A stretch of DNA of 64,000 nucleotides. It comes from Rubrobacter aplysinae (GTDB taxonomy: Bacteria; Actinomycetota; Rubrobacteria; Rubrobacterales; Rubrobacteraceae). Under the pieces are notes generated by a model, which was not told the DNA's origin, searched no databases, and worked only from the letters and a program-made list of their open reading frames with translations. A program made the position numbers and the translations under genes. Positions 1-64,000 of this stretch are shown piece by piece. The stretch lies in NCBI RefSeq assembly GCF_001029505.1, contig NZ_LEKH01000007.1, positions 1 through 64,000 on the forward strand, written 5' to 3'. Every line of letters starts with the position of its first letter. Positions within the stretch are counted from its first letter, which is position 1.

Positions 1-1
1 C

Positions 2-1576
2 ATCGACAGCCTCCTCTCGACCGTGGTGCCGATGATCGGGCTGGGCGTTGGAATAGACTACGCGCTGTTCATCGTGAGCCGCTTCCGCGAGGAGCTGATG
101 CGCCGGAGGACCCCTGAGGAGCGGCCGGGCCGGGGTGCGGTCGAGGACGCGGTAGCGGTAAGCATGGGCCGCACGGGAAAGACGATTCTGCTCTCCGGCA
201 TCATCGTCATGCTGTGCCTGTCGACGCTGCTGGTGGTCAACTCCCCCTCATTCAGCCAGATGGGTCTCGGGGCGTCGCTGGCCGTCGGCTGCGCGCTCCT
301 CGTCGCCCTCACCCTTCTTCCCGCATTGCTCGGCCTGCTCGGCCACCGGGTTGAGTCTGGACGGCTGCCCTGGCGCGACAGGGTCGTCGGGGCCGAGCCC
401 GGCGGAGATAGGCACGGTTTGCTGGCAAGGTGGGCGCGCCTCGTCATGCGTCGCCCCGTCATCGTCGCGGTGCTCGTCACTAGCGTTCTACTGGTAGCGG
501 CAGTGCCGACGCTCAGCATGCGGCTCGGCATAGACCTCGGCATCCCGGCGCTTGAGGATACCCGAGTGGGCCAGGGCCAGCAGATACTGGCCGAGGAGTT
601 CTCCCCCGGTCTGCTCTCACCGATCCAGGTGGCATACACCTCCACCGACGGCCCGCTCTCTGAGGCCGACCTACGGGCCGTCGCCCGGCTCGATGAGCGG
701 GCGAGCCGGGACCCGGCGGTCGCCCGGGTAACCTCGGTCGCCGACGCAGCCGGAGCCGGGGGGCGGCAGAGCGACCCATCTCCAGAGCCGTTGCGCCAGT
801 CGCCGCTCGTGAGCGGGGACGGTGAGAGCACGTATCTGACCGTGGTGCCCTCCGTAGAGCCGGATAGCGCGGAGGCGATGGACCTCGCAGAGAGGCTCCG
901 CGGGGACATCGCGCCGGACGCCACCGGATCCGCATCAGACGCCCGGGTGCTCGTGGGCGGGTCACCGGCGGAGTTCGTGGACATTAGCGACGAGACCCAG
1001 GACAAGCTATGGGTAGTCATAGGGCTCGTGCTCGCGCTGTCTTTCGTGTTCCTGACCCTGGTGTTCCGGAGCCTGCTACTTCCCCTAAAGGCGATCCTGA
1101 TGAACCTGCTCGCCACCGGAGCTTCGTTTGGGCTGCTGGTATGGACCTTCCAGCAGGGTCACCTGCAGGAGGTTCTCGGCTTCGAGCCGGGTAGCATCGT
1201 GGTCTACCTGCCGCTCATCCTCTTTGCTCTGCTGTTCGGGCTCTCGATGGACTACGAGGTCTTTCTGGTGCGCCGCATCCAGGAGAGTTGGCGGCAAACC
1301 GGGGACAACGAGCACGCCGTGGCAGAGGGCCTTGAGCACACCGCGCTGCCGATCACTGCGGCGGCCGCGATCATGGTCGCGGTATTCGGCTCTTTCGTGG
1401 CCGGCGAGGTCCTGGAGATAAAGCAGATCGGCTTCGCGCTTGCGCTGGCTATATTTCTGGACGCGACGCTGGTGCGCATCGTACTCGTGCCGGCCGTCAT
1501 GCGGCTAGCGGGAAGGGCGAACTGGTGGTTGCCCAGATGGCTGGACCGTCGGCTACCAAGCCTGGAAGACGAATGA
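2..1576 (+). CDS. MMPL/RND-family membrane transporter, 5' end outside window
   Basis: The frame is open from the first bases of the window, so the start lies upstream; about 525 C-terminal residues are present. The first visible segment GLGVGIDYALFIVSRFREE is the TM motif that ends the first MMPL half, and LFGLSMDYEVFLVRRIQE near residue 410 is its counterpart in the second half. Between them lie a predicted soluble porter-like domain (roughly residues 160-320) and groups of hydrophobic helices on each side. MMPL proteins of actinobacteria export lipids or hydrophobic compounds through the cytoplasmic membrane by proton exchange; the substrate here cannot be read. The gene ends with TGA and converges on the minus-strand sortase block. 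Confidence 0.9.
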   Translation: MDSLLSTVVPMIGLGVGIDYALFIVSRFREELMRRRTPEERPGRGAVEDAVAVSMGRTGKTILLSGIIVMLCLSTLLVVNSPSFSQMGLGASLAVGCALLVALTLLPALLGLLGHRVESGRLPWRDRVVGAEPGGDRHGLLARWARLVMRRPVIVAVLVTSVLLVAAVPTLSMRLGIDLGIPALEDTRVGQGQQILAEEFSPGLLSPIQVAYTSTDGPLSEADLRAVARLDERASRDPAVARVTSVADAAGAGGRQSDPSPEPLRQSPLVSGDGESTYLTVVPSVEPDSAEAMDLAERLRGDIAPDATGSASDARVLVGGSPAEFVDISDETQDKLWVVIGLVLALSFVFLTLVFRSLLLPLKAILMNLLATGASFGLLVWTFQQGHLQEVLGFEPGSIVVYLPLILFALLFGLSMDYEVFLVRRIQESWRQTGDNEHAVAEGLEHTALPITAAAAIMVAVFGSFVAGEVLEIKQIGFALALAIFLDATLVRIVLVPAVMRLAGRANWWLPRWLDRRLPSLEDE

Positions 1577-1644
1577 GAAAGGAGTGGATTGGGGGCAGTA
1601 CTCGTGTCTTACACCCAGAAGCGCTTTGCGATATGCGCTACAAC

Positions 1645-2442
1645 TCATGCTGCGTCGTCCTCGATCAGCTCACCCTGCACGATTATCCGGTCCTCGTAAT
1701 CCGGGAGGGTGCAGGTCTGCAAGGTCACCACCTCCTTGCCTTTGATCGGGCTCATAACCTCGACATTTTCAGGGCCCACTACCTCTTTATTGAAGATCCT
1801 GTATACATACTCTCTACCGGACGCATCGGTAACGGTGACCTCGTCACCCTCTTCGAGCCTTGGAAGCTCGTAGAAGATTTTGTCCGAGGGCGTGCCGGGG
1901 TATCCGATGCGGTGGCCGGCTATGTAAGTGTTCGCCCCCTGCTGCCAGGGGTACCCCGTGCCGGGGACGCGGACGGTTCCCTGTTTGAGATTCTCCTCGG
2001 AGATCGAGTCAAAGACCGGTACGTCCTGCAGGCCCAGCTTAGGGATATCCAGGGAGAGCTTCTTGTTCTAGGGGCCTCCGGGGTCGCGGCCGAAGTTGAA
2101 TGGCTTGACGGCCGGTATCGCGCCCGTGGAGGTGTCGGTGCCGACGAAAAGCTCGCGCGTACCGGAATCGTAATCCTCCGAAGCCGGCTCGGTCCACTCC
2201 CTGAAATCCGGCGAGCCGGTACGCTCTTTGCCCGAGAGCACCTCCTCAGGGGTCACCGCCTCTACCTGTTTGCCGGTGTTCTCCGGCGAGCCCGAGCCTG
2301 AGTCCTCTGAGGAAGCGCTCCCGCAGGCGGAGACCGTGAATGCAAGCACCGGCAACAGTGCCAGCATCACCACCCGACCATATAAAGTACGCCAGGTTGA
2401 CGCCAACGCTCCCCGGCCGCGCCTCTCGGTCCTATTGCTCAT
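1645..2442 (-). pseudogene. Class E sortase gene interrupted by an in-frame amber codon
   Basis: From ATG at 2442 the frame gives a 124-residue start with a hydrophobic segment and a lipobox-like end (TVSACGS), then a low-complexity linker, then TAG at 2068-2070. Past this TAG the same frame continues for about 140 codons to TGA at 1645 and encodes the complete sortase catalytic domain: AGHRIGYPG (catalytic His), TLQTCTLPDYEDR (catalytic Cys and Arg). No ATG, GTG or TTG lies just after the TAG to restart translation. The downstream half is well conserved relative to its two neighbours, so the stop is recent, an assembly error, or read through. Class E sortases attach LAxTG-type proteins to the wall or build pili in actinobacteria. 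A Cys lipobox is unusual, since sortases normally carry an uncleaved N-terminal anchor. Confidence 0.75.
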
Positions 2443-2498
2443 TCACAGCCTCCTCTTATAACCGCCACAATACTGGTCAGTGGTACGCCATAGAGGCT

Positions 2499-3122
2499 TC
2501 AGGACTTCTCCACGAGCTCGGCGCGCACGATCAGGCGATCCCTATAGTCGGGCAGCGTGCAGGTCTGCAATGTGAGCACGTTTGTGCCGGCCACCGGCTC
2601 CGTAACGGACAGGTCCGAAGGCCCGGTCACGAAGCTCTTGTACACCTTGTAGGTGTACTCCGTGCCCTCGGAGTCCTCCACGAAGACCTTATCGCCGTTC
2701 TCCAGGCTATTTAGGTCGTAGAAGGTGAGAAAGCTCTCGGTGCCCGGGTAGCCAAGACGGTGGCCGGCCAGATAAGTGTTAGCTCCCTCTTGCCAAGGGA
2801 AGCCGGTCCCGCGCAGGTGTATCGCCCCATTCTCCTTCAGGGCCTCCTCGTCGTCTCCGGCGGCGTTCGGGACGGTGTCGTCCTCTATGCGGCTCATCTC
2901 CGGGACCGTCACCTTCAGGGTCTTGTCCTCGGGGCCGCCGGTTTGCCGGGAGGTAGTCTGCTCCACGGAGGGTACGCTGAAGCCCTCCGGGTCTGGCTCG
3001 TTGGTGGATCCAGCGCTCACACCCAGGCCGAGGAAGTTGACGGCGAAGATAGCAAGCATCACCAGCCCTGCCAACAAGAACCCGCCGCTTAGAGTCCATC
3101 TAATTGCGCTCTTTAGACTCAT
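2499..3122 (-). CDS. Class E-like sortase, 207 aa
   Basis: Membrane-anchored transpeptidase of the sortase family. One N-terminal TM segment (residues about 14-35) is followed by a short linker and the beta-barrel catalytic domain from about residue 65. Catalytic residues are visible: His121 in YLAGHRLGYPG, Cys188 in LTLQTCTLPDY, Arg196 in RDRLIVRAEL. The TLQTCT context is typical of class E/F enzymes rather than SrtA. It lies between two other sortase genes on the same strand (gaps 56 and 87 bp), likely one transcription unit. No protein with an obvious LPxTG or LAxTG sorting signal was found in the window, so the substrates are elsewhere. Confidence 0.88.
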   Translation of the reverse strand: MSLKSAIRWTLSGGFLLAGLVMLAIFAVNFLGLGVSAGSTNEPDPEGFSVPSVEQTTSRQTGGPEDKTLKVTVPEMSRIEDDTVPNAAGDDEEALKENGAIHLRGTGFPWQEGANTYLAGHRLGYPGTESFLTFYDLNSLENGDKVFVEDSEGTEYTYKVYKSFVTGPSDLSVTEPVAGTNVLTLQTCTLPDYRDRLIVRAELVEKS

Positions 3123-3209
3123 CCGCTTCTCCTGAACTGCGTGGTGCTCTGCATCAGCCGTAGGGCAGAGTTATCCACCGGGCGGCCCCGAGGCCGCTCA
3201 TGGCCGGGA

Positions 3210-4343
3210 TTAGGCTGGATAGGTTGCCACCTTGTCGGCCCGGACCACGAGACGGCCAGTGTCCGGTCCGGCCTGCATGAGCTTTGGTGTTATGTCCCAC
3301 CAGGTACTCGGGTCCACGGAATCTGTGCAGGTCTGCAAGGTGATCATGTCCCTGCCGGCCACGGGCTCCGTCACCCAGTTCTCCGATGGACTGACCGCGA
3401 ACTTCTCCGTGACCCGGTACTCGTAGGTGGTGCCGTTAGTGTCGGTGAGGTACACGGCGTCTCCGTTTCGCATGGCGGGCAGGTTGTAGAACTGGTAGCG
3501 GCTCTCGGTACCTTGCCATCCTATCCGGTGGCCCGCGATGTAGGTGTTTGCGCCCTCCTGCCACGGGAAGCCGGTGGAGGGTAGCTTCATCGCTGCCCGA
3601 GCCATCGTCCCGGGCGCGTCGGAGTTGAGTACCGTATCTCCCTGGACCTGAGCTAACCTGGGCACAGAAAGTGACATCGTCTTGTCGCTCGGCGGCGGGG
3701 GTGTGGAGGCCTCCTGTTTATCGGGCGGGCTATTATCGCCTTCATCGGTCTCTTGGTCCTGCTGTTGCTCCTGTGGTTCCTGCTCTTTCTGAGGAGCATT
3801 TTTCTGTGGAGCATCGGTTTGGGCTTTCTCCTGCGTTTCTTCTGCCGCCTGCTCCTGTGACTCCTGTCGAGGCTCCGATTCCTTCTGTGACGCGGTGGCC
3901 TCGCCGCCTCCAGAGCCATCTCCGGCTCCCTCGTCGGCGCCGGACGACGTTTCGGAGGGCTCCGCGCTCGCGGCCCCGGCGCCGCCGGAATCGTTCGCGT
4001 CCGCGGTCGCCGGACCTATCTCCGTGGACTCGTCCGCGGCTTCACCCTCGTACTCGTCCGCCGTGGGCGTCTTTTGAGGCCGTGCCGTGGTTTGTAGGGT
4101 ATCCGGCTCCTCCTGAGTGGACCCGTTGGTGGTCTGCTCGGTAGTCTCTACCTCCTGGGTGGTGTCTCCGCCGGTGCCCTCCGGGTTGTCCGGCGCCCCG
4201 GTAGAGGCGAGCTGCGACATGGGCGGAGCAAAGGCCAGGGTGAGACCGGCGAGCGCGACCAGCAAGATCATAGCCACAAGGGCCGACGGTCCCAACCGGC
4301 CACGCCGTGTATACCGTGTATAGTTGTGTCTGCCTGCGGACAA
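3210..4343 (-). CDS. Class E-like sortase with long low-complexity linker, 377 aa
   Basis: First gene of the three-sortase run on the minus strand. A basic N-terminus (residues 1-18) precedes one TM segment (about 19-40). Residues about 45-220 are low-complexity, rich in E, Q, S, T and P, and presumably span the cell wall. The sortase domain follows, with AGHRIGWQG (His), TLQTCTDS (Cys) and TGRLVVRADKV (Arg). An insertion after the Cys (TDSVDPSTWWDITPKLMQAG) that the two neighbours lack separates Cys from Arg. It is much longer than typical class E enzymes (about 200-260 aa) because of the linker. The linker DNA is imperfectly repetitive and may vary in length between strains. Confidence 0.88.
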   Translation of the reverse strand: MSAGRHNYTRYTRRGRLGPSALVAMILLVALAGLTLAFAPPMSQLASTGAPDNPEGTGGDTTQEVETTEQTTNGSTQEEPDTLQTTARPQKTPTADEYEGEAADESTEIGPATADANDSGGAGAASAEPSETSSGADEGAGDGSGGGEATASQKESEPRQESQEQAAEETQEKAQTDAPQKNAPQKEQEPQEQQQDQETDEGDNSPPDKQEASTPPPPSDKTMSLSVPRLAQVQGDTVLNSDAPGTMARAAMKLPSTGFPWQEGANTYIAGHRIGWQGTESRYQFYNLPAMRNGDAVYLTDTNGTTYEYRVTEKFAVSPSENWVTEPVAGRDMITLQTCTDSVDPSTWWDITPKLMQAGPDTGRLVVRADKVATYPA

Positions 4344-4415
4344 AGCTCCGCCCCTATCGTTACGCTCTCCGGTTACGGATCGTGGTGATATATACGTTGG
4401 CGGCGCCTGTGGGGA

Positions 4416-5795
4416 TTACCAGCCGCCGACGCGGACGTCGTTGTAGCCCTCGTCGCTGGCTTCTGGCGGCGGGTAGCTGTACAGGTCCTCGTGCAACAGA
4501 CCCTCGCGGATCACCTCGCCATCCTTCTTTACGGTCTTGTACGTGCTCCACTTGATCCCGCGGTCCGTGTCCTTGAAGTCCTGCTCCGAGCGCATGGTGA
4601 CCTCCTTGCCGTTTGGCTGGCCCCAGATCTCGGCCTTCAAAATCCCCTTCTCCGTTACGTACTCCCGGATCAGGACGTTCGAGTCCGTGGTGTTCTTGAA
4701 CTTCATGTCTAGCTCGGGTATGCCCTGCCCCCCGAACCATACCGTCGCGTCGAAGCCCGGCCTTATATACGGCAGCGTCGTGTAGTGCGGCGTGCGCTCC
4801 ACTATCTCAAGGCCGGCGTACTGGGCGGCCATGTACACGGTCGAGGTGACCTGGCAGAGCCCGCCGCCGAGCGCCGAGGTCTCCCCGCCGTCGGCGAAGA
4901 CCTTTGCCTTTTTGTAGTCCAGACCCGCTATGTGCTCGTTCATGGAGAACACCTCTCCGGGCTCGAGGACAGTGCCGTCCACCGCTCCAGAAGACATCCT
5001 CAGGTTCTGTTTACGCGCCTCGCTATCCGAGTAGCGGTAGTCGGTCTCGAACTCCCCGAGCTTTTTGGTGGGGGCCATGCTTTGCAGATTCTCGGCGCTC
5101 TTCTCGGGCTGTACGCTCTTTGTGGCAAGCGGGATCTCTCCATCCAGCTTGGGTAGCGACTCATCCAGGTTCCCGAGCGTCTTCTGGACGTCGAGCTCGC
5201 TGCCCGGCTCGCCGTCCACCACCTCCAGGTCACCGGAGCCCGAAGCCTCGTAGCTGGCGTTCTCCGGCTGCTGGTCCACCTCGCCGGCGAACCCGGAGAC
5301 GATTTCCTCCGCCGCCTGCCGGTCGTAGGAGACCGCGGCGGGTATCGAGACTCCGGTGGAGGAGCCGCGTACCGCCGCGACCGACCGCTCCACGAAGTTT
5401 CCGTCCCGGCCTACGTCGTAGGCTTTCTCCACGCTCTTCCGGTCATCCAACGCGATACCCAGACTCTGTGCGGAGACCTTGCCGCCGTCCGGTGCGTCGC
5501 CTCCGCTCCCGTTCACGAAACTTATCTGGGCCAGGCTCTGCGAGGCCCCGGCCTCCAGGGCTTGCCGGGCCTCGGCCTTGCTCATTCCGCCGACGTCCAC
5601 GCCCCCGATCTCGACGCCGCGCCTTATGCCCTCGTCACCGCGGGAGAATCCTAGGGCCGCAACCAACACGCCCGCTAGCACCAATGCCAGAAGCACCGCG
5701 CCCACCGTCCTGCGCCGGCGCCGGAAGCTGCCCCGACCGTAGACCTTAAAACCGGCTCCCTCGCCTCTCGCCTTAGAAAACGCCTCTCGCCTCAT
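4416..5795 (-). CDS. VanW family protein with PG-binding domain, 459 aa
   Basis: Predicted extracytoplasmic membrane-anchored protein. A basic stretch and one TM segment (about residues 28-50) are followed by a PG_binding_4-like region (about 60-230) and a VanW domain (about 245-400) marked by GEVFSMNEHI, GGGLCQVTSTVYMAA and RPGFDATVWFGG. VanW was first noted in the vanB glycopeptide-resistance cluster; the biochemical role is unknown, but the fold and Cys motif GGGLCQ are conserved. It is the upstream neighbour of three sortase genes on the same strand, with a second VanW protein just upstream (105-bp gap), suggesting a cell-wall module. No sorting signal is visible at the C-terminus, which ends in a short polar tail. 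Confidence 0.9.
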   Translation of the reverse strand: MRREAFSKARGEGAGFKVYGRGSFRRRRRTVGAVLLALVLAGVLVAALGFSRGDEGIRRGVEIGGVDVGGMSKAEARQALEAGASQSLAQISFVNGSGGDAPDGGKVSAQSLGIALDDRKSVEKAYDVGRDGNFVERSVAAVRGSSTGVSIPAAVSYDRQAAEEIVSGFAGEVDQQPENASYEASGSGDLEVVDGEPGSELDVQKTLGNLDESLPKLDGEIPLATKSVQPEKSAENLQSMAPTKKLGEFETDYRYSDSEARKQNLRMSSGAVDGTVLEPGEVFSMNEHIAGLDYKKAKVFADGGETSALGGGLCQVTSTVYMAAQYAGLEIVERTPHYTTLPYIRPGFDATVWFGGQGIPELDMKFKNTTDSNVLIREYVTEKGILKAEIWGQPNGKEVTMRSEQDFKDTDRGIKWSTYKTVKKDGEVIREGLLHEDLYSYPPPEASDEGYNDVRVGGW

Positions 5796-5899
5796 TGTCC
5801 CGTAGCCTCCTTTTCCGTAACCGCCCCGACCGGGCCCCGGCTCTTCTACGCCCCGGGTGTGGCCTTACCATAGAGATAACCGCCGTTCTACCGGCTTTG

Positions 5900-7660
5900 C
5901 TAAGGCCGCACCGGCGCGACGTCGACTTCAGTCGGCGGGAGCTTGCCTTCGTCGGTCTCAAGGGCGTAGTACGTGCTGGTGTATATAGGTCCGCTGGAGA
6001 CGACCTCGCCCTGGGCGTTCTTGACGGTCTTCGTGGTCCTCCACTTGGATATGTTCTCGTTCTCGACGAGGTTCTTTGAGTCCATCGTGACTTTTTTGCC
6101 CGTGGGCTGGCCCCACACCTCGGCGTAGATGTAGCCGTCGTCGGCGACGTACTCCCGGATCATGACGTAGCCCTCGGTGGTGTTGCGGAACCTCATGTCC
6201 AGCTCCTGGCCCCGGTAGCCGTTCTCGGCGCCGAACCACACCGTGGCGTCGAGGCCGGGCCTGATGTAGTTCAACAGGGCGAAGTGTGCGTTGCGCTCCA
6301 CTATATCCAGCCCGGCGTAGTTGGCGGCCATGTATAGGGTAGAGGAGACCTGGCACAGCCCGCCGCCGGCGGCCTTCTCCACCTTGCCGTCGACGAACAC
6401 CTTGGTCTTTTTATAGTCCAGCGGGGCGAGGACGTCATTTGCGGATAAAACCTCGCCGGGGGCCAGAGTCTGCCCGGTGAGCGCCTCCGAGGCGGTCCTC
6501 AGGTTGTCTACCCGGGCCGGGGCGTCGTCGCCGGTGCCCTCGAAGGTGGTGCGGTACTTGCCGATCAGCTGCGTCGGCCTCTGCTGGCGGGCCTCCTGGG
6601 TGGTCAGCTCGGGTACGTCCTCCGCCACGGGGACCTCGTACTCGCGTTTACCCTGGAGCAAACCGCTCCGGAGCTCGCCGAGGAGCTCCAGGGTCTGTAT
6701 GCTCTGTCCGGTCCGGCCGGGCACCACCTCTACGCTGTCGCCCGCAAAGCGATAGTCGGCCTCCCTGGCCTCGACGTTGATACTGGAGTACATCCCCGAA
6801 AGCTCCGAGCGCAGGGCCTGCGGGGAGAGGTAAACCTCTAGTCTGCTACTCTCGGGAGTGACGTTGATGAGCCCGGCGATCTGTCGCGGGCTCAGCTCCC
6901 ACCGCTCGCCGTCCGCGGCCAGTGTGGCCGGCTCGCTGATGGCGGTCCTGACCTTCTCGGCCGTGTTCTCGGCCTCGGCGGTGCTGATCTCGGGCCGTGT
7001 CGCCCCGCCGGCGAGCTCCGCCTCGCCCTCCAGGCTCTCTATTGAGCCGCGGATGTTGGCCGCGGTCTGATCCACGTCGACCTCGTAGCCCTCCGCAGAC
7101 TGCGAAACCTCGACACCCGCCAGGGACACCGAGACCCCGGCCTGGGTGGGGTCTTCGCCAAGCCGCCGCGCCAGGCTCTCCGAGACGTCGCGGACCTTCT
7201 CCCCATCGTAGGCGACTTCAAGGGGCACCTCGACGGTCCCTACGAGTCCGCCCGCACGCTCCCTGGCCCGCTCGATGACATTTCCCTCGCGGCCGACCTT
7301 TCGGGCATTCCGCACCGTTGCCTCCACATCGGGACGCACCCCGACGCTCTCGGCCGGAACGGTCACTTCTTTACCGTCGCCGCTCACCCGGATCTCGTTC
7401 AGCGCGTAGGCGCGCTCCCGAAGAAGCTTCTCCGCCTCCTCGGTGGACTTACCGCCTAGGTCTAGCCCGCCGGCCTCGACGCCGCGCGGGATGCCGCCCT
7501 CGGAAGCCTGCGGACTCGCCCCGAGAGCCGCGAAAAGGACCACTACCACGCCGAGCAACGAGGCACCGGCCAAGAGGAGCCGCGTACGCGAGCGCCGCCG
7601 GCGCCAACGCCGGCCAGACCCCGCTCTGCCCCGTCTGATAACTGTTGAGTCTCGATTCAT
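5900..7660 (-). CDS. VanW family protein with two PG-binding-like repeats, 586 aa
   Basis: Paralogue of the adjacent 459-residue protein. The N-terminus is Arg-rich, then one TM segment (about residues 28-48), two PG_binding_4-like repeats (roughly 60-220 and 230-365), and a C-terminal VanW domain (about 370-530) with GEVLSANDVL, GGGLCQVSSTLYMAA and RPGLDATVWFGAE. The extra repeat accounts for the greater length. The domain arrangement says it faces the cell wall; substrate and activity are not known for the family. It heads the minus-strand envelope cluster, so its promoter should lie between 7661 and about 7800. Confidence 0.9.
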   Translation of the reverse strand: MNRDSTVIRRGRAGSGRRWRRRRSRTRLLLAGASLLGVVVVLFAALGASPQASEGGIPRGVEAGGLDLGGKSTEEAEKLLRERAYALNEIRVSGDGKEVTVPAESVGVRPDVEATVRNARKVGREGNVIERARERAGGLVGTVEVPLEVAYDGEKVRDVSESLARRLGEDPTQAGVSVSLAGVEVSQSAEGYEVDVDQTAANIRGSIESLEGEAELAGGATRPEISTAEAENTAEKVRTAISEPATLAADGERWELSPRQIAGLINVTPESSRLEVYLSPQALRSELSGMYSSINVEAREADYRFAGDSVEVVPGRTGQSIQTLELLGELRSGLLQGKREYEVPVAEDVPELTTQEARQQRPTQLIGKYRTTFEGTGDDAPARVDNLRTASEALTGQTLAPGEVLSANDVLAPLDYKKTKVFVDGKVEKAAGGGLCQVSSTLYMAANYAGLDIVERNAHFALLNYIRPGLDATVWFGAENGYRGQELDMRFRNTTEGYVMIREYVADDGYIYAEVWGQPTGKKVTMDSKNLVENENISKWRTTKTVKNAQGEVVSSGPIYTSTYYALETDEGKLPPTEVDVAPVRP

Positions 7661-8171
7661 CCTCCGCCTCTGGTCGTGTCCTGCTCCGCCGCCAACGGCG
7701 GCCCGTATCCGGAGACCATCGCAACCCCAGACCGAACCGTGACAGAACCACCGTCAACCAGGATCACGGACGGGGTGTGGGACTCCGGCGCTTATTCACC
7801 CGCACATATGAATGCAGGCGCATAGGTTATCAGTGAGGCGCGGTTGCGTCCATGAAAATAATCAGGGTAGCCGTCTCGGCATCTCTCCCGCCGGCAGACG
7901 AAAGGCCGGGGGCTCCGATTCGGGGCGGACGTTGTGCGAGGCTTCGGGACACGCTTTTCTGGCGGGGCGTGTCCGGTATCCGGATATTGTTGGAACTCCC
8001 TACTTTCTAAGGGCATCTCGTAGCAGGCTTCGTCTAAGGGCATCTCGTAGCAGGCTTCGCATCAAATATCTGTGACTCATGGGTGCCATACAGCTTGCAG
8101 CACTGACCTCGGCGGAAGCCACTTCTGCACTCATACGAATAGTCTCTTCCAATAAAAGTCGGGAGACCTCC
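7661..8171. other. Intergenic region between vanW-like gene and merR-like gene
   Basis: About 510 bp with no convincing gene on either strand. It contains the divergent upstream regions of the VanW operon (minus) and of the MerR gene (plus). It also holds a perfect 27-bp tandem duplication listed separately. Short open frames here lack ribosome binding sites and family resemblance. Confidence 0.6.
8006..8059. repeat. Perfect 27-bp tandem duplication
   Basis: Bases 8006-8032 and 8033-8059 are identical and directly adjacent (unit contains GGGCATCTCGTAGCAGG). It lies outside genes, about 110 bp upstream of the MerR promoter. It looks like a recent slippage duplication. Confidence 0.9.
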
Positions 8172-8203
8172 TTGACTCTACACTATGGTGAAGGGTTTAT
8201 ATT
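8172..8203 (+). promoter_or_regulatory. MerR-type promoter with operator dyad in a long spacer
   Basis: TTGACT at 8172-8177 and TATATT at 8198-8203 are separated by 20 bp, longer than the 17-bp optimum, as is typical of MerR-family promoters. The spacer holds an imperfect dyad CTACACTATGGTGAAG (CT-CAC-AT-GTG-AG conserved on both arms). Start of transcription would be near 8210, which rules out the GTG/ATG codons before it as starts for the downstream gene. Confidence 0.65.
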
Positions 8204-8232
8204 GGCTAGGCATGAAGATGGAGAGTACAGAG

Positions 8233-8673
8233 ATGAAGCTGATGCAGATCGGAGAGGTGTCCCGGCTTTCGGGGTTACCCGTGAGGACCGTCCACTACTA
8301 CGAGGATAGGGGGCTCTTGGAGCCGGCTTCCCATACGGAGGCGGGCTACCGTCTCTATGGCCGGGAGGAGTTGGCGCAGCTGAGGTTCATTAGCCGGGCG
8401 AAGCTCCTGGGTCTCACGCTAGAGGAGACGAGGAAGCTGGTCGCTCTAGCCGAAGGGTGCAACCGGGGCGAGATCGTCCCGGACCTCGAAGAGACTCTAC
8501 GGGAGAAGTTGCGAGAGACCGAGCGAAAGATGGAGGAGTTATCCGCCTTCAAGGAGAACCTCCTCTACTACGAGAGGCAGCTATCCGAGACCGGGCCGGC
8601 GGAGCTCTGCGGAGAGGAGGCGAGCTTCTGCGGCTGCGTAGACGCCGTGACCGGCACCGACTCCGAAGACTGA
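8233..8673 (+). CDS. MerR-family metal-responsive regulator
   Basis: About 146 residues. The N-terminal winged helix-turn-helix is clear (MQIGEVSRLSGLPVRTVHYY, then EDRGLLEPASHTEAGYRLYG), followed by a dimerisation helix (about 80-120). A Cys in LAEGCNRGE matches the position of Cys82 of MerR / Cys79 of ZntR, and a C-terminal cluster CGEEASFCGC offers further thiols, so a thiophilic or divalent metal (Hg, Cd, Zn, Pb) is the likely signal; which one is not readable. ATG at 8233 is chosen because GGAG lies about 10 bp upstream and an earlier in-frame start would fall inside the promoter; ATG at 8212 is possible. It probably activates its own operon with the membrane protein 34 bp downstream. 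Confidence 0.87.
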   Translation: MKLMQIGEVSRLSGLPVRTVHYYEDRGLLEPASHTEAGYRLYGREELAQLRFISRAKLLGLTLEETRKLVALAEGCNRGEIVPDLEETLREKLRETERKMEELSAFKENLLYYERQLSETGPAELCGEEASFCGCVDAVTGTDSED

Positions 8674-8707
8674 AGATGCTCATCGACCCGGACATAAGGA
8701 GGAACAC

Positions 8708-9199
8708 ATGACGTCTCGCACGAGCACGCGACAGCAGGAACAGCGGCAATCATCCTCGATGGCCCAGGGCCGCCTGGCACGGGGTTTCGGCTGGGGAGTG
8801 GTTGCCACGCTTGCGATGTCGGTGCTTATGATCGTGGCCACAGCGACTGGGCTATCCCCGATGCCGATGCCCGTACCTGCGGCCATCGTGGGCCAGGTAC
8901 TTGGGGGAAATCTGCCCCAGCCCCTCATAGTGCTTGTGGCGGCTCTCAGTCATCTGGCCTTCGGTGGCGTAGCGGGCGCGGTACTTGCGGCCCTCACAAG
9001 GCCGATAACGCTCCTAAAAGGACTGGGCTGGGGGATTCTTCTGTGGGTGCTCATGGGGGTCGTCTTTTTGCCGTTCGTGGGCTGGGGGCTTTTCGGAACC
9101 TCGATCGCTCCCCAGATCGCGGTGGCGACGCTCGTACTGCACCTGGTCTATGGCACCACCCTGGGTTTGCTGCTGGATCGGGGTAAGAGCGGGGAGTAA
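8708..9199 (+). CDS. Four-TM membrane protein co-transcribed with MerR regulator
   Basis: A 163-residue protein with a polar N-terminus and about four TM helices (roughly 25-47, 68-92, 100-122, 132-153). It resembles the small integral membrane proteins of the DUF6789-like type; this assignment is tentative. No metal-binding motif is obvious apart from Met and Pro residues in GLSPMPMPVP between helices 1 and 2. It follows the MerR gene by 34 bp with AAGGAGGAAC before the ATG, so it is the probable target of that regulator. Function unknown. Confidence 0.75.
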   Translation: MTSRTSTRQQEQRQSSSMAQGRLARGFGWGVVATLAMSVLMIVATATGLSPMPMPVPAAIVGQVLGGNLPQPLIVLVAALSHLAFGGVAGAVLAALTRPITLLKGLGWGILLWVLMGVVFLPFVGWGLFGTSIAPQIAVATLVLHLVYGTTLGLLLDRGKSGE

Positions 9200-9305
9200 G
9201 AGTCGCTTACAACAAAATGGTAACAGCGATCCTAACCCAGCAGACGACGACCCTTGCTTTCGAGTTTTGCGCAAAAATAGCGCTATAGCACTTGACACTC
9301 TAATT

Positions 9306-10034
9306 TCATGAAAGGTCGCTTACTCTCGGCGAGGAATCTCCTTCCCGGTCCGTCCATTCGCATAGTGCGCCGAAGATGCACCCCAATGCCGCCCATAGAA
9401 CCAGTTGGGTGCCCAGAGCCGAAAGTCGGAAATCCCACAGCAGTCCGGCCGGGAAACCCCCCGGGTCCACGGCAGCCGGAAGCCCCATGAACAATCCCGC
9501 AACGATAACCGCAAACCCCACTCCCACCGCCGTATGGCGTACGGGAGGGCTAACCTCTCGTTCCCGGAGTCTCCTCGCTACGTACCAGGCCACCAGAACA
9601 GCGAGCAGGGACAGTATGACCATGGTGAAGTATGCGGCGGTGCGGGCCCCGATAGTCTCCGGGCCTCCGACGGTCGGCGGATTGGCCGGATACTTGAGAA
9701 AGGGCAAAAGGATTGCCCCGGCGAACACAGCTGCCGAAAGAGAAAGGCTGCTCCTCCAATCGCTTACGGAGGCCATCCGGGGCCGGAAATACGCATACGC
9801 CAGCCCGAACAGACCTCCTACGGCCAGTCCGGTTAGGCCGGTGGCGAAAAAGAGTCCAACCTTCTGGGTCGAGCGGCTAAAGACCTCCTCTTCGGGGGCA
9901 CCGCCCGAGGAGGCTTCCTCGAGTTGGATGGCCCCCTCAAGGGATGATTCTCCTACGAAGAACGCGAAGACTCCCGCAAGGAGTCCCGCCAACAAGCCAG
10001 CAGCTAGTCCCCGGCGCAGATACGACGTAGTCAT
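9306..10034 (-). CDS. cbtA: CbtA-like cobalt transporter subunit
   Basis: A 242-residue protein with about six predicted TM helices and an N-terminal GLAAGLLAGLLAGVFAFFVG segment typical of CbtA. CbtA/CbtB were predicted as cobalt importers because their genes lie behind B12 riboswitches. Here it lies 14 bp downstream of cbtB and the pair is preceded by a cobalamin riboswitch, which fixes the assignment well. It acts in the cytoplasmic membrane, supplying Co for cobalamin synthesis. Expected regulation: repression when adenosylcobalamin is high. Confidence 0.88.
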   Translation of the reverse strand: MTTSYLRRGLAAGLLAGLLAGVFAFFVGESSLEGAIQLEEASSGGAPEEEVFSRSTQKVGLFFATGLTGLAVGGLFGLAYAYFRPRMASVSDWRSSLSLSAAVFAGAILLPFLKYPANPPTVGGPETIGARTAAYFTMVILSLLAVLVAWYVARRLREREVSPPVRHTAVGVGFAVIVAGLFMGLPAAVDPGGFPAGLLWDFRLSALGTQLVLWAALGCIFGALCEWTDREGDSSPRVSDLS

Positions 10035-10048
10035 TATTCTCAGCGCTC

Positions 10049-10264
10049 CTAGTGGCAGGGAACGGCCAGCAGGTGGCGTCCATCGTGGAAGAACTCGTGG
10101 AGGTAGTTGCTGGCCTCAGCTGCCGACCCGAGCAGGGGTACGAGCAACTCTCCACTGGCGGATAGCAGGACGAAGAGCATCAACACCAACAGCGCCCCCG
10201 TAACCCAGCTCCACCAGGGCATCCCTCCCGGAGAGAGAACCCGCTCTAGAGAGCCTCTGTGCAT
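10049..10264 (-). CDS. cbtB: CbtB-like small cobalt transporter subunit
   Basis: A 71-residue protein with one TM helix (about 20-45) and a His/Asp-rich C-terminus (YLHEFFHDGRHLLAVPCH), the hallmark of CbtB, thought to bind cobalt before passage through CbtA. ATG at 10264 has AGGAGG just upstream. Its leader is a cobalamin riboswitch. Partner of the downstream cbtA. Confidence 0.9.
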   Translation of the reverse strand: MHRGSLERVLSPGGMPWWSWVTGALLVLMLFVLLSASGELLVPLLGSAAEASNYLHEFFHDGRHLLAVPCH

Positions 10265-10274
10265 CGGAAACCTC

Positions 10275-10495
10275 CTTATCGGGGTCCTCGCCCCGGTCGG
10301 ATTTCGGGCAGCGATTCAGTCTCCTGACTCCCGGATCGACACTCCCCCCGGCCTTCCCGTTCCTCGACTTACCGGAGCTCTCTATCAGAGCTCCGTCGGA
10401 AACCGTGGCCTTACTTCGGGGCTCGCTACCCGGTTACAGTGGCGGGACCGTGCCGGACTTTCACCGGCTTCCTGGCTCTCCGCCGCCCTCATTTT
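10275..10495 (-). promoter_or_regulatory. Cobalamin riboswitch upstream of cbtBA
   Basis: Read on the minus strand, the leader contains the B12-box core GCCACTGTAACCGGGTAG, preceded by GGTGAAAGTCCGGCACGG, and several helix-forming segments down to the cbtB ribosome binding site. These are the conserved elements of the cobalamin (AdoCbl) riboswitch. The exact ends are estimated. It would switch off cobalt import when cobalamin is plentiful. Confidence 0.9.
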
Positions 10496-10594
10496 TTTGT
10501 GATCGCTAGCATACGGCCAAGCCCGACGGGCGTCAAGACAGCGGCCGGCTTACGCAAGACTCGCCCCACGAGCTTCTGCCCTCTTTATCCGTCC

Positions 10595-11923
10595 TTATCC
10601 TCCTGATGCCGTGCCGGGGAAGAAGGTCTGGTAGAGCAGAAATACGTTCAGCGCGATGATCAGGCCGATGACCACCGTTGCCACTATGGTGGTCAGGCGG
10701 TGGTTGACTAGGCCGCCCATTATCTGCCGGTTGCGGCAGAAGATCAAGAGTGGGATGAGGGCGAAGGGTATGCCGAACGAGAGCACCACCTGGCTCAAGA
10801 TCAGTGCGGTGGTGGCGTTGACCCCAAGGCCGATGATGACCAGTGCCGGGGTCATCGTGATCAGGCGTCTTAGGACCAGCGGTATCCTGCGGTTTATGAA
10901 GCCCTGCATGACCACTTGTCCCGACATGGTACCCACCGCAGAGCTCGAGAATCCGCTCGCCAATAGCCCGACGCCGAAGAGGATGGCCGCTGTGGGACCG
11001 ACCAGCTCGCCAAGCCGGGCGAACGCGACGTCCAGACCCTCGACGACGGGGCCGTTCTGGAAGAATAGGGCCGCGGCCATGATCATCATCGAGGCATTTA
11101 TCACTCCGGCGAGGCCCATGGCGATCAGGATGTCCACGAACTCGAAGCGGAAGATCCTCTTTCTCTCTTCCTCGGTGCGGCCCACCACCCGGCGCTGGGT
11201 AAGCGCCGAGTGCAAGTATATAACGTGGGGCATGACCGTGGCCCCAAGGATGCCGACAGCCAACAATACGCTGTCGGTGCCGGCGAGCTGCGGGGTAAAA
11301 AGCCCGCCGAAGAGAGGTCCGGGCTCCGGCTTGGCCATAAACACCTGATACCCGAAGGAGAAGACTACCACCCCCACCAGCGCGGCGATCCCCGCCTCCA
11401 GCGGCCTAAAGCCCCTGCGCTGCAACTCCAGAAGCCCGAAAGAGAAGACCGCCGTGATCAGCGCCGCCGGAAACAGGGGGATACCGAATAACAGATTCAG
11501 TCCCAAAGCTCCTCCGATGAACTCCGCCAGGTCGGTGGCTATGGCGATAACCTCGGCCTGGACCCACAGCCCGAACGTCACCGGCTTGGGAAAGCGCTCC
11601 CTACATAGCTCCGGCGAGTTCTTGCCCGTAGCGATGCCCAGCTTTGCCGACATCGACTGGATGAGTATCGCCATCAGGTTAGAGGTGAGAACCACCCAGA
11701 GCAAGAGAAACCCGAAGGTAGACCCGGCCGCGATGTTGGTGGCGAAGTTGCCCGGGTCTATGTAGGCCACCGCTGCGATGAACGCCGGCCCCAGGAACGG
11801 CAAGAACCGCTTCACACCACGCTTCTGCCCCTTTAAAGCCGCCTCCGCCGCCCGTATCGTGGCGCTTTCCCCTGGCAGGAACTCCCCAGGAGTAGTCTCC
11901 TCGGAAGCGTTCGTGTAAGCCAT
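10595..11923 (-). CDS. mntH: NRAMP-family Mn2+ (divalent metal) transporter
   Basis: A 442-residue proton-coupled importer. The metal-binding motif DPGN is at residues 56-59 in TM1 and MPH appears in TM6 (GATVMPHVIYLHSAL), both standard for NRAMP. About eleven TM segments; a charged 40-residue N-terminus precedes TM1. It is divergent from an mntR/DtxR-type gene with a 119-bp AT-rich gap, the usual genetic arrangement for Mn-responsive repression. Stop lies near 10595; the B12 riboswitch of the next unit starts 100 bp downstream. Confidence 0.93.
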   Translation of the reverse strand: MAYTNASEETTPGEFLPGESATIRAAEAALKGQKRGVKRFLPFLGPAFIAAVAYIDPGNFATNIAAGSTFGFLLLWVVLTSNLMAILIQSMSAKLGIATGKNSPELCRERFPKPVTFGLWVQAEVIAIATDLAEFIGGALGLNLLFGIPLFPAALITAVFSFGLLELQRRGFRPLEAGIAALVGVVVFSFGYQVFMAKPEPGPLFGGLFTPQLAGTDSVLLAVGILGATVMPHVIYLHSALTQRRVVGRTEEERKRIFRFEFVDILIAMGLAGVINASMMIMAAALFFQNGPVVEGLDVAFARLGELVGPTAAILFGVGLLASGFSSSAVGTMSGQVVMQGFINRRIPLVLRRLITMTPALVIIGLGVNATTALILSQVVLSFGIPFALIPLLIFCRNRQIMGGLVNHRLTTIVATVVIGLIIALNVFLLYQTFFPGTASGG

Positions 11924-12042
11924 AGAAGTCTTCTCCTAATCTATTTTATTAACCAACGCTAAATTTATTAACTGACAAAGCTAAAATCAAGCTGATGTTA
12001 TACTTGATGCTTGATTTAGGGTTGACTACACTAAGGTTCATG
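11924..12042. promoter_or_regulatory. Divergent mntH / mntR-like promoter region
   Basis: An AT-rich 119-bp gap, in contrast to the GC-rich surroundings. It contains TTATTAACCAACGCTAAATT and GCTTGATTTAGGGTTGACTA. TTGACT just before ACACTAAGG suggests a plus-strand -35 element, and TTAG/CTAA half-sites resemble DtxR-family operators. No single operator can be fixed by eye. Confidence 0.5.
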
Positions 12043-12564
12043 ATGAGCGATCTGGCGACGACTCGACAGCTGTCTTCTTCGGTGGGAGACTATCTAAAGG
12101 CCATCTGGGAGGTGGCCGGGACGGGCGGGGCCTCCACCAACGACGTTGCCGTCCGGCTCTCGGTGGCGCCCGCCTCGGTGACCAACATGTTCGGTCGGCT
12201 GCGGGAGATGGGCTTGGTCGAGTACGAGCGCTACCGGGGGGCTTTTCTCACCGAGCGTGGCTTAGAGGAAGCCCTGAGGCTGTTGCGTCGGCACCGGCTG
12301 ATCGAGACCTTCTTGCTGGAGCACCTGGGTTATCCGTGGAAGGGGGTACACGAGGAGGCCGAGCGCCTCGAACACGCAGTGTCGGACGTTTTCGCGCAGC
12401 GCCTGGCCGAGTTTCTGGGTAGTCCCGAGCGCGATCCGTATGGGGACCCTATCCCGCGGGCGGACGGTACCCTGGCGCCGGAAGAATCCTGGCTCCTGGA
12501 CCAGACGAAGGTCGGCGAGCGGGTCCGCGCCTATCGGGTACAGACCTCACCAATAATAGGTTGA
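12043..12564 (+). CDS. DtxR/MntR-family regulator lacking its C-terminal domain
   Basis: Residues 1-65 form the winged HTH (VGDYLKAIWEV, then ASTNDVAVRLSVAPASVTNM), and 70-140 the metal-binding/dimerisation domain with RRHRLIETFL and EEAERLEHAVSD, which supply the His, Glu and His ligands of MntR-type proteins. The Glu11 of Bacillus MntR corresponds to a Lys here. DtxR homologues of this length class usually continue about 50-70 residues into an SH3-like domain; this one stops at VRAYRVQTSPIIG, just before an IS630 remnant, so the tail was probably lost by insertion. ATG at 12043 is favoured over upstream codons that lie in the promoter. Likely represses the divergent mntH in response to Mn2+. 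Confidence 0.8.
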   Translation: MSDLATTRQLSSSVGDYLKAIWEVAGTGGASTNDVAVRLSVAPASVTNMFGRLREMGLVEYERYRGAFLTERGLEEALRLLRRHRLIETFLLEHLGYPWKGVHEEAERLEHAVSDVFAQRLAEFLGSPERDPYGDPIPRADGTLAPEESWLLDQTKVGERVRAYRVQTSPIIG

Positions 12565-12597
12565 AGCCAGTGTGCAATCGGCTCCGCAGTTCCAGGC

Positions 12598-12900
12598 ATG
12601 ATTTTCGCCTGGCCGTCGGCTGTGGCATCTTTCAGTTCTATCTTGGAGACACTTAGCTGGCCAGAGGGTGTCGAGGCATTGCCGCTTCCACCCTACAGTC
12701 CCGAGTTGAACCCGGTGAAGCGCTACTTCCAGGAGCTTCGGGCCAAGCTCTCCAACAAGATTTTCGAGACCATTGAGGAGATCATGGAAGCCTTGAGCAG
12801 GGCGCTCGCACCGTACTGGGAGGACCCGACGAAGCTGGCGAGCCTCACCGGGTACGGCTGGTGGCTACGGAGTCTCCCTGACATGAAGACATCACACTAG
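12598..12900 (+). pseudogene. IS630-family transposase C-terminal remnant
   Basis: About 100 residues match the end of IS630/DDE-type transposases (WPEGVEALPLPPYSPELNP, RYFQELRAKL). The N-terminal two thirds, with the first two catalytic Asp residues, are missing. The third catalytic residue, normally Glu in LNPxE, is Lys (LNPVKRYF), so it is dead. It abuts the truncated end of the mntR-like gene. No terminal repeats were found. Confidence 0.85.
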
Positions 12901-13074
12901 CAAATCGGGATTACGACCTCGCGCGGCGTGAGGTTCAAGGGGAAGAGAAAGAATGTTCAGAAATTCTTCACATCCTTGTCCAGTGACTAGACTCTAGCCC
13001 ATCAAAACCCGATACCGATAGAGTCAACCCATCAATGCAGAGTTTGTCTAGTAGGGTCGGTTTTCGGGAGAAAC

Positions 13075-13830
13075 CTACATAGGATACGCCACGACTTCCA
13101 GGGCACCGAGCCCGTACCAGATCCCGAAACAGGCCGCGAGAACCCCGAAGACCGGTACCGCGCGGTCGAAATGTCTCGCTATAGGGCCGCGCGCGAGGGC
13201 CACCCCGAAAAACGTGCTCAGCAGGGCCATGGACAGGGCGGTTCCCAGCGCGAAGATGAGCAGGGCGCCGGTCGCTACCACAGGACCCCTAATCGTGGAG
13301 ACTAAGAGCAAAGTGAGCCCGGCCGAGCCGCCTACTCCGTGCAGTAGCCCCACGGCGTAGGCTGAGAACGGAGTCCGAAACGGCGTGACGTGGGAGTGCT
13401 GCTGGTGCTCCGGGCCGCTGGCGTGGCCGTGCAGGTGCCGGTGAGGCTCGCCGTCCGGGTGGCGGTGGACGTGGGCGTGGAACATACCACGTCGCCACCT
13501 GAGCAACAGGCGCGCCGCCAAAAACACGATCAGTACCCCTACGGCGACCTCGGCGGCTTGGACCGCCGCCTCGGGCAGGTAACGTCCCAGGAGCACGAAC
13601 GGGAGTCCTACGACCAGTAGGGTGGTGCCGTGGCCGAGACCCCAGGTCAGGCCCAGAGAGGCCGCGGTCTTTACCGTCCCCCGGTCGGCGGCGACCAGCG
13701 TGGTAACGGCGGCCAGGTGGTCCGGGTCGCTGGCGTGCCGCAGGCCGAGAAGAAGGCTCACCAGCAGGATCAACCCCAGGCCCGCACCGCCCTGCATCAG
13801 GCCCTCGAGCCAGGTATCTATAGCGCCCAC
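13075..13830 (-). CDS. NixA/HoxN-type nickel/cobalt transporter
   Basis: A 251-residue membrane protein with about six to seven TM helices. The signature LLGLRHASDPDHLAAVTTLV (residues 27-46) is the variant of the H(A)xDxDH motif of the NiCoT/UreH-like family. A His-rich cytoplasmic loop at about 118-145 (HAHVHRHPDGEPHRHLHGH) probably holds metal. A cobalamin riboswitch directly precedes it, so cobalt rather than nickel is the likely cargo. It is the second B12-controlled cobalt importer in the window. Confidence 0.9.
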   Translation of the reverse strand: MGAIDTWLEGLMQGGAGLGLILLVSLLLGLRHASDPDHLAAVTTLVAADRGTVKTAASLGLTWGLGHGTTLLVVGLPFVLLGRYLPEAAVQAAEVAVGVLIVFLAARLLLRWRRGMFHAHVHRHPDGEPHRHLHGHASGPEHQQHSHVTPFRTPFSAYAVGLLHGVGGSAGLTLLLVSTIRGPVVATGALLIFALGTALSMALLSTFFGVALARGPIARHFDRAVPVFGVLAACFGIWYGLGALEVVAYPM

Positions 13831-13839
13831 AACCGCCTC

Positions 13840-14060
13840 CTCCCGGGGATCCTCGTCCCCTCCGGATTACTCTCGGCGGCGGGCCAGTATCCTGACTGCC
13901 GGATCGTAGCCTTTCCCGGCCTTCCCACTCCGTTACAAAGAAGTACAGGAGAAGTGGCCTTACGCCCGCGCGAACGGCGCGCTGGGGAACGCTCCCCGGT
14001 CACAGTGGCGGGACCGTGCCGGACTCTCACCGGCTTCCTGGACACCGCTGCCCCGATGAC
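13840..14060 (-). promoter_or_regulatory. Cobalamin riboswitch upstream of Ni/Co transporter
   Basis: On the minus strand the leader carries GGTGAGAGTCCGGCACGG and GCCACTGTGACCGGGGAG, the B12-box region shared with the riboswitch near 10.4 kb, and ends at the gene's ribosome binding site. Boundaries estimated. The gap from 14061 to 14247 holds nothing else that can be named. Confidence 0.9.
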
Positions 14061-14247
14061 TTGGCGCCCGGCAGTATACAGAGCTCCGGGTGCGGCAACC
14101 AGAGCGGCCCCCGCGGGCTCACGTCGCGGCTAACAGACCGACTAAGACCCCTTCCGGATCTCCTTTGCCGTTCTTTATCGGCCCGGGACCAGAGCGACGG
14201 GGACGCCCGTCCAAAACCCCAAGTCCCGGCATGCGTATGAGTCGGCA

Positions 14248-15345
14248 GTGCTTATGTTGAATACTAGACCTCGAATACGGCGGGGGGCGCCCCGCCGCTG
14301 CATGAATGGATACGGGGCGGCGCGCCCTCTTACCCGGATGCTGCTGGCCGGGATCAGTCTAACTCTCCTGGCCGTGGTTGCGCCCTACCACGCATCGGCG
14401 GCGACCACTCGCGGTTTTCACGGCAATCCAGCCGATCAGGCCTCCTCAAAGCCGGAACAGACGGGAGAGAATGTCTCCGAGCTGTTCGGAGACGCCGTCG
14501 TGGACCGGCGGGTGAACGGTGACGTCCGAGTCGTCTCCGGTTCCGTTAACGTAAGGGCTCCGGTGGCCGGCGACGTCCGTTCCGCGTTCGGAGATGTCAC
14601 GGTCTCGGCGCCTGTCGGGGGGGATGTACAGAGCGCCTTCGGGGAAGTATACCTGGAATCCCTGGTGGCGGGCGACGTCGAGCTGGGATCCGGGGATCTC
14701 GTGCTGGGACCCGGGGCGCGCGTCCGCGGTCACGTCTCCGTCGGGGACGGCCGTACGCTGAGGGCGGCCGGCTCCACCGTGGGCGGTCCTATAGTAACCG
14801 GCGCCGAGGCCGCCCGCGTACACCCGTCGTCCGCCCTCCTAAGGCCGTCCGTGTCGATAAAGATCGTGCTTGCCCTAACGTTCGCCGCCTGTGGCGCGTT
14901 GGCTGTGATGGTGGGCCGTCGTTGGCTGCTGCAGAGCGCCGGGACGCTGGCGCGGCGGCCGCTACGGTCTGTACTGGCGGGCCTGGCTTCGGCGGCGGCC
15001 GCCGCGGCCGTTACCGGAATGCTATTGATCTCCGTCATCGGTATGCCGCTACTCGTGCTTTTCATACCCGTGGTACTCGCCCTGGCGCTCTCCGGCGCGC
15101 TCGCCGCCTCGTACCATGTCGGCCAGAAGGCGCTGACCGCCATCGGCCTGCGGGACCACGCCTACGGCATGGCCGCGATGCTCGTGGGTACCGCTTTGAT
15201 CTCGGCAGCATACATGATCCCCGTGCTTGGTGAAGTCGTCCTCCTCGCCGCCGCGCTACAGGGCGCCGGCGGCGTGGTTCTCACCGCTCGCGACTCGGAG
15301 ACCTTACGCAGATATTATCCACTCCGAGCGAGGTCACGATGGTAG
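14248..15345 (+). CDS. Secreted/membrane bactofilin-like beta-solenoid protein
   Basis: A signal peptide or TM (about residues 30-50, ending PYHASA) is followed by repeats such as NGDVRVVSGSVNV, AGDVRSAFGDVTV, GGDVQSAFGEVYL and AGDVELGSGDLVL (about 85-170), the right-handed beta-solenoid pattern of polymer-forming bactofilin domains. The C-terminal half has about five TM helices. Such fusions occur in actinobacteria and archaea; role unknown, perhaps envelope organisation. Start uncertain: ATG at 14302 would give a cleaner signal peptide. The following gene is 136 bp downstream on the same strand. Confidence 0.7.
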   Translation: MLMLNTRPRIRRGAPRRCMNGYGAARPLTRMLLAGISLTLLAVVAPYHASAATTRGFHGNPADQASSKPEQTGENVSELFGDAVVDRRVNGDVRVVSGSVNVRAPVAGDVRSAFGDVTVSAPVGGDVQSAFGEVYLESLVAGDVELGSGDLVLGPGARVRGHVSVGDGRTLRAAGSTVGGPIVTGAEAARVHPSSALLRPSVSIKIVLALTFAACGALAVMVGRRWLLQSAGTLARRPLRSVLAGLASAAAAAAVTGMLLISVIGMPLLVLFIPVVLALALSGALAASYHVGQKALTAIGLRDHAYGMAAMLVGTALISAAYMIPVLGEVVLLAAALQGAGGVVLTARDSETLRRYYPLRARSRW

Positions 15346-15481
15346 TCCGCATCCGTTGTGGAGAGTCGGCGCCGGAGCGGTTGGCCGAGGCAACGGACAG
15401 ACCCGGGCCACGCTCGGCTAGCCGTTCGCCGGAAGACTCCGGCATGGACGGGAACGCGGCGGCCCCCTGTTTGGGGCCTGC

Positions 15482-17122
15482 GTGAGACTCGGGCGGCTTC
15501 CGGGAGGAAAGGGACAATTTCGGGCACCGGCCGCGGCGGCTCTCGGGGTGACGGTTACGCTGCTCGCGGGCACCCTATATCTCCGCACGCTGGCTCCTAC
15601 GGTGCTGTACCAGGACTTTCCCGGTATGTCGGACTCCGCGATGCTGCAGGCGACGGTGGCCGTGCTCGGTATAGGACACCCCACCGGGTACCCGACCTAC
15701 ACGATGATCGGCAAGCTCTTCACCTATCTGCCCGTGGGAGATATGGCCTACCGGGTGAACCTGCTCTCCGCGTTCTCGGGGGCCGCGGCGGTGCTCTTTA
15801 CCTATCTGGCCGGGCTCAGGCTAACCGGACGGGCGGTGGCCGCGGCGGTCGGCGCCCTTTCCTTCGGACTCGCACCCGTGTTCTGGGGCCAGGCCGTCAT
15901 CGCCGAGGTCTACACGATGAACGCGGCCCTCATCTCCCTGGAGCTGTGGCTGTTGTTGGCCTGGCGGGACGCCCGGCGGGAGGGCTTGCTGCTGCTATTC
16001 GCCCTGGTCTCGGGTCTTGCCCTCACCCACCACGTAACCAGCGCGCTGCTAGTGCCGGTAGGCTTGGCTTTCGTCTTCGCGGTCGACCGGCACGCGCTGG
16101 CCCGGTGGAAACTGTTGTTGCGGGGTGCCGGGCTCTTCCTGGCCGGGCTTCTGTCCTACCTTTACCTGCCGCTAAGGGCGGCGACGGAACCGCCGCTGAA
16201 CGAGGCCGATCCCTCGACCCCCGGGCGCTTCCTGATGCTCGTCACGGGCGGAGGCTACGTACAGAGACAGCTAGTGGACGATGGAGGCTCCGGGAGCGGA
16301 GCGGGCGCCAGGCAACTGGTGATCGATGCGCTCGGCAGGATGTACGAGCGTCTCACGGGCGAGTACTTTCTCGGACAGTTCCCCGTGGTCCTGATGCTCG
16401 TCGGGGTCGTCGGAATCGGCTCTCTCCTCTTTAGGGATCGGTCTGCGGCGCTACTCCTCGGGATACCGTTCGCGGGTTGGTCGGTCCACGGGCTGCTATA
16501 CACGTTCGTCGATTTCTACGTCTTCTTTATCCCCGCGTATCTGGTGTTCGGGCTCTTCGTGGCGCGCGGCGCGGGATTCGCCTTGCGCGGCATGGAGAAC
16601 GTCGCCGGCTCCGGCTGCTCCCGGATGGCGTTAGCGGGCGCTCTTCCGGTCGCCGCTCTGTCGGTGATCTTGATCGTCACTCCGCTACTCGAAGCGCCGG
16701 AGACCTACAGGGCCGTAGACCGCAGCGGGGATTACCGGGGGCGCGAGATCATAGACACCGTGGCCCGGAAGGCCGAACCCGGCGCGACGGTACTCCACCA
16801 CCGGAGCAACCTCTGGTACATGGTGCTTGTCGAGCAGCGCCGCCGGGACCTTACGCTGGTGGACCCTTTCAACACGGCCTGGGTCAGGCACACGGACATG
16901 GTCTGGCCCGCGCCGGTGGACCGTAAGGAGGCGGCGGCACGCTACGGCACGGACGACGAGACCGGGGTCGAGACCGCCCGCAAAGCTTCGCGAAGGGGTC
17001 CAGTCTATCTCCTGAATCAAGATGGTCTGGATACCAGTGCCTTCGAGCGCGCCGGCTTCGAGGTGAGGCCGGCCGGCGAGAACGGGATACTCTACAGGCT
17101 GGTACCCGAGGATCGCGGGTGA
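15482..17122 (+). CDS. DUF2723 membrane protein (GT-C-like), 546 aa
   Basis: Begins at GTG. About twelve TM helices; the N-terminal region with GMSDSAMLQATVAVLGIGHP, TGYPTYTMIGKLF and FWGQAVIAEVYTMNA is the DUF2723 signature, a family related to GT-C polyprenyl-phosphate-dependent glycosyltransferases. The acidic residues after TM1 would be the catalytic candidates. The C-terminal 120 residues are soluble with LHHRSNLWYMVLVEQRRRDL. A close paralogue lies at 17.7-19.3 kb in opposite orientation, separated only by an MrpB-like gene. Sugar donor and acceptor are unknown. Confidence 0.85.
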   Translation: MRLGRLPGGKGQFRAPAAAALGVTVTLLAGTLYLRTLAPTVLYQDFPGMSDSAMLQATVAVLGIGHPTGYPTYTMIGKLFTYLPVGDMAYRVNLLSAFSGAAAVLFTYLAGLRLTGRAVAAAVGALSFGLAPVFWGQAVIAEVYTMNAALISLELWLLLAWRDARREGLLLLFALVSGLALTHHVTSALLVPVGLAFVFAVDRHALARWKLLLRGAGLFLAGLLSYLYLPLRAATEPPLNEADPSTPGRFLMLVTGGGYVQRQLVDDGGSGSGAGARQLVIDALGRMYERLTGEYFLGQFPVVLMLVGVVGIGSLLFRDRSAALLLGIPFAGWSVHGLLYTFVDFYVFFIPAYLVFGLFVARGAGFALRGMENVAGSGCSRMALAGALPVAALSVILIVTPLLEAPETYRAVDRSGDYRGREIIDTVARKAEPGATVLHHRSNLWYMVLVEQRRRDLTLVDPFNTAWVRHTDMVWPAPVDRKEAAARYGTDDETGVETARKASRRGPVYLLNQDGLDTSAFERAGFEVRPAGENGILYRLVPEDRG

Positions 17123-17171
17123 GCCTATGCGTGCCGTACGGGCGGCGGACAGGCTCCCGAAAGGAGTACGC

Positions 17172-17699
17172 TCAGAGTGTCCGGCCTTCCTGGGCGGGGT
17201 CGCCGTTGCCCGTCTCGTGAGTAGCGTCCCGCATGGACGCGCTCGAGGGGTCGTCGATTAGCCTGGACACGAGGCTTATGACGCCGGTGCCGTAGCCGAG
17301 CACTACGAGGAAGATTCCGAGGTCGAAGGCGACCGCCGTGATGAGCTCAAGGGTGCCAAGGTATATGACGTCGGCGCCTGGCGGCGGGTACTGGGTGAGT
17401 ATGGGGTCCCCCAAGAATAGTGGGACTACGGCGATGGTCAGCCCGATCAAGAGCCCTGCGTAGGATAATCTTCCGATGCCCCTTACCGGTAGCTTCTTCT
17501 CCACTTCGCGCCGGCCGAAGGCCAGATACTGCATGGCGATTCCGAGCGCCGCGACCGCCCCGGCGGCGAAGCCGTCTCCGGGCTGTACATACCCCTTGAC
17601 CAGGATCGCGATCGCGGCTATCAGGGTGGGCGCCAGCAGAAGCCGGGCGACTACCCGGGTCATGATGCTCGTGGCCTCGCCGGGCGACTCTTGGGGCAT
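17172..17699 (-). CDS. MnhB/MrpB-domain membrane protein, stand-alone
   Basis: A 175-residue protein with four TM helices and the MrpB pattern LLLAPTLIAAIAILVKGYVQPGDGFAAG. In Mrp Na+/H+ antiporters MrpB is one of six or seven subunits; no other mrp gene is in the window. It starts 4 bp after the end of a DUF2723 gene on the same strand, suggesting co-translation. Whether it works with that protein is unknown. Confidence 0.82.
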   Translation of the reverse strand: MPQESPGEATSIMTRVVARLLLAPTLIAAIAILVKGYVQPGDGFAAGAVAALGIAMQYLAFGRREVEKKLPVRGIGRLSYAGLLIGLTIAVVPLFLGDPILTQYPPPGADVIYLGTLELITAVAFDLGIFLVVLGYGTGVISLVSRLIDDPSSASMRDATHETGNGDPAQEGRTL

Positions 17700-17703
17700 G
17701 TGC

Positions 17704-19305
17704 TTACCGTCGCCCGTCCGGCGGCACGAGCTCGTACAGGAGCCCGGGTTCCACTGGGACCACTTCGAATCCGGCCCTCCGGAAGCGGGAGCCTCCGACC
17801 AGCCCCTGGTCGAGTATATATACCGGCCCCTTTTCGGCGGCTTTCTCCGCGGCGGTGACGCCGAGGTCGTCGCGGCTGGTAGCGTGACGGCGGTCGGTCT
17901 CGTCGGGGGGAAGATTCCCCGGCCAGACGGCGTCGTAGTGCCGAGGTCCCCAGGAGGGATAATAGGGGTCCACCAGCGTGAGGTCCTCGCGCCGACCCTG
18001 GACCACGACCATGTACCAGAGGCTGCTCCGGTGGTGTATGACGGTCGCGTCCTGCTCGACGTTCTCCGCCACCGCTTCTATGATCCTGCGACCCTCATCC
18101 TGGCCGCTGCGATCCACCTCCGCGTAGGTCTCCGCGGCGGCCACCAGGGGCAACAGCAGCGCCGCCGCGGCGAACGGAAGGTAGGAGGCAAGCCGAAGCC
18201 CGTACCGTTCGGTCGCGACCAGTCTCCGCACGGTATCGAGCAGGGCCGCGAGGCCGACCGAGATCCAGAGCGCGAGCACCAGATAAGTCGGAATGAAGTA
18301 GAGCTGAACGTCGAGGATGGTGTAGGCGAGGGCGTACAGTAGCCAGCCCCCGAACAAGAAGCCGGTGAGCGCGGCGGACGGCCGGTCTCGGCGGAGCAGG
18401 ATTACTAGTCCGGCGACCCCCGCGGCGAGCAGGAGCCACGGAAAGTTCTCGAGCAGATCCTCGCCGTAGAGGCTTAGATCCTCTAGGAGTGAGCCGGGGC
18501 GCAGGGTGAGGAGGCGTCCGTTAAGCCGCGCGCCGCTGACGAGCGCAAAAAAGCCGCCGACTGTTGAGGGATCCGCCTCCATGCTCTCGGGCCTCATGGA
18601 GGCTCGTACGGGCAGATACAGGTAGGGCGTGAGCCCGAGGGCAAAGAGCCCCACGCCCTTGAGGGCCAGCCTCGCCTCGAGCAGCTTCCGCCGGTCGGCG
18701 AGCGCCACGAATAGAGCCCCGGCGGGAAGTAGGAGACCGCTCGTGAGGTGATTGGCGAGCGAGAGGCCCATAAAAAAGCAGGCGGCCAGCAGGTACCGGT
18801 CGTCCCGGTTGGACCTCCAGAGGAGCAGGACCGCAATGGTCAGGGCGATAAACAGCGCGTTTAAGGGGTAAACCTCGGCTATCGTGGCCTGCGACCAGAG
18901 AGTCTGGCCGAGCCCAAAGGAAAGGGCGCCCGCCGCCGCGGCGATGACGTTCCGCGTGAGCAGATAGCCGGCGGCGTAGACCAGGGCCACCGCACAGGCA
19001 CCGTAGACCGCCGAGGCTAGGTTCGCCAGGTAGGCGGGGCCGCCGAAGGGGAGCTCCGTGAACAGGTGGGTGAGCATCGTGTAGGCTGGGTAGCCGGTTG
19101 GGTGGGTGATTCCGAGCGAGGCGGCGTGGACCTGGAGCATCGCCGCGTCGAGCAGATCCGGCCTGGAGTAGGTCAGGACGCCGGGCGCGAGGGTCCTCAC
19201 GTACAGGACGAATACGAGCAGGGCCGCGCCCGCTCCGGCGAGCAATACGCCGGCTTTCGCGGGGCGAAGTCTGCGGACTGTTCTCGCTTTGCCCGGAGCT
19301 TTCAC
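17704..19305 (-). CDS. DUF2723 membrane protein (GT-C-like), 533 aa
   Basis: Paralogue of the 546-residue protein at 15.5 kb with the same order of motifs: SRPDLLDAAMLQVHAASLGI, HPTGYPAYTMLTHLF, LWSQATIAEVYPLNALFIAL, and the C-terminal IHHRSSLWYMVVVQGRREDL. About twelve TM helices. DUF2723 members are thought to transfer sugars from lipid carriers on the outer face of the membrane; substrates unknown. The two copies face each other, as in an inverted duplication, with divergence well beyond a recent event. Confidence 0.85.
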   Translation of the reverse strand: MKAPGKARTVRRLRPAKAGVLLAGAGAALLVFVLYVRTLAPGVLTYSRPDLLDAAMLQVHAASLGITHPTGYPAYTMLTHLFTELPFGGPAYLANLASAVYGACAVALVYAAGYLLTRNVIAAAAGALSFGLGQTLWSQATIAEVYPLNALFIALTIAVLLLWRSNRDDRYLLAACFFMGLSLANHLTSGLLLPAGALFVALADRRKLLEARLALKGVGLFALGLTPYLYLPVRASMRPESMEADPSTVGGFFALVSGARLNGRLLTLRPGSLLEDLSLYGEDLLENFPWLLLAAGVAGLVILLRRDRPSAALTGFLFGGWLLYALAYTILDVQLYFIPTYLVLALWISVGLAALLDTVRRLVATERYGLRLASYLPFAAAALLLPLVAAAETYAEVDRSGQDEGRRIIEAVAENVEQDATVIHHRSSLWYMVVVQGRREDLTLVDPYYPSWGPRHYDAVWPGNLPPDETDRRHATSRDDLGVTAAEKAAEKGPVYILDQGLVGGSRFRRAGFEVVPVEPGLLYELVPPDGRR

Positions 19306-19363
19306 GGTAAAGAGTTCTCGCTAATCTCCGGCGGTCGTCTTGCGAGACTGGTCTGCCCGCGGG

Positions 19364-20770
19364 CTAGTCACCGGCGTCATCCGCCCGGCGATCCAAAGAG
19401 CCGTCCTCGTTCGGCGTCTCATCCTGGGTATCAACCCTACGCCGCTGCTGGACCGTCTGGATCGCTAGCCGCGACACCCGGGAGCCTTCAACCTCCGCCA
19501 CGCGCATCAGGTGCCCGCTTACGAGCACCTCGTCGCCCTCCTCTGGGGCCCGCCCTAGCTGGCCGAGCACCAGCCCGCCTATCGTGTCGAAGTCCTCGCT
19601 CTCGAAGGAGGCTTCGAGAGCCTCGTTGACGACGCTGATCGGTATGCGCCCGTCCACGGAGTAGGCCCCGCTAGAGAGCTTGCGCAGTAGGGGCTCCTCC
19701 TCGTCGAACTCGTCCCGGATCTCGCCCACGATCTCCTCGAGGATGTCCTCTATGGTTACGAGGCCCTCGAACGAGCCCCACTCGTCTATGACCACTGCCA
19801 TCTGGATCTCACGCTTCTGGAAGTCGTCCAGGATGTCGTCTATGCGCCGGTTCTCGGGCACGGTCAGCACCTCGCGCACGATGTCCCGCTCCATAGGGGT
19901 TGCCTTGAGATTCTCGCCGTTGGACGATTCGACGGTGTTACGCAACAGGTCCTTGACGTGCACCGCGCCGATAATCCTGTCCCCGGTCTCGTCCTCGTAG
20001 ATCGGGTAGCGGGTATAGTTGCCCGTCGCCGCCCCCGCGACCAGCTCCCCGAGAGGCGTGTTGGCGGAGAAGGAGACCACGTCCGGTCTCGGGACCATGA
20101 TCTCGCGCGCCGTCGTATCGCCGAGCTCGAATACGCCCCCGATCATCTCTGACTCGTCGGCCTCCAGAAAGCCCTGGCGGGTCGACTGGCTTATCAGGGT
20201 GCGGATCTCCTCCTCCGTGTGAGACTCCTCGCCTTCACTGGCCGGCGGGATGCCAAATGCCCGGGTTATGGCGTTCGCCGTCCCGTTGAACAGGGCGGTG
20301 AGCGGGTACAGCAGGTAGTAGAAAAAGCGCATGAACGGCGCCACGAACAGCGAGGTGCCCTCGGCCCTCTGTATCGCGAGCGTCTTCGGAGCCAGCTCGC
20401 CGAATACCACGTGGAAAAACGAGACTACGGAGAGCGCGATGGCTATGGCGACCGGGTGGACCAAGACTTCCGGGAAGCCGAGGTCCTCGAATACGGGCTG
20501 TATCAGGCTCGCAATGGTCGGCTCGGCGAGCGCGCCGATGCCCAGGGAGCAGATCGTGATCCCGAGCTGGCAGACCGCCAGATACTGATCTAGCCTCGCC
20601 GTAGCCGTCTGTACCAGGTTCGCAGAGACCCTACCCTCGCTTACCATGCGATTTACCTGGGTCGCCCTTATCCTGACGAACGCGAACTCCGCGGCCACGA
20701 ACAGCCCGTTGAGTGCCACCAACAGCAGGGTGACCAGGATCCTTATTGTAGGTAATAGCGCGGCTTCCAA
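19364..20770 (-). CDS. CNNM/HlyC-CorC family membrane protein with CBS domains
   Basis: A 468-residue protein with an N-terminal DUF21/CNNM transmembrane domain (about 1-190; LNGLFVAAEFAFVRIRATQV), two CBS domains (about 205-330; EIMVPRPDVVSFSANT and the IDDILDDFQKREIQMAVVID region), and a CorC_HlyC domain at the C-terminus. Family members move Mg2+ or Na+; the label haemolysin is historical. It stands alone on the strand with about 130 bp to the next gene. Confidence 0.9.
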   Translation of the reverse strand: MEAALLPTIRILVTLLLVALNGLFVAAEFAFVRIRATQVNRMVSEGRVSANLVQTATARLDQYLAVCQLGITICSLGIGALAEPTIASLIQPVFEDLGFPEVLVHPVAIAIALSVVSFFHVVFGELAPKTLAIQRAEGTSLFVAPFMRFFYYLLYPLTALFNGTANAITRAFGIPPASEGEESHTEEEIRTLISQSTRQGFLEADESEMIGGVFELGDTTAREIMVPRPDVVSFSANTPLGELVAGAATGNYTRYPIYEDETGDRIIGAVHVKDLLRNTVESSNGENLKATPMERDIVREVLTVPENRRIDDILDDFQKREIQMAVVIDEWGSFEGLVTIEDILEEIVGEIRDEFDEEEPLLRKLSSGAYSVDGRIPISVVNEALEASFESEDFDTIGGLVLGQLGRAPEEGDEVLVSGHLMRVAEVEGSRVSRLAIQTVQQRRRVDTQDETPNEDGSLDRRADDAGD

Positions 20771-20900
20771 TGTGCTCCTCGAGCTTGATCGCGGTGTTTA
20801 CGGCGTTAAGATCAACGGGGAGGGTCTTGCTCTCACCCTCCGCTCCTTCCATTTCCCAACCCTGTTTGTCGAGTGCGACTCGTCTCGCACGCCGAGCTGA

Positions 20901-21875
20901 TCACGGGGTAGCCCGAGCCGAATCCAATGCATCCCGCACGATGCTCTCGGCCCCTCCGGGGTCCACGGCTCGCCGGCGGGCGGGCAGTATCCGGTGCGCC
21001 AGCACGCTCGGCGCCAGGGCCGCTACGTCCTCCGGGAGGCAGTCAGCGCGGCCTCTTACCGCCGCCCGGGATTTGGCGGCCGCTAGAAGCATGCGGCTCG
21101 CCCTCGGCGAGGCGCCTAGCGTCGCGTCCTCGTGTCCGCGCGTGGCGGACGTCACGCCCACCACGAATCTGAGTACGGTTTCGCTAACACTCACCTCCCG
21201 AACTAGACGCATGATATGCCCGAACTCTTCCAGACCGATCACGGGGCTCAGGCCGGATACTGAATCCCGGGAGAGCCTGAGGAGCTCCACCTCGGAGGCC
21301 GCGTCCGGGTAGCCAAGGTTCATCTTGATCATGAAACGGTCGAGCTCGGCGTGCGGTAGCGTATACGTACCCGCCTGCTCGACCGGGTTCTGGGTCGCTA
21401 TAACGCAGAACGGCTGGGGCAGCGGCCGGGTCTCCCCGTCCACGGTTACCGCGCCCTCCCCCATGGCCTCGAGCAGCGCGCTCTGGGTCTTCGGGCTCGC
21501 CCGGTTGATCTCGTCGGCCAGCACCATGTTCGCAAAGACCGGACCCGGCCAGAACTCGAAGGCGGAGCGGCCTCGGCCGTACACGTTCAGCCCGGTCACG
21601 TCCCCGGGCAGAAGGTCCGGCGTAAACTGGATGCGCCGGAACTCCGCCTCCATGCACCGGGACAGAGACCTGGCGAGCAGGGTCTTCCCCACGCCGGGAA
21701 CGTCCTCGACCAACACGTGCCCGCCGGCGAGCATCGCCACGACCGCGAGTTCTATACTGTCCCGCTTGCCGGTTACGGCCCGGGCAACGTTGCGGGTTAT
21801 CCTGTCCACCGCATCCGCGACCCCCTCGTAGTCCAGAGCCGCTTCATGGACCTTCCCGGCCCGTTCTCCCGTCAA
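20901..21875 (-). CDS. MoxR-family AAA+ ATPase
   Basis: A 324-residue ATPase with Walker A at GHVLVEDVPGVGKTLLARSL (about 53-72), Walker B VLADEINRA, sensor 1 ATQNPVEQAGTYTLP and a C-terminal lid domain. MoxR proteins act as chaperones for metal or cofactor insertion and usually pair with DUF58 and VWA genes; none is here. It lies 3 bp downstream of the DUF1385 gene and is probably co-transcribed with it. Confidence 0.93.
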   Translation of the reverse strand: MTGERAGKVHEAALDYEGVADAVDRITRNVARAVTGKRDSIELAVVAMLAGGHVLVEDVPGVGKTLLARSLSRCMEAEFRRIQFTPDLLPGDVTGLNVYGRGRSAFEFWPGPVFANMVLADEINRASPKTQSALLEAMGEGAVTVDGETRPLPQPFCVIATQNPVEQAGTYTLPHAELDRFMIKMNLGYPDAASEVELLRLSRDSVSGLSPVIGLEEFGHIMRLVREVSVSETVLRFVVGVTSATRGHEDATLGASPRASRMLLAAAKSRAAVRGRADCLPEDVAALAPSVLAHRILPARRRAVDPGGAESIVRDALDSARATP

Positions 21876-21878
21876 GGC

Positions 21879-22787
21879 CTATACGACCGACTTTTCCGCA
21901 TGCCCGGTACTCTCGGCTCGAGCCTCCAGCGAGAGCACCTTCGCGAGCGAGGCCATCGCAACCTCCACCATGTCGTCGGAGGGCTCGCGGGTGGTGAGGC
22001 TCTGCATCATCAGCCCCGGCTTCGTCAGGGCCCGCACCACGGCGCTATCCTGATGCCGCGCGCTCCACATGATGAACTCGAACCCGAGACCGGCGACCAG
22101 CGGGATCACGAGCACCCGGCTCAGCACCATGAACAGCCAGCCGTGGGTACCGAGCAGCGCGAACACGAGGATACTCAGCACCAGCACGTACAGCACGAAG
22201 CTCGTGCCGCAGCGGACGTGGCTCGTGTCGAAGCGGTGCGAGTTCTCCGGCACCAGCTCGTCACCGGACTCGTACACTTTAATGGCCTTGTGTTCGGCGC
22301 CGTGGTAGGCGAAGAAGCGCTTTATATCCCGGCTGAACGCGCTAATCACGAGGATGTAGCCTACGAACACCCCGATCCTTATAACGCCCTCGACCACGTT
22401 GAAGAGCACCGGGTTTTCGATGGCCTGACCCAGGAGCGCCCCGATACCCTTGGTCCCGAGCACCGGGGCCACCAGAAAGAGCAGAAACGCGAGCCCGAGA
22501 CCGACGAGCATGGTGAGGGCTACCTCTTTCTTGGAGAGATCCTCCTCCTCGCCAAGGGCTATGTTGGTCGAGCGCGTGAGCGCCTTCATGCCGAGAAACA
22601 GAGTCTCGCCCAGCGAGAGGAAGCCCCGCACTATGGGTAGGCGGAACAGCCGGCTCTTCTTTGTTACCGAGGTGAAGCTGTCGGACTCGAGCTCGACCTC
22701 ACCGTTCGGGTTCCTGACGGCGATCCCCCAGAAGTTGGGGGACCTCATCAGGACACCCTCCATTATCGCCTGTCCTCCTACTTTCAT
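21879..22787 (-). CDS. DUF1385 membrane protein
   Basis: A 302-residue protein starting MKVGGQAIMEGVLMRSPNFW, the strongly conserved DUF1385 start, with YHGAEHKAIKVYE and SRDIKRFFAYHGAEHK and about five TM helices. Conserved His and Glu in AEHKAI hint at a metal site. Family function is unknown; members are often near prfA or rpmE. Here it heads a two-gene unit with moxR. Confidence 0.9.
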   Translation of the reverse strand: MKVGGQAIMEGVLMRSPNFWGIAVRNPNGEVELESDSFTSVTKKSRLFRLPIVRGFLSLGETLFLGMKALTRSTNIALGEEEDLSKKEVALTMLVGLGLAFLLFLVAPVLGTKGIGALLGQAIENPVLFNVVEGVIRIGVFVGYILVISAFSRDIKRFFAYHGAEHKAIKVYESGDELVPENSHRFDTSHVRCGTSFVLYVLVLSILVFALLGTHGWLFMVLSRVLVIPLVAGLGFEFIMWSARHQDSAVVRALTKPGLMMQSLTTREPSDDMVEVAMASLAKVLSLEARAESTGHAEKSVV

Positions 22788-22852
22788 CTCTTACCCCTCC
22801 TCATCAAGACGGTACGTATTAGAAGCCGCATGGAACCGGATCTAGGAACCGA

Positions 22853-23407
22853 CTAACCTGCTCCGGGGAGGCCCAGAAAGCGCGGAACCTCCGCCCGGTA
22901 GCGCCGGTACTCCGCCCCGAAAGTGCGCTCGAGGTGCCGCTCCTCGACGGGGGCGTACACACGATGAGCCACGACGAAGGCGGCCACCAGAGCCAGGGCC
23001 TTTGGCGAGTGCCCCCTGAACGCGACCCCCGATAGAGCGAGGCCCCAGCCGAAGATCTGCGGGTTACGGGTAAACCGGTAGGGTCCCGATCTCACTAGCC
23101 GTTCGGCCGTCAGCCCCGACACCTGGCGTAGCGAGCGATGTTCGCGCGCCGCCGCCACAAAGAGCGCTACACCCAGCAGAGACGTTACGCCGGGTCCGCG
23201 CGGCCGCTGGTTGCCGGACGCCGCCAAGGTCAGACCAGCGTGAAGCGTGTACAGCACCCAGGCAACTAGCGAGGCCCGGGTAGAGAGCCTGCCAAGTCTC
23301 TCGTAGTCCCTATCCGCCCGCCGGAGCAACCACGCCACGGAGAGCAGCATGACGGCAGGGAGACAGGCGCCGCCCCACCGCACCTTTGAATCACCTTTCG
23401 CGGTCAC
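22853..23407 (-). CDS. Isoprenylcysteine/phospholipid methyltransferase-like membrane protein
   Basis: A 184-residue protein with four to five TM helices and the ICMT/PEMT C-terminal motif GPYRFTRNPQIFGW followed by APVEERHLERTFGAEYRRYR, where Arg, Asn-Pro and the Glu-Glu pair form the SAM pocket of the family. The acceptor in bacteria is unknown. It is monocistronic as far as can be seen. Confidence 0.85.
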   Translation of the reverse strand: MTAKGDSKVRWGGACLPAVMLLSVAWLLRRADRDYERLGRLSTRASLVAWVLYTLHAGLTLAASGNQRPRGPGVTSLLGVALFVAAAREHRSLRQVSGLTAERLVRSGPYRFTRNPQIFGWGLALSGVAFRGHSPKALALVAAFVVAHRVYAPVEERHLERTFGAEYRRYRAEVPRFLGLPGAG

Positions 23408-23549
23408 GGCACATCCCCGCCCTCGGACTCAAGGGCCCTAGTTGCCTCTCTGGATCCAGCGTTGCGGACGCCATTGTCGTAGGTTTGCAACTTTACCTCG
23501 CTAGCTTTGCTACCGGACTCGGAGCTGTAGCGCATTAGAGATCCGCCTC

Positions 23550-24554
23550 CTAACCTCGCTCGTCGGGTCCGTTATCCGGTTGGAACGTAAGATTTCCCCC
23601 GCTGGCCTCGTGGTCGCCGGCGTGATCCACCTGCAAGGTGGTGTGCTCGATGCCGTACTCGTCCTCGAGTTGAGCCTCCAGCTCCCGGCGGACGGCATGA
23701 CAGTCCTCGTCCGCCCCCACGAGCACGTGGGCGGCGAGGGCCGTAAACCCGGAGGTGACGGTCCACACGTGCAGGTCATGCACCTCCTCGACACCCTCCG
23801 CGCCAGCCATCTGGCCGCCGATCTCCCGAGCATCTATCCCGGGCGGCGAGCCCTCCATGAGGATGCCGACCGAGTCTCGCAGGAGCTTCCAAGAGCTAAA
23901 GAGGACGAGTACCCCGATAAAGGCGCTGATCAAGGGATCCGCATAGTTCCAGCCGGTCAAGATTATGACTACCGCCGCGACGATAACCCCGATCGAGCCG
24001 AACAGGTCGGCGAGTACGTGGCGCAAAGCGCCCTGCATGTTGAGGTTCTCACCGGCAGACCGTGTGAGGATCAGGGTGCCCGCGAGGTTGACCAGGAGCC
24101 CTATCACGGCCACCACCATCATCCAGCCGCCGAGTATCTCCGGCGGATCCTGGAAGCGGTTGTACGCCTCGTAGAAGATCCAGAGAGAGATCGCGACGAT
24201 AGTGACACCGTTAAAGAGCGCCGCCAGTATCTCCGTCCGCTTGTAGCCAAAGCTCTTGTTAGGCGTCGGAGGCTTGGACGAGAGCCAGAAGGCGAACAGA
24301 GCGAGACCCAGGGCCACGTTGTCCGAGGCCATGTGGGCCGCGTCCGCCAGCAGAGCCAGGGAGCCGGTTATGAAGCCGCCGATGATCTCGACGACCATGT
24401 ACGTCAGGGTAAAAGACAGGACTACCGCCAGCGCCTTCTTGTTGGCGCCGGACCCGTGATCATGCCCTCCCGAACCTTTGCGGGAGTGCTCGTGAGAGTG
24501 TCCTTGCTCCGGGTTCGCGTGGGAGTGACCGTCAGCCATCTCTACAATCTCCAT
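23550..24554 (-). CDS. Cation diffusion facilitator (Zn2+/Cd2+ exporter, CzcD/ZitB type)
   Basis: A 334-residue protein. A His-rich N-terminus (SHANPEQGHSHEHSR, residues about 10-25) precedes six TM helices; LLADAAHMASDNVALGLAL (TM2) carries the HxxxD metal site and HVLADLFGSIGVIVAA (TM5) the second one. A cytoplasmic ferredoxin-like C-terminal domain follows (about 240-320; VHDLHVWTVTSG). It exports Zn2+ in exchange for protons. An operator-like site shared with two other metal loci lies 17 bp upstream of the ATG. Confidence 0.92.
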   Translation of the reverse strand: MEIVEMADGHSHANPEQGHSHEHSRKGSGGHDHGSGANKKALAVVLSFTLTYMVVEIIGGFITGSLALLADAAHMASDNVALGLALFAFWLSSKPPTPNKSFGYKRTEILAALFNGVTIVAISLWIFYEAYNRFQDPPEILGGWMMVVAVIGLLVNLAGTLILTRSAGENLNMQGALRHVLADLFGSIGVIVAAVVIILTGWNYADPLISAFIGVLVLFSSWKLLRDSVGILMEGSPPGIDAREIGGQMAGAEGVEEVHDLHVWTVTSGFTALAAHVLVGADEDCHAVRRELEAQLEDEYGIEHTTLQVDHAGDHEASGGNLTFQPDNGPDERG

Positions 24555-24570
24555 CTACGTGGTCTGTTGT

Positions 24571-24591
24571 ATGAATACTCCGTCATATCAT
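24571..24591 (-). promoter_or_regulatory. Shared operator-like site, copy 1 (upstream of CDF gene)
   Basis: Plus-strand form ATGAA-TACTCC-GTCATA-TC-AT. The same pattern ATGAAYNNYYY-GTCATA-NN-AT occurs upstream of the P1B-4 ATPase gene and of the small gene before the ZIP gene. On the coding strand it reads as a TATGAC box followed by TTCAT, an imperfect dyad like ArsR/SmtB-family operators. Confidence 0.6.
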
Positions 24592-24693
24592 ATCCTGCTG
24601 CGGGGCGTGTCAAACCTCGCCCACGCAGAAATACTCGGAAACACTTTGAAACGCGCAGAAAGAGTTCACGGGAAATACGAGAAATACGAGAGG

Positions 24694-27210
24694 TTACGCC
24701 TTGTGGCCCAGCAGCCGCAGCGCGTTGAACACGACTACGAGGGTCGAGCCCTCGTGTACGGCCACCGCCGGGCCGATGCCGAGGCCGAGGATAGTCGCCG
24801 GGACGAGCAGAGCGACCACGCCGAGGCTTATAAACAGGTTTTGCCGGATGAGGCGGCTGGTCCTGCGGCTCAGGCCCCCGGCGAACGGGAGCTGCGTGAG
24901 GTCGTCGGACATGAGGGCCACGTCGGCGGTCTCCAGGGCAACGTCCGAGCCCGCCGCGCCCATCGCTATGCCGACGGTTGAGTTCGCCATAGCCGGGGCA
25001 TCGTTGACGCCATCGCCGACCATCGCCACGCGCTGCTCACGCTCGTTTAGCCTCTTTATGGCCTCGACCTTGTCCTCGGGGAGTAGATCTCCCCAGGCCT
25101 CGTCTAGGCCTATCTGTCCGGCCACCGCGTCGGCGACGCGCTGGTTGTCGCCGCTGATCATGATCATGCGCCGCAGACCGATCTCCCGCAGGCGTTCCAC
25201 GACCTCGGACGCCGACTCGCGCGGCGTGTCCATCAGCCCGAGCACGCCCAGATACCGCTCTCCGGCACGCACGATCATCGTCGTCCTGCCCTCGCCTTCG
25301 AGCCTCTCGACGGCCTGTCGCAGCTCCTCTGGCAACTCCGGTCCGCCGACCTCGCCAAAGAGGGCGTCCTTCCCAACGTACACCGTCTCGCCGTCAAGCT
25401 CGGCCCTGACGCCCCGGCCCGTGATGCTCTCCAGGCTCGTCGCTTCGGGCGTATCTTCCCCAGCCCCCCGCTCGGTCCCGCCGCTGACCACCGCGGCGGC
25501 CAGCGGGTGGTCGGAGAGCCTCTCCACGGCGACCGCCGCCCGCAAGAGCTCCGTCTCCTCGGCGTCGCCGTGGGGCTCCACGTCGGTAAGGCGGGGCTTG
25601 CCCTCGGTAAGCGTGCCGGTCTTGTCGAAGGCGACGGCCGTGAGCGTGCCGAGGTTCTCCAAGGGCCCTCCGCCCTTGACGAGAACGCCGCCGCGCCCGG
25701 CGCGGGCCACCGCCGAGAGCACCGCGCTCGGGGTGGCGATGGCGAGGGCGCACGGGCTCGCCGCCACCAGCACGGCCATAGCCCGGTAGAACGAGTCCGC
25801 GAAGGCTTCGCCGGTCACCAGAGGCGAAGCTAGCAGGACCGCGACGAGCGCGAGGACCGCTGGCACGAAGTACCGCTGGAATTTATCCGTGAAGCGCTGG
25901 GTCGGCGACTTCTGGGACTCGGCCTCGCTGACCAGCTTGACCACCCGCGAGAGGGTATTGTCCTCCGCGCGCTTGGTTACCCGGACCTCGAGCGCCCCGG
26001 CACCGTTAATGGTCCCGGCGAAGGCCTGACTCTCGGGGTCTATGCCGCCGGAGTCCGCGGCGCTATCGGGGTCCTCGACCGGCCTCTTGTCTACGGGCAC
26101 GCTCTCGCCGGTCACCGCGGACTGGTCCACGCTGCTCTCGCCGCTCGTCACGAACCCGTCGGCGGGCAGACGCTCGTTTGGCTTCACTATCACGGTATCG
26201 CCGACGACCAGCTCCTCTACGGCGATCTCCCGCTGCCCGCCGTCGCGGCGCACCACGGCGGTCTGGGGAGCTAGCTCGCCGAGCGCCTCGATGGCCCGCC
26301 GGGCGCGGCCCATCGCGTAGCCCTCAAGCGAGTGCCCCAACGAGAACAGGAACAAGAGTAGTGCGCCCTCGGCCCACTCGCCGAGGATAGCCGCGCCCGT
26401 GGCGGCCACGAGCATCAGGAAGTCGATCTCGAACTGGCGGTTGGCGACCTTCTCCACGGCCTCTCTAAGCGTGTAGAACCCGCCGAAGAAGTACGCGGCG
26501 AAGTAGAAGCCCAGGGGCACCCACTGGGTTACGTCGGTGAGTACCGAGATCAAGAACCCGATGATTAGCGTTACGCCGGAGGAGATCGCGAAGATCAACT
26601 CCGTCTTCTCGCCGAAGATCCCGCCGTGATCGTGGTCGTGACCTTCTTGGTCGTGACCTTCTTGGTCGTGACCTTCTTGGTCGTGACCTTCTTGGTGGTG
26701 CCGTTGCTCGCCGCCCTCTTCCAGGCTGCGCGGTGTAGTCTCGTCCCGGGGCTCCGCATGCCCGTCCGGCTCACTCTGTGCCCCGCGCACGCCTACCTCC
26801 TCTAGCGCGCCGAGGAGCTGCGCCTCGTCGGTCCTCTCGCGGTCGAACTCGAGCCGGAGCAGCCCGGAGGCGACCGTCACATCCGTCACCCCGCGCATCC
26901 ACTTCAGCCGCTCCACGGCCTCGCGCCCCACGTGTCCGGCTCCGATCTCCCGTGACAGATGCCCGTAGCGGCCCGTGAGCCGTGTACCGGCGCTCTCGGC
27001 CGAACGCCGGACCTCCTGCCAAGAGGACACGTCCGGGTCGTAGTGGACACAGAGCCGACCGGTCTCGCCGACGGTGGTCTCGACTACGTGCAGACGCTCG
27101 ACCCCCTCCTGCGCTTCGAGCCCCGCGATGAGCCTCCGGACACACTCGTCCCCCTCATCCGGGGCCTCCGGAAGCAGAGCGGGAAGGTCTAGCTGCAGCT
27201 TGTCCGGCAT
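24694..27210 (-). CDS. P1B-4-type heavy metal ATPase with His-repeat domain
   Basis: An 838-residue metal-exporting ATPase. Residues 1-145 form two degenerate HMA-like folds without CxxC. Residues about 165-200 are a His-rich stretch of HDQEG repeats. The core has TGES, the ion motif SPC in ASPCALAIATP, DKTGTLTEG (phosphorylated Asp), SDHPLAAAV and GDGVNDAPAMANSTVGIAMG. The SPC motif together with HEGST in the last TM segment marks the P1B-4 group (Co, Zn, Ni, Fe or Cd export). The shared operator-like site lies about 70-90 bp upstream. With the CDF and ZIP genes around it, Zn or Co homeostasis is the best inference. Confidence 0.9.
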   Translation of the reverse strand: MPDKLQLDLPALLPEAPDEGDECVRRLIAGLEAQEGVERLHVVETTVGETGRLCVHYDPDVSSWQEVRRSAESAGTRLTGRYGHLSREIGAGHVGREAVERLKWMRGVTDVTVASGLLRLEFDRERTDEAQLLGALEEVGVRGAQSEPDGHAEPRDETTPRSLEEGGEQRHHQEGHDQEGHDQEGHDQEGHDHDHGGIFGEKTELIFAISSGVTLIIGFLISVLTDVTQWVPLGFYFAAYFFGGFYTLREAVEKVANRQFEIDFLMLVAATGAAILGEWAEGALLLFLFSLGHSLEGYAMGRARRAIEALGELAPQTAVVRRDGGQREIAVEELVVGDTVIVKPNERLPADGFVTSGESSVDQSAVTGESVPVDKRPVEDPDSAADSGGIDPESQAFAGTINGAGALEVRVTKRAEDNTLSRVVKLVSEAESQKSPTQRFTDKFQRYFVPAVLALVAVLLASPLVTGEAFADSFYRAMAVLVAASPCALAIATPSAVLSAVARAGRGGVLVKGGGPLENLGTLTAVAFDKTGTLTEGKPRLTDVEPHGDAEETELLRAAVAVERLSDHPLAAAVVSGGTERGAGEDTPEATSLESITGRGVRAELDGETVYVGKDALFGEVGGPELPEELRQAVERLEGEGRTTMIVRAGERYLGVLGLMDTPRESASEVVERLREIGLRRMIMISGDNQRVADAVAGQIGLDEAWGDLLPEDKVEAIKRLNEREQRVAMVGDGVNDAPAMANSTVGIAMGAAGSDVALETADVALMSDDLTQLPFAGGLSRRTSRLIRQNLFISLGVVALLVPATILGLGIGPAVAVHEGSTLVVVFNALRLLGHKA
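26635..26694. repeat. Four perfect 15-bp tandem repeats coding HDQEG
   Basis: Unit GTCGTGACCTTCTTG (plus strand) repeated four times without change, inside the P1B-4 ATPase gene. It encodes successive HDQEG pentapeptides of the metal-binding region. Identity at the DNA level points to recent slippage, so the His count is likely to vary between strains. Confidence 0.95.
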
Positions 27211-27273
27211 CTCGTTTCTCCCTCGAACCTACGCACGCCCAGACTGACGGGCACTCTCTTTGTAGCTAACAGT

Positions 27274-27300
27274 GTTCATATGAACCACTCGTCATAATAT
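27274..27300 (-). promoter_or_regulatory. Shared operator-like site, copy 2, with 12-bp palindrome
   Basis: Contains ATGAACCACTCGTCATAATA (from 27280) matching the shared pattern, overlapped by a perfect palindrome GTTCATATGAAC at 27274-27285. It lies upstream of the P1B-4 ATPase start at 27210. ArsR/SmtB repressors bind such dyads. Confidence 0.65.
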
Positions 27301-27436
27301 ATGCGATGCGGGGATCGGGTGCAATCGTTTTTTGCGAGGTAGCCGAGCATGGCGGCCAGTGTCTCGGGGCCAGTGCGGGGAGAACGGGTTAACGTACGCC
27401 CTGTTTGCGGGTTACCCTGGAGCGCGAGTCCCGCGG

Positions 27437-28174
27437 CTACCCCAGGTAGGCGGAGAGGAGCGCGAACAGGGCGAAGCCGGCCACGAAGACGAGCGGCGCG
27501 AGGCGGCTTTCTCCCTCTTCGAGGGCCTCGTGGGCCTCTGGCACCAACTCTTCGACTACCAGCGTCGTAAGGATGCCGGCGGTGAAGGTGAGCAGCGCGA
27601 GCTGGTAGATCTCCGGGGCGTCCCGCATAGCCCAGTAGCCGAGCGTCGCCCCCGCGAAGATGGGTATGGCGAATGCGGCCGAGAGCAAGAGGCGTCTACG
27701 GCGCGGTGCCCCCGCGCGCCGGAAGCTGGCTGTGGAAGAGAAACCTTCGGGGAAGTCGGCCGGCACCTGCCCCACAGCGAGGAGCAGCCCAAGCCCCACG
27801 GAGATGGTCGAGCCGGTGCCGATCAGCACGCCGTCGGAGAAGAGATCCGTCGAGACGCCGAAGAAGATCATCCACGGCCCGGCCCCGTTCTCGCTGCCGA
27901 AGCGCGACTGCAGCCGCTCGACCACCCAGCCCGTGGCCACGTAAAAGCCCCCTCCAAGCACGAACGCCAGCACGATGAGCCAGGCCGGATCCGCCTCCAC
28001 GGCCCTCGGTATGATCTCTACGGCGACCACCCCGATAACGATGCCGCCCGCCGCGTGGAGCACCAGATTGAGCACGCGCCGCGAGACCGGCACCATCTCG
28101 GCGAGCACCCCGCCCGCGAAGTTGCCCAGCGCCGGCATTGCCGCCAGTAGCAGTACTATGAGGTACGCGCTCAC
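27437..28174 (-). CDS. ZIP-family metal transporter
   Basis: A 245-residue protein with seven to eight TM helices. The ZIP signature helices are visible as VLHAAGGIVIGVVAVEIIP (TM2-4 region) and VLTTLVVEELVPEAHE near the C-terminal half, supplying His and Glu ligands. ZIP proteins usually import Zn2+ or Fe2+, though prokaryotic members may act as exporters with H+. It lies 58 bp downstream of a small membrane-protein gene preceded by the shared operator-like site, so both may be co-regulated with the neighbouring exporters. Confidence 0.87.
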   Translation of the reverse strand: MSAYLIVLLLAAMPALGNFAGGVLAEMVPVSRRVLNLVLHAAGGIVIGVVAVEIIPRAVEADPAWLIVLAFVLGGGFYVATGWVVERLQSRFGSENGAGPWMIFFGVSTDLFSDGVLIGTGSTISVGLGLLLAVGQVPADFPEGFSSTASFRRAGAPRRRRLLLSAAFAIPIFAGATLGYWAMRDAPEIYQLALLTFTAGILTTLVVEELVPEAHEALEEGESRLAPLVFVAGFALFALLSAYLG

Positions 28175-28232
28175 GGTCGTGCCGCCCGCGCCGGTAGACG
28201 CCCCACCATTCGTCTCTCCCCGCCCACTCTAG

Positions 28233-28457
28233 CTACTCCGGGTACTGCCTGAGGACCAACCACAACCCCCCGACGATCTCCGCAGCCGCCAGCCCCCGGA
28301 CCAGACCCGGCCGGTCCGCGAACGACTCCATCACCCGCCCGTACCATTCCGGGCCAAAATCCCACAGCAGGCTGTCCCTCCGGGGGGCGGCGAGCCCTAC
28401 CACGCCGTCCCCTGTAAGGACGATACCGACCAGTTCCTTTAGCCTCCTCACGGCCAC
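28233..28457 (-). CDS. Small hypothetical membrane protein upstream of ZIP gene
   Basis: 74 residues, start ATG at 28457 with GGGGAGG-like purines upstream. The middle is polar (LLWDFGPEWYGRVMESFAD) and the C-terminal half has one hydrophobic helix (GLAAAEIVGGLWLVL). No family recognised. The shared operator-like site sits 24 bp before the start, and the ZIP gene follows, which supports it being a real, metal-regulated gene. Confidence 0.6.
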   Translation of the reverse strand: MAVRRLKELVGIVLTGDGVVGLAAPRRDSLLWDFGPEWYGRVMESFADRPGLVRGLAAAEIVGGLWLVLRQYPE

Positions 28458-28480
28458 GACTCCTCCCCTCTACCATTTAC

Positions 28481-28501
28481 ATGAACATCTTGTCATACAA
28501 T
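28481..28501 (-). promoter_or_regulatory. Shared operator-like site, copy 3 (upstream of small gene and ZIP)
   Basis: Plus-strand form ATGAA-CATCTT-GTCATA-CA-AT, matching copies near 24.58 and 27.29 kb at the same fixed positions, and like them upstream of a minus-strand metal transport unit. Confidence 0.6.
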
Positions 28502-28602
28502 ACCCACCCGGATGCGCCGCCGAAACAGAGGCGGGCAGCCGGAAACTCGGCGAAGGAGGCGTCGTAGGAGAGGCTGGCAAGCTCAGGAGAGGTGCGGGAC
28601 TC

Positions 28603-29808
28603 GTGCGTCCAGATTTTAGTAGGTACAACGGTCAGGGTAATCTAGGGTCGAATACCCGTCGCGGGATAGGTAAGTTGCGACCGGCTCTTATACTCGTAGT
28701 ATCGGCGCTACTGGTCGCCGGCTGCGGCGCTGGCGCTGGTTCCTCCACTAACGGTAGAGGAGAGGGTACCGCCGCCGATTCGGGTTCGGCCTCTACCGCA
28801 TCGGGCGCCGGTGATGCGGCGGAACCTCTGCTGGGCGGCGGGGAGCCGGTCGCACGGGTAGCCAAGCGGGTACGCCCTTCGGTCGTACAGGTCAACGTCG
28901 AGGGTGCCCAGCAGACGCCTTTCGGCCGGCAACAGTCCGAGGGGCTGGGTAGCGGCATCGTCTACCGCGAGGATGGCTACATAGTGACCAACGACCACGT
29001 GGTGGCCGACGCCAGCCAAGTCAACGTCACCTTCTCTGACGGCTCTACGGAGCAGGCCCGGGTGGTCGGGAAAGATAACTTCACCGACCTTGCCGTGTTG
29101 AAGGTGCCCCGGAATGATCTGCCGGCGGCTCGCTTCGTCGAAGAGGAACCAATGGCGGGCCAGCTCGCGGCAGCCATCGGCAGTCCCCAGGGTTTGGAGT
29201 CCACGGTTACCTCCGGCGTCGTTAGCGGCCTCGGACGGGAGATACCCGCCGAGCTGACCGGCGGGCGGCAGGAGCAGGCGCTGGTCGACCTTACACAGAC
29301 GGACGCCGCGATCTCGCCCGGAAGCTCCGGCGGCGCCCTGGCGGATCGCGACGGACGGGTCATCGGCGTGAACGTCGCCTACCTGCCTCCCACCCAGACC
29401 GGTGCGGAGAGCATAGGCTTCGCCATCCCGGCTAGCACGGTGACCTCCGTGGCGGACCAACTCATCCGGACCGGAGAGGCGCAGGCCCCCTACCTCGGGA
29501 TCTCCACGGCTACCCTATCCCCGGAGGTAGCGAGCCAGTTCGACGTACAGGCGGAGTCGGGCGCGCTGGTCGGCGAGGTCACCGGAGGCAGCCCCGCGGA
29601 CCAGGCCGGGCTCTCGCAAGGAGACGTCATAACCGAGATCGGCGGTACGCCGGTCGAGGGCTCAGGGAACCTTCTCGGTGCGCTGCGTGACTACCAGCCC
29701 GGTGACCGGGCTCGGCTGACGGTGGTTTCTGGCGGCGAAGAGCGGACGGTCGGGATCACGCTCGGCGAGAGGCCCGAATCGGCTTCTTCACCCGGGCAAA
29801 ATGGGTAG
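28603..29808 (+). CDS. HtrA/DegP-type serine protease, lipoprotein
   Basis: A 401-residue S1C protease. A lipobox LLVAGC places lipidated Cys at about 41, so it is tethered outside the membrane. The trypsin-like domain (85-275) holds His132 (TNDHVV), Asp162 (FTDLAVLKV) and Ser242 (SPGSSGGAL). One PDZ domain follows (about 290-390; APYLGIS, SPADQAGLSQGDVITEIGG). HtrA degrades or refolds damaged envelope proteins. Start is GTG at 28603; a shorter start is possible. It converges with an ArsR gene 29 bp downstream and may simply be a neighbour of the metal genes. Confidence 0.93.
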   Translation: MRPDFSRYNGQGNLGSNTRRGIGKLRPALILVVSALLVAGCGAGAGSSTNGRGEGTAADSGSASTASGAGDAAEPLLGGGEPVARVAKRVRPSVVQVNVEGAQQTPFGRQQSEGLGSGIVYREDGYIVTNDHVVADASQVNVTFSDGSTEQARVVGKDNFTDLAVLKVPRNDLPAARFVEEEPMAGQLAAAIGSPQGLESTVTSGVVSGLGREIPAELTGGRQEQALVDLTQTDAAISPGSSGGALADRDGRVIGVNVAYLPPTQTGAESIGFAIPASTVTSVADQLIRTGEAQAPYLGISTATLSPEVASQFDVQAESGALVGEVTGGSPADQAGLSQGDVITEIGGTPVEGSGNLLGALRDYQPGDRARLTVVSGGEERTVGITLGERPESASSPGQNG

Positions 29809-29837
29809 AGAGTTCCTAGTCCACCGCCGCGGGAGGC

Positions 29838-30239
29838 CTAGTCGTGGCTAACGTGCTCCAGAGTCATCTCCAGGAGCTTGTCGACGTGTCCGTCGGCCAG
29901 GGAATAGTAGACCTGCTTGCCGCCGCGACGGTGCTTGACCAGGTTGGCGTTCCGGAGGTTACGGAGCTGATGGGAGACGGCCGACTGACTCATACCGAGG
30001 ATCTCCTGCAGGTCGCAGACACACAGCTCCCCGGGCGAGAGGGCGGAGAGGATGTTCATCCTGACCGGGTAGCCGATCGCCTTGAGGAGCTCGCTCGCCC
30101 GTTGTATGTCTTGCTGCTCGGGCATCGCCTCCCGGGCGGCGCTTACCGCACTCGGGTGGGCGCCCTCGACGTCGCACGTGGGAGACCCCGCCGGGGCCTC
30201 GGAGATATTGGCCTGCTCTACTTGATCTAGCGTCGTCAT
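29838..30239 (-). CDS. ArsR/SmtB-family metal-sensing repressor (SmtB/CzrA-like)
   Basis: 133 residues. The winged HTH has ELCVCDLQEILGMSQSAVSH followed by QLRNLRNANLVKHRRGGKQV. The C-terminal helix has DGHVDKLLEMTLEHVSHD, which matches the alpha-5 Zn site (D/H..H..H) of SmtB and CzrA. The alpha-3 ELCVCD Cys pair and an N-terminal Cys (SPTCDVEG) could make a second, soft-metal site. It is the best candidate for the repressor of the three operator-like sites at 24.6-28.5 kb. It stands alone; a weaker relative of the shared motif overlaps its start. Confidence 0.9.
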   Translation of the reverse strand: MTTLDQVEQANISEAPAGSPTCDVEGAHPSAVSAAREAMPEQQDIQRASELLKAIGYPVRMNILSALSPGELCVCDLQEILGMSQSAVSHQLRNLRNANLVKHRRGGKQVYYSLADGHVDKLLEMTLEHVSHD

Positions 30240-30383
30240 GAAACCATTGTATCCGACCGGGCGGGAAGAGACCCTGTGGGAGACGGTCCCCTACCCTACT
30301 CGAGTCTTGTCTACCCTCGTCAAGGGCATCTATCGTGTTCCTCGTCCCTCCATCCTCTCCATGCTCTGGCTCGCGGTGCTCGC

Positions 30384-30665
30384 TCATATAGGTATCAGCA
30401 CGAGCGCCACGACCACCCTTAGCGCGAATGGCAGGTTTACGAGCCCACTCGCCGCGGTCACCAGACAGAGAGCGAGGAAAACTCCGATATCCCGCCCAAT
30501 CGTCTCCTCCTCCGCCGCTATCGCGGTGCCGGTGATTATGCGTCTCCGGTAGCCGAGCGCCGCCGTTCCCATCGCTAGGGTCGCATGCGGGAAGGGCGTC
30601 CCGAGGATGGCGACGATCTCCGAAGCCGCGTCCAGGCTTGTGGCCAGAGTGAGCACGATCCTCAC
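30384..30665 (-). CDS. Small hypothetical membrane protein downstream of lspA
   Basis: 93 residues; the N-terminal half is mixed and the C-terminal half has two hydrophobic helices (GRDIGVFLALCLVTAASGLV, ALRVVVALVLIPI). Starts 8 bp after the lspA stop, so probably part of that operon. No family recognised. Confidence 0.55.
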   Translation of the reverse strand: MRIVLTLATSLDAASEIVAILGTPFPHATLAMGTAALGYRRRIITGTAIAAEEETIGRDIGVFLALCLVTAASGLVNLPFALRVVVALVLIPI

Positions 30666-30673
30666 AACCAGCG

Positions 30674-31231
30674 TTAATGGGCGTCCTCCGCGTAATCCAT
30701 CAAACTTTTAGGCTCGCCGGAAGGACCGCGCGCAATCAACCACAAGGCGAGCACGAACCCGGTCGTTATCGCCACATCGGGCAGGTTGGAGGTCGGCCAG
30801 CGCCAGCTCCCCAGGCCTACATCCAGGTAGTCGGTTACACTCCCGTCCCGCACGCGGTCGATCAGGTTGGCGAGGCCACCGCCGAGGAGCAGGCCGAGCG
30901 CGACCCCGCCCGCGCGGCTCCCGCTCAGGGGGCGTGCGAGGAAGAGCGCGAACACGACGAGCGCCAGGGCGGACAGCCATGGCACGAGCGGGGAGCCTTG
31001 CAAGAGGCCGAAGGCGACGCCCGCGTTCTCGCCCAGGGTAAGACGAAAGAGGTCGCCGACCAGGGGCACCGGCTCGCCGTAGTCCAGGCTCCGCTCTGCC
31101 CACTGGCGAGCCGCCCCGGTTGCGAGGACGGTCGGGACCGCGACCGCGAGGATCAAACGGACTCCCCCCGGCCAGGCCGGGCGTCCGCTACGGCCCGAAC
31201 CGAGCGCGGCTTCCTCGGCGCCGGGTTTCAC
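30674..31231 (-). CDS. lspA: Signal peptidase II (lipoprotein signal peptidase)
   Basis: About 185 residues from GTG at 31231; upstream in-frame sequence is Arg-rich, unlike LspA, so the longer start is rejected. Four TM helices; GENAGVAFGLL, GGLANLIDRVRDG and VTDYLDVG carry the conserved Asn and the two catalytic Asp residues. It cleaves prolipoproteins in the membrane. It lies downstream of an ArsR gene and a P1B ATPase gene on the same strand; an lspA gene (pbrC) in the lead operon of Cupriavidus metallidurans has the same company, so this copy may be a metal-resistance accessory rather than the housekeeping enzyme. Confidence 0.9.
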   Translation of the reverse strand: MKPGAEEAALGSGRSGRPAWPGGVRLILAVAVPTVLATGAARQWAERSLDYGEPVPLVGDLFRLTLGENAGVAFGLLQGSPLVPWLSALALVVFALFLARPLSGSRAGGVALGLLLGGGLANLIDRVRDGSVTDYLDVGLGSWRWPTSNLPDVAITTGFVLALWLIARGPSGEPKSLMDYAEDAH

Positions 31232-31463
31232 GCGGATCGTCCGCCGGCCCGGACGTTGCTGATAACGAAAGGCCTCCGCGGCAGAGCGGGCAGCGGCGGG
31301 CGGTTTACCCGCGGGTCCGGCCGCGATACGTCGTACATCATGATGACTCCGGTCGGAAAGCGTGATGCCACTTTCATGGACTCGATGGGCCCTCTTCCGC
31401 CGGCGAAATCCTCCTGGCGGAACTCCTCGACCCGGCAAACTCGCTGGCCGTGCCGGCCATTCG

Positions 31464-33434
31464 CTACGCGACCCTCCTCCGGGCCATGCGCAGCCCGTTT
31501 GCGACGGCCAGGAGCTCGGAGGCCTCGTGGGCGAAGACGGCAGCCGCGATGCCGAGCAGACCCAGGACCGCCCCCGGGATCAAGACCGCGAGGACGAGTA
31601 TGGAGAAAACGATGTTCTGGAGGCTGATGCCCTGGCTGCGCCGGGAGAGCCGGATCGCGTAGAGGGCCTTTCCGGGGTCGTCGCCCATCAGTGCCACGTC
31701 GGCGGCCTCTATGGCGGCGTCGGTGCCCGCCGTTCCCATCGCCATACCTACAGACGCCGTGGCCAGCGCCGGCGAGTCGTTGATGCCGTCCCCGACCATC
31801 GCCACGGGGCCGTACTCCTTTTCAAGCGCCTCGACGGCGCTAACCTTGTCCTCGGGCTTAAGGTCGGCTCGCACGTCGTCGATGCCGAGCTCCCCGGCTA
31901 TGGTCCTCGCCGTGCGTTCGTTGTCCCCGGTGAGCATGGCGACCCGGTAGCCCATCCCGTGCAGCTCCTCGACGGCGTGTTTAGCCTCCTCCCTGGGCTC
32001 GTCGCGCAGCGCCAGGAGCCCCTGGACGCGCTCCTCGGCGCCGACCAGGACGACCGTCTTACCCTCCGCCTGGAGGCGCTCGATCTCCTCGTCCATCCTG
32101 TCTAGGGACGCGTTGAGATCCCCGAAGAGCGCGGGGCTGCCCACGTAGACCGTCCGCCCGTCGAGCCGAGCCTTGGCGCCGGCCCCGGCCAGGGCCTCGA
32201 AGTCGCGGGGTTCCGGGAGGGCTAGACCATCCGAGCGGGCGCGGTCCACGATGGCGCGGGCCAGCGGGTGCTCGCTGTAACGCTCCACGCCGGCGGCGGC
32301 CCCGAGCATATCGCCGGGCCTCCCGCCTGCCGGGATCACGTCGGTTACCACAGGCTCGCCGCGGGTTAGGGTACCGGTCTTATCGAAGGCGACGACCTCT
32401 AGCTTCGAGAGGCTCTCAAGATGTATACCGCCCTTTATCAGGACGCCCTCGCGCCCGGCGCGGCCTATCGCCGCGGCCACCGCCACCGGGGTGGACATCA
32501 CCAGCGCGCACGGCGCGGCCGCCACCAGCAAGACCACCGCCCGGTAGGCCCAGGTGTCGAAGGCGCCGCCGAGCAGCGGCGGCACGACGAGCAACAAGAG
32601 CGCGCCGACGAGGACGGCCGGGCTATAGCGGTTGCCGAAGCGGTCTATCCAGCGCTGCGCCCGGGACTTTACGCCCTGGGCCTCCTCCACGAGGTGGATG
32701 ATCTTCTGCAGCGAGTTCGACTCGAAGCTGGTCGTCGCGCGAACCTTCAAGGAGCCGGTGGTGTTTATCGTACCGGCGAAGACCTTCCAGCCCGCGCCCT
32801 TCTCCACCGGCACCGACTCGCCCGTCACCGCCGACTCGTCCAGGCTCGAAGCGCCCTCGACTATCTCCCCGTCGGTGGGGAGCCTCTCGCCGGGCCTCAC
32901 CAGAAAGTGGTCCCCGAGCGCAAGCTCCTCCGCGGGGACAGTCTCCTCCCGACCGTCTTCGAGGCGGGTCGCCGTCTCCGGGGCGAGGTCCAACAGCGAG
33001 CGGATGGCGGTGCGGGTGCGGGCGTAGGTATACTCCTCAGTCGCCTCGGCGGCGGCGAAGAGGAAGACCAAAAACGCGGCCTCGGACCACGCGCCAAGGA
33101 TCACCGCGCCCACCGTGGCGGCGGCCATCAAGGCCTCGATGCCGACCTCCCGCTCCTCGACGAACTCCTCGAAGCCCTCGCGCGCCCAGTAGTAGGCCCC
33201 GATGAGAATCGCCAGGACGAGGATGGCGACGGAGACGTAGCCGGGCGCGTCCGTAAAGCGCTCGACGAGCCACCCGACGAGGAGAAACGCACCCGAGATC
33301 AGGGCGTTGCGCGCGGGAGGGAAACGGTACCAGGGTCCCTCGAAGCCTTCTACCTCATCATCGTCGCGCTCTTCGGATTCCTCGACCCCCTCGACCTCTT
33401 CTGGCTCCATGTCGCGCAGCTCCTTCTCCGTCAC
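31464..33434 (-). CDS. P1B-type metal ATPase with APC ion motif
   Basis: 656 residues, no N-terminal HMA domain; instead a Glu/Asp-rich start (MEPEEVEGVEESEERDDDE). Core motifs: TGESVPVEKG, APC in VAAAPCALVMSTP, DKTGTLTRGEP, YSEHPLARAIV, GDGINDSPALATASVGMAMG and HEASELLAVANGLR in the last TM segment. The APC in place of CPC or SPC is uncommon; the metal cannot be assigned from it. The gene follows an ArsR repressor by 4 bp and precedes lspA, so soft-metal or Zn/Pb export is the likely function. Confidence 0.9.
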   Translation of the reverse strand: MTEKELRDMEPEEVEGVEESEERDDDEVEGFEGPWYRFPPARNALISGAFLLVGWLVERFTDAPGYVSVAILVLAILIGAYYWAREGFEEFVEEREVGIEALMAAATVGAVILGAWSEAAFLVFLFAAAEATEEYTYARTRTAIRSLLDLAPETATRLEDGREETVPAEELALGDHFLVRPGERLPTDGEIVEGASSLDESAVTGESVPVEKGAGWKVFAGTINTTGSLKVRATTSFESNSLQKIIHLVEEAQGVKSRAQRWIDRFGNRYSPAVLVGALLLLVVPPLLGGAFDTWAYRAVVLLVAAAPCALVMSTPVAVAAAIGRAGREGVLIKGGIHLESLSKLEVVAFDKTGTLTRGEPVVTDVIPAGGRPGDMLGAAAGVERYSEHPLARAIVDRARSDGLALPEPRDFEALAGAGAKARLDGRTVYVGSPALFGDLNASLDRMDEEIERLQAEGKTVVLVGAEERVQGLLALRDEPREEAKHAVEELHGMGYRVAMLTGDNERTARTIAGELGIDDVRADLKPEDKVSAVEALEKEYGPVAMVGDGINDSPALATASVGMAMGTAGTDAAIEAADVALMGDDPGKALYAIRLSRRSQGISLQNIVFSILVLAVLIPGAVLGLLGIAAAVFAHEASELLAVANGLRMARRRVA

Positions 33435-33438
33435 GAAC

Positions 33439-33894
33439 CTAAGCCCCCTGCGCCTCGTTGGCTCCAGCGGGGACGCCTACCCCGGCGCCAGCCGCGAGTA
33501 CCCGCGCCACGCCGTCCTCCATCAGACCGCGGACGTGATCGTCCACGAGGCTGTAAAAGGCCAGACGGCCCTCCTTGTGGTAGTCCACGACACCGCTGTC
33601 GCGGAGCCTCTTGAGCTGGTGGCTCGCGGCGCTCACCGAGAGGCCCGCCACCGCCGCCACGTCGCAAACGCACAGCTCCTCGACCGAGAGCGCGTAGACG
33701 ATCCGGGCCCGCGTCGGGTCAGCGAGCACCCCGAAGACCTCGGCCGCTCTGCGCGTCGCCCTTTCCTCGGGCAGGCTCTCACGAACCCTGCGCACCGCTG
33801 CCGGATGGACGAGGTCCACCTCGCACACGCCCTCGTTCGCCACCCGCTCGATCCCGCCGCGCTCTTCGACCTTCTTCGCAACCATCGAGAACAT
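33439..33894 (-). CDS. ArsR-family repressor of the APC-ATPase/lspA operon
   Basis: 151 residues. N-terminal GVCEVDLVHPAAVRRVRE resembles the CadC segment with the first metal Cys kept and the second (Cys11 of CadC) replaced by Leu. The HTH holds ELCVCDVAAVAGLSVSAASH and the alpha-5 helix VDDHVRGLMEDGV. The downstream ATPase gene starts 4 bp after the stop, so regulator and pump are one operon. Upstream, an AT-rich segment at 33900-33945 with TTGAACGAATATCGAAATAT is a plausible operator. Confidence 0.9.
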   Translation of the reverse strand: MFSMVAKKVEERGGIERVANEGVCEVDLVHPAAVRRVRESLPEERATRRAAEVFGVLADPTRARIVYALSVEELCVCDVAAVAGLSVSAASHQLKRLRDSGVVDYHKEGRLAFYSLVDDHVRGLMEDGVARVLAAGAGVGVPAGANEAQGA

Positions 33895-34379
33895 ACTCCA
33901 AACATATACCTAAACTTGAACGAATATCGAAATATTATAGTGACTGTCCACGAAGGTCGTCAAGTACGCGGAGTCCGAGGGTCGGTAGCTCGTCGCTACC
34001 GTAGCGCGTACGGAGCTCTAGTGCGGAGAATCCAACGGATGACTACGAGCGCGTTGGCTGATACTGCTGTGAGGGCGACCCGATAGCAAGAGGACACCTT
34101 GAGACTGCGCTTGATGAAGCTATAGAGAAGCTGGGGAGAAAGCTGATAGCGAGGTAACCGGCGAGCTCGGAGGAGAGCAAGTCCGCCCCGGAAAGCAGCG
34201 TCGCGTACCTGCGGAGCCGGCTATGATCAAGACGCTCATAAGAAACGAGAACTGGCCACTCCTTATCATTTCTTTTCGACATCCTACTCCCGATCTCAGA
34301 GCTATCAGCCTCTGCGTTCCTCACGGGACCCATGGGTCACATACAGCAGTGCGAAGTCTGCCTGCCGCCATGCTGGAGC
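33895..34379. other. Intergenic region between two metal-ATPase operons
   Basis: About 485 bp. The first 60 bp hold the AT-rich promoter of the ArsR gene at 33.4-33.9 kb. The remainder has short open frames on the minus strand with no family resemblance, possibly an eroded insertion sequence; nothing firm can be called. Confidence 0.5.
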
Positions 34380-36668
34380 CTACGGCTGGCGCGGTTTACC
34401 GCCACGGCGGAATAGCCTTAGCCCGTTGCCGGTTACCCCGAGAGAGGTTCCCATGTCGGCGAGCACCGCGAGCCAGAGGGTCACCAGCCCGAACGGGGCG
34501 AGCAAAGAGAAGATCGTGTTGACCAGTATGGAGGTGAAGATGTTCTGTTTGATGATGCCCTCGGAGGCGCGCGAGAGCCTGACCGCCTCGGCGAGCTTAC
34601 CCAGATCGTCACGCATCAGCGCCACGTCGGCGGCCTCCAGCGCCACGTCGGTGCCGGCCGCGCCCATGGCGAAGCTCACGTCTGCCGCCGCGAGCGCCGG
34701 GGCGTCGTTTATGCCGTCCCCGACCATGCCGACGACGCCGCGCCCGGAAGCACCTCCGCCGGAGACGAGCTCCCTGACGGCCTCGACCTTCTGTTCGGGC
34801 AACAGGCGCGCCCGGTAATCTATGCCGAGCTTGTCGGCGATCCGGCGCGCCGGGGCCTCGGCGTCGCCGGTGAGCATCACGAAGTCGCGCACCCCGGCCT
34901 CCCTGAGCGAGCGCAGCGCGGCCTCCGCGTCGGGCCTTATGGCGTCGGCGAGCCCGAGGACGGCGAGAGGCCCCTCCCGCGTCCCGAGCACAACCGGGGT
35001 CTGCCCGGCATCTTCTACTTCCCGGAGCTCACCGGCGGCGGCCTCCAGCGGAACCCCCCGCTCCTCGAAGAGCCTGGGGCTGCCGACGAGGTAACTCCGG
35101 CCCTCCACGACGCCCTCGGCCCCGCGGCCCGAGATGCCCCGGAACTCCGAGACCTCCGGGAGCTTGCCGTCCGCGGCGGAGAGGATGGCGTGCGCCAGCG
35201 GGTGCTCGGAGCGCCGCTCCAGCGCCGCGGCGATCCTGAGCGACTCACCCTCGCCCGCGCCGCCGACCGCGGCGACCCTCTCGACGACGGGCCTCCCCTC
35301 GGTGAGTGTGCCGGTCTTGTCGAAGACGAGGGTCTTCAGCTTGCCCGCGGCCTCTAGCGCCTCGCCGCCCTTGACGAGTACACCGCGCCGGGAGGCCGCC
35401 CCGATCCCGGAGACCACCGTCACCGGCGTGGAGATCACCAGAGCGCACGGACAGGCGACTATCAGGAGCACCATGGCCCTATAGAACCAGGTCGAGAACT
35501 CCCCGCCGGCCAACGGCGGCGCGACGGCGACCACGAGGGCCGCGGTCATGACGACCGGCGTGTAGATCCGCGAGAACCGCTCGACGAACTGCTCGGCCGG
35601 AGCCTTGCTCCCCTGCGCCTCCTCGACCATGCGGGTTATCTTCTGTAGCGTGGACTCGCCGGCCTCCCGGCTGACCCGCACCGCGAGCCCGCCCTGTCCG
35701 TTGAGGCTGCCGGAGAAGACCTCCTCGCCGAGCCCCTTTTCGGCCGGGGTGCTCTCGCCGGTTACCGGCGACTCGTCCAAAGCCGAGGTACCCTCGACGA
35801 TCTCCCCGTCTACCGCGAGACGCTCGCCGGGCCTCACGAGAATGGTCTCCCCGGCGGACACTTCCCCGGCGGCCACGAGATACTCGGCGCCGTCTCTGCG
35901 CACCAGCACCTCGTCGGGGACCAGCCGGGCGAGGGCGCGCACGGCGCCGCGGGTGCGCTCCACGGCGTAGACCTGCAACGAAAGCCCCAGGGCGAAGAGG
36001 ATCACCACCAGCGCCGCCTCGCCCCAGGCGCCCACCGCCGCGGCGCCGATGGCGGCGACGCTCATCAGGACGTTCATGTCCGGGTTGCGTTCCCTCGTGG
36101 AGGCGACCGCCGCCCGGAAGATCGGCAGTCCCCCCACCGCGATGGCCGAGGCGTACGCCGCAGAGCTTACAACCCCCGGCGTCCCGAGCAGCGCCAACAC
36201 CGCCCCGAGAGCGAAAAGGAGCCCGCCGCCGAGCGCCAGCAGCACCCGCGGCTGGCGCCAGAAGGAGGCGCCCTCCGCCTCTCCGGGATGCTCCACCCCG
36301 TAGCCAGACTTCTGTATGGCTTGCTCTATCTCCGCGGACGTCACGCCGCTCTCGTGAGTGGCGTCCAGCCTGCCGGCGGCGAAGTTCACGGTCGCACGAT
36401 GCACGCCTTGGAGGCGCGAGACGCCACGCTCGACGGTCGCCGCGCAGCTCGCACAGTCCATCCCGGTTACCCGCACGACGGTGCGCTCCAGACCATCGGA
36501 GCCTCCACTCTCCGCCAGAGGCGCCGCATCCTCGTCGGCGCCCGATCCGTTTCCGTCGGAAGGCAAGCAGCAGCCGTCGGCGCAGGAGCCCGCGCCCTGA
36601 TCGATCTTAGCCTCGGGCTCGGGTCTCTCGTCCGGCTGGAATACCGGCAGGCCCTTCCCGTGCTTCAT
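34380..36668 (-). CDS. cadA: P1B-2-type Zn/Cd/Pb ATPase (CadA/ZntA-like)
   Basis: 762 residues from ATG at 36668, which overlaps the TGA of the upstream repressor as ATGA and has AGGTGG upstream. The N-terminus has a Cys cluster (GSCADGCC), then one HMA domain with GMDCASC. Core motifs: TGES, CPC in VACPCALVISTP, DKTGTLTEGRP, RSEHPLAHAIL, GDGINDAPALAAADVSFAMG and DMGTSLGVTGNGLRL in the last TM segment, whose Asp is typical of P1B-2. These export Zn2+, Cd2+ and Pb2+. With a CadC-type repressor in front, Cd/Pb/Zn resistance is well supported. Confidence 0.93.
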   Translation of the reverse strand: MKHGKGLPVFQPDERPEPEAKIDQGAGSCADGCCLPSDGNGSGADEDAAPLAESGGSDGLERTVVRVTGMDCASCAATVERGVSRLQGVHRATVNFAAGRLDATHESGVTSAEIEQAIQKSGYGVEHPGEAEGASFWRQPRVLLALGGGLLFALGAVLALLGTPGVVSSAAYASAIAVGGLPIFRAAVASTRERNPDMNVLMSVAAIGAAAVGAWGEAALVVILFALGLSLQVYAVERTRGAVRALARLVPDEVLVRRDGAEYLVAAGEVSAGETILVRPGERLAVDGEIVEGTSALDESPVTGESTPAEKGLGEEVFSGSLNGQGGLAVRVSREAGESTLQKITRMVEEAQGSKAPAEQFVERFSRIYTPVVMTAALVVAVAPPLAGGEFSTWFYRAMVLLIVACPCALVISTPVTVVSGIGAASRRGVLVKGGEALEAAGKLKTLVFDKTGTLTEGRPVVERVAAVGGAGEGESLRIAAALERRSEHPLAHAILSAADGKLPEVSEFRGISGRGAEGVVEGRSYLVGSPRLFEERGVPLEAAAGELREVEDAGQTPVVLGTREGPLAVLGLADAIRPDAEAALRSLREAGVRDFVMLTGDAEAPARRIADKLGIDYRARLLPEQKVEAVRELVSGGGASGRGVVGMVGDGINDAPALAAADVSFAMGAAGTDVALEAADVALMRDDLGKLAEAVRLSRASEGIIKQNIFTSILVNTIFSLLAPFGLVTLWLAVLADMGTSLGVTGNGLRLFRRGGKPRQP

Positions 36669-37066
36669 GCGCCCACCTCTTTCCCGGCTATCCGGTCCCC
36701 GGGCGCGCCGCCTGCCACGGCGCCGAGAAGGACCTTGCCTCGCTCCGTAAGCCGGTACATCACGAGCTTTCCGTCTCTGCGGGATCTGACCAGCCCGAGA
36801 GAGCGCAGGGTCCTCATGTGGTGCGAGACCAGGTTCTGTGAGCGGCCCGTGATCCAGGCCAGATCGCAAACGCAAAGCTCACCGGCCGCCTCGCCTACGG
36901 ACTCCGCCTCCCCGAGAGCCCCGGCAAGCGTAAGCCTCGTAGGGTCAGATAACGCCCGGGCCGCCTCCGCGGCCTCCTGCGCCCCCTCCTCCCCCAGAAG
37001 CCTCGCCCGGATAGCCTCTGCCTTCGGAGCGTCTATGCACAACAGGTCGCATCGGTCGTTGGTCAT
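36665..37066 (-). CDS. cadC: CadC-like ArsR-family repressor
   Basis: 133 residues. N-terminal CDLLCIDAPKAEAIRARLL matches the Cys7/Cys11 segment of staphylococcal CadC, and ELCVCDLAWITGRSQNLVSH gives the alpha-3 Cys pair, together the four-thiolate Cd/Pb site. The alpha-5 Zn ligands are not evident. It is translationally coupled to the P1B-2 ATPase by an ATGA overlap. Autoregulation from an operator between 37070 and 37110 is likely (CATTCATTGTATCG). Confidence 0.92.
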   Translation of the reverse strand: MTNDRCDLLCIDAPKAEAIRARLLGEEGAQEAAEAARALSDPTRLTLAGALGEAESVGEAAGELCVCDLAWITGRSQNLVSHHMRTLRSLGLVRSRRDGKLVMYRLTERGKVLLGAVAGGAPGDRIAGKEVGA

Positions 37067-37192
37067 AGTATCACCTCAACATTCATTGTATCGTCCGTAA
37101 GACTATAGCAGATGCACGGCTGGGCGACGAACCGCGGGGAGATTCTCTGTGGAGTCGGACCCGGGGCGGCGCGGTACGGTCCGCCAGGCGGG

Positions 37193-38041
37193 TTAGAGGC
37201 TTATAAACCCGAGCGCGGCGAGCGCGGCGAGCGCGGCGAGCAAGACGGGCTGGTGGATTAGATAGATAGACAGGGTGTGTCGCCCGATAAACGCCAGCGG
37301 CCTTACGGGCGCCGGAGCCGCCTCGCCAGAGGGCTTTCTTCCCGCGTACAGGAAGTTACCCGCCGCGATGCCCAGTAGGACCACCCCGAACCAGGGGAGT
37401 AGCGGCCGGTAGTCCGGCATCACGAGGCCCTCGGGCACTACGCCCAGAGGGGCCAATAGAACGCCTCCCGCTCCGGGCAGCGAGACGCCGAGCGAGGATA
37501 TGTAGAGGCCGGTTGCTATCACCAGGGCACCGAGCGCGAGGTTGGCGAGCCGGAGCCGCACGAACGGGTAGGCTAGGATTATTGAGAGCCCGATCAGTTG
37601 CAGGATGCCGATGATCACGTAGCCCAGCCCGGACACCAGGAAAACCAGGGCTATCGCCATGCCGTAGCCGAAGATACCGGCCCCCCGCCGCAGGAACTTT
37701 CTGAAGTTTCCAGATCGCGCCTCGGCCGAGCTGCCGAGGCCAAGTGTCAGAGACAGCCCCACGAGGAACACGAAGGCGAAGGCGCTGGTGTCGGCGAATA
37801 CGGCCCAGAACCCGGACGTGGACTCCACCGGATACCCGCCGAAGAAGTCCAGATCGTACACTAGGTGATACAGCGCCACCATTATCATGGCTACGCCCCG
37901 GGCGGCGTCCACCCCCCAAAAACGCGGGCCTCCGGCCGCCGGAGCCCCTCCATCGAGCCGCGCCGCGACCCGTCCTTTAAACCGTGGTACCGGGGAGATG
38001 CGTCCGCTGGGCACGGCCCGATTATAGATCACCGGATGCAT
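37193..38041 (-). CDS. DUF1624 (acyltransferase-like) membrane protein
   Basis: About 280 residues and eight TM helices; GVDAARGVAMIMVALYHLVYDLDFFGG is the start of the heparan-alpha-glucosaminide N-acetyltransferase-like DUF1624 domain, and FIGRHTLSIYLIHQPV its end. Start at ATG 38041 or GTG 38032 (AAAGGAG is 10 bp before the GTG). The C-terminus is a LAALAALAALGF stretch from short DNA repeats. Substrate unknown. Confidence 0.82.
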   Translation of the reverse strand: MHPVIYNRAVPSGRISPVPRFKGRVAARLDGGAPAAGGPRFWGVDAARGVAMIMVALYHLVYDLDFFGGYPVESTSGFWAVFADTSAFAFVFLVGLSLTLGLGSSAEARSGNFRKFLRRGAGIFGYGMAIALVFLVSGLGYVIIGILQLIGLSIILAYPFVRLRLANLALGALVIATGLYISSLGVSLPGAGGVLLAPLGVVPEGLVMPDYRPLLPWFGVVLLGIAAGNFLYAGRKPSGEAAPAPVRPLAFIGRHTLSIYLIHQPVLLAALAALAALGFISL

Positions 38042-38223
38042 ACTCCTTTGAGGGCGATCCCTGACATAGCCGCGTCCGGGGGCAGGATAGGAACGCCGCT
38101 TTCGAGCCGTAACACCGGCTCCTGGTATCCCGACTGCGCGGGCACAACCCACGACTCCCCGTCGCGAATGCCCCTCATGAGTTCTTTGGCCGAGCAATGC
38201 ACGCCATGCGCTCCCGCGGGCAC
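38029..38223 (-). CDS. Possible small ORF upstream of the DUF1624 gene
   Basis: 64 codons with GC-rich third positions, ending in TGA that overlaps the start region of the DUF1624 gene. No TM or motif recognised. The overlap and codon use favour coding, but no relative is known to me. Confidence 0.35.
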   Translation of the reverse strand: MPAGAHGVHCSAKELMRGIRDGESWVVPAQSGYQEPVLRLESGVPILPPDAAMSGIALKGVCIR

Positions 38224-38262
38224 CAGTCATCACTTCCAACGCCTTTGACGCCGCGTTAGAGA

Positions 38263-38640
38263 GTGTACAATCCGCGCATCTTGGAGTCTCTACGGCACGA
38301 CACATTACAGGCGATGCCCGTGCTAGCCGCCCTGCTTGTGGCAGCCTTCGTCGCCTTCTACCCGCAGCTCGAGGTGGCGGGCTACTGCGTCGGTGGCGGC
38401 TGCCCGGAGGTCTCCTCCGTATCATCCGCCACGCACGCCTCCGGTGGAGGATCCCACGCTGGCGGCGCCCACGGTGTGGGCGGCGTCTCGGGAGTCTGTC
38501 TGCTAGCGGCGCTCGTTTCGGGCTCTGTCTTGGCGGTGGCGCGCACGCCCAGGCTCGCCTCATTGATCGCCGCCTCTAGGAGGGTGCTCCCGAGCTTGTG
38601 TCTCTCGCCGGACCCCCCTCCTCCCCAGCAGCGCCTCTAG
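38263..38640 (+). CDS. Small Cys-containing membrane protein
   Basis: About 120 residues with two TM helices (MPVLAALLVAAFVAFYPQL and GVSGVCLLAALVSGSVLAVA) and a loop with YCVGGGCPEVSS and Gly/His-rich GGGSHAGGAHGVGG. Starts GTG at 38263 or TTG at 38281. It precedes DUF3105 and DUF305 genes, both of which occur with copper or redox proteins in actinobacteria, so a metal role is possible. No family is assigned. Confidence 0.6.
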   Translation: MYNPRILESLRHDTLQAMPVLAALLVAAFVAFYPQLEVAGYCVGGGCPEVSSVSSATHASGGGSHAGGAHGVGGVSGVCLLAALVSGSVLAVARTPRLASLIAASRRVLPSLCLSPDPPPPQQRL

Positions 38641-38726
38641 CCCATTACGCGTCCGTCCGGACGCCTCGGGTCCGCCCACACAGCGGTCCCAGACGCTAGC
38701 AAGCCAATCTAGAGGTGTAGTTAGAC

Positions 38727-39311
38727 ATGACAGGTGGAAGAAGAGGCATGGCCCAGGCGCCCGGAGAGCGGCCCTGGGGTAAATTACTTATAGCGGCTAT
38801 TTTGGTGGCGCTAATAGCCGCCTTCGTGGGTGTGGTCATTCTGGACAGCCGCCAGGGGGTATCCGCCGGTCCTCCGGACGGCACCGAAGAGTTAGAGGTC
38901 GGTCAGGCCGGGCAGCATACCGAACAGAACGTGGACTACGAGCAGAACCCACCCGCCGGCGGCGACCACAACCCGGTGTGGCAGAACTGCGGCGTGTACG
39001 AGGAGCCGATCCGGAACGAGACCGCCGTACACTCCCTGGAGCACGGTGCTGTCTGGATCACCTACCGCCCAGACCTCCCCGAGCAGCAGGTCAACCGGCT
39101 ACAGGATCTCGCGCAGGGCGAACCCTACGCGCTCCTCAGCCCGATGGAGGGACTGCCAAGCTCCGTCGTAGCCAGCGCCTGGGGCGAGCAGCTACAGGTG
39201 GACGAGGCTTCGGATGAGCGCCTGGAGCAGTTCGTGAGCGCCTTCCAGCAGGGACCGCAGACCCCGGAGCCCGGCGCGGCATGCTCCGGCGGAGTAGGTG
39301 AGCCGGTCTGA
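38727..39311 (+). CDS. DUF3105 membrane-anchored protein
   Basis: 194 residues: one TM (about 20-42), then an extracytoplasmic domain with PPAGGDHNPVWQNCGVYEEP and AVHSLEHGAVWITYRPDL, the DUF3105 signature with conserved His, Cys and Glu. Function unknown; often next to DUF305 genes, as here (stop and start overlap by one base, TGATG). Confidence 0.9.
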   Translation: MTGGRRGMAQAPGERPWGKLLIAAILVALIAAFVGVVILDSRQGVSAGPPDGTEELEVGQAGQHTEQNVDYEQNPPAGGDHNPVWQNCGVYEEPIRNETAVHSLEHGAVWITYRPDLPEQQVNRLQDLAQGEPYALLSPMEGLPSSVVASAWGEQLQVDEASDERLEQFVSAFQQGPQTPEPGAACSGGVGEPV

Positions 39312-39982
39312 TGGGGCTCTTGCGACGAATAGGAGCGGCTGGCCTACTGACCGCGGTCGCGGTCCTCGTGAGCGTCGCCTCGCTCTCGCTGGTGATCGCC
39401 GACCAACCTCCTGGAGAGAACTCCGCCGAAGCAGGTTTTGCCCGCGACATGTCGGCCCACCATGCCCAGGCCGTCGAGATGGCCCAGATCGTGCAGGAGA
39501 ACACCGACGATCCAGAGGTAACGAACCTCGCCACGGACATAACGCTAACCCAGCAGAGTCAGATCGGGCGCATGCAGGGCTGGCTCTCACTGTGGGGGCT
39601 ACCACTTTCGGGCTCGGGCGAGCGCATGGCGTGGATGGGGTCGGAGATGGACGGTCGGATGCCCGGCATGGCTTCATCGGAGAAGCTCAACGAGCTGCGA
39701 AACGCCGAAGGCGAGGAGGCCGAGAGGTTGTTTCTCCAGCTGATGATCCCGCACCACGAGGCCGCGATTCCTATGGCCGAGGCCGTCATGGAGCGCTCGG
39801 ACAAACGGACGGTTACGGAGCTCGCGCAGGCCATCATCGCCTCCCAGAGAGCGGAGATCCAGACCATGCGGGATATGCTCGAACAGAGGGGCGGAGATCC
39901 GCCGCCGCAGAATGGACCCATGGAGGATATGGAGATGGACGGAGATGCCCAGAGCGCAACCGGGTATGCGGGCCTGGCATGA
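39311..39982 (+). CDS. DUF305 secreted/anchored protein
   Basis: 223 residues: one N-terminal TM or signal segment, then a four-helix, ferritin-like DUF305 domain with two HH motifs (RDMSAHHAQAVEMAQ and LMIPHHEAAIPMAEAV) and Met-rich segments (WMGSEMDGRMPGM, MEDMEMDGD). DUF305 proteins are often near copper-resistance genes. Translationally coupled to DUF3105. Confidence 0.92.
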   Translation: MGLLRRIGAAGLLTAVAVLVSVASLSLVIADQPPGENSAEAGFARDMSAHHAQAVEMAQIVQENTDDPEVTNLATDITLTQQSQIGRMQGWLSLWGLPLSGSGERMAWMGSEMDGRMPGMASSEKLNELRNAEGEEAERLFLQLMIPHHEAAIPMAEAVMERSDKRTVTELAQAIIASQRAEIQTMRDMLEQRGGDPPPQNGPMEDMEMDGDAQSATGYAGLA

Positions 39983-40041
39983 GAACGCTGCGCGCAGCCA
40001 TTTTCGGAAACGCTACCGCCGCTCGAGCGTAGGTGTGAGTC

Positions 40042-42030
40042 ATGAGTAGAGGCAGATTTCTACAGCGCCTGGGCCGGGATCCGGCGCCGCTGCTCGACGT
40101 CCGCGCCAGGGTGTACCTGCTAACCCTGCTCGGGCCGTTGTTCGTCTACAACATCTCTCTCAAGCTCGCGCGCATAGGGGCGCGTCCGGAGGAGACCGGC
40201 GCCTACGAGGCGCTACAGTTCCTGAGATCGGACATTTTGTTCGACCTGGGCTACGCGACGCTCTGGGCGGGCCTGTTTATCGTCGCCAAGAGCGGTCTCC
40301 CGAGACGAGCGGCCACCGTGACGTTTCACGCCGCCACTATCCTGGTGGCCGTCCTCACTACGGCGACCCACTTCTACTACGTGGATACAGGCTCGGCGCT
40401 CAGCCTGCACCTGATCTCATACTATCTCTCCGCGCCCGGCGAGATACAGTCGGTGGTCGCGAGCAGGATAAGTCCCGGCGTGGCCGCGCTCGCCATCGTG
40501 CCCCTGCTATACGCGGTATTCGTCCCCTGGCTACTCGCGCGGGCTCTCGACCGCCGGAGCGGCCCACCGGGACCCGGGCGCGGTACAGTACGCCAGAGAG
40601 GCTCGCTGCTGGGTCTCCTCGGTGCGGGGCTCGCCGCCGCCGGACTCTTCCTTTTCTCCCTGCCGGCCAACCCGGAGGCTACCGGGGCCAGCGAGTCTTT
40701 CATCCGGGCTCCGCTCGTAAACATGGTCTCCGCGGAGATCGAAGAGTCCGCCTACGAGGACCGTATAGAGGTAAACGAGGAGAAGATCCGGAAGAGTCTG
40801 CCCCAGGATACAAGCCTCGCGAAGACGCCGCGGACAAACAAGCGCAACGTGGTACTAATACAACTGGAGTCCACCCGGGCGCGCTCGGTGACACCCTACG
40901 AGTCGGTAACGCCCTCCGACGAGGACGGTGAGGGACCGGAGATTACCCCATTCTTGGACCGGCTGGCGCAACAGAGCCTCGTCGCAGAGAACGCATACAC
41001 TACGGTCCCCCACACCTCTAACTCCATAACGGCGATCAACTGCGGCATAACCCCGCCGACCACCCCGCGGGGCACGGACGGGCTAGCGGAGGACGTCCCG
41101 GCGCGGTGTCTGCCGGGACTACTAGGAGAGCAAGGCTACAACACCGCGTTCTTCCAGTCTGCCACCGAGAACTTCGAGAGCCGCCGCCAGGTAGTCGAGA
41201 ACTTCGGCTACGAGGACTTCTTTCCTCTGGAGAGCATGGACAGGGAAGGCTTCGAGAGGGCGAACTACTTCTCCTACGAGGACGACATAATGCTCCAGCC
41301 GAGCCGGAAGTGGCTGAGCAAGATTACGGAGAACGGCCAACAACCATTTCTAGCCACGTATTTGACCGGCACGGCCCACGACGACTACGGCGTGCCGTCA
41401 CGCTACGGCACGAAGGAGTTCTCCGAAGACCCTCTCCTGAACCGCTACCAGAATACGGTGCGCTACCAGGATTTCTTCGTCCGGAACCTGATCCAGCAGT
41501 ACAAGGACATGGGGCTGTACGAGGACACCGTGTTCGTGATCACGGGCGATCACGGTGAGGCCTTTGGCGAGCACGGCCGGTTCCAGCACGACAAGGTCCC
41601 CTACGAGGAGGGCGTGAAGATCCCCATGATGATCCACGACCCCCAGCGTCCGGGCTGGACCAGCGGCGGCGCCCGCGTGGAGGAGCTCGCAAACCAGCTG
41701 GACCTGCTCCCTTCAATAACGCGCCTCCTCGGCTACCGCGTCGAGGGCGGCGAGTATCCCGGAGAGCCGCTGTGGAATCCGCCGGAGGACAGGACGCTCA
41801 ACTTTAGCTGCTGGGGCTCGCGCGAGTGCCTGGCGAGCCTGGAGGACGGCATGAAGTACGTCTACAACTACGGCGATACACCCGACGAGCTCTACGACCT
41901 CTCGCGCGATCCCATGGAGGAGAACAACCTGCTTTCCGGGGCCTCGGATTCAGAGCGGCGCGAGGCGGATGAGCGCCGCACGCAACTGCTCACCTGGAAG
42001 GCCCGCGTAGAAGCGATCTACGGTGATTAG
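40042..42030 (+). CDS. LTA-synthase-like membrane sulfatase/phosphotransferase
   Basis: 662 residues: about five TM helices (25-205) then an extracellular alkaline-phosphatase-fold domain. Predicted metal/catalytic residues by comparison with LtaS: Glu276 (VVLIQLEST), Thr325 (TVPHTSNS), Asp503-His504 (VITGDHGEAFGEH). Such enzymes transfer glycerol phosphate or phosphoethanolamine, or hydrolyse phospho- or sulfo-esters, at the outer face. Whether it makes a teichoic polymer here is not known. Confidence 0.88.
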   Translation: MSRGRFLQRLGRDPAPLLDVRARVYLLTLLGPLFVYNISLKLARIGARPEETGAYEALQFLRSDILFDLGYATLWAGLFIVAKSGLPRRAATVTFHAATILVAVLTTATHFYYVDTGSALSLHLISYYLSAPGEIQSVVASRISPGVAALAIVPLLYAVFVPWLLARALDRRSGPPGPGRGTVRQRGSLLGLLGAGLAAAGLFLFSLPANPEATGASESFIRAPLVNMVSAEIEESAYEDRIEVNEEKIRKSLPQDTSLAKTPRTNKRNVVLIQLESTRARSVTPYESVTPSDEDGEGPEITPFLDRLAQQSLVAENAYTTVPHTSNSITAINCGITPPTTPRGTDGLAEDVPARCLPGLLGEQGYNTAFFQSATENFESRRQVVENFGYEDFFPLESMDREGFERANYFSYEDDIMLQPSRKWLSKITENGQQPFLATYLTGTAHDDYGVPSRYGTKEFSEDPLLNRYQNTVRYQDFFVRNLIQQYKDMGLYEDTVFVITGDHGEAFGEHGRFQHDKVPYEEGVKIPMMIHDPQRPGWTSGGARVEELANQLDLLPSITRLLGYRVEGGEYPGEPLWNPPEDRTLNFSCWGSRECLASLEDGMKYVYNYGDTPDELYDLSRDPMEENNLLSGASDSERREADERRTQLLTWKARVEAIYGD

Positions 42031-42081
42031 GCTCCGGACGCAGGCTATCTTTCTGACTATTTTTCTAAAGGAGAGGTGTAC

Positions 42082-42846
42082 ATGAACTTTGATCCCGGCA
42101 TTACCATGATCCTGGTCGTACTCCAGAACGCGTTGTTCGTGGTGCTCACGTTGGGAGCGTTCTGGGGCGGGGTGCTCGTGCTGCGCGCTTTTGGCCGCCG
42201 ATTCAGCCTCTCGCTCGCTCCGCTGGGCTTTATCCGGCCCCCGCAGGGCGGTGTGAGAGCGGTGCTGAGTGGAATCGGCGTAGGACTTGCCGGGGTCGTC
42301 TTGAGCGCCCTGCTCGCCGCCGCGAGTCAGTACGTACTCAAAGCTTTCGGATACCCTGCGGATAACTCGGCGCAGCAACCCCTGATGGAAGGCATAAGCT
42401 CCTGGGTCTCGGAAAACCCGGCAGTCGCGATACCAGCGGTTTTCCTGATCATTGGGTTGGTCACTCCCGTCGCGGAGGAGATACTATTCAGAGGCGGTAT
42501 CTTCGCCGGTCTTGGGCGTTTGTTCTCGGCCGCGGCCGGCAAAATAGCCGCTATAGCCACCAGTCGGACCCTGATCAGCGGGGGAGGTCGGGACCCCGAG
42601 ACCCGGCAACATGCGGGCGGGCGGAGCGCGTTCGTCCTCGCTGCGGCGCTCTCGTCGGCCATGTTCGCGTCGTTGCACCTCGAGCCAGTGCTCTTCCTAT
42701 CTATCTTCACGCTAGCTATGGGGCTGTGCTGGCTGCGTATCCGCAGTGGGCTCCTTGCCCCGATCGCCGCGCACGCCACGTTCAACTCTTTCACAGTGAC
42801 CATACTCGTATTGAGCGGGTTGGGTTTTGTGCCCGAGAGTATCTGA
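42082..42846 (+). CDS. CPBP-family intramembrane metalloprotease
   Basis: About 254 residues from ATG at 42082, which has AAAGGAGAGG upstream. Six to seven TM helices; the ABI/CPBP motifs are VTPVAEEILFRGGIFAGL (EExxxR), ASLHLEP and IAAHATFNSF with the metal-binding His residues. Family members process CAAX-like proteins or bacteriocin/immunity factors. An unusual 25-residue polar insertion (about 160-185) separates the first and second motifs. Confidence 0.9.
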   Translation: MNFDPGITMILVVLQNALFVVLTLGAFWGGVLVLRAFGRRFSLSLAPLGFIRPPQGGVRAVLSGIGVGLAGVVLSALLAAASQYVLKAFGYPADNSAQQPLMEGISSWVSENPAVAIPAVFLIIGLVTPVAEEILFRGGIFAGLGRLFSAAAGKIAAIATSRTLISGGGRDPETRQHAGGRSAFVLAAALSSAMFASLHLEPVLFLSIFTLAMGLCWLRIRSGLLAPIAAHATFNSFTVTILVLSGLGFVPESI

Positions 42847-42910
42847 ATTCATGGGCGGCAACGAACCGTTTTGTGGAACTGTCACCTGGCCCCCCAAAGC
42901 TGGTTAGAAT

Positions 42911-43375
42911 TTACATTCCACTCGCCAGTAGCGTCTCGACCATCTTTTTGTCGGCTGCAACGAAGCGTGCATCCTCTATGGACCACACCACCCGGCGACC
43001 ACTAGCTGGCGCTCCGGCCGCGGTCTCTTCTATCATGAGCTCCGCGACGGCCGGGTCGTCGAACTCGACCAGCTCGTAGCTGTCGGTGGTGCCAGTGATC
43101 TCCTCGGGATAATGGTTGATGAAGGCCGGCGGCGTAGAGGTCGAGAGATCGGTAGCCTCCGTAAGAGTAGCTAGCAGCGTACCTACGATGATCTCCGCCG
43201 CAGCCGAGATATCCTCGCCGGCATTGTCCGCGAGATCGGTTATGAGGACCACGGGCGAGCCCGGGGGCTCGTCCGCTTCGTGCTCGTAGATCCTGATTCT
43301 GCATTTGGCTGGCCGGCCGTAGCGGATATCGAGTAGTCCTTGATACGGCATGGGCCAATCCGCCATTAGCCTCAC
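42911..43375 (-). CDS. Hypothetical protein, 154 aa
   Basis: Soluble, acidic (many D/E), no TM and no recognised domain. The middle has LITDLADNAGEDISAAAEII. Start GTG 43375 or ATG 43366. It is the first minus-strand gene of the region with plasmid-like content. Confidence 0.65.
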   Translation of the reverse strand: MRLMADWPMPYQGLLDIRYGRPAKCRIRIYEHEADEPPGSPVVLITDLADNAGEDISAAAEIIVGTLLATLTEATDLSTSTPPAFINHYPEEITGTTDSYELVEFDDPAVAELMIEETAAGAPASGRRVVWSIEDARFVAADKKMVETLLASGM

Positions 43376-43458
43376 GGGCGGTAGTCTACTTCCATAGTTT
43401 CCTCTCTTTTGAAACCTGGGTAGTTCATGTGCTCCCGGCTCTCCCCATTACACCTCAC

Positions 43459-43926
43459 TTACACTGGCGTCGCGCCCGCTAGCACACCAGCCACCTCGCC
43501 CATCACACCGGTAATGTGCAGAGTGCCGGCCAGCACGAGCCCGGCCACGCCTCCGCCGAGGACAGAGCCAAAGCCGGGGCGGGCCGAGGCGTGCGCCCTG
43601 AGCGCGGCCAGTACAAGCTCGCGGCCGAGACCTACGATCACGACGATGGCGCCGGCCACGAACACGGTCCGCCACCACTGGTAGGAGATGAGCTGGCCTT
43701 CGGAGAGAACCGTAGCTATAAGCCACAGCACCGCAACGAGCCCGGTTACTCGGGCGGCCTGCCTGAGGTAGCCATCGTTTGGGCCCCGGGCCTGCTCGCG
43801 AAGGCCTTCTTCTCTTTCACGGTCCCGGCGGCGGCGATCCTGGTCGCGCCTTCGCCTGTAATGTTCCCGCTCGCGCCGGCGTTGATAGTAGTCCCCACTC
43901 ATGCCGGCATTATATTCGGACGCCAT
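43459..43926 (-). CDS. Hypothetical membrane protein with Arg-rich N-terminus
   Basis: 155 residues: a highly basic, repeat-like N-terminus (residues about 15-45, RRREREHYRRRRDQDRRRR) then three TM helices (60-80, 85-105, 122-150). Could bind nucleic acid at the membrane, but this is speculative. No family recognised. Confidence 0.65.
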   Translation of the reverse strand: MASEYNAGMSGDYYQRRREREHYRRRRDQDRRRRDREREEGLREQARGPNDGYLRQAARVTGLVAVLWLIATVLSEGQLISYQWWRTVFVAGAIVVIVGLGRELVLAALRAHASARPGFGSVLGGGVAGLVLAGTLHITGVMGEVAGVLAGATPV

Positions 43927-44250
43927 GCTTGTGGCAGTCTTCGGTGGCCCATGAGCGTATTTTTTGCGGGATAGATGTGATGCTCGACCTTACTCAGCCG
44001 AAGATCTTGTACACCAGCTTGTGCACGGCTCTGCGGGCCAGGCGCTTTGAAAGAGCCTCGGCCCACGCGAGACCGCACACGCGTCGCCGCGCAGGTGGTG
44101 GAGCTTTAAAAGTACCTTTATCATCTTCTTCTCCGATATTTATCGGGCAGGATTGCTCACGAGAAGATCCCCGGCCCTGTGTGTTCAGGGACCGGAGATC
44201 GGCTAAAAATAGTAGATGATCTCTAGTGAGAGTTGGGCCTAACTCTCCTC
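43927..44250. other. Intergenic region without a clear gene
   Basis: 324 bp. A 28-codon GTG frame on the minus strand ending at 43999 (MCGLAWAEALSKRLARR...) looks amphipathic but lacks a good ribosome binding site. TCCCTGAACACACAGGG gives a small hairpin near 44180. Nothing firm is called. Confidence 0.5.
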
Positions 44251-44412
44251 TTATTCGGGCTGGACCTTGTGCTCGCGGCTTTTGCGCTCGTGCTCCTCGC
44301 GCTCCTCGCGTCGACGAGTCTGTTCTTTCTCACGCTCGATGCGGGCTGTGCGCTCCGGATCCGGCGGTAGCCTTCTCTGTCCGGTGCTTTTGGAGTGTAT
44401 CGTTCGTGCCAT
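44251..44412 (-). CDS. Small highly charged protein, 53 aa
   Basis: Start ATG at 44412 behind AGAGGAGGTGAGG. Composition is mostly R, E, K (ERTARIEREKEQTRRREERE), predicted as a single charged helix. It lies 16 bp downstream of the 175-residue membrane protein gene. Function unknown. Confidence 0.65.
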   Translation of the reverse strand: MARTIHSKSTGQRRLPPDPERTARIEREKEQTRRREEREEHERKSREHKVQPE

Positions 44413-44428
44413 GAGAACCTCACCTCCT

Positions 44429-44956
44429 CTAATACTCATTATCGTCTTCGCCGGCGAGGAAGACAATGTCTGAGGCTTGCCAGGATTCTCCAGAAGGGAT
44501 CGAGACACTAAACTCTATTCTAAGAGCAACCTGTCCGCCATCGGGTATAGTCACGAGAACCGATTCTTCGAGCGGTTCCTCCGGCTCGAGCGTCTTCGCC
44601 TCGACAGGTTGCCAGACTCCGATGAGGTCCCAGCCGCTTTGCGAACTTTGCGAACTTTGCGAAGACTGCTCCACATCCTGCTGCGTGGATACCATGGAGC
44701 TAGCCAACAGTCTCACCGCCGTGCCTTCCGCGGTGATCCGTAGTTCCCTGGCCCCGATATTTCGAGCTCCACAGTCCATCAGCACATGTAGCACACCCTG
44801 CTCTCTTCGCACCTTGCTTGTGAGGACCAGGTTTAACCTGGGCCGGAATGTGCGGCCCCGGATGAACTTGAAGTAGGCAAAGCCGCCGCCGATTATCAGG
44901 GCCACCGCAGTGACTACATCGCGTGCGACTGAGGCAAGATCCACGAAGATCTGCAT
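44429..44956 (-). CDS. Hypothetical membrane-anchored protein, 175 aa
   Basis: One N-terminal TM (about 12-33) followed by a soluble beta-rich domain (RPRLNLVLTSKVRRE, LEESVLVTIPDGGQVALRIE). A (SSQ)n stretch at about residue 97-108 comes from a DNA triplet-phase tandem repeat. GGGGAG precedes the ATG. No family recognised. Confidence 0.65.
   Translation of the reverse strand: MQIFVDLASVARDVVTAVALIIGGGFAYFKFIRGRTFRPRLNLVLTSKVRREQGVLHVLMDCGARNIGARELRITAEGTAVRLLASSMVSTQQDVEQSSQSSQSSQSGWDLIGVWQPVEAKTLEPEEPLEESVLVTIPDGGQVALRIEFSVSIPSGESWQASDIVFLAGEDDNEY
44637..44663. repeat. Three perfect 9-bp tandem repeats
   Basis: CTTTGCGAA repeated three times; on the minus strand it encodes the Ser-Ser-Gln repeats of the 175-residue membrane protein. 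In-frame slippage unit. Confidence 0.9.
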
Positions 44957-44975
44957 GTACTCATTCTCCCCTTTA

Positions 44976-45296
44976 TCAGTTTCTCGGGACGAGCTTCTCC
45001 CTGCGATGTTGTAGGAGCTTCAAAAGGATCTGACCGTGACAGATAAGCCCGTCGCCAGCACTGAGACCGCCGTAATCCGTACACCAACATCCAAGGGTCT
45101 GGCCTTCAAGCTCGCCGAGACGCTTTAGAAGCGGCCTGCCTTCCCCGAAGACGAGCCACTGCTTGTACTTTTCTATAACCTCTTCGCGCTCTCCATCCTC
45201 TCCGATCTTGAAGGGGTTACCCCACACCGAACCTCGTCCGCGACCTATGTAGACGTCGAACGGCTCTTTTTTGCAATGGACCACCTTCTCCGCCAC
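44976..45296 (-). CDS. DUF4326 domain protein
   Basis: 106 residues from GTG at 45296 (GAGGAG 6 bp upstream); a TTG at 45323 would put the ribosome binding site inside the hairpin at 45325-45358. The domain has DVYIGRGRGSVWGNPFKIG and LEGQTLGCWCTDYG, diagnostic of DUF4326, frequent in phage and plasmids; a role in nucleotide or NAD metabolism is suspected but unproven. Adjacent to the macro-domain-like gene, a common pairing on mobile DNA. Confidence 0.85.
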   Translation of the reverse strand: MAEKVVHCKKEPFDVYIGRGRGSVWGNPFKIGEDGEREEVIEKYKQWLVFGEGRPLLKRLGELEGQTLGCWCTDYGGLSAGDGLICHGQILLKLLQHRREKLVPRN

Positions 45297-45324
45297 TTGA
45301 GCTCCTCTTTTTCCTCTCTGCAAA

Positions 45325-45358
45325 GTATCGGGCCTTCGTTTCTTTCGAGGCCCGATAC
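45325..45358 (-). terminator. Hairpin between macro-like gene and DUF4326 gene
   Basis: Perfect 11-bp stem GTATCGGGCCT / AGGCCCGATAC with a 12-base loop, 14 bp after the macro-like gene. The run after it is only TTTGC, so it is a weak intrinsic terminator or an RNA-stabilising hairpin. Confidence 0.55.
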
Positions 45359-45371
45359 CGCTAGCTGCAAT

Positions 45372-45758
45372 TCAGAAGGTGATTATGCGGAACCGATCAT
45401 CTATTAGGACCTCCTCAAGGACAGGCTTTACGTCAGCAAGGTAGTCCAATTTTCCATTTCCGGCTCCGGGCCTGGGCAGATAGACCTCGGCGATCCGGAA
45501 GCGCTCCATAAGCTCCACGAGCTGGTGAGCGGACCGTTTGATCAGCTCCGGGTCTGCACAGTCCCTCCAGGAATGCTTTACAGGGAAGCTACCGAGGTGA
45601 GAGCCATCCGGCAAGGCGGCCAGGCGGAATACCCGGTTGCCGTACCGGCCCAGAAGTTCGCCGAGCTTGTAGTCGATGCCGGGCAGCATCTCTTTGGCCT
45701 GCCGCGCGCACCCTCGACCCATAACGCACGCTCCGCCCTTACGGCGCTCGCCGTTTGT
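45372..45758 (-). pseudogene. Macro-domain-like protein, 3' part (split by ISL3 element)
   Basis: About 129 codons with GGACVMGRGCARQAKEMLPG, LGSFPVKHSW and EVYLPRPGAGNGKLDYL, typical of small macro-like ADP-ribose-binding proteins of phage and plasmids. The native start is missing. The first 25 residues are found across the IS at 48198-48272; joining at the common ACAAAC gives a continuous frame ...LKLITTN-GERRKGGACVMG.... The open frame alone could start at TTG 45767, inside the IS end, but would lack the first beta strand. Confidence 0.85.
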
Positions 45759-45772
45759 ACAGACCAATTCAC

Positions 45773-45806
45773 AAAGTCAGGGCTCTCCCGAACTCTAGGT
45801 GAAGAG
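45773..45806 (+). repeat. ISL3 element left terminal inverted repeat
   Basis: 34 bp (core GGGCTCTCCCGAACTCTAGG) matching 48151-48184 perfectly in inverse orientation; similarity continues outward imperfectly to CAGAC next to the target duplication, so the full end is about 47 bp. Confidence 0.92.
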
Positions 45807-45842
45807 GTCCGTCTCCCGCTGTTCCGCCTGCCAGAGCAGCCT

Positions 45843-47537
45843 TCAGGCCGCCAGGGCTCTGGCCCTCAACAGATCAGAGTTCGCCCGGCCGTAACCCTGC
45901 CGCTTCAGGAGCTTCACCTTATGGATGAAGCCCTCGACGGGTCCGGTGCTCCAGCTCTCCGTTAGCCCCGCTCTCACCGCCGCAATGTCCTTGTTTAACC
46001 CGGCGGCGAACTTTCTCATCACCTCGGCCTGTGAGGCGTCTGCTTCTGCTAGCCAGCCGTCCAGCTTTTCGCCGTCGAGTTTCCGGACCATTTTCGCGAA
46101 CTCTTGCGTCAGTCGGTAAGCATCAGCCAGTGCCGCGTCAGAAGCGCACAATCTATCCAGGTACGCCTTCTGCTCCGCATCGAGTTTCTCTTGCCGGCGC
46201 ATAAACAGCGCAGACATGTTCCTGGCTGTCGGAGACACCCCCGCGATGGAGCCCTTCTTCGCCTTGGGTGCTCTAGGAGCCTGGAGCCGCTTGCCCTGCT
46301 GCTCAGTGTAGCGAAAGTCCGAGATGAGCTTGGTCACTATGTCTATGCTGTGTGAGTAGCCTTGCTCGCGGATCTCGTAATAGAGTCTCTTTGCACTGTG
46401 GCAGCCCTCGTTCCAGCGCCTTATGAGGTAGGGTCGCCACGGATCGAGGACGCTACCTTTTCTGCCATGCTTGGGCCGGGGTGGAGGCTCGGCGAGCTCT
46501 CTGTAGCGGTAGACGGTGCTGCGGCTGGTGCCGGTCCACTCTGCTATGTCCTTGACCTTTGCTCCGGCAAGGTGGAGCCTGCGGATCGCTTTCCACTGTT
46601 CGACCAGGCGCTCGTGGCGTTCCCTGGCCGGTCCCTCTATGTGCTCGTAAGCGCGTATGTCGGGGATCTCCGTAACCGGAACATGGCCCTCCTTGCCGTC
46701 TTTGGAAGTCTCCGCCCCGTCATGCGTAGTCTCAGGCATCACCGCCTTCTTCAGCTCCGTGCGTTTGGTCAGCAAGAAATGCTCCACGACCTGGGTGAGG
46801 TTGTGCAAGAGGTGCCAGCGGTCGGCGACCTGCCTCGCCTGCGGGGCGCCGGCGTCGATGCCTTCCCGGCAGACGTTGGAGCGGTCGCGAGCAACCACTT
46901 CGACGTCGGGATGCTGCCCCAGCCACCCAGCTATTAGCTCTGTCGAGTGGCCCTGCAAGAGATCCACTATCTTGTGGCGCTCTAGGTCCACCATGATCGT
47001 TGCGGGGCCGTTGTTCCTCTTTAAGCCGAAGTCGTCCACTCCCACCACGCGTAGGTCTTTCTCGTCCCCGGTCTCGGCGCTGTGGACGACGAAAGCTCTC
47101 CGAATCCGGTTAAGGAGGGTGTCGGGGCTAACGAGTAGGCCTAACTCTCGGGCGAGTCTAGCTCCGGCCTCGCCGCCCAGAGAGAAGGCTATCCACTCCA
47201 GAGCGTTCCTCTGGCGGTTGGTGCCGCGGGCAAACGGCCGGGTCACATCATGCAGGCGCTCGGCGAAGATCCTGCGCTCGCAAGATGGCTCGTCGCAGAA
47301 AAACTTCCGCACCCGAAGCCGTAGGCGCACTGGGGTGCCCGACCACGGCAGGTCGGCCAGCGTACGGGTGTAGAGACCATGAATTCGACGTGAAGGCCGC
47401 TCACACAGAGGGCACTTGGCTGCTGGAGCATTCTTGAAAGCGTAAATGGTTACCGAGTGTCCATCGAAGGAGATCTCGGCAACCTGCAATTCTTCAGGTA
47501 AGGTGAAGCTGCTTTTGAAGAAGGCTGTCTTGAGCAT
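45843..47537 (-). CDS. ISL3-family transposase
   Basis: About 564 residues from ATG 47537 (the open frame extends to 47633, but would overlap the divergent passenger). Zinc-ribbon N-terminus CPLCERPSRR...FFCDEPSCERRIF, an HTH, then the DDE core: VVGVDDFGLKRN (first Asp), VVARDRSNV (second Asp), STGPVEGFIHKVKLLKRQGYG (Glu). An extra HTH-like insertion (HLAGAKVKDIAEWTGTSRST) is typical of the longer ISL3 members. The frame is intact, so the element may be active. Confidence 0.95.
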   Translation of the reverse strand: MLKTAFFKSSFTLPEELQVAEISFDGHSVTIYAFKNAPAAKCPLCERPSRRIHGLYTRTLADLPWSGTPVRLRLRVRKFFCDEPSCERRIFAERLHDVTRPFARGTNRQRNALEWIAFSLGGEAGARLARELGLLVSPDTLLNRIRRAFVVHSAETGDEKDLRVVGVDDFGLKRNNGPATIMVDLERHKIVDLLQGHSTELIAGWLGQHPDVEVVARDRSNVCREGIDAGAPQARQVADRWHLLHNLTQVVEHFLLTKRTELKKAVMPETTHDGAETSKDGKEGHVPVTEIPDIRAYEHIEGPARERHERLVEQWKAIRRLHLAGAKVKDIAEWTGTSRSTVYRYRELAEPPPRPKHGRKGSVLDPWRPYLIRRWNEGCHSAKRLYYEIREQGYSHSIDIVTKLISDFRYTEQQGKRLQAPRAPKAKKGSIAGVSPTARNMSALFMRRQEKLDAEQKAYLDRLCASDAALADAYRLTQEFAKMVRKLDGEKLDGWLAEADASQAEVMRKFAAGLNKDIAAVRAGLTESWSTGPVEGFIHKVKLLKRQGYGRANSDLLRARALAA

Positions 47538-47593
47538 AAGATTCCCGGTGTTTTGGTGGCTTTCACGAGCATTGTCGAGGAAGGAAAGCGCCG

Positions 47594-48115
47594 ATGCAGC
47601 CCGATGGCTCCGACTCTTCCGCAATTTCATCAAGGACAGCGGCGACCATACTCTGGGTCGTCGGAGTCATCATGGTGTGTGTCTTTGGGTCTCTAGGCCT
47701 GGCTTCCTACGGTGGCACCACGGGCTGTAGTGAAGGCGAGCGCGCCGCCTACGCTAACCTTTCTAGGTACAAGGACCGTCAGCTCCAGGTGATTTCCAAC
47801 AAGACCAACGGCACCTGCGACGTCAGCTTCACGACCGACGACTCCCAGCAAGAGGTCCTCGGCTACTACCGGACACAACTCCGCGTGCGAGGCTGGGAGG
47901 TAGAGAACAGTGAAGAGCCTACACCCTTCTCGGAGCTTTCCGAAGCGGAGCAGCGCGAGGCTACAGAAAACGGAGCTCGGTACATAGAGGGTCCTACGGG
48001 CGTGCAGGGTCGCCGCGATGGCTACCGCTACTCCGTAGCTGTCTTTCCCGAAGGCTCTCCCGAGTCGCCACCAGGAGGAGGCGTCAGAGTCTACGTGATG
48101 ATCCTTGAAGAGTAG
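47594..48115 (+). CDS. IS passenger: membrane-anchored hypothetical protein
   Basis: 173 residues inside the ISL3 terminal repeats, divergent from the transposase with a 56-bp gap. One TM (about 18-42), then an extracellular-type domain (CDVSFTTDDSQQEVLGYYRT, VRGWEVENSEEPTPFSE) that resembles small secreted domains of actinobacteria. ISL3 elements do carry accessory genes, but I do not recognise this one. Confidence 0.75.
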   Translation: MQPDGSDSSAISSRTAATILWVVGVIMVCVFGSLGLASYGGTTGCSEGERAAYANLSRYKDRQLQVISNKTNGTCDVSFTTDDSQQEVLGYYRTQLRVRGWEVENSEEPTPFSELSEAEQREATENGARYIEGPTGVQGRRDGYRYSVAVFPEGSPESPPGGGVRVYVMILEE

Positions 48116-48150
48116 CTCGGCCCAACCCCAATCTTCCACTGAGAGCCTTG

Positions 48151-48184
48151 CTCTTCACCTAGAGTTCGGGAGAGCCCTGACTTT
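48151..48184 (-). repeat. ISL3 element right terminal inverted repeat
   Basis: Perfect 34-bp inverse copy of 45773-45806. Confidence 0.92.
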
Positions 48185-48197
48185 ATGAGTCAGTCTG

Positions 48198-48272
48198 GTT
48201 TGTGGTTATCAGTTTCAGCGCCGGGTAGCTGTCTGGTCTCAGTCTCCAGAGATCTCCGTTGATTTCGAGCAT
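48198..48272 (-). pseudogene. Macro-domain-like protein, 5' part (split by ISL3 element)
   Basis: ATG at 48272 behind GGGGAGAAATC. It encodes MLEINGDLWRLRP then LKLITTN, the expected first strand and start of macro-like proteins, ending exactly at the IS junction. The rest of the gene is at 45372-45758. Confidence 0.85.
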
Positions 48273-48412
48273 GATTTCTCCCCGGATATTCTGACGTGGG
48301 CCTTCATCTATATTAGGCCCACGTCTGTCTGTTAGCGCCAGGGCTGTTTCTCTTTAGAGAAGATCTTTAAAGGAGATAACGTACAGCATCTAGTACGAAG
48401 CTACTCTGACTC

Positions 48413-48892
48413 CTACCCTTTTGAAGGCTTTGATCCCTCCCCGGACTTCGAGCCTTCACTTCCTTTAGAGGTTCTCGGAGTACCCGTAACGTTGATACCG
48501 CTCTCTTCCGGCGTCACGCCCTCGGGGTAGCCGAACTCTTCGGCAAGGTCAGCCGGTAGCCTGCGTCCAACGTAGCGGGTTTTGCCCTTTCCGCTCCTCT
48601 TGCGTCCATTTTTGTCGGTATAGGTGAGATCACCCGTTATATAGGACTGAAGATAAAAGTAGGGACCGGAGCCCCTGATGTACTGGGCGACCAGCCAGCG
48701 GCTCAGTTCCTGGCCGGGGCCGCGCTCCGGGTTCTCTTTACCCATAGCCATCTTCCGCGCATAGGAGGCGAGCTCCCGAAGCTCGGTCGAAGAGAGAGAC
48801 TCCAGGTACTCCTGAAGCTGCTCGTCGGGCTTGAAGTGTTCGCCGTCCGTGGATCCCATAGTCTTACGATTCATGGTAGCGGTAATACTCAT
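48413..48892 (-). CDS. Hypothetical protein with DUF6788-like segment, 159 aa
   Basis: N-terminal two thirds are helical (LQEYLESLSSTELRELASYA). The segment GPYFYLQSYITGDLTY and KTRYVGRRLP resembles the short wrap-around motif of DUF6788-type plasmid proteins, though the usual Cys residues are missing. The C-terminus is Ser/Gly/Lys low complexity. AAGGAG before the ATG. Confidence 0.65.
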   Translation of the reverse strand: MSITATMNRKTMGSTDGEHFKPDEQLQEYLESLSSTELRELASYARKMAMGKENPERGPGQELSRWLVAQYIRGSGPYFYLQSYITGDLTYTDKNGRKRSGKGKTRYVGRRLPADLAEEFGYPEGVTPEESGINVTGTPRTSKGSEGSKSGEGSKPSKG

Positions 48893-49380
48893 TTTTGTCT
48901 TCTCCTTGCTGTAGTGATTGTAGTGACTAGCCCGTTTACTCCAATGCTAGGGCTGGCAGAGCCACGCCAGGGCCACAGGCCCTGCCAGCCCTTGTAACCC
49001 TCTACCCTATTCGTGGTACCCGTGGTGCGCCAGTCGCGCCGGCGAGTCGCCGGAGGCGGCGAGTCGGAGCGGCGGTGCCGCACTGGATTATCTCCGCTCC
49101 ACTGACGTTCCTCTCTCATCGGGTTTCGCCAGTTCTCCGCCAGAGGTCGGGGCGGTGAAGTGCTCGAAGAGCGCGAATCGCCCCGGCCGGAGCCGCACCA
49201 CCTTGAGGACGGCCGCTTGCGCGGGTCAGCATCTCCGGAGCAAGTGAAACTCGGCGAGCCAGCGAGTGGGGCCGGTGAGTCGCTGAAAGCGGCGAGTCGG
49301 CCCCGCCGCTGGCGAGCCTGCGCTTCGCCAGAAGCGCCCGCCACCGGCTAGCCGGTTCGCTATGTGAACCAACGCGAGAC
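48893..49380. repeat. Repeat- and hairpin-rich intergenic region
   Basis: About 490 bp without a gene. A complex hairpin GGGCTGGCAG/CTGCCAGCCC at 48950-48991; four copies of GGYGAGTCG at 49041, 49058, 49274 and 49291 with further near-copies, one in a CCGGCGA-G-TCGCCGG hairpin. Both strands have short open frames without relatives. Possibly structured RNA or a repeat-rich recombination region. Confidence 0.55.
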
Positions 49381-49411
49381 GCGGAGGCCGGGACTCTCTC
49401 CCGGCCTCCGC
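49381..49411 (-). terminator. Strong hairpin downstream of 337-aa gene
   Basis: Perfect 13-bp GC-rich stem GCGGAGGCCGGGA / TCCCGGCCTCCGC, 5-base loop. No T-run after it on the minus strand, so factor-dependent termination or mRNA stability is as likely as intrinsic termination. Confidence 0.6.
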
Positions 49412-49432
49412 TCCGTCTCCCTCTGCTCCGCT

Positions 49433-50446
49433 CTAGCTATCCCAAGCCTCGGTGTAGCTGGCTCCGGTGGCGGCCATCTCCGCCATTACCTGCGGATCGA
49501 AGCTCTGCTCGGGGCCGGTGTCCTCCTCGTTACCCGCTGTCTCGTCGGCTATCTCCTGCGTTTGAACCTCTTCGTAACCTTCAAGCTCGCGGCGAGTGTA
49601 GCGGCGGGGCTTCACTCCCTCGGCAAGCCGGGCGTATACCTTACCTCCCCGGCGGCTGCGGTATACCTTCTTCAGATCCTTGAGGCGGTTCAGGGCGGCG
49701 CTGATCCGCTCCTGAGCCTCGGGGCTGTGCGCTCCGCGCTCGTAGTAGAGGCTGTTTATCTCCTGAGCCTGTCCGGGCCTGTGATACAGCCAGTTTATGA
49801 GGCGGTCGGCCTCTCTCCACTTGCGGCGGGCCTCTGCCTTAGCATAGTTCTCGCGGGCCTCGTCTCCGGCCTGAGCCTCTACCCTCTCCCGGTACGCTGC
49901 GAGCGGATCGGCTGTGTAATCCTTGCGCTGCGGGGCGGGGCTGGTGGCGATTATCTGGGCGTTTATCTGGCGGCGGCTGATAGCCTGCTGATACCACCGC
50001 TCGCACTCGTCCTGGCCCGTGCGGGTAGACTTTGGGGCGGCCTCTGCTTCTCCGGCGGTAACGGTGTCTTTGGTCGCCTCGGGGAAAAGCACGGCGGGGG
50101 TGCGGAGTTTTGAAACTCGCGTATCCGCCGGGGCGTAGCTTACGGCGTAGTCTCCCCTATCCTCGGCGCGTCCGGCATCTATGGCGAGGGTGCGGCGGGT
50201 GGTCTGCTGGTAGTCGTCGGTGTAGTAGAAAGCGGTGCTTTCGTCGGCAAGCTTTACCGCGTCCACCGCGCCGATGCGGGCGGCGTAGCCGGTCATCCGC
50301 TCGACAAACTCGGCGGGGATGTGGTGCTCGCTTCCAAGCTCGGCGGCGATCTTGCCGGAGCCGACGCTACCGTTATCCCCTACCCGCTCGCGGAGTGCTT
50401 CGGCAAAACACGTACCGAAAAGATGCGCTACACTGGCCTTATCCAT
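49433..50446 (-). CDS. Hypothetical plasmid-type protein, 337 aa
   Basis: Soluble, no TM. An N-terminal region (MDKASVAHLFGTCFAEALRE) and a conserved-looking section with HHIPAEFVERMTGYAARIGA and STAFYYTDDYQQTTRR; the central part is rich in charged helices (ERVEAQAGDEARENYAKAEA), ending in an acidic tail. The region LYHRPGQAQEINSLYYERG could be a winged helix. AGGGGG upstream of ATG. No family recognised. Confidence 0.7.
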   Translation of the reverse strand: MDKASVAHLFGTCFAEALRERVGDNGSVGSGKIAAELGSEHHIPAEFVERMTGYAARIGAVDAVKLADESTAFYYTDDYQQTTRRTLAIDAGRAEDRGDYAVSYAPADTRVSKLRTPAVLFPEATKDTVTAGEAEAAPKSTRTGQDECERWYQQAISRRQINAQIIATSPAPQRKDYTADPLAAYRERVEAQAGDEARENYAKAEARRKWREADRLINWLYHRPGQAQEINSLYYERGAHSPEAQERISAALNRLKDLKKVYRSRRGGKVYARLAEGVKPRRYTRRELEGYEEVQTQEIADETAGNEEDTGPEQSFDPQVMAEMAATGASYTEAWDS

Positions 50447-51209
50447 TGGGAAGTCCCCCTTTGGATCACGGTTCGGGATGTTGGCTCATCGCCGAACCTG
50501 GATTAACTTTACTAATTAATATTCTAGCAGCTTAACCAGCAAAATCAAGACCAAAAAGGGCGAATTTGGGAGATTTTTAGAGAAATTTTCCCTGCAAATG
50601 GTAGGATTATTTCCCGTGAGACGGCAGCGGCTACCACCAGCCCCAAGCATCCTATACAACTACGCCGCGCCGAAGCCCCAAGCATACCCACACCATTAAA
50701 GAGTCAAAGGCCAGTGTTTCCGAATGTAGGCGTTCCACCGCGCCTAAGCGAGCCACGTCAAGGGCAGCTCTGCTAGGAAAAGTTTTGACGAAGAATTTTT
50801 AGGCCAGAGGCCGTGAAGAAAATTCTTTGCAAACCCGGAGGGCGGCTAGCAGTCTAGACTGCTGGCCGAGTTTTCCGGCCCTTGACGTGGTGAGTGTGGT
50901 GCTACGCTAAAGCCGCTTCGGAAACTGCTGCTCCTACCATCGAGTATCGTACCGGGCCACACACCCCGCGATAGGGATCTGCGCCTTCCGCAGATAGCCA
51001 CACCCCCGCTGGCACAGCCGTCCGCCGTGTTAGAGAAGGTCGCTCTAGGCGGTTCATGTGAACCTCGAACCGCAGCGGGCGAGCCGCACCCGGGTACCTC
51101 TGCTAGCTCGGTCGCGTGATCCTCCAGCCACGCTGCGGCCCGCATGGGCTGGAGCTCGAACTGGTTCGGGCGGAAGCCCCGCGCTCGGGCTCCCGCCCTC
51201 CCCTAGTAG
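50447..51209. other. Long non-coding region with AT-rich block and nested inverted repeats
   Basis: 763 bp. 50500-50610 is AT-rich (AATTAATATTCTAG, AGAAATTTTC) against GC-rich surroundings. 50716-50925 holds five nested or adjacent inverted repeats: GTTTCCGAA (50716/50917), CCACGTCAAGGGC (50753/50878), GGAAAA (50777/50871), AAGAATTTT (50791/50819) and the perfect 16-bp palindrome AGCAGTCTAGACTGCT (50848-50863). Could be a replication or transfer origin, or a large structured RNA. The right part (50930-51209) has nothing I can name. Confidence 0.6.
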
Positions 51210-51509
51210 TTAGTTGGTCTGTAGCCAGTAGCGCGAGAGCTGGGCGTGCAGTGCCTCGTTCTCCTCCAACACATCCTGGAGCTGATGTTCGAGGCCTTTG
51301 ATCTCCATCCTACGGGTGTCCAGCTCCTCCCACAGCCGGCTCGTGTACTCGGAGTCAAACCGCCGCCACTCTTCACGCACCTCGAGCTCTGCCAAAGTCT
51401 CTCTGTAGCGGTTACGATAGAAATCCGCCCTACGGCCCGCGTCGGTGATCAGTATCCAGGCAAGGACCGCGAAAACGGCGAACGCCGCCACGAACAGGAC
51501 TGGCAGCAT
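51210..51509 (-). CDS. Small membrane-anchored coiled-coil protein
   Basis: 99 residues: one TM at 3-23, then a long coiled coil (FYRNRYRETLAELEVREEW, RRMEIKGLEHQLQDVLEENE). AAGGAG before ATG. Function unknown; membrane coiled coils of this size are common on conjugative elements. Confidence 0.7.
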   Translation of the reverse strand: MLPVLFVAAFAVFAVLAWILITDAGRRADFYRNRYRETLAELEVREEWRRFDSEYTSRLWEELDTRRMEIKGLEHQLQDVLEENEALHAQLSRYWLQTN

Positions 51510-51567
51510 CTGATTCTCCTTGTGTAGGTAATCAGGTTATGGAGGTTATAGGGCTTTCTACTCTGCT

Positions 51568-51777
51568 CTACTCTCCGATTAGCCCGGCCTCCTCGCCCAC
51601 CGTGAACTCGAAGTCGAGCAGGGCGTCGAAGGCTGCGTGAGAGGCGCACTCGACTAGACGCTCCCGGCCGACTAGCTCGTTGCCCGAGAAGCGATGCTTG
51701 AGCAGATCCACGAGTGCCTCCCGCTCTACCGGGTCTTCCATTACCCGGAGTAGCTTCTCGTCCTGGGCAGTACGCAT
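51568..51777 (-). CDS. Small hypothetical protein, 69 aa
   Basis: Soluble and acidic, mostly helical (EREALVDLLKHRFSGNELVG). GGAAGGAG before ATG supports translation. No family recognised. Confidence 0.65.
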   Translation of the reverse strand: MRTAQDEKLLRVMEDPVEREALVDLLKHRFSGNELVGRERLVECASHAAFDALLDFEFTVGEEAGLIGE

Positions 51778-52043
51778 GGTGGCTCCTTCCTCTGATTGGT
51801 CTACTGCGTGGCGAGTTGCACCGCTGTACTACTCGCCACGCAGTAGCGCCACGTAGTGGAAGCTGCTGAAGACGATCAAAGACTGTAAAGAGTCGGGAAG
51901 CCGCGCGCAGGGGTTTCAGGTGTCTCGTGGGACCCTGCGATGATCCGGTGCTACGGGATGAAGACGTCTCTTACGGGGTAATCAAATAGAGAGAGCAAGA
52001 AGGGAGCAGGAGCGGCGGAATGCATCCGCCTCCGGGAGATCTC

Positions 52044-52445
52044 TCAGGACTCCGAGCGGTCCTTCTGTTCTTTCATGAGCTCGTGGTAGGCCTCGCGCAT
52101 CTGCTGGTCGTAGCGCCTGCGCTCTACCGTTCCTTTCGGCGGTGGTGGGTCGATCTCCTCTTCCGGCATCGTCTCTTCGAGCTCGCGGTACTCTGTGCCC
52201 GCGTCGAACGGGTGACCGAAGTTCTCCTGGTAGCTAACCGTTGCGACCACGCCTTCGTTCCCGTCGTCGCGGATTTCGAGGCGGCTAACCCACCAGGTCT
52301 CGCCCATCGCCAGCACGTGTTCGCCGTCGTGGCTCGCTACCAGGGCCTGAGACCCTTCTCCATCAGGGCGGATGTCGAAGGCGAAGATGTGACCGGGCAC
52401 GGCCTCGGCGATGGCGTCGGTATCGTAACGGCTCACGATCATCAT
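52044..52445 (-). CDS. Hypothetical protein, 133 aa
   Basis: N-terminal beta-rich part (HIFAFDIRPDGEGSQALVAS, TWWVSRLEIRDDGNEGVVAT) and a C-terminal charged helix. Its AGGAGGTAGGG ribosome site overlaps the end of the upstream gene, so the two are coupled. Confidence 0.65.
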   Translation of the reverse strand: MMIVSRYDTDAIAEAVPGHIFAFDIRPDGEGSQALVASHDGEHVLAMGETWWVSRLEIRDDGNEGVVATVSYQENFGHPFDAGTEYRELEETMPEEEIDPPPPKGTVERRRYDQQMREAYHELMKEQKDRSES

Positions 52446-52446
52446 T

Positions 52447-52752
52447 TTACCCTACCTCCTTGCGCAAGGCTCTGTACCACTTCTCTATCTGCTGCGCCGC
52501 CCGCGGATAGTCGGGCCGGGCGACCTCGCGGTGATTGCCGCTGTGAGCCCGCTCCTCGCCAAGCAGGACGCGGTTCTTTACCCGGGTCGCGTAGTAGACC
52601 GTGTGGGCTCCGCCGCGGTTGTCCCGGACCCTCTCGAAGCTCATGGCGAGGACCCACCCGTTCGGTAGCTCCACTGCTGTCGAGATCGTCCGGGCATGCC
52701 CCGGATACCGATCATCGAAGAATGCCGAGAGCTCCCGGCTTACGTCCTGCAT
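52447..52752 (-). CDS. Hypothetical protein, 101 aa
   Basis: Alpha/beta protein with PNGWVLAMSFERVRDNRGG and YYATRVKNRVLLGEE; no TM. First gene of a coupled pair with the 133-residue protein, 126 bp after ssb and its terminator. No family recognised. Confidence 0.65.
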   Translation of the reverse strand: MQDVSRELSAFFDDRYPGHARTISTAVELPNGWVLAMSFERVRDNRGGAHTVYYATRVKNRVLLGEERAHSGNHREVARPDYPRAAQQIEKWYRALRKEVG

Positions 52753-52810
52753 CTCTCCCTCCCTGTCCGTGGCAGACTTTCCCCGCCCTTCCCCATCCGG
52801 TTTCTACACA

Positions 52811-52845
52811 AGAAAAGGCGCGGAGCCGCTCACCGGCTCCGCGCC
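52811..52845 (-). terminator. Rho-independent terminator of ssb
   Basis: Perfect 12-bp stem GGCGCGGAGCCG / CGGCTCCGCGCC with 5-base loop, followed on the minus strand by TTTTCTTG. It lies 34 bp past the ssb stop. Confidence 0.85.
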
Positions 52846-52878
52846 CCCTGTAGCGCACACTCTGTTGCTGGTTGGCTG

Positions 52879-53373
52879 CTACAGGATGTCAGTCACTACC
52901 CGCTGCCTGGCCTGAGCGTGATGGAAGGGGATATCATCCCACTGCCCATCCTCGAAATCGGCGGGTGCAGCGTCGTTGCCCGAGCTGCCCGAGCCGCCCG
53001 CTGCCGCTCCGACCTTCTGACCACCAGCGGAACCGCCATTCTCGAACTCTCCGCCCTGGCCGCGCGGGAGGAACTGGACCTCATCGGCCACTATGTCCAC
53101 CTTGTTGCGCTTGGAGCCGTCCTGGGCCTCCCACGACCGGAACTGCAGACGGCCCTTGATGAGTATGGGGTCGCCCTTCTTCTTGTAGTTGGCGATGGTC
53201 TCGCCAAGCTCGCGCCAGGCCGTGACGTCGAAGAAGTCCACCTCGTCGTTCTGGCTGCGGACGCGGTTTACCGCGATCCCGAAGTTGCACACCGGGATGC
53301 CGTTGTTCGTGAACCGAAGCTCGGGATCTCGCGTGAGGTTCCCGGCCTCGACCACCAGGTTGAAGTCGGCCAT
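52879..53373 (-). CDS. ssb: Single-stranded DNA-binding protein with C-terminal extension
   Basis: 164 residues. OB-fold 1-105 (LVVEAGNLTRDPELRFTNNG, FFDVTAWRELGETIANYKKK, WEAQDGSKRNKVDIVADEVQ), Gly-rich linker 107-138. The conserved acidic tip DDIPF is at 146-150, but 14 more residues (HHAQARQRVVTDIL) follow, whereas the tip is normally the very C-terminus and must be free to bind partner proteins. Protects ssDNA in plasmid replication or transfer. Confidence 0.95.
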   Translation of the reverse strand: MADFNLVVEAGNLTRDPELRFTNNGIPVCNFGIAVNRVRSQNDEVDFFDVTAWRELGETIANYKKKGDPILIKGRLQFRSWEAQDGSKRNKVDIVADEVQFLPRGQGGEFENGGSAGGQKVGAAAGGSGSSGNDAAPADFEDGQWDDIPFHHAQARQRVVTDIL

Positions 53374-53473
53374 CTTGGCCCTCCTCTCGACTTGCTCTAC
53401 GTGGGCCTCCCTCCTTACGGGATAAGCCCGATTTACCTACCGCCAGTGACCCTCTACATCCACTGAGAGAGCG

Positions 53474-53509
53474 TGCTGGCTGCTTTCACCACTGGGCAAG
53501 CAGCCAGCA
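53474..53509 (-). terminator. Hairpin downstream of 131-aa gene
   Basis: Perfect 12-bp stem TGCTGGCTGCTT / AAGCAGCCAGCA with 12-base loop, 18 bp after the stop at 53527. No T-run; probable terminator or processing signal between this gene and ssb. Confidence 0.55.
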
Positions 53510-53526
53510 AAGCTCCGAAGCTCCAC

Positions 53527-53922
53527 CTAGGCCGCCTCTTCTCCTACCGGCTCGTCTTCCGAGGTGTACTGCTCGGAGTAGGGCGAGAACCCGGTAAGGA
53601 AATGGCTCACCGCGTCTTCCGCTCCGGCATACAACGATGGCTCTTCCTCTAGCTCCAGCGCCGGGTAGACGACGTGGCTGGTGATCGCCGGACGCTTGTT
53701 TCCCTCCAGGTACACTCCCACCTCTGAGCCGTCCGCCGGCGAGCAGATCGGCAGGAAGAGATCTCCGCGTACCTTCGACCCGGCCTCTGTTATCTCCGCA
53801 CCGAGTAGCCTCATCACCTTCGCCTTCGCGTCGGCCGCTCTCTCCAGAGACCTGCTTACTGGGTTCTCCACCAGCGCCTCGACGTTCCGGGCCTTCCGTA
53901 GCAGCCGCCTGTGCTCGCTCAC
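53527..53922 (-). CDS. Hypothetical protein, 131 aa
   Basis: Start GTG at 53922 (GGAGG 4 bp upstream); ATG at 53985 is possible. N-terminal basic helix (SEHRRLLRKARNVEALVE), a beta-rich middle (KVRGDLFLPICSPADGSEV) and an acidic tail. No family recognised. Confidence 0.65.
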   Translation of the reverse strand: MSEHRRLLRKARNVEALVENPVSRSLERAADAKAKVMRLLGAEITEAGSKVRGDLFLPICSPADGSEVGVYLEGNKRPAITSHVVYPALELEEEPSLYAGAEDAVSHFLTGFSPYSEQYTSEDEPVGEEAA

Positions 53923-54145
53923 GATTCCTCCATCCTCTTTGGTGTTCAGGCCTGTACCCCTGGTCTGGCCTGAACACCGCCGCAAGCGAGCCGACTTCGT
54001 TATCTCGACGGGCTTCTGACGTCTGTACTACCTCTGGCCTCTTTCGGGAAGAAGCCCTCCTCTGCCCTGCCTCCACGAGCCCAGCGGCGACGGCCCCCAA
54101 GAGAAACCGCGCTGCGAGCAAAGTTGACTCCGCTCAACTTTGTGA

Positions 54146-54168
54146 GCTGCGTGGTTTTGGACACTTTG
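54146..54168 (-). repeat. 23-bp repeat, copy A, with adjacent hairpin
   Basis: AGCTGCGTGGTTTTGGACAC plus TTT; matches copy B at 55375-55397 with two mismatches. Next to a hairpin AAAGTTGA/TCAACTTT at 54121-54142. Lies about 225 bp upstream of the 131-residue gene; possible promoter or regulatory element. Confidence 0.6.
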
Positions 54169-54233
54169 GGCCGCGTCGCCGCCGTGGACCCCACGATGCT
54201 TCGGCTTCCCTCCAGGTTACCGGGACCGTCTTC

Positions 54234-54977
54234 TCACCCCACATCCAGGCTCTCCTGAAACCTCTCGAAGTCTCGCTGGCGTGCCTCCTTCTGGGCCTGA
54301 CGTATCGACTGCCAGTGAGATGGATACCGTCTAAGATCCACATCTCTAAGGCCGCCCTCTCTTACGAGCTCCTCCGGGAATACTTCGGCCTGAAGCAGTA
54401 CCGCCTCCGGCTCGATAGCCTCGACCATCGCTCTGCACCCCGAGACGAATAGCGACCTCTCGTGACGGTTACCCAGATCCACCCCGACGCTCGATATAGC
54501 CACGGTAGAGCCCTTCTCGACTCCGAGAAAGCAGAACGTGTACGACTCCTCCGTGGACCACGAGATCGTCGGGATCACCTTCACCCCACCGGACTGCCAG
54601 TACGCCCCGCACCAGCGGTTGCGGTAAACGTTCCAGAGCTGCACCGTCAGCGGCCAGTCACGATAGAGACTGAAGTCCGGTGAGAGGGCAAAGCCCACGC
54701 TACTTACGTACTTCAGCTTCTCCCGGGGACGACTCCACACACCCTCGAACCGGTAGTCCTCGAGGAAGAAATGCAGGGCCGTCCGGTATGGTTCGTGGGC
54801 CAGCACCACATCTTCATTGAGCCTGGTCCGGTACGGCATCAGCACACCGGGGATCTCTTGCTCTCTCCTTATCAGGGGTATGCCGAGACCGTTGTCAGAG
54901 TCCATCAACCGGGTGGTGTTCAGGGCGTCTACCGAACCCTGTGGGCTCTTCTTCTTGAGCTCCTTCTCTACGTCCAC
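54234..54977 (-). CDS. DUF4417 domain protein
   Basis: 247 residues. The core FALSPDFSLYRDWPLTVQLW, NVYRNRWCGAYWQ and VKVIPTISWSTEESYTFCFL match DUF4417, found on phages and plasmids; role unknown. It follows the small 62-residue gene by 37 bp, an arrangement I associate with such elements. Confidence 0.88.
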   Translation of the reverse strand: MDVEKELKKKSPQGSVDALNTTRLMDSDNGLGIPLIRREQEIPGVLMPYRTRLNEDVVLAHEPYRTALHFFLEDYRFEGVWSRPREKLKYVSSVGFALSPDFSLYRDWPLTVQLWNVYRNRWCGAYWQSGGVKVIPTISWSTEESYTFCFLGVEKGSTVAISSVGVDLGNRHERSLFVSGCRAMVEAIEPEAVLLQAEVFPEELVREGGLRDVDLRRYPSHWQSIRQAQKEARQRDFERFQESLDVG

Positions 54978-55014
54978 CGGCGACCTCCTACCGATAACCG
55001 TCTATCACCAGACC

Positions 55015-55203
55015 TTACTCCTCTTCCTCTTCTTCCTCGCCTTCGTGATCTCCCGAGTCGCCACTGGACCCTCCAGTGCCCCCCACCGTGCCGATCGCGT
55101 AACCTCCGACCGCCGCTGCTGCTGTGGCCGCTGCCGTACCGGCTCCCGAACCTCCACCGCTCGACCCACTGCTCGATCCGCTGGCCGCGCCGCGACCCCC
55201 CAT
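55015..55203 (-). CDS. Small Gly/Ser-rich protein with acidic tail, 62 aa
   Basis: Starts MGGRGAASGSSS, ends in a poly-Glu tail (GEEEEEEE). AGGAGG 7 bp before the ATG supports translation. Proteins starting MGGRG-S occur on phages and plasmids, function unknown. First gene of a unit with DUF4417. Confidence 0.7.
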   Translation of the reverse strand: MGGRGAASGSSSGSSGGGSGAGTAAATAAAAVGGYAIGTVGGTGGSSGDSGDHEGEEEEEEE

Positions 55204-55374
55204 GAGCTCTACCTCCTGGCTCTCTCGACTCCACCGACTGGCTCTTCCTCTTACGGGAAGAGAACTCCTCCAAACTCTTCTGAGATACGTGGTTCCCTAT
55301 CTCGTGCGCGGGCAGCCTGTGGTCTCTGACCAAGCCTTCTACTTCCACCCCACACGACCTACTACCCACTAAAA

Positions 55375-55397
55375 AGCTGCGTTGTTTTAGACACTTT
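55375..55397 (-). repeat. 23-bp repeat, copy B
   Basis: AGCTGCGTTGTTTTAGACAC plus TTT, two mismatches from copy A at 54146-54168. Lies about 170 bp upstream of the 62-residue gene on the same relative strand. Confidence 0.6.
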
Positions 55398-55990
55398 TCG
55401 AGACTGTCATATAGACGTACCTCCGGCCTCCGTCCACGTGGTTGGTGCTGCCCCGATTCGCCGGCTAACTTACCCGCGCCGACCGTCACGACATCACCGC
55501 CGAGCCCCGACAATAGCTGCCCCGGTAACTCTTCCCCACCGACATTCTCGACTGCTCCGCTACGCTTCTTCACGAACTCCGAAGCTACTCCGAAAACACT
55601 GTGACGACACCCTCCTCCAACCCTCTCGACCGACCCTTCCCTACTCGCTATCTCTTCTCCACCAACCTCCTCGATTCCACTCCAGCATCCTCCCTCTACC
55701 ATCCTCTGATCTTCTCCAGCTCCAGCCTCACTCCACCCTTCTATCTCCTCTCCATAACCTCCTCCAATCGCCACCTCTCTATCCCTCCAAACTCTCCTGT
55801 ATCTACTAGCATCCACTACTCCACAAACCCGCCTCCAACACTTCTTCCTAGCCCCAAAACCAAGGCCAATTCGCCAGAAAATTTCTATACCCACACCTAA
55901 CGAACGTTTTCTGACTCCTTGTGTAGGGTCGCTGATACTCTGATTCGGCATAACTCCTTTACCTATCGGCATCCAGGCTAATATGAAGCA
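55398..55990. other. Non-coding tract with strong pyrimidine/purine strand bias
   Basis: From about 55450 to 55860 the plus strand is dominated by C and T in long runs (TCCTCTCCATAACCTCCTCC), and G is rare. Frames are open by chance (few G means few stops), but none has a ribosome site or family. Could be an untranslated leader of the DUF4417 unit, which would be purine-rich RNA, or an origin-linked tract. Confidence 0.55.
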
Positions 55991-56096
55991 TTCACACACC
56001 CTTCACACGACTTTCTCGGTGAAGGGTGTGTGAAGGGTACTTTTGTCGATCCGGCGCGTGATACGTGTGTGAAGAGTCTGTGAAGCCTGTGTGAAG
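55991..56096. repeat. Iteron-like repeats with 16-bp hairpin
   Basis: Perfect inverted repeat TTCACACACCCTTCAC (55991-56006) / GTGAAGGGTGTGTGAA (56019-56034) with a 12-base loop. TGTGTGAAG units at 56027, 56066 and 56088 and a variant TCTGTGAAG at 56077; the last three start every 11 bp, about one helical turn. This is the pattern of plasmid iterons or multi-site operators. It follows the two-HTH regulator gene. Confidence 0.7.
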
Positions 56097-56194
56097 GGGC
56101 AGATTCGCCGGTGCAGTATGCTGTCGCTGCACCACTTAGCCAGCTCCCGATACCAGCTTGAATACAGCTCCCGACACTTCTCATCGCGTTCCAT
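56003..56194 (-). CDS. Possible small protein overlapping the iteron region, 63 aa
   Basis: ATG at 56194 with GAGGGAAG upstream, overlapping the end of the two-HTH gene. The first 30 residues look coding (MERDEKCRELYSSWYRELAK); the rest is set by the iteron repeats (TLHTRITRRIDKSTLHT). Either a real gene with repeats in its end or a chance frame. Confidence 0.4.
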   Translation of the reverse strand: MERDEKCRELYSSWYRELAKWCSDSILHRRICPFTQASQTLHTRITRRIDKSTLHTPFTEKVV

Positions 56195-56972
56195 TTCTTC
56201 CCTCTGTGGCTGCTGCAATCGCGCTTCCGACTTGACTCTCTATGGCTATTACTTGCTCCAGTAACTCTGCCATCATCCGGCGGCTCTGCCTGACGTGTAC
56301 GTATAGTTCTTCAAGCGTGGTTTGCTCCCCGGATCCAGAGTTATCGAGTAGCTGCTGGTTGTCTTGCTGCGTGGTTGGCAACGGATCTTCTGGGCCGCTA
56401 CTGCGTGTCCGCTGTGCTTCTTTGACGAACGCGTCGTGGCCGCTACTCGGAGCTGCTTGCGCATCCTCTTCCGGGTAATGCACCACGTTCGTTTGGCCTG
56501 CTATCACCTTTATTCCAACCCCGGCCGCTTCCTCGCTCACATCTTCTGAGTAGGAAGCTCTAACGTCTTTTCCGACGACCCGATTTATTTTGTCGATGGT
56601 CTGGAATGTCGGCGTGCGCAGTCCTCTTAGCATGGACGATATGGTCGCTACTGAAAGCCCTGTCCTCGTCGCCAGTTCGGTCGGGTTCATTCCCCTGGCA
56701 GCCATCGCATCTCGCAGACGTCCGGGATCTACTTGGTGGTCTGTGGTCTTCTGAAACCCAACCTCTACCGGGGTGCTGCTAAGACCTTCCATTCCTCTGC
56801 CTAGGGCGCGCGAGATCTTGTTTACGCTGTCTTCCGAGAGTGGCTCTTTGTTTCTCACCGCGCGTCCGATGGTGTGCTCGGAGAGGCCACTGCGTCTGGC
56901 AAGATCGGCCTGCGACCACTTCTTTTCCGAGAGCACGTTTTCAAGTAGGTCTAACCTTATACCCATCCTCAA
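56181..56972 (-). CDS. Regulator with two XRE-type HTH domains, 263 aa
   Basis: First HTH at residues about 5-60 (WSQADLARRSGLSEHTIGRA), second at about 80-135 (RGMNPTELATRTGLSVATIS, MLRGLRTPTFQTIDKIN). The C-terminal half is low-complexity then helical (ELYVHVRQSRRMMAELLEQV). Two HTHs could bind the phased repeats just downstream of the gene. Its ATG overlaps the TGA of the Replic_Relax gene. Confidence 0.88.
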   Translation of the reverse strand: MRMGIRLDLLENVLSEKKWSQADLARRSGLSEHTIGRAVRNKEPLSEDSVNKISRALGRGMEGLSSTPVEVGFQKTTDHQVDPGRLRDAMAARGMNPTELATRTGLSVATISSMLRGLRTPTFQTIDKINRVVGKDVRASYSEDVSEEAAGVGIKVIAGQTNVVHYPEEDAQAAPSSGHDAFVKEAQRTRSSGPEDPLPTTQQDNQQLLDNSGSGEQTTLEELYVHVRQSRRMMAELLEQVIAIESQVGSAIAAATEGRNGTR

Positions 56973-57913
56973 ACAGCCTCTTCAGCCTCTCCTGCTGCTT
57001 GGGCTTGCTCTACGATCTCTCGTGCCCTGGTCAGCAAGTACTTCACTATGGTGTCGGTGTCGCCCAGCACACCTTTCATCGCGCTGCTCTCTTGCAGGGC
57101 CTCTCTGACGTACTCCTTGTCGCGTTCTGTATCGCAGGCAAACAACAGCTTTGCATCCTCTTTCGAGTAGCCGCGGTAGCTGCGGTAGCTGTCGGCGCGC
57201 GTTACTTTATCCTTAACTACTGACTTTGCTTCCCTGGATTCTTTGGTCTGGCGCTCGATGATGAACATCTTCCCATCCGGCATATGCACCCGGGCATCTG
57301 GTTGGTGCTTTTTGTTCTCACCCCCGAAGAAGTATTCGGTGGTGGCGTGGCTCTCGTTCTCCCAGCGCCATTCGGGGTAAACGTAGCCGTCCAGCTGGGC
57401 GAATAGCTCCTCGAAACTCGGCTGGATACGCGCGTATATCTCGGTGGTCTTGAAGTGGTGAGTCAGGCGCTCCGGTAGAGGCGGGTAGCTTTCACCGGGG
57501 CGCCCTGCGGCGTATGCTTGCCGCCTGTACTGGTTTTGCGTCAAGAACCAGTAGGTGCGCTGTCTGTCCTCTCCCAGTGGGGTGTAGTGATCCTTGAGCA
57601 ACACTCCCTTGCCAAGAAGCTTGTAGAGTCTTTTCTTCGCGGAATATTCGGAGTAGTGAAGCTCTTCGGTACCCGGATCTTTTTTGTACGCCGCCGACGG
57701 GAAGTACATCTTTGCTATCTGCTCGGTGGGCAGAGCCAGCGCGGTGTATAGCGACCTCTTCAGTAGGTGATCGCGGTTGGTCGTCCTCGGCCCGTACTTG
57801 CGCCTGTTCTGCGTGCGCTTCTGATCTGAATTCTGTGCTTTTTTACGGCTATCCTGATCTACTACCGCAGTGTGTTCTGTAGTGTACTCTTCGCTTATGC
57901 CGGTATCCGTCAT
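56969..57913 (-). CDS. Replication-relaxation (Replic_Relax) family protein
   Basis: 314 residues. N-terminal winged-helix region (RDHLLKRSLYTALALPTEQI), then KKRLYKLLGKGVLLKDHY and RTYWFLTQ, then a nuclease-like fold with HQPDARVHMPDGKMFIIERQ, similar to the PD-(D/E)xK arrangement. Family members occur on plasmids with supercoil-relaxed replication; activity unproven. Coupled by ATGA to the two-HTH gene. Confidence 0.82.
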   Translation of the reverse strand: MTDTGISEEYTTEHTAVVDQDSRKKAQNSDQKRTQNRRKYGPRTTNRDHLLKRSLYTALALPTEQIAKMYFPSAAYKKDPGTEELHYSEYSAKKRLYKLLGKGVLLKDHYTPLGEDRQRTYWFLTQNQYRRQAYAAGRPGESYPPLPERLTHHFKTTEIYARIQPSFEELFAQLDGYVYPEWRWENESHATTEYFFGGENKKHQPDARVHMPDGKMFIIERQTKESREAKSVVKDKVTRADSYRSYRGYSKEDAKLLFACDTERDKEYVREALQESSAMKGVLGDTDTIVKYLLTRAREIVEQAQAAGEAEEAV

Positions 57914-57931
57914 AATTTCCTACCTCCTCTA

Positions 57932-60244
57932 CTAGTTGCCTTCTATATGTCGCCGCAGCCGGCGCCCGTTGTGCCAGCCAATGAGTTTGGAAAAGCCAGC
58001 TACCATGGGGATAGCTAGTCCAGCTCCCAGCACCAGGCTTCCGGCCCACGCCAGTGCTCCTCCTAGGACCGCCCACGCCGCCGCACTCAATAACAGGGCT
58101 GTGATCACGTAGACCAGCCCCAACAAATGTCTCTCGCCCTTAACTCTGACGCGGTGCGCATAAACGGGTGGTGGACTATGTCCGCCGTCTTCTGGAGCGA
58201 GCTGCCCCTCTAATTGCCGGCGGGCATCCGTGGACTGCTGGTGAGTGTGCTTGATTTCTAGTTCGGTGGTGTCGTCTTTAGTGCGGTCATCTTCGACACC
58301 GTTTTCGTCTCTGGTGTTTTGTTGGCTGCTGTTGGTAGCGGGAAGCTGCTCTTGATCCCCTGGGCCATCGCTTACGTATTGCTCGTCCCTTCCCGTTTCA
58401 TAATCCTGCGAGGACAGATGAGAGCTATCCGTTCGCCGCTGGGAGTCGGTGGGTGCTTGCTGATGCTCCTCTTCTACGCCTCCCCTGTCAGACTCTTCCG
58501 CACTTTTCTGGTCCTCTGGAGTGGAATCACCATCTACCGAGCCCTCGGTAGTCTCCGGTTCTCTTTGTATGTTGCCCTGACCGGCCCCACTCACGCTGTC
58601 CTCGTCTCCACCTCCCAGCTCCTCGAATTCTGGCTGCCGATCCTTCTCAGACCAGCCGCTATCGAGGTACTTCTGCTCGAACTGCTCTACCGGCATAGCC
58701 CCACCAAGCAACTCTCCGATCTTCTGCTCGCGCTCCTCTTCGTCCAGAGACAGTATCCAGGCGTCGAGGTCCTTGGCTCCCTCGGGGAGCATCGCCACTT
58801 TCGGTATTCCTCCCTGTCGCTCTATAAGCCAGTTGCAGGCATGAGGCACCGCCTTCATTACCTCCGCGTAAGACTTCGGCTTCACGTCGAGGTCGGGGAT
58901 GTAGACAACCACTTTGCCCGCAAGATCCACGCCAGAGAGCTCGGGCAGCACGGTATATACAGCCTCATCTTCGCCACTGCGTGCCCGGTAGTTGCGAAAG
59001 CCCTTGATCGCGGCCACGGCGAACCCATACCGGGCGGCGACCATTGCCCCTATCGCGCCCTCGCAGACCGCCACCATCTCCTCGGGCCTGTAGCGGGGAT
59101 GGACGTACAGATGTACGGCGCTTCCCAGGAGTGCCTTGTAGCGCTTGTCGTACTCGCCCATCTCCTGGCCGGTGAATCGGCCTTCGACGGTGCGGATGTA
59201 GCCCTCGTTATCGAAATAGGGAATCAGCGCGTAGTCGCCGTAGAGCGAGAAGCGTAGAGCGCCACTCTTTGTCTCGTAAAAGCCCGGAACCGACAGCAGC
59301 TCCTCCTTGGAGAACCGCTGGTCCAGTTTGCCGAGTACGTAATCGCAGCGGTCCTTTGAGAACGAGCCGAATCGGCCTTCTTCTATGGCCGCTTCGTCCA
59401 GTCCGCGTTCCAGGAGAAACCACTTGTCGCGCTCCTCGAGCCGGCACATCTTCAAGAGCGCCTCGAAAACGTCGTGTGCCTTTTGCCTCTCGTCGACAGC
59501 CGGAGAGTTGTGAGCCTGGCTGGCCTCACCGGCTCTGGGGCTGTGCTCCTGGGAGGCTGCTAGCTCGGCGTCCTCGACGTACTCTGCGGACCCGCTTACG
59601 CCGTTCGATTCCTCCTCGTGGATAACCACGGCGGCTATGGCGCTGCGCGAGCCGTCGGTGTTCTCCTGCCAGGCCTGTATTGGCTGCTCCAGACCAATGC
59701 TATGACCATCCGAGGCCGGATCCGCGGTTGCCGCCGCTCCCCACTTGGGACCCGCGTACTCACTACTAGCGCCGCCGCCTGACTGCTCCTGCGTACCCTT
59801 CGTGGAACACTGATCCTCGTGAGCGGAACGCGGGGTTATCGCCCGCTTCTTGCGGGAGTCGTCGCGGGGACTGATCGCCTTTTCTCTACCACCAGAGCTT
59901 TCGGGCCCCGGCCGATTCTCACCACCCTCCTCCGGGTTGTCCAGGCCCAGGATCTCGTAGCCCTTTTTGAGGCACAGAACGAAGCCTTCCCCCGAAAGAG
60001 GATTTCCCTCGAAGTACGCTATTATCCCCAGGGCGTCGGTGGTCGTCGGCGCCTCGCAAGCGGCATCGAAACATCCCGCGTAGCCCATCACCGGGTCCAC
60101 CTCGAAGTTCCTATCACCGCAGGCCGGGCACTGGTAGGTCTGGCGTTTGCCCTCGCCACGCCTGCTGGTCAGGTAGTGATCGCACACGGCGACCACCTCG
60201 CGGTTTATAGCGTCCTTGTCGTAAGCGGTGCTCGTCTTACTCAT
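57932..60244 (-). CDS. Primase-like protein with zinc finger, TOPRIM-like domain and C-terminal membrane hairpin
   Basis: 770 residues. CHC2-type zinc finger: Cys39, Cys42 (CPACGDRNFEVD), Cys58, Cys63 (CFDAACEAP). A long low-complexity linker (about 115-255) leads to a helical region (KWFLLERGLDEAAIEEGRFG) and a TOPRIM-like core with VAVCEGAIGAMVAARYG (Glu), VVVYIPDLDVK (Asp-x-Asp). After an acidic repeat-like linker, two TM helices near 705-755 (HLLGLVYVITALLLSAAAWA, GSLVLGAGLAIPMVAG) and a basic tail. Plasmid primases rarely have TM segments, so this one may prime DNA at the membrane, for example during transfer. ATGA overlap with the NERD gene. Confidence 0.85.
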   Translation of the reverse strand: MSKTSTAYDKDAINREVVAVCDHYLTSRRGEGKRQTYQCPACGDRNFEVDPVMGYAGCFDAACEAPTTTDALGIIAYFEGNPLSGEGFVLCLKKGYEILGLDNPEEGGENRPGPESSGGREKAISPRDDSRKKRAITPRSAHEDQCSTKGTQEQSGGGASSEYAGPKWGAAATADPASDGHSIGLEQPIQAWQENTDGSRSAIAAVVIHEEESNGVSGSAEYVEDAELAASQEHSPRAGEASQAHNSPAVDERQKAHDVFEALLKMCRLEERDKWFLLERGLDEAAIEEGRFGSFSKDRCDYVLGKLDQRFSKEELLSVPGFYETKSGALRFSLYGDYALIPYFDNEGYIRTVEGRFTGQEMGEYDKRYKALLGSAVHLYVHPRYRPEEMVAVCEGAIGAMVAARYGFAVAAIKGFRNYRARSGEDEAVYTVLPELSGVDLAGKVVVYIPDLDVKPKSYAEVMKAVPHACNWLIERQGGIPKVAMLPEGAKDLDAWILSLDEEEREQKIGELLGGAMPVEQFEQKYLDSGWSEKDRQPEFEELGGGDEDSVSGAGQGNIQREPETTEGSVDGDSTPEDQKSAEESDRGGVEEEHQQAPTDSQRRTDSSHLSSQDYETGRDEQYVSDGPGDQEQLPATNSSQQNTRDENGVEDDRTKDDTTELEIKHTHQQSTDARRQLEGQLAPEDGGHSPPPVYAHRVRVKGERHLLGLVYVITALLLSAAAWAVLGGALAWAGSLVLGAGLAIPMVAGFSKLIGWHNGRRLRRHIEGN

Positions 60245-60966
60245 TCGCTGTGGTGCCTCCCTTCCGGGCCGATGTCTGGCGGCCGCCGCACCGGAGTGGC
60301 GCTCGGCGGTCTCTCGTAGATCGTGGAGACCGCCGAAGCGACCGACTCGACCATCGCATCGTCCATCCGGCGCTGACCGGGGCGCATGGTGCGGACCTTC
60401 ATACTGACATCCTCCAGGGTTGCCATATGAGAGCGAAGCAGTTGGTCTAGACCCTGCCCGAGCTCACCGTTCGGGAAGCATACGATCCAGTTCATCCCGG
60501 AAGTGTCGTCGGGGCCGGTCTTCATTCCGGCACGCTTGCACACATCCCACATCTGGGCGCGGATCTGGTTTCTCAAATTCCGGTGCAGCTCTTTGCCGCC
60601 CACGGTGATCTCGACCCCGCCGTTGCGCTGCGGTATGCCCTCTACCGTGCCACGGTTGCCCTTGGTCTCGACCAGGGTAAGCCCCTCGGGACCGACGACG
60701 AGATGGTCTATGTTTCCGGCATTAAGAGTGGGAAGGTCATAGAAGACGTAGTAGCAGCCGCGCCAGGTGAGCCTGGCTAGCTCCTGGTGAGTCTGGAGCT
60801 CCGCCTTCTTACCAGCGTGTTCGCGTCGCGCCCTGGCTTGCTGTTCCTCTTGCTCGCGGCGAACACGCTTTAGCCGCTCGTGTTCGCGCCGGCGGACGGC
60901 AGCCTTGAGGGGGTGCAGGAGGTTATAGAGAAAACTCTTCGGGTTGCCGCCGTTATCGCGAGAGAT
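60241..60966 (-). CDS. NERD-domain nuclease-related protein, probable non-canonical AUC start
   Basis: The frame from 60966 gives about 241 residues: a basic, coiled-coil N-terminus (RRREHERLKRVRREQEEQQA), then NERD: NAGNIDHLVVGPEGLTLVET, KGNRGTVEG, VGGKELHRNLRNQIRAQMWD. No ATG, GTG or TTG lies before the domain until GTG at 60603, which would delete the D and E(T)K active residues. GGGGAGG is 5 bp before ATC at 60966, so AUC initiation or a single-base error is inferred. Linked by ATGA to the primase gene. Confidence 0.75.
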   Translation of the reverse strand: MSRDNGGNPKSFLYNLLHPLKAAVRRREHERLKRVRREQEEQQARARREHAGKKAELQTHQELARLTWRGCYYVFYDLPTLNAGNIDHLVVGPEGLTLVETKGNRGTVEGIPQRNGGVEITVGGKELHRNLRNQIRAQMWDVCKRAGMKTGPDDTSGMNWIVCFPNGELGQGLDQLLRSHMATLEDVSMKVRTMRPGQRRMDDAMVESVASAVSTIYERPPSATPVRRPPDIGPEGRHHSE

Positions 60967-61020
60967 GGTGGCCTCCCCGACTCGAGCCCTGTTGCCCGAG
61001 AGTTAACGGGCTATGCGGCG

Positions 61021-61401
61021 CTAGTTCTTTTTGTTGTCGTCGATAAGCATCAGGGCCATGGCGATGTCCCCTCCAGCCTGAGCGCGCTTTTTGCGCTTCT
61101 CGCGCTTGCGACGACTGGCATCCACAGGCGGTGCCGCGAGGTAACTGTGACCGGAGGCCACCTTTTTCTTCGCACGCGTTTTGGCCCGCTTCTTGCTCGT
61201 GAACGCCCTGGGGACCAGGATAATTAGCGCCATTATTCCGATCAGCAGGTAGACCGAGTACGCCAGGATTATCGGAGCCATGAACCGTATCTCCTCCGGT
61301 GTCATCCAGCCTCTCAGGTATGGGGCGATCAGTGGCGATCCCAACCACGGCCAGGGCACGATCACGAGCCCGATTACTATCAAGACTACTACTTTCTTCA
61401 T
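61021..61401 (-). CDS. Hypothetical membrane protein with basic tail, 126 aa
   Basis: Two to three TM helices (about 3-20, 40-62), then a Lys/Arg-rich cytoplasmic segment (SKKRAKTRAKKK, SRRKREKRKKR) and an acidic end. Position between TrbL-like and NERD genes suggests part of the transfer/replication operon. No family recognised. Confidence 0.7.
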   Translation of the reverse strand: MKKVVVLIVIGLVIVPWPWLGSPLIAPYLRGWMTPEEIRFMAPIILAYSVYLLIGIMALIILVPRAFTSKKRAKTRAKKKVASGHSYLAAPPVDASRRKREKRKKRAQAGGDIAMALMLIDDNKKN

Positions 61402-61511
61402 GCCCTCCCGTCCTCCTGCTAGCTTTCAAGAACACGTACACCGCATCACGAGGTGTCTGCATGTAACCATACCGGCGAGTCCACTTGTTCTCAACACCCA
61501 TTGTTTACCCG

Positions 61512-62843
61512 CTACTTTCCCAGGCCTTTTAAGAGGCCCAACACGGATAGCGCGACTCTTTCCCCACCACCGGAGGAGTAGGAGTAGAAGGCCCACTGAA
61601 ACACCCACCACGGCGTCTTCCACACCAGCCACAGTACCCCCAGGTTCATTAGCACTGGCAGTATCCGTGAGCCCACGCCGTCGTAGATCATCTCCGGCGT
61701 TCCGGCGATCCGGTAGCCCAGCCCGAACTCCAATGCCCACAGCACGCTGATCACGAAGCAGGCCAGTATCCCCCTGAACCATGCCCCGGCGACATCTGAA
61801 AAGCGCGGTACGGCATGCAATATTATCGCTAGAGGCCCCACCACGAATAGCATGGCAAAGATCAAATTGGTTATGGCGACAGCAAGCTGTATGAGCAGGG
61901 TCAAAACGAGCTTCGCCCCCCAGATAACTATCTGATAAAACCAGCCTCCCACTGGTATCGCCAGACGGGTTGCCTCTCCGGTAGCCAGTCGTTTCATGCT
62001 CGCCGTCATTTCTTGCTCATTTATCATTGCCTCCGATATGGAGTTACTCAAGTTTGCTATCAGGCTGATGATCTCCGGCATGAAGGCTATACCGGCCATG
62101 ACGGTCACTATCTTGGGGATACCGGTCTGTACGGCGTAGGCGGTGTCGTAGTTGGCCCCGCGCAACGTCATCGAGAGCCCGAGCAGCAGAAGCAGGGCTA
62201 TGGCTACCGGCTTTACCCAGTTGGCCGTATCTCGGTAAATCTCGGTAAGACCACTGGAAGGCGGGTCGATCTGATAGCGTCCGTCGGTGATCTGGTCGGT
62301 CAGGTTCTCGGTACGCCTCTGGGCCTCAGCCTCTAAGATCTGCTGTATGCTGTCCTTGATCCAGCCGGTGAGCTCCTTGAACATGTCGACGACTATGCCT
62401 CCCAGAAACCCACTATCGTCGCCGCCTGATTCCTCACTGCCGGATTCTTCAGAGGAGCCTTCTCCCGAGTCCTCACCCCCGGATTCCTCACCTCCGTCAC
62501 CGGATTCCTCCTCGGAGTCTGACGGCTGATCCTCTTGGATTGGCTGGGTGGAACCAGGAGCAATCTGTGCTCCAGCTGGCGGCGCCGCCGCACTCAAAAT
62601 CATGAAACAACAGATCACGACGCTCGTTACCGCAAAGAGCCGCTGGAGCGGTGTCGAGGTATGGTGCGGCCTCTTCCCCCGCACGACGGGTGAGCGGTTG
62701 GCCTCCAGCGTGTCGTCTAACCCTGCGCTAGGGGCGTAATTCGCCCTTTCGGGTGTGGATTGTCCGTTTATAAACTGGTCGCTTATGCCGTCGGCCCACT
62801 GCATCTCTGTACCTCTGGTCCCTTTGCTAGTCCAATCAATCAC
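61512..62843 (-). CDS. TrbL/VirB6-like conjugal transfer membrane protein
   Basis: 443 residues: N-terminal signal or TM (about 68-95), an acidic Ser/Glu/Gly-rich linker (DSEEESGDGGEESGGEDSGE), then six to seven TM helices (VKPVAIALLLLLGLSMTLRG, LTLLIQLAVAITNLIFAMLF). Matches the TrbL_3-like proteins of actinobacterial and firmicute elements, the membrane pore part of a type IV secretion channel. Starts 8 bp inside the pilin-like gene. Confidence 0.82.
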   Translation of the reverse strand: MIDWTSKGTRGTEMQWADGISDQFINGQSTPERANYAPSAGLDDTLEANRSPVVRGKRPHHTSTPLQRLFAVTSVVICCFMILSAAAPPAGAQIAPGSTQPIQEDQPSDSEEESGDGGEESGGEDSGEGSSEESGSEESGGDDSGFLGGIVVDMFKELTGWIKDSIQQILEAEAQRRTENLTDQITDGRYQIDPPSSGLTEIYRDTANWVKPVAIALLLLLGLSMTLRGANYDTAYAVQTGIPKIVTVMAGIAFMPEIISLIANLSNSISEAMINEQEMTASMKRLATGEATRLAIPVGGWFYQIVIWGAKLVLTLLIQLAVAITNLIFAMLFVVGPLAIILHAVPRFSDVAGAWFRGILACFVISVLWALEFGLGYRIAGTPEMIYDGVGSRILPVLMNLGVLWLVWKTPWWVFQWAFYSYSSGGGERVALSVLGLLKGLGK

Positions 62844-63108
62844 TCGTCATCCAGGCGTCGAAGAGGTTGAACAAAGGCACGGCCAGGAGCGCTATGGCGA
62901 GCCCCATCGCGGAGCCGCAGATCGTCTGCACGCCCGTAACGCGCTTCTCGTCGTCGGCGGGGTTCATCATTATCACCAAGGCCCCGAGGAGTATCCCGAG
63001 CGTGCTGGCTGCTCCCACGAGTATCTCCAGGAACGTAATTGCTGGGTCCCACACTCCCGCCGGACCACCCGATTCGATCTGGGCCAGCATCAGCAAATAA
63101 GACTTCAT
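62836..63108 (-). CDS. VirB2/TrbC-like small membrane protein
   Basis: 90 residues, two TM helices (FLEILVGAASTLGILLGALV, GSAMGLAIALLAVPLFNLF) separated by a short charged loop; the size and topology fit TrbC/VirB2-like pilins next to TrbL. No clear signal peptidase site. ATGA overlap with the upstream TcpC-like gene. Confidence 0.7.
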   Translation of the reverse strand: MKSYLLMLAQIESGGPAGVWDPAITFLEILVGAASTLGILLGALVIMMNPADDEKRVTGVQTICGSAMGLAIALLAVPLFNLFDAWMTSD

Positions 63109-64000
63109 TTAGTTAGCTTCCTTTCGTCGTCGTCTCCGGTAGGTCGTACGTCGTCTATCCCCTCCTCAGCAGCGGCCGCGCTTACCCGGTAGGAGCCTTC
63201 ATAGGGGCTGAGAGTCAAAGGCTGGCGGTAGGCGATGGGCTCGCCCTCGATGTTTGCGTAACGGTCGTAGGAGGAGCCGACCTCGAAGTAGGCGACGCCC
63301 TCTATATCCTCCCCGGACGTTCCGGTGAGCTCGAAACGCTCCATCTTGGCCGCCGCCTCCATACCCTCCTCGCCGACTCTTTTGGCATAACCGTCTATGC
63401 GATCCCCGCCGGGGCTCTCGAAGAACCTGTCGCTTACAGTGGTGCGTTCTATGGCTTCGCGGTACTCATTTTCGGAGTCTCCGGTGTAGCCGTAAGCGGC
63501 GGTTATGAAGCGATCCGCGGCCGACCTGACCTGCTCCTTTTGACCTGCGTCCAGCTCCTCCCCGGTCTCTTCTGAGTCCTCACCGGATTGGACACTCTCA
63601 TCATCGGGGCTTTCGGGATTTTCATTGGCCGAGCCCGGACAGCTCTCTCGGGGGGTGGTGTCCGAGATTAGCTCCTCTACAGAGACCGCCGCTACCTGAT
63701 AGACGCCCTCCGAGAAGCTAAGGCGGTGCTCCTGGCTAAAGCGGTGGGTCTGACCGTCGGCGTCCTCCACCGAGAAGGTCGTGAGCGCGTCGAGCCCGTC
63801 AGGACCACTGCCTATGACCTCGAACTCATCGAGAATCACGGTCGAGACCATGCCGCACTCGGGCGCTGCCTCGGAGTAGCCTTCCAGCTTCTCGCCGCCC
63901 GGGGAGCCGAAGACCTCCTCCGAGGCAGCCTCCTCTATGCCACCCAGATAATCCTCGGCGGAAGTGCCTGTGTAGCCGTAGGCGGCGGTAAGGTAGCTCT
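63105..64000 (-). CDS. TcpC-like conjugation protein with tandem NTF2-like domains, 5' end outside window
   Basis: The frame runs to the right window edge, so the start is beyond it. Two related domains are visible: TAAYGYTGTSAEDYLGGIEE with GSPGGEKLEGYSEAA (upstream) and TAAYGYTGDSENEYREAIER with ESPGGDRIDGYAKR (downstream), each followed by a beta-rich half ending in a SFSEGVYQV / LSPYEGSYRV strand. This matches TcpC of conjugative transposons and pCW3, a membrane protein related to VirB8. The acidic linker between the domains has low complexity. Confidence 0.78.
   Translation of the reverse strand, partial: SYLTAAYGYTGTSAEDYLGGIEEAASEEVFGSPGGEKLEGYSEAAPECGMVSTVILDEFEVIGSGPDGLDALTTFSVEDADGQTHRFSQEHRLSFSEGVYQVAAVSVEELISDTTPRESCPGSANENPESPDDESVQSGEDSEETGEELDAGQKEQVRSAADRFITAAYGYTGDSENEYREAIERTTVSDRFFESPGGDRIDGYAKRVGEEGMEAAAKMERFELTGTSGEDIEGVAYFEVGSSYDRYANIEGEPIAYRQPLTLSPYEGSYRVSAAAAEEGIDDVRPTGDDDERKLTK

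Follow-up and report, generated by a model that had tools for sequence, protein, structure and literature searches.

Promoters that act on single-stranded DNA have so far been studied mainly in F-like plasmids of Proteobacteria; these single-strand promoters, Frpo and ssi, are reportedly the subject of work by Masai and Arai from 1997. Frpo of the F plasmid is formed by folded ssDNA of the transferred strand, in which -35, -10 and UP boxes are reconstituted, and it drives the leading genes ssb/psiB/ygeAB early after entry (PMC9849209, PMC11541004). Folded single-strand origins, many of which are recognised by RNA polymerase, occur in ICEBs1 and in rolling-circle plasmids (PMC4595007). Our search of the open-access literature found no report of ssDNA promoters in Actinobacteria. 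The locus described here is located in a 64,000-nt stretch of Rubrobacter aplysinae DNA (referred to below as the window), and it contains a long hairpin which, judging from its modelled fold and the boxes that it carries, most likely works like an ssDNA promoter, with no formal membership of the Frpo/ssi class being claimed.

The inverted repeats listed in the original prediction for this region were all found at their coordinates: a 13-bp pair of 100% identity (CCACGTCAAGGGC, 50753-50765, and GCCCTTGACGTGG, 50878-50890), a 9-bp pair, also identical at 100% (GTTTCCGAA, 50716-50724, and TTCGGAAAC, 50917-50925), a further pair (AAGAATTTT, 50791-50799, and AAAATTCTT, 50819-50827) and a perfect 16-bp palindrome (AGCAGTCTAGACTGCT, 50848-50863), which is the stem of P4. 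They are not due to chance, since three perfect inverted repeats of at least 9 nt lie within 224 nt, compared with 0.09 expected from shuffled sequences, and none of 500 shuffles equalled this number. The nested repeats form a single hairpin of approximately 220 nt, with three small hairpins at its apex. When folded with RNA parameters, the + strand (50700-50940) reaches -111.2 kcal/mol (z -6.5; 0 of 200 shuffles), whereas the fold of the - strand of the hairpin region is weaker (z -3.4). The absence of a protein frame was also borne out: no plausible ORF covers the hairpin, and the flanking genes (49433-50446, referred to as the left gene, and 51210-51509) are both located on the - strand. 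The AT-rich block at 50500-50610 is real as well, and it contains an ordinary - strand promoter-like site (TTGATT-16-TAGAAT, 50548-50521), so that it can be accounted for separately from the hairpin.

The whole hairpin (50716-50925, + strand) is composed of an outer stem, a spacer stem, a -35 stem (P1) and the apex. The arms of the outer stem are GTTTCCGAA and its partner TTCGGAAAC, and an outer stem of other sequence is also present in the relatives described below. P1 is built from the 13-bp pair, whose left arm (50753-50765) constitutes the template side of the -35 box. The apex (50776-50876) comprises the A/T stem P2 (GAAAA/TTTTC), hairpin P3, the sequence CCCGGAGGG and hairpin P4. Within the right arm, a -35-like hexamer (TTGACG, 50882-50887) is paired in the fold, with a pair probability of ~1.0 in all relatives; 15 nt past it lies a -10-like hexamer (TACGCT, 50903-50908), which is looped in most of them. 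Boxes resembling those within the hairpin (TTGACT-15-TATGCT, 50683-50708, - strand) are also found at its left base.

A covariance model (R1), built from four relatives with the window left out, finds the window at 50749-50912 with 55.4 bits (E 2e-10). A sister copy is present on contig 5 of the window's own genome (G000, 3.19 Mb; the window is on contig 7), where R1 scores 90.2 bits, and with this copy as a query relatives were found in other Rubrobacteraceae genomes. Applied to 39 genomes of the family, R1 yielded about ten solid matches, while weak ones (L046, L048 and L051; E 0.03-0.08) were left out; L072, L044 and L142 are further members. The relatives number about a dozen, all of them carried on integrating or conjugative elements of one family, which named records (R. 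marinus, R. taiwanensis and Rubrobacter MAGs) identify as Rubrobacteraceae. An R1 search of 396 genomes of the phylum gave matches in Rubrobacteraceae only. BLAST searches with the hairpin against plasmids and phages gave no match, exact-pattern scans of viral contigs found nothing, and neither the hairpin nor the leader matched a family of Rfam 15.

The original prediction had proposed a covariance search in homologous plasmids. Such plasmids were not found, the relatives being mostly integrated elements, and the compensatory changes sought there are present in 10 of the 25 modelled pairs. In the nine R1-aligned members 97.7% of the cells pair, and the number of pairs that change on both sides was not reached in any of 500 shuffles; when the partner is slid by one base, pairing falls to 52-59%. 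The -35 stem occurs as GTCAAGG/CCTTGAC, CGCAAGG/CCTTGCG and ATCAAGG/CCTTGAT, and pairs of P1 are swapped among relatives (C-G/G-C/A-T and T-A/G-C). Such compensatory changes indicate that the fold is selected. G-T pairs outnumber A-C pairs on the + strand (7 versus 2), which favours this strand as the folded one, with the reservation that the count is small and that the hairpin sequences are related and their counts not independent. The region, 210 bases long, is thus a real hairpin that evolution has conserved on mobile DNA of Rubrobacteraceae.

The 3′ arm of 11 members contains TTGACN, TTGCGN or TTGATG, followed after 15-16 nt by TACGCT, and this arrangement is found in every intact member, with TATGCT replacing TACGCT in L065. 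In each of the ten members measured, the TTG-to-TA distance amounts to 21 or 22 nt; the eleventh (L142) has TTGATG-16-TACGCT together with an apex of a third kind. The reversed pattern, used as a control, was not found. In DNA-energy folds with the apex removed, the -35 box is paired at ~1.0 and the spacer stem at 0.8-0.9, while the A of the -10 box, its least paired base across the relatives, has a mean pairing of 0.24 and the stem downstream averages ~0.8. The -10 box of the window itself is predicted to be less open, being partly paired (0.4-0.9, with the A at 0.7). A -35 box held in a stem next to a mostly looped -10 box would, in these models, form a pre-melted promoter site.

The apex varies among the members. 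L063 and L142 each have one of different sequence; in L066 (~5040-5190) it has the opposite orientation with respect to the promoter, which is intact on the other strand, in L010 (~1500-1640) it is half-inverted and in L013 (~1500) inserted sequence interrupts it. The apex therefore resembles a hot spot for rearrangement. TTG-16-TACGCT is retained despite the exchange of the apex in L063 and L142 and its inversion in L066: the apex of the hairpin is replaceable and the promoter is not. A candidate for an A+T-rich, UP-like tract before the -35 box is a stem of the GAAAA/TTTTC type, which occurs in nine members and is absent from L063 and L142.

The element in the window encodes a single-strand DNA-binding protein (52879-53373, - strand; PF00436, E 2.3e-30), near which lies a gene for a DUF4417 protein (54234-54977, - strand; PF14386, E 9e-55), as well as a Replic_Relax protein, TrbL/VirB6, a pilin-like protein, a VirB4-type ATPase and a transglycosylase. 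The loci of the relatives contain genes for tyrosine integrases, Replic_Relax proteins and type I methylases. The element of the window and its relatives are thus integrative or conjugative elements. Elsewhere in the window, cobalamin riboswitches (RF00174) were detected at 10317-10474 and 13865-14079 (-), with 80 and 79 bits, respectively.

The left gene (337 aa) matches no Pfam or NCBIfam model in the window, and a tblastn search with it against plasmids found none. In L057, L059, L060, L061, L062, L063 and L072 its counterpart is a SWIM zinc-finger gene, and that of L142 is assigned to the same type by sequence likeness. A conserved small gene (GRVxATPGAL...GDWGEVxPEDARENE...SSYP), without a Pfam or NCBIfam model, follows the SWIM gene at L057:16050-16322, L060:10300-10623 and L063:10972-11247. 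The left gene lies on the - strand in the window and in the relatives, and the fold and the boxes are on the + strand, which makes the folded strand the template for this gene. To the left of the hairpin, conservation continues through an antisense element (described below) and reaches the first part of the left gene; to the right, it does not go beyond the base of the hairpin. Alignment of the right flanks, inspected for an RNA or an oriT, gave patchy GC hairpins only; these (CCGGCGGGCGGTAGCCGGCCGG and GGGCCGGGGTCGGC) are patchily conserved in the right flank of L061, L062, L063 and L072, ~80-160 nt past the -10 box.

The explanation that we prefer, with a probability of about 0.5, is that the hairpin is a single-strand promoter of Rubrobacteraceae mobile elements, firing leftwards into the - strand gene. 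This model starts from what was observed, i.e. conservation, compensatory pairing, boxes at fixed spacing, a replaceable apex, the orientation of the gene and the mobile-element context, from which we infer polymerase binding, the identity of the + strand as the single-stranded (transferred) one and the direction of transcription. When single-stranded, the + strand of the conjugative or integrative element would fold into a promoter for host RNA polymerase, with the 3′ arm supplying the non-template -35 (TTGACG) and -10 (TACGCT) boxes and the 5′ arm serving as the template. With the -35 box in a perfect stem and the -10 box mostly in a loop, the site would already be melted. The polymerase would then run off the base of the stem and use the 5′ flank as a template, producing a leftward RNA that would be sense for the gene at 49433-50446 (in most relatives a SWIM zinc-finger gene); the same RNA could also prime second-strand synthesis.

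Several points speak against this model. In double-stranded DNA the boxes could simply be a rightward promoter, and the left gene of the window also has ordinary promoter-like sites. The A/T-rich UP-like apex is missing in L063 and L142, and L010, L013 and L066 are rearranged or interrupted. No oriT that would give the transferred strand was found for the window's element; were the - strand transferred, the model would fail for gene expression.

Like Frpo/ssi, the hairpin is long and intergenic, and by prediction it presents -35 and -10 boxes, at the proper spacing, reconstituted in the folded strand. It also shares with them an A/T-rich apex (in most members), a gene oriented to be read from the folded strand, and a conjugative element with its own SSB. 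It differs in having no nucleotide similarity to known Frpo/ssi (blastn against 72,556 plasmids, including the F plasmid record), in its length (~220 nt, compared with the longer hairpins of F) and in the position of its boxes, which lie in one arm at canonical spacing. Furthermore, it originates from Actinobacteriota, would serve SWIM and uncharacterised genes instead of ssb/psiB/ygeAB, and adjoins a candidate antisense RNA. Used as a control, the F plasmid also yielded a long hairpin, which carries its A/T apex on the strand opposite ssb and has the same broad shape; its promoter boxes, however, were missed by a simple TTGnnn-TAnnnT scan, and the hairpin geometry is therefore uncalibrated on a proven case. 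With the single-strand origins of ICEBs1 and rolling-circle plasmids the hairpin shares strand specificity and, for ICEBs1, location on an integrative element; unlike sso1, which consists of three stem-loops, it forms one long nested hairpin with -35 and -10 boxes at fixed spacing.

Alignment of the left leaders revealed the adjacent conserved element (50429-50520, + strand; model R2). It is a candidate cis-antisense RNA directed against the first part of the left gene, the predicted target of both elements. It contains two stem-loops, in which 11 of 21 pairs are doubly changed among nine sequences. SL1 (50443-50464) is complementary to the Shine-Dalgarno sequence and start codon of the left gene, and SL2 (50469-50498) is a terminator-like, GC-rich stem followed by a T-rich tract; across all sites the 10 nt past SL2 contain 5.3 T residues, compared with 1.8 expected. 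The element begins with a -10 box (TACACT, 50429-50434), and its first six bases match TANNNT in 61 of 65 sites; the -35 box is weak, with the best offset corresponding to a 17-nt spacer. On the gene strand the -10 box, which lies over codons 5-6 of the target ORF, appears as the codons AGT GTA; this accounts for the "SV" that unrelated proteins have in common at residues 5-6, including the N-terminus MDKASVA encoded by the left gene.

In the window's own genome R2 scores 63.4 bits (E 2.2e-16). Matches were found in 34 of the 39 family genomes, with up to eight copies each, and in 66 of the 396 phylum genomes, the best one outside the family having an E value of 1.7e-13. A Streptomyces plasmid has one match ahead of a P4-type primase, and another match precedes the SWIM gene of R. 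taiwanensis, where no R1 hairpin was found. Among 62 distinct sequences 96.1% of the cells pair, 20 of 21 pairs show double changes and covariation is 0.570 (0.205 when shuffled), values that lean toward the model, since the alignment was fitted to it; in the sliding control pairing drops to about 50%. On the + strand, opposite the gene, G-T pairs outnumber A-C pairs by 119 to 4, so an RNA of this strand is the likely folded molecule. The anatomy looks like that of a cis-antisense RNA, 65-75 nt in length, whose -10 box is placed within the ORF that it targets. The element matches no Rfam family, and we found no published account of it in the open-access literature; on the strength of its sequence features we regard a new family of cis-antisense RNAs as a likely prediction.

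Plasmid antisense RNAs of the FinP/CopA type consist of two stem-loops, the second of which is terminator-like, and are antisense to a Shine-Dalgarno sequence and start codon. The element at 50429-50520 resembles them in all of these respects, its target being a gene of the mobile element. It differs in that its -10 box is located inside the target ORF (codons 5-6), in lacking an Rfam family and in being spread over many unrelated element genes of Actinobacteriota; to our knowledge, no sequence relation connects it with FinP/CopA.

The two elements may also be linked functionally. Of 54 R2 sites without a recognised hairpin, 20 are followed, no more than 200 nt beyond the element, by a promoter-like site on the - strand, against an expectation of 7.8; these 20 include five near-identical copies. 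Such promoter-like sites are often close to the consensus (TTGACA-17-TATAAT) and lie at a distance of ~45 nt. At the hairpin sites, an ordinary promoter-like site was found in none of eight, with the window as the exception (TTGATT-16-TAGAAT, in its extra AT-rich DNA). It thus looks as if the hairpin replaces the promoter that the left gene usually has, as judged from sites that are few and related.

The original prediction, which had offered an origin (of replication or of transfer) or a large structured RNA, is supported in part. The fold is selected, but since a promoter is conserved on it (the -35 stem, the -10 loop and the fixed spacing), a promoter or origin acting on ssDNA fits better than an RNA or an oriT; as for the term origin, a single-strand origin, i.e. 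primer synthesis on ssDNA, is possible. A structured + strand RNA, for instance an extended transcript from the antisense-RNA promoter at 50429 or a 6S-like RNA that binds polymerase, would agree with the higher stability of the + fold in RNA parameters, the compensatory changes and the ratio of G-T to A-C pairs (7 versus 2). Such an RNA would be separated from the upstream + promoter by the terminator-like SL2, its own 5′ end has no conserved promoter, its apex is replaceable and it matches no Rfam family. The -35 and -10 boxes would be of no use to it; because this conserved, regularly spaced promoter sits at what would be its 3′ end, a free-standing structured RNA is less likely than the ssDNA promoter, and we consider it unlikely.

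We also regard as unlikely that the hairpin is an oriT or rolling-circle origin, i.e. a relaxase or Rep site with a nick near TACGCT or CTTG. CTTG is found at some rolling-circle nick sites, TACGCT is conserved and mostly unpaired, and nested inverted repeats in an intergenic region would suit elements with Replic_Relax and T4SS genes. However, the block of conservation goes together with the first part of the left gene and not with a relaxase gene, and ORF inspection recognised no relaxase-like ORF within 9 kb in L061 and L062, both elements with SWIM and integrase genes. Moreover, a better candidate for the oriT or oriV of the window's element, judging from its repeats, is the region at 55991-56098, in which a 16-bp perfect inverted repeat and four ~11-nt iterons (GTGTGTGAAG) lie upstream of the HTH and Replic_Relax genes.

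An ordinary double-stranded promoter directed rightwards (+), with a cruciform as its regulator, is rather improbable. TTGACG-15-TACGCT looks normal on the + strand, but a convincing + strand gene to the right is absent in the window and in most relatives, the right flank beyond the stem is not conserved, and paired arms with compensatory changes would be left unexplained. Least probable, in our opinion, is a single-strand origin only, at which the polymerase would make a short primer for the second strand without any role in gene expression: it would have the same anatomy, and folded origins of this type are present in ICEBs1 and rolling-circle plasmids (PMC4595007), but the hairpin is constantly associated with the start region of the left gene, whose usual promoter is missing at eight of nine hairpin sites. 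A retron (no reverse transcriptase was recognised nearby), a riboswitch or 5′-UTR of the left gene on the - strand (the - fold is weaker and the wobble pairs are on +) and likeness to the CS-6 hexamer of single-strand origins (not kept in relatives) were rejected.

Combining the single-strand promoter with the antisense element, we tentatively consider a two-part switch on actinobacterial mobile elements that would respond to the strand state of the DNA. As long as the DNA is double-stranded, constitutive transcription from 50429 would yield a cis-antisense RNA by which the start of an establishment gene is silenced. Upon entry of the + strand into a new cell in single-stranded form, the antisense RNA could not be made and the folded hairpin promoter could fire, so that the gene would be expressed only briefly after entry.

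Elements of the 50429-50520 kind probably regulate genes of actinobacterial mobile elements, as suggested by the covariation in 62 distinct sequences; a widespread RNA family of Actinobacteriota, absent from Rfam, would then be described here for the first time. If the single-strand promoter is confirmed, expression from incoming ssDNA would have arisen, or spread, far outside the F-like plasmids of Proteobacteria, and the left genes, those of the SWIM type included, could be regarded as candidate establishment factors.
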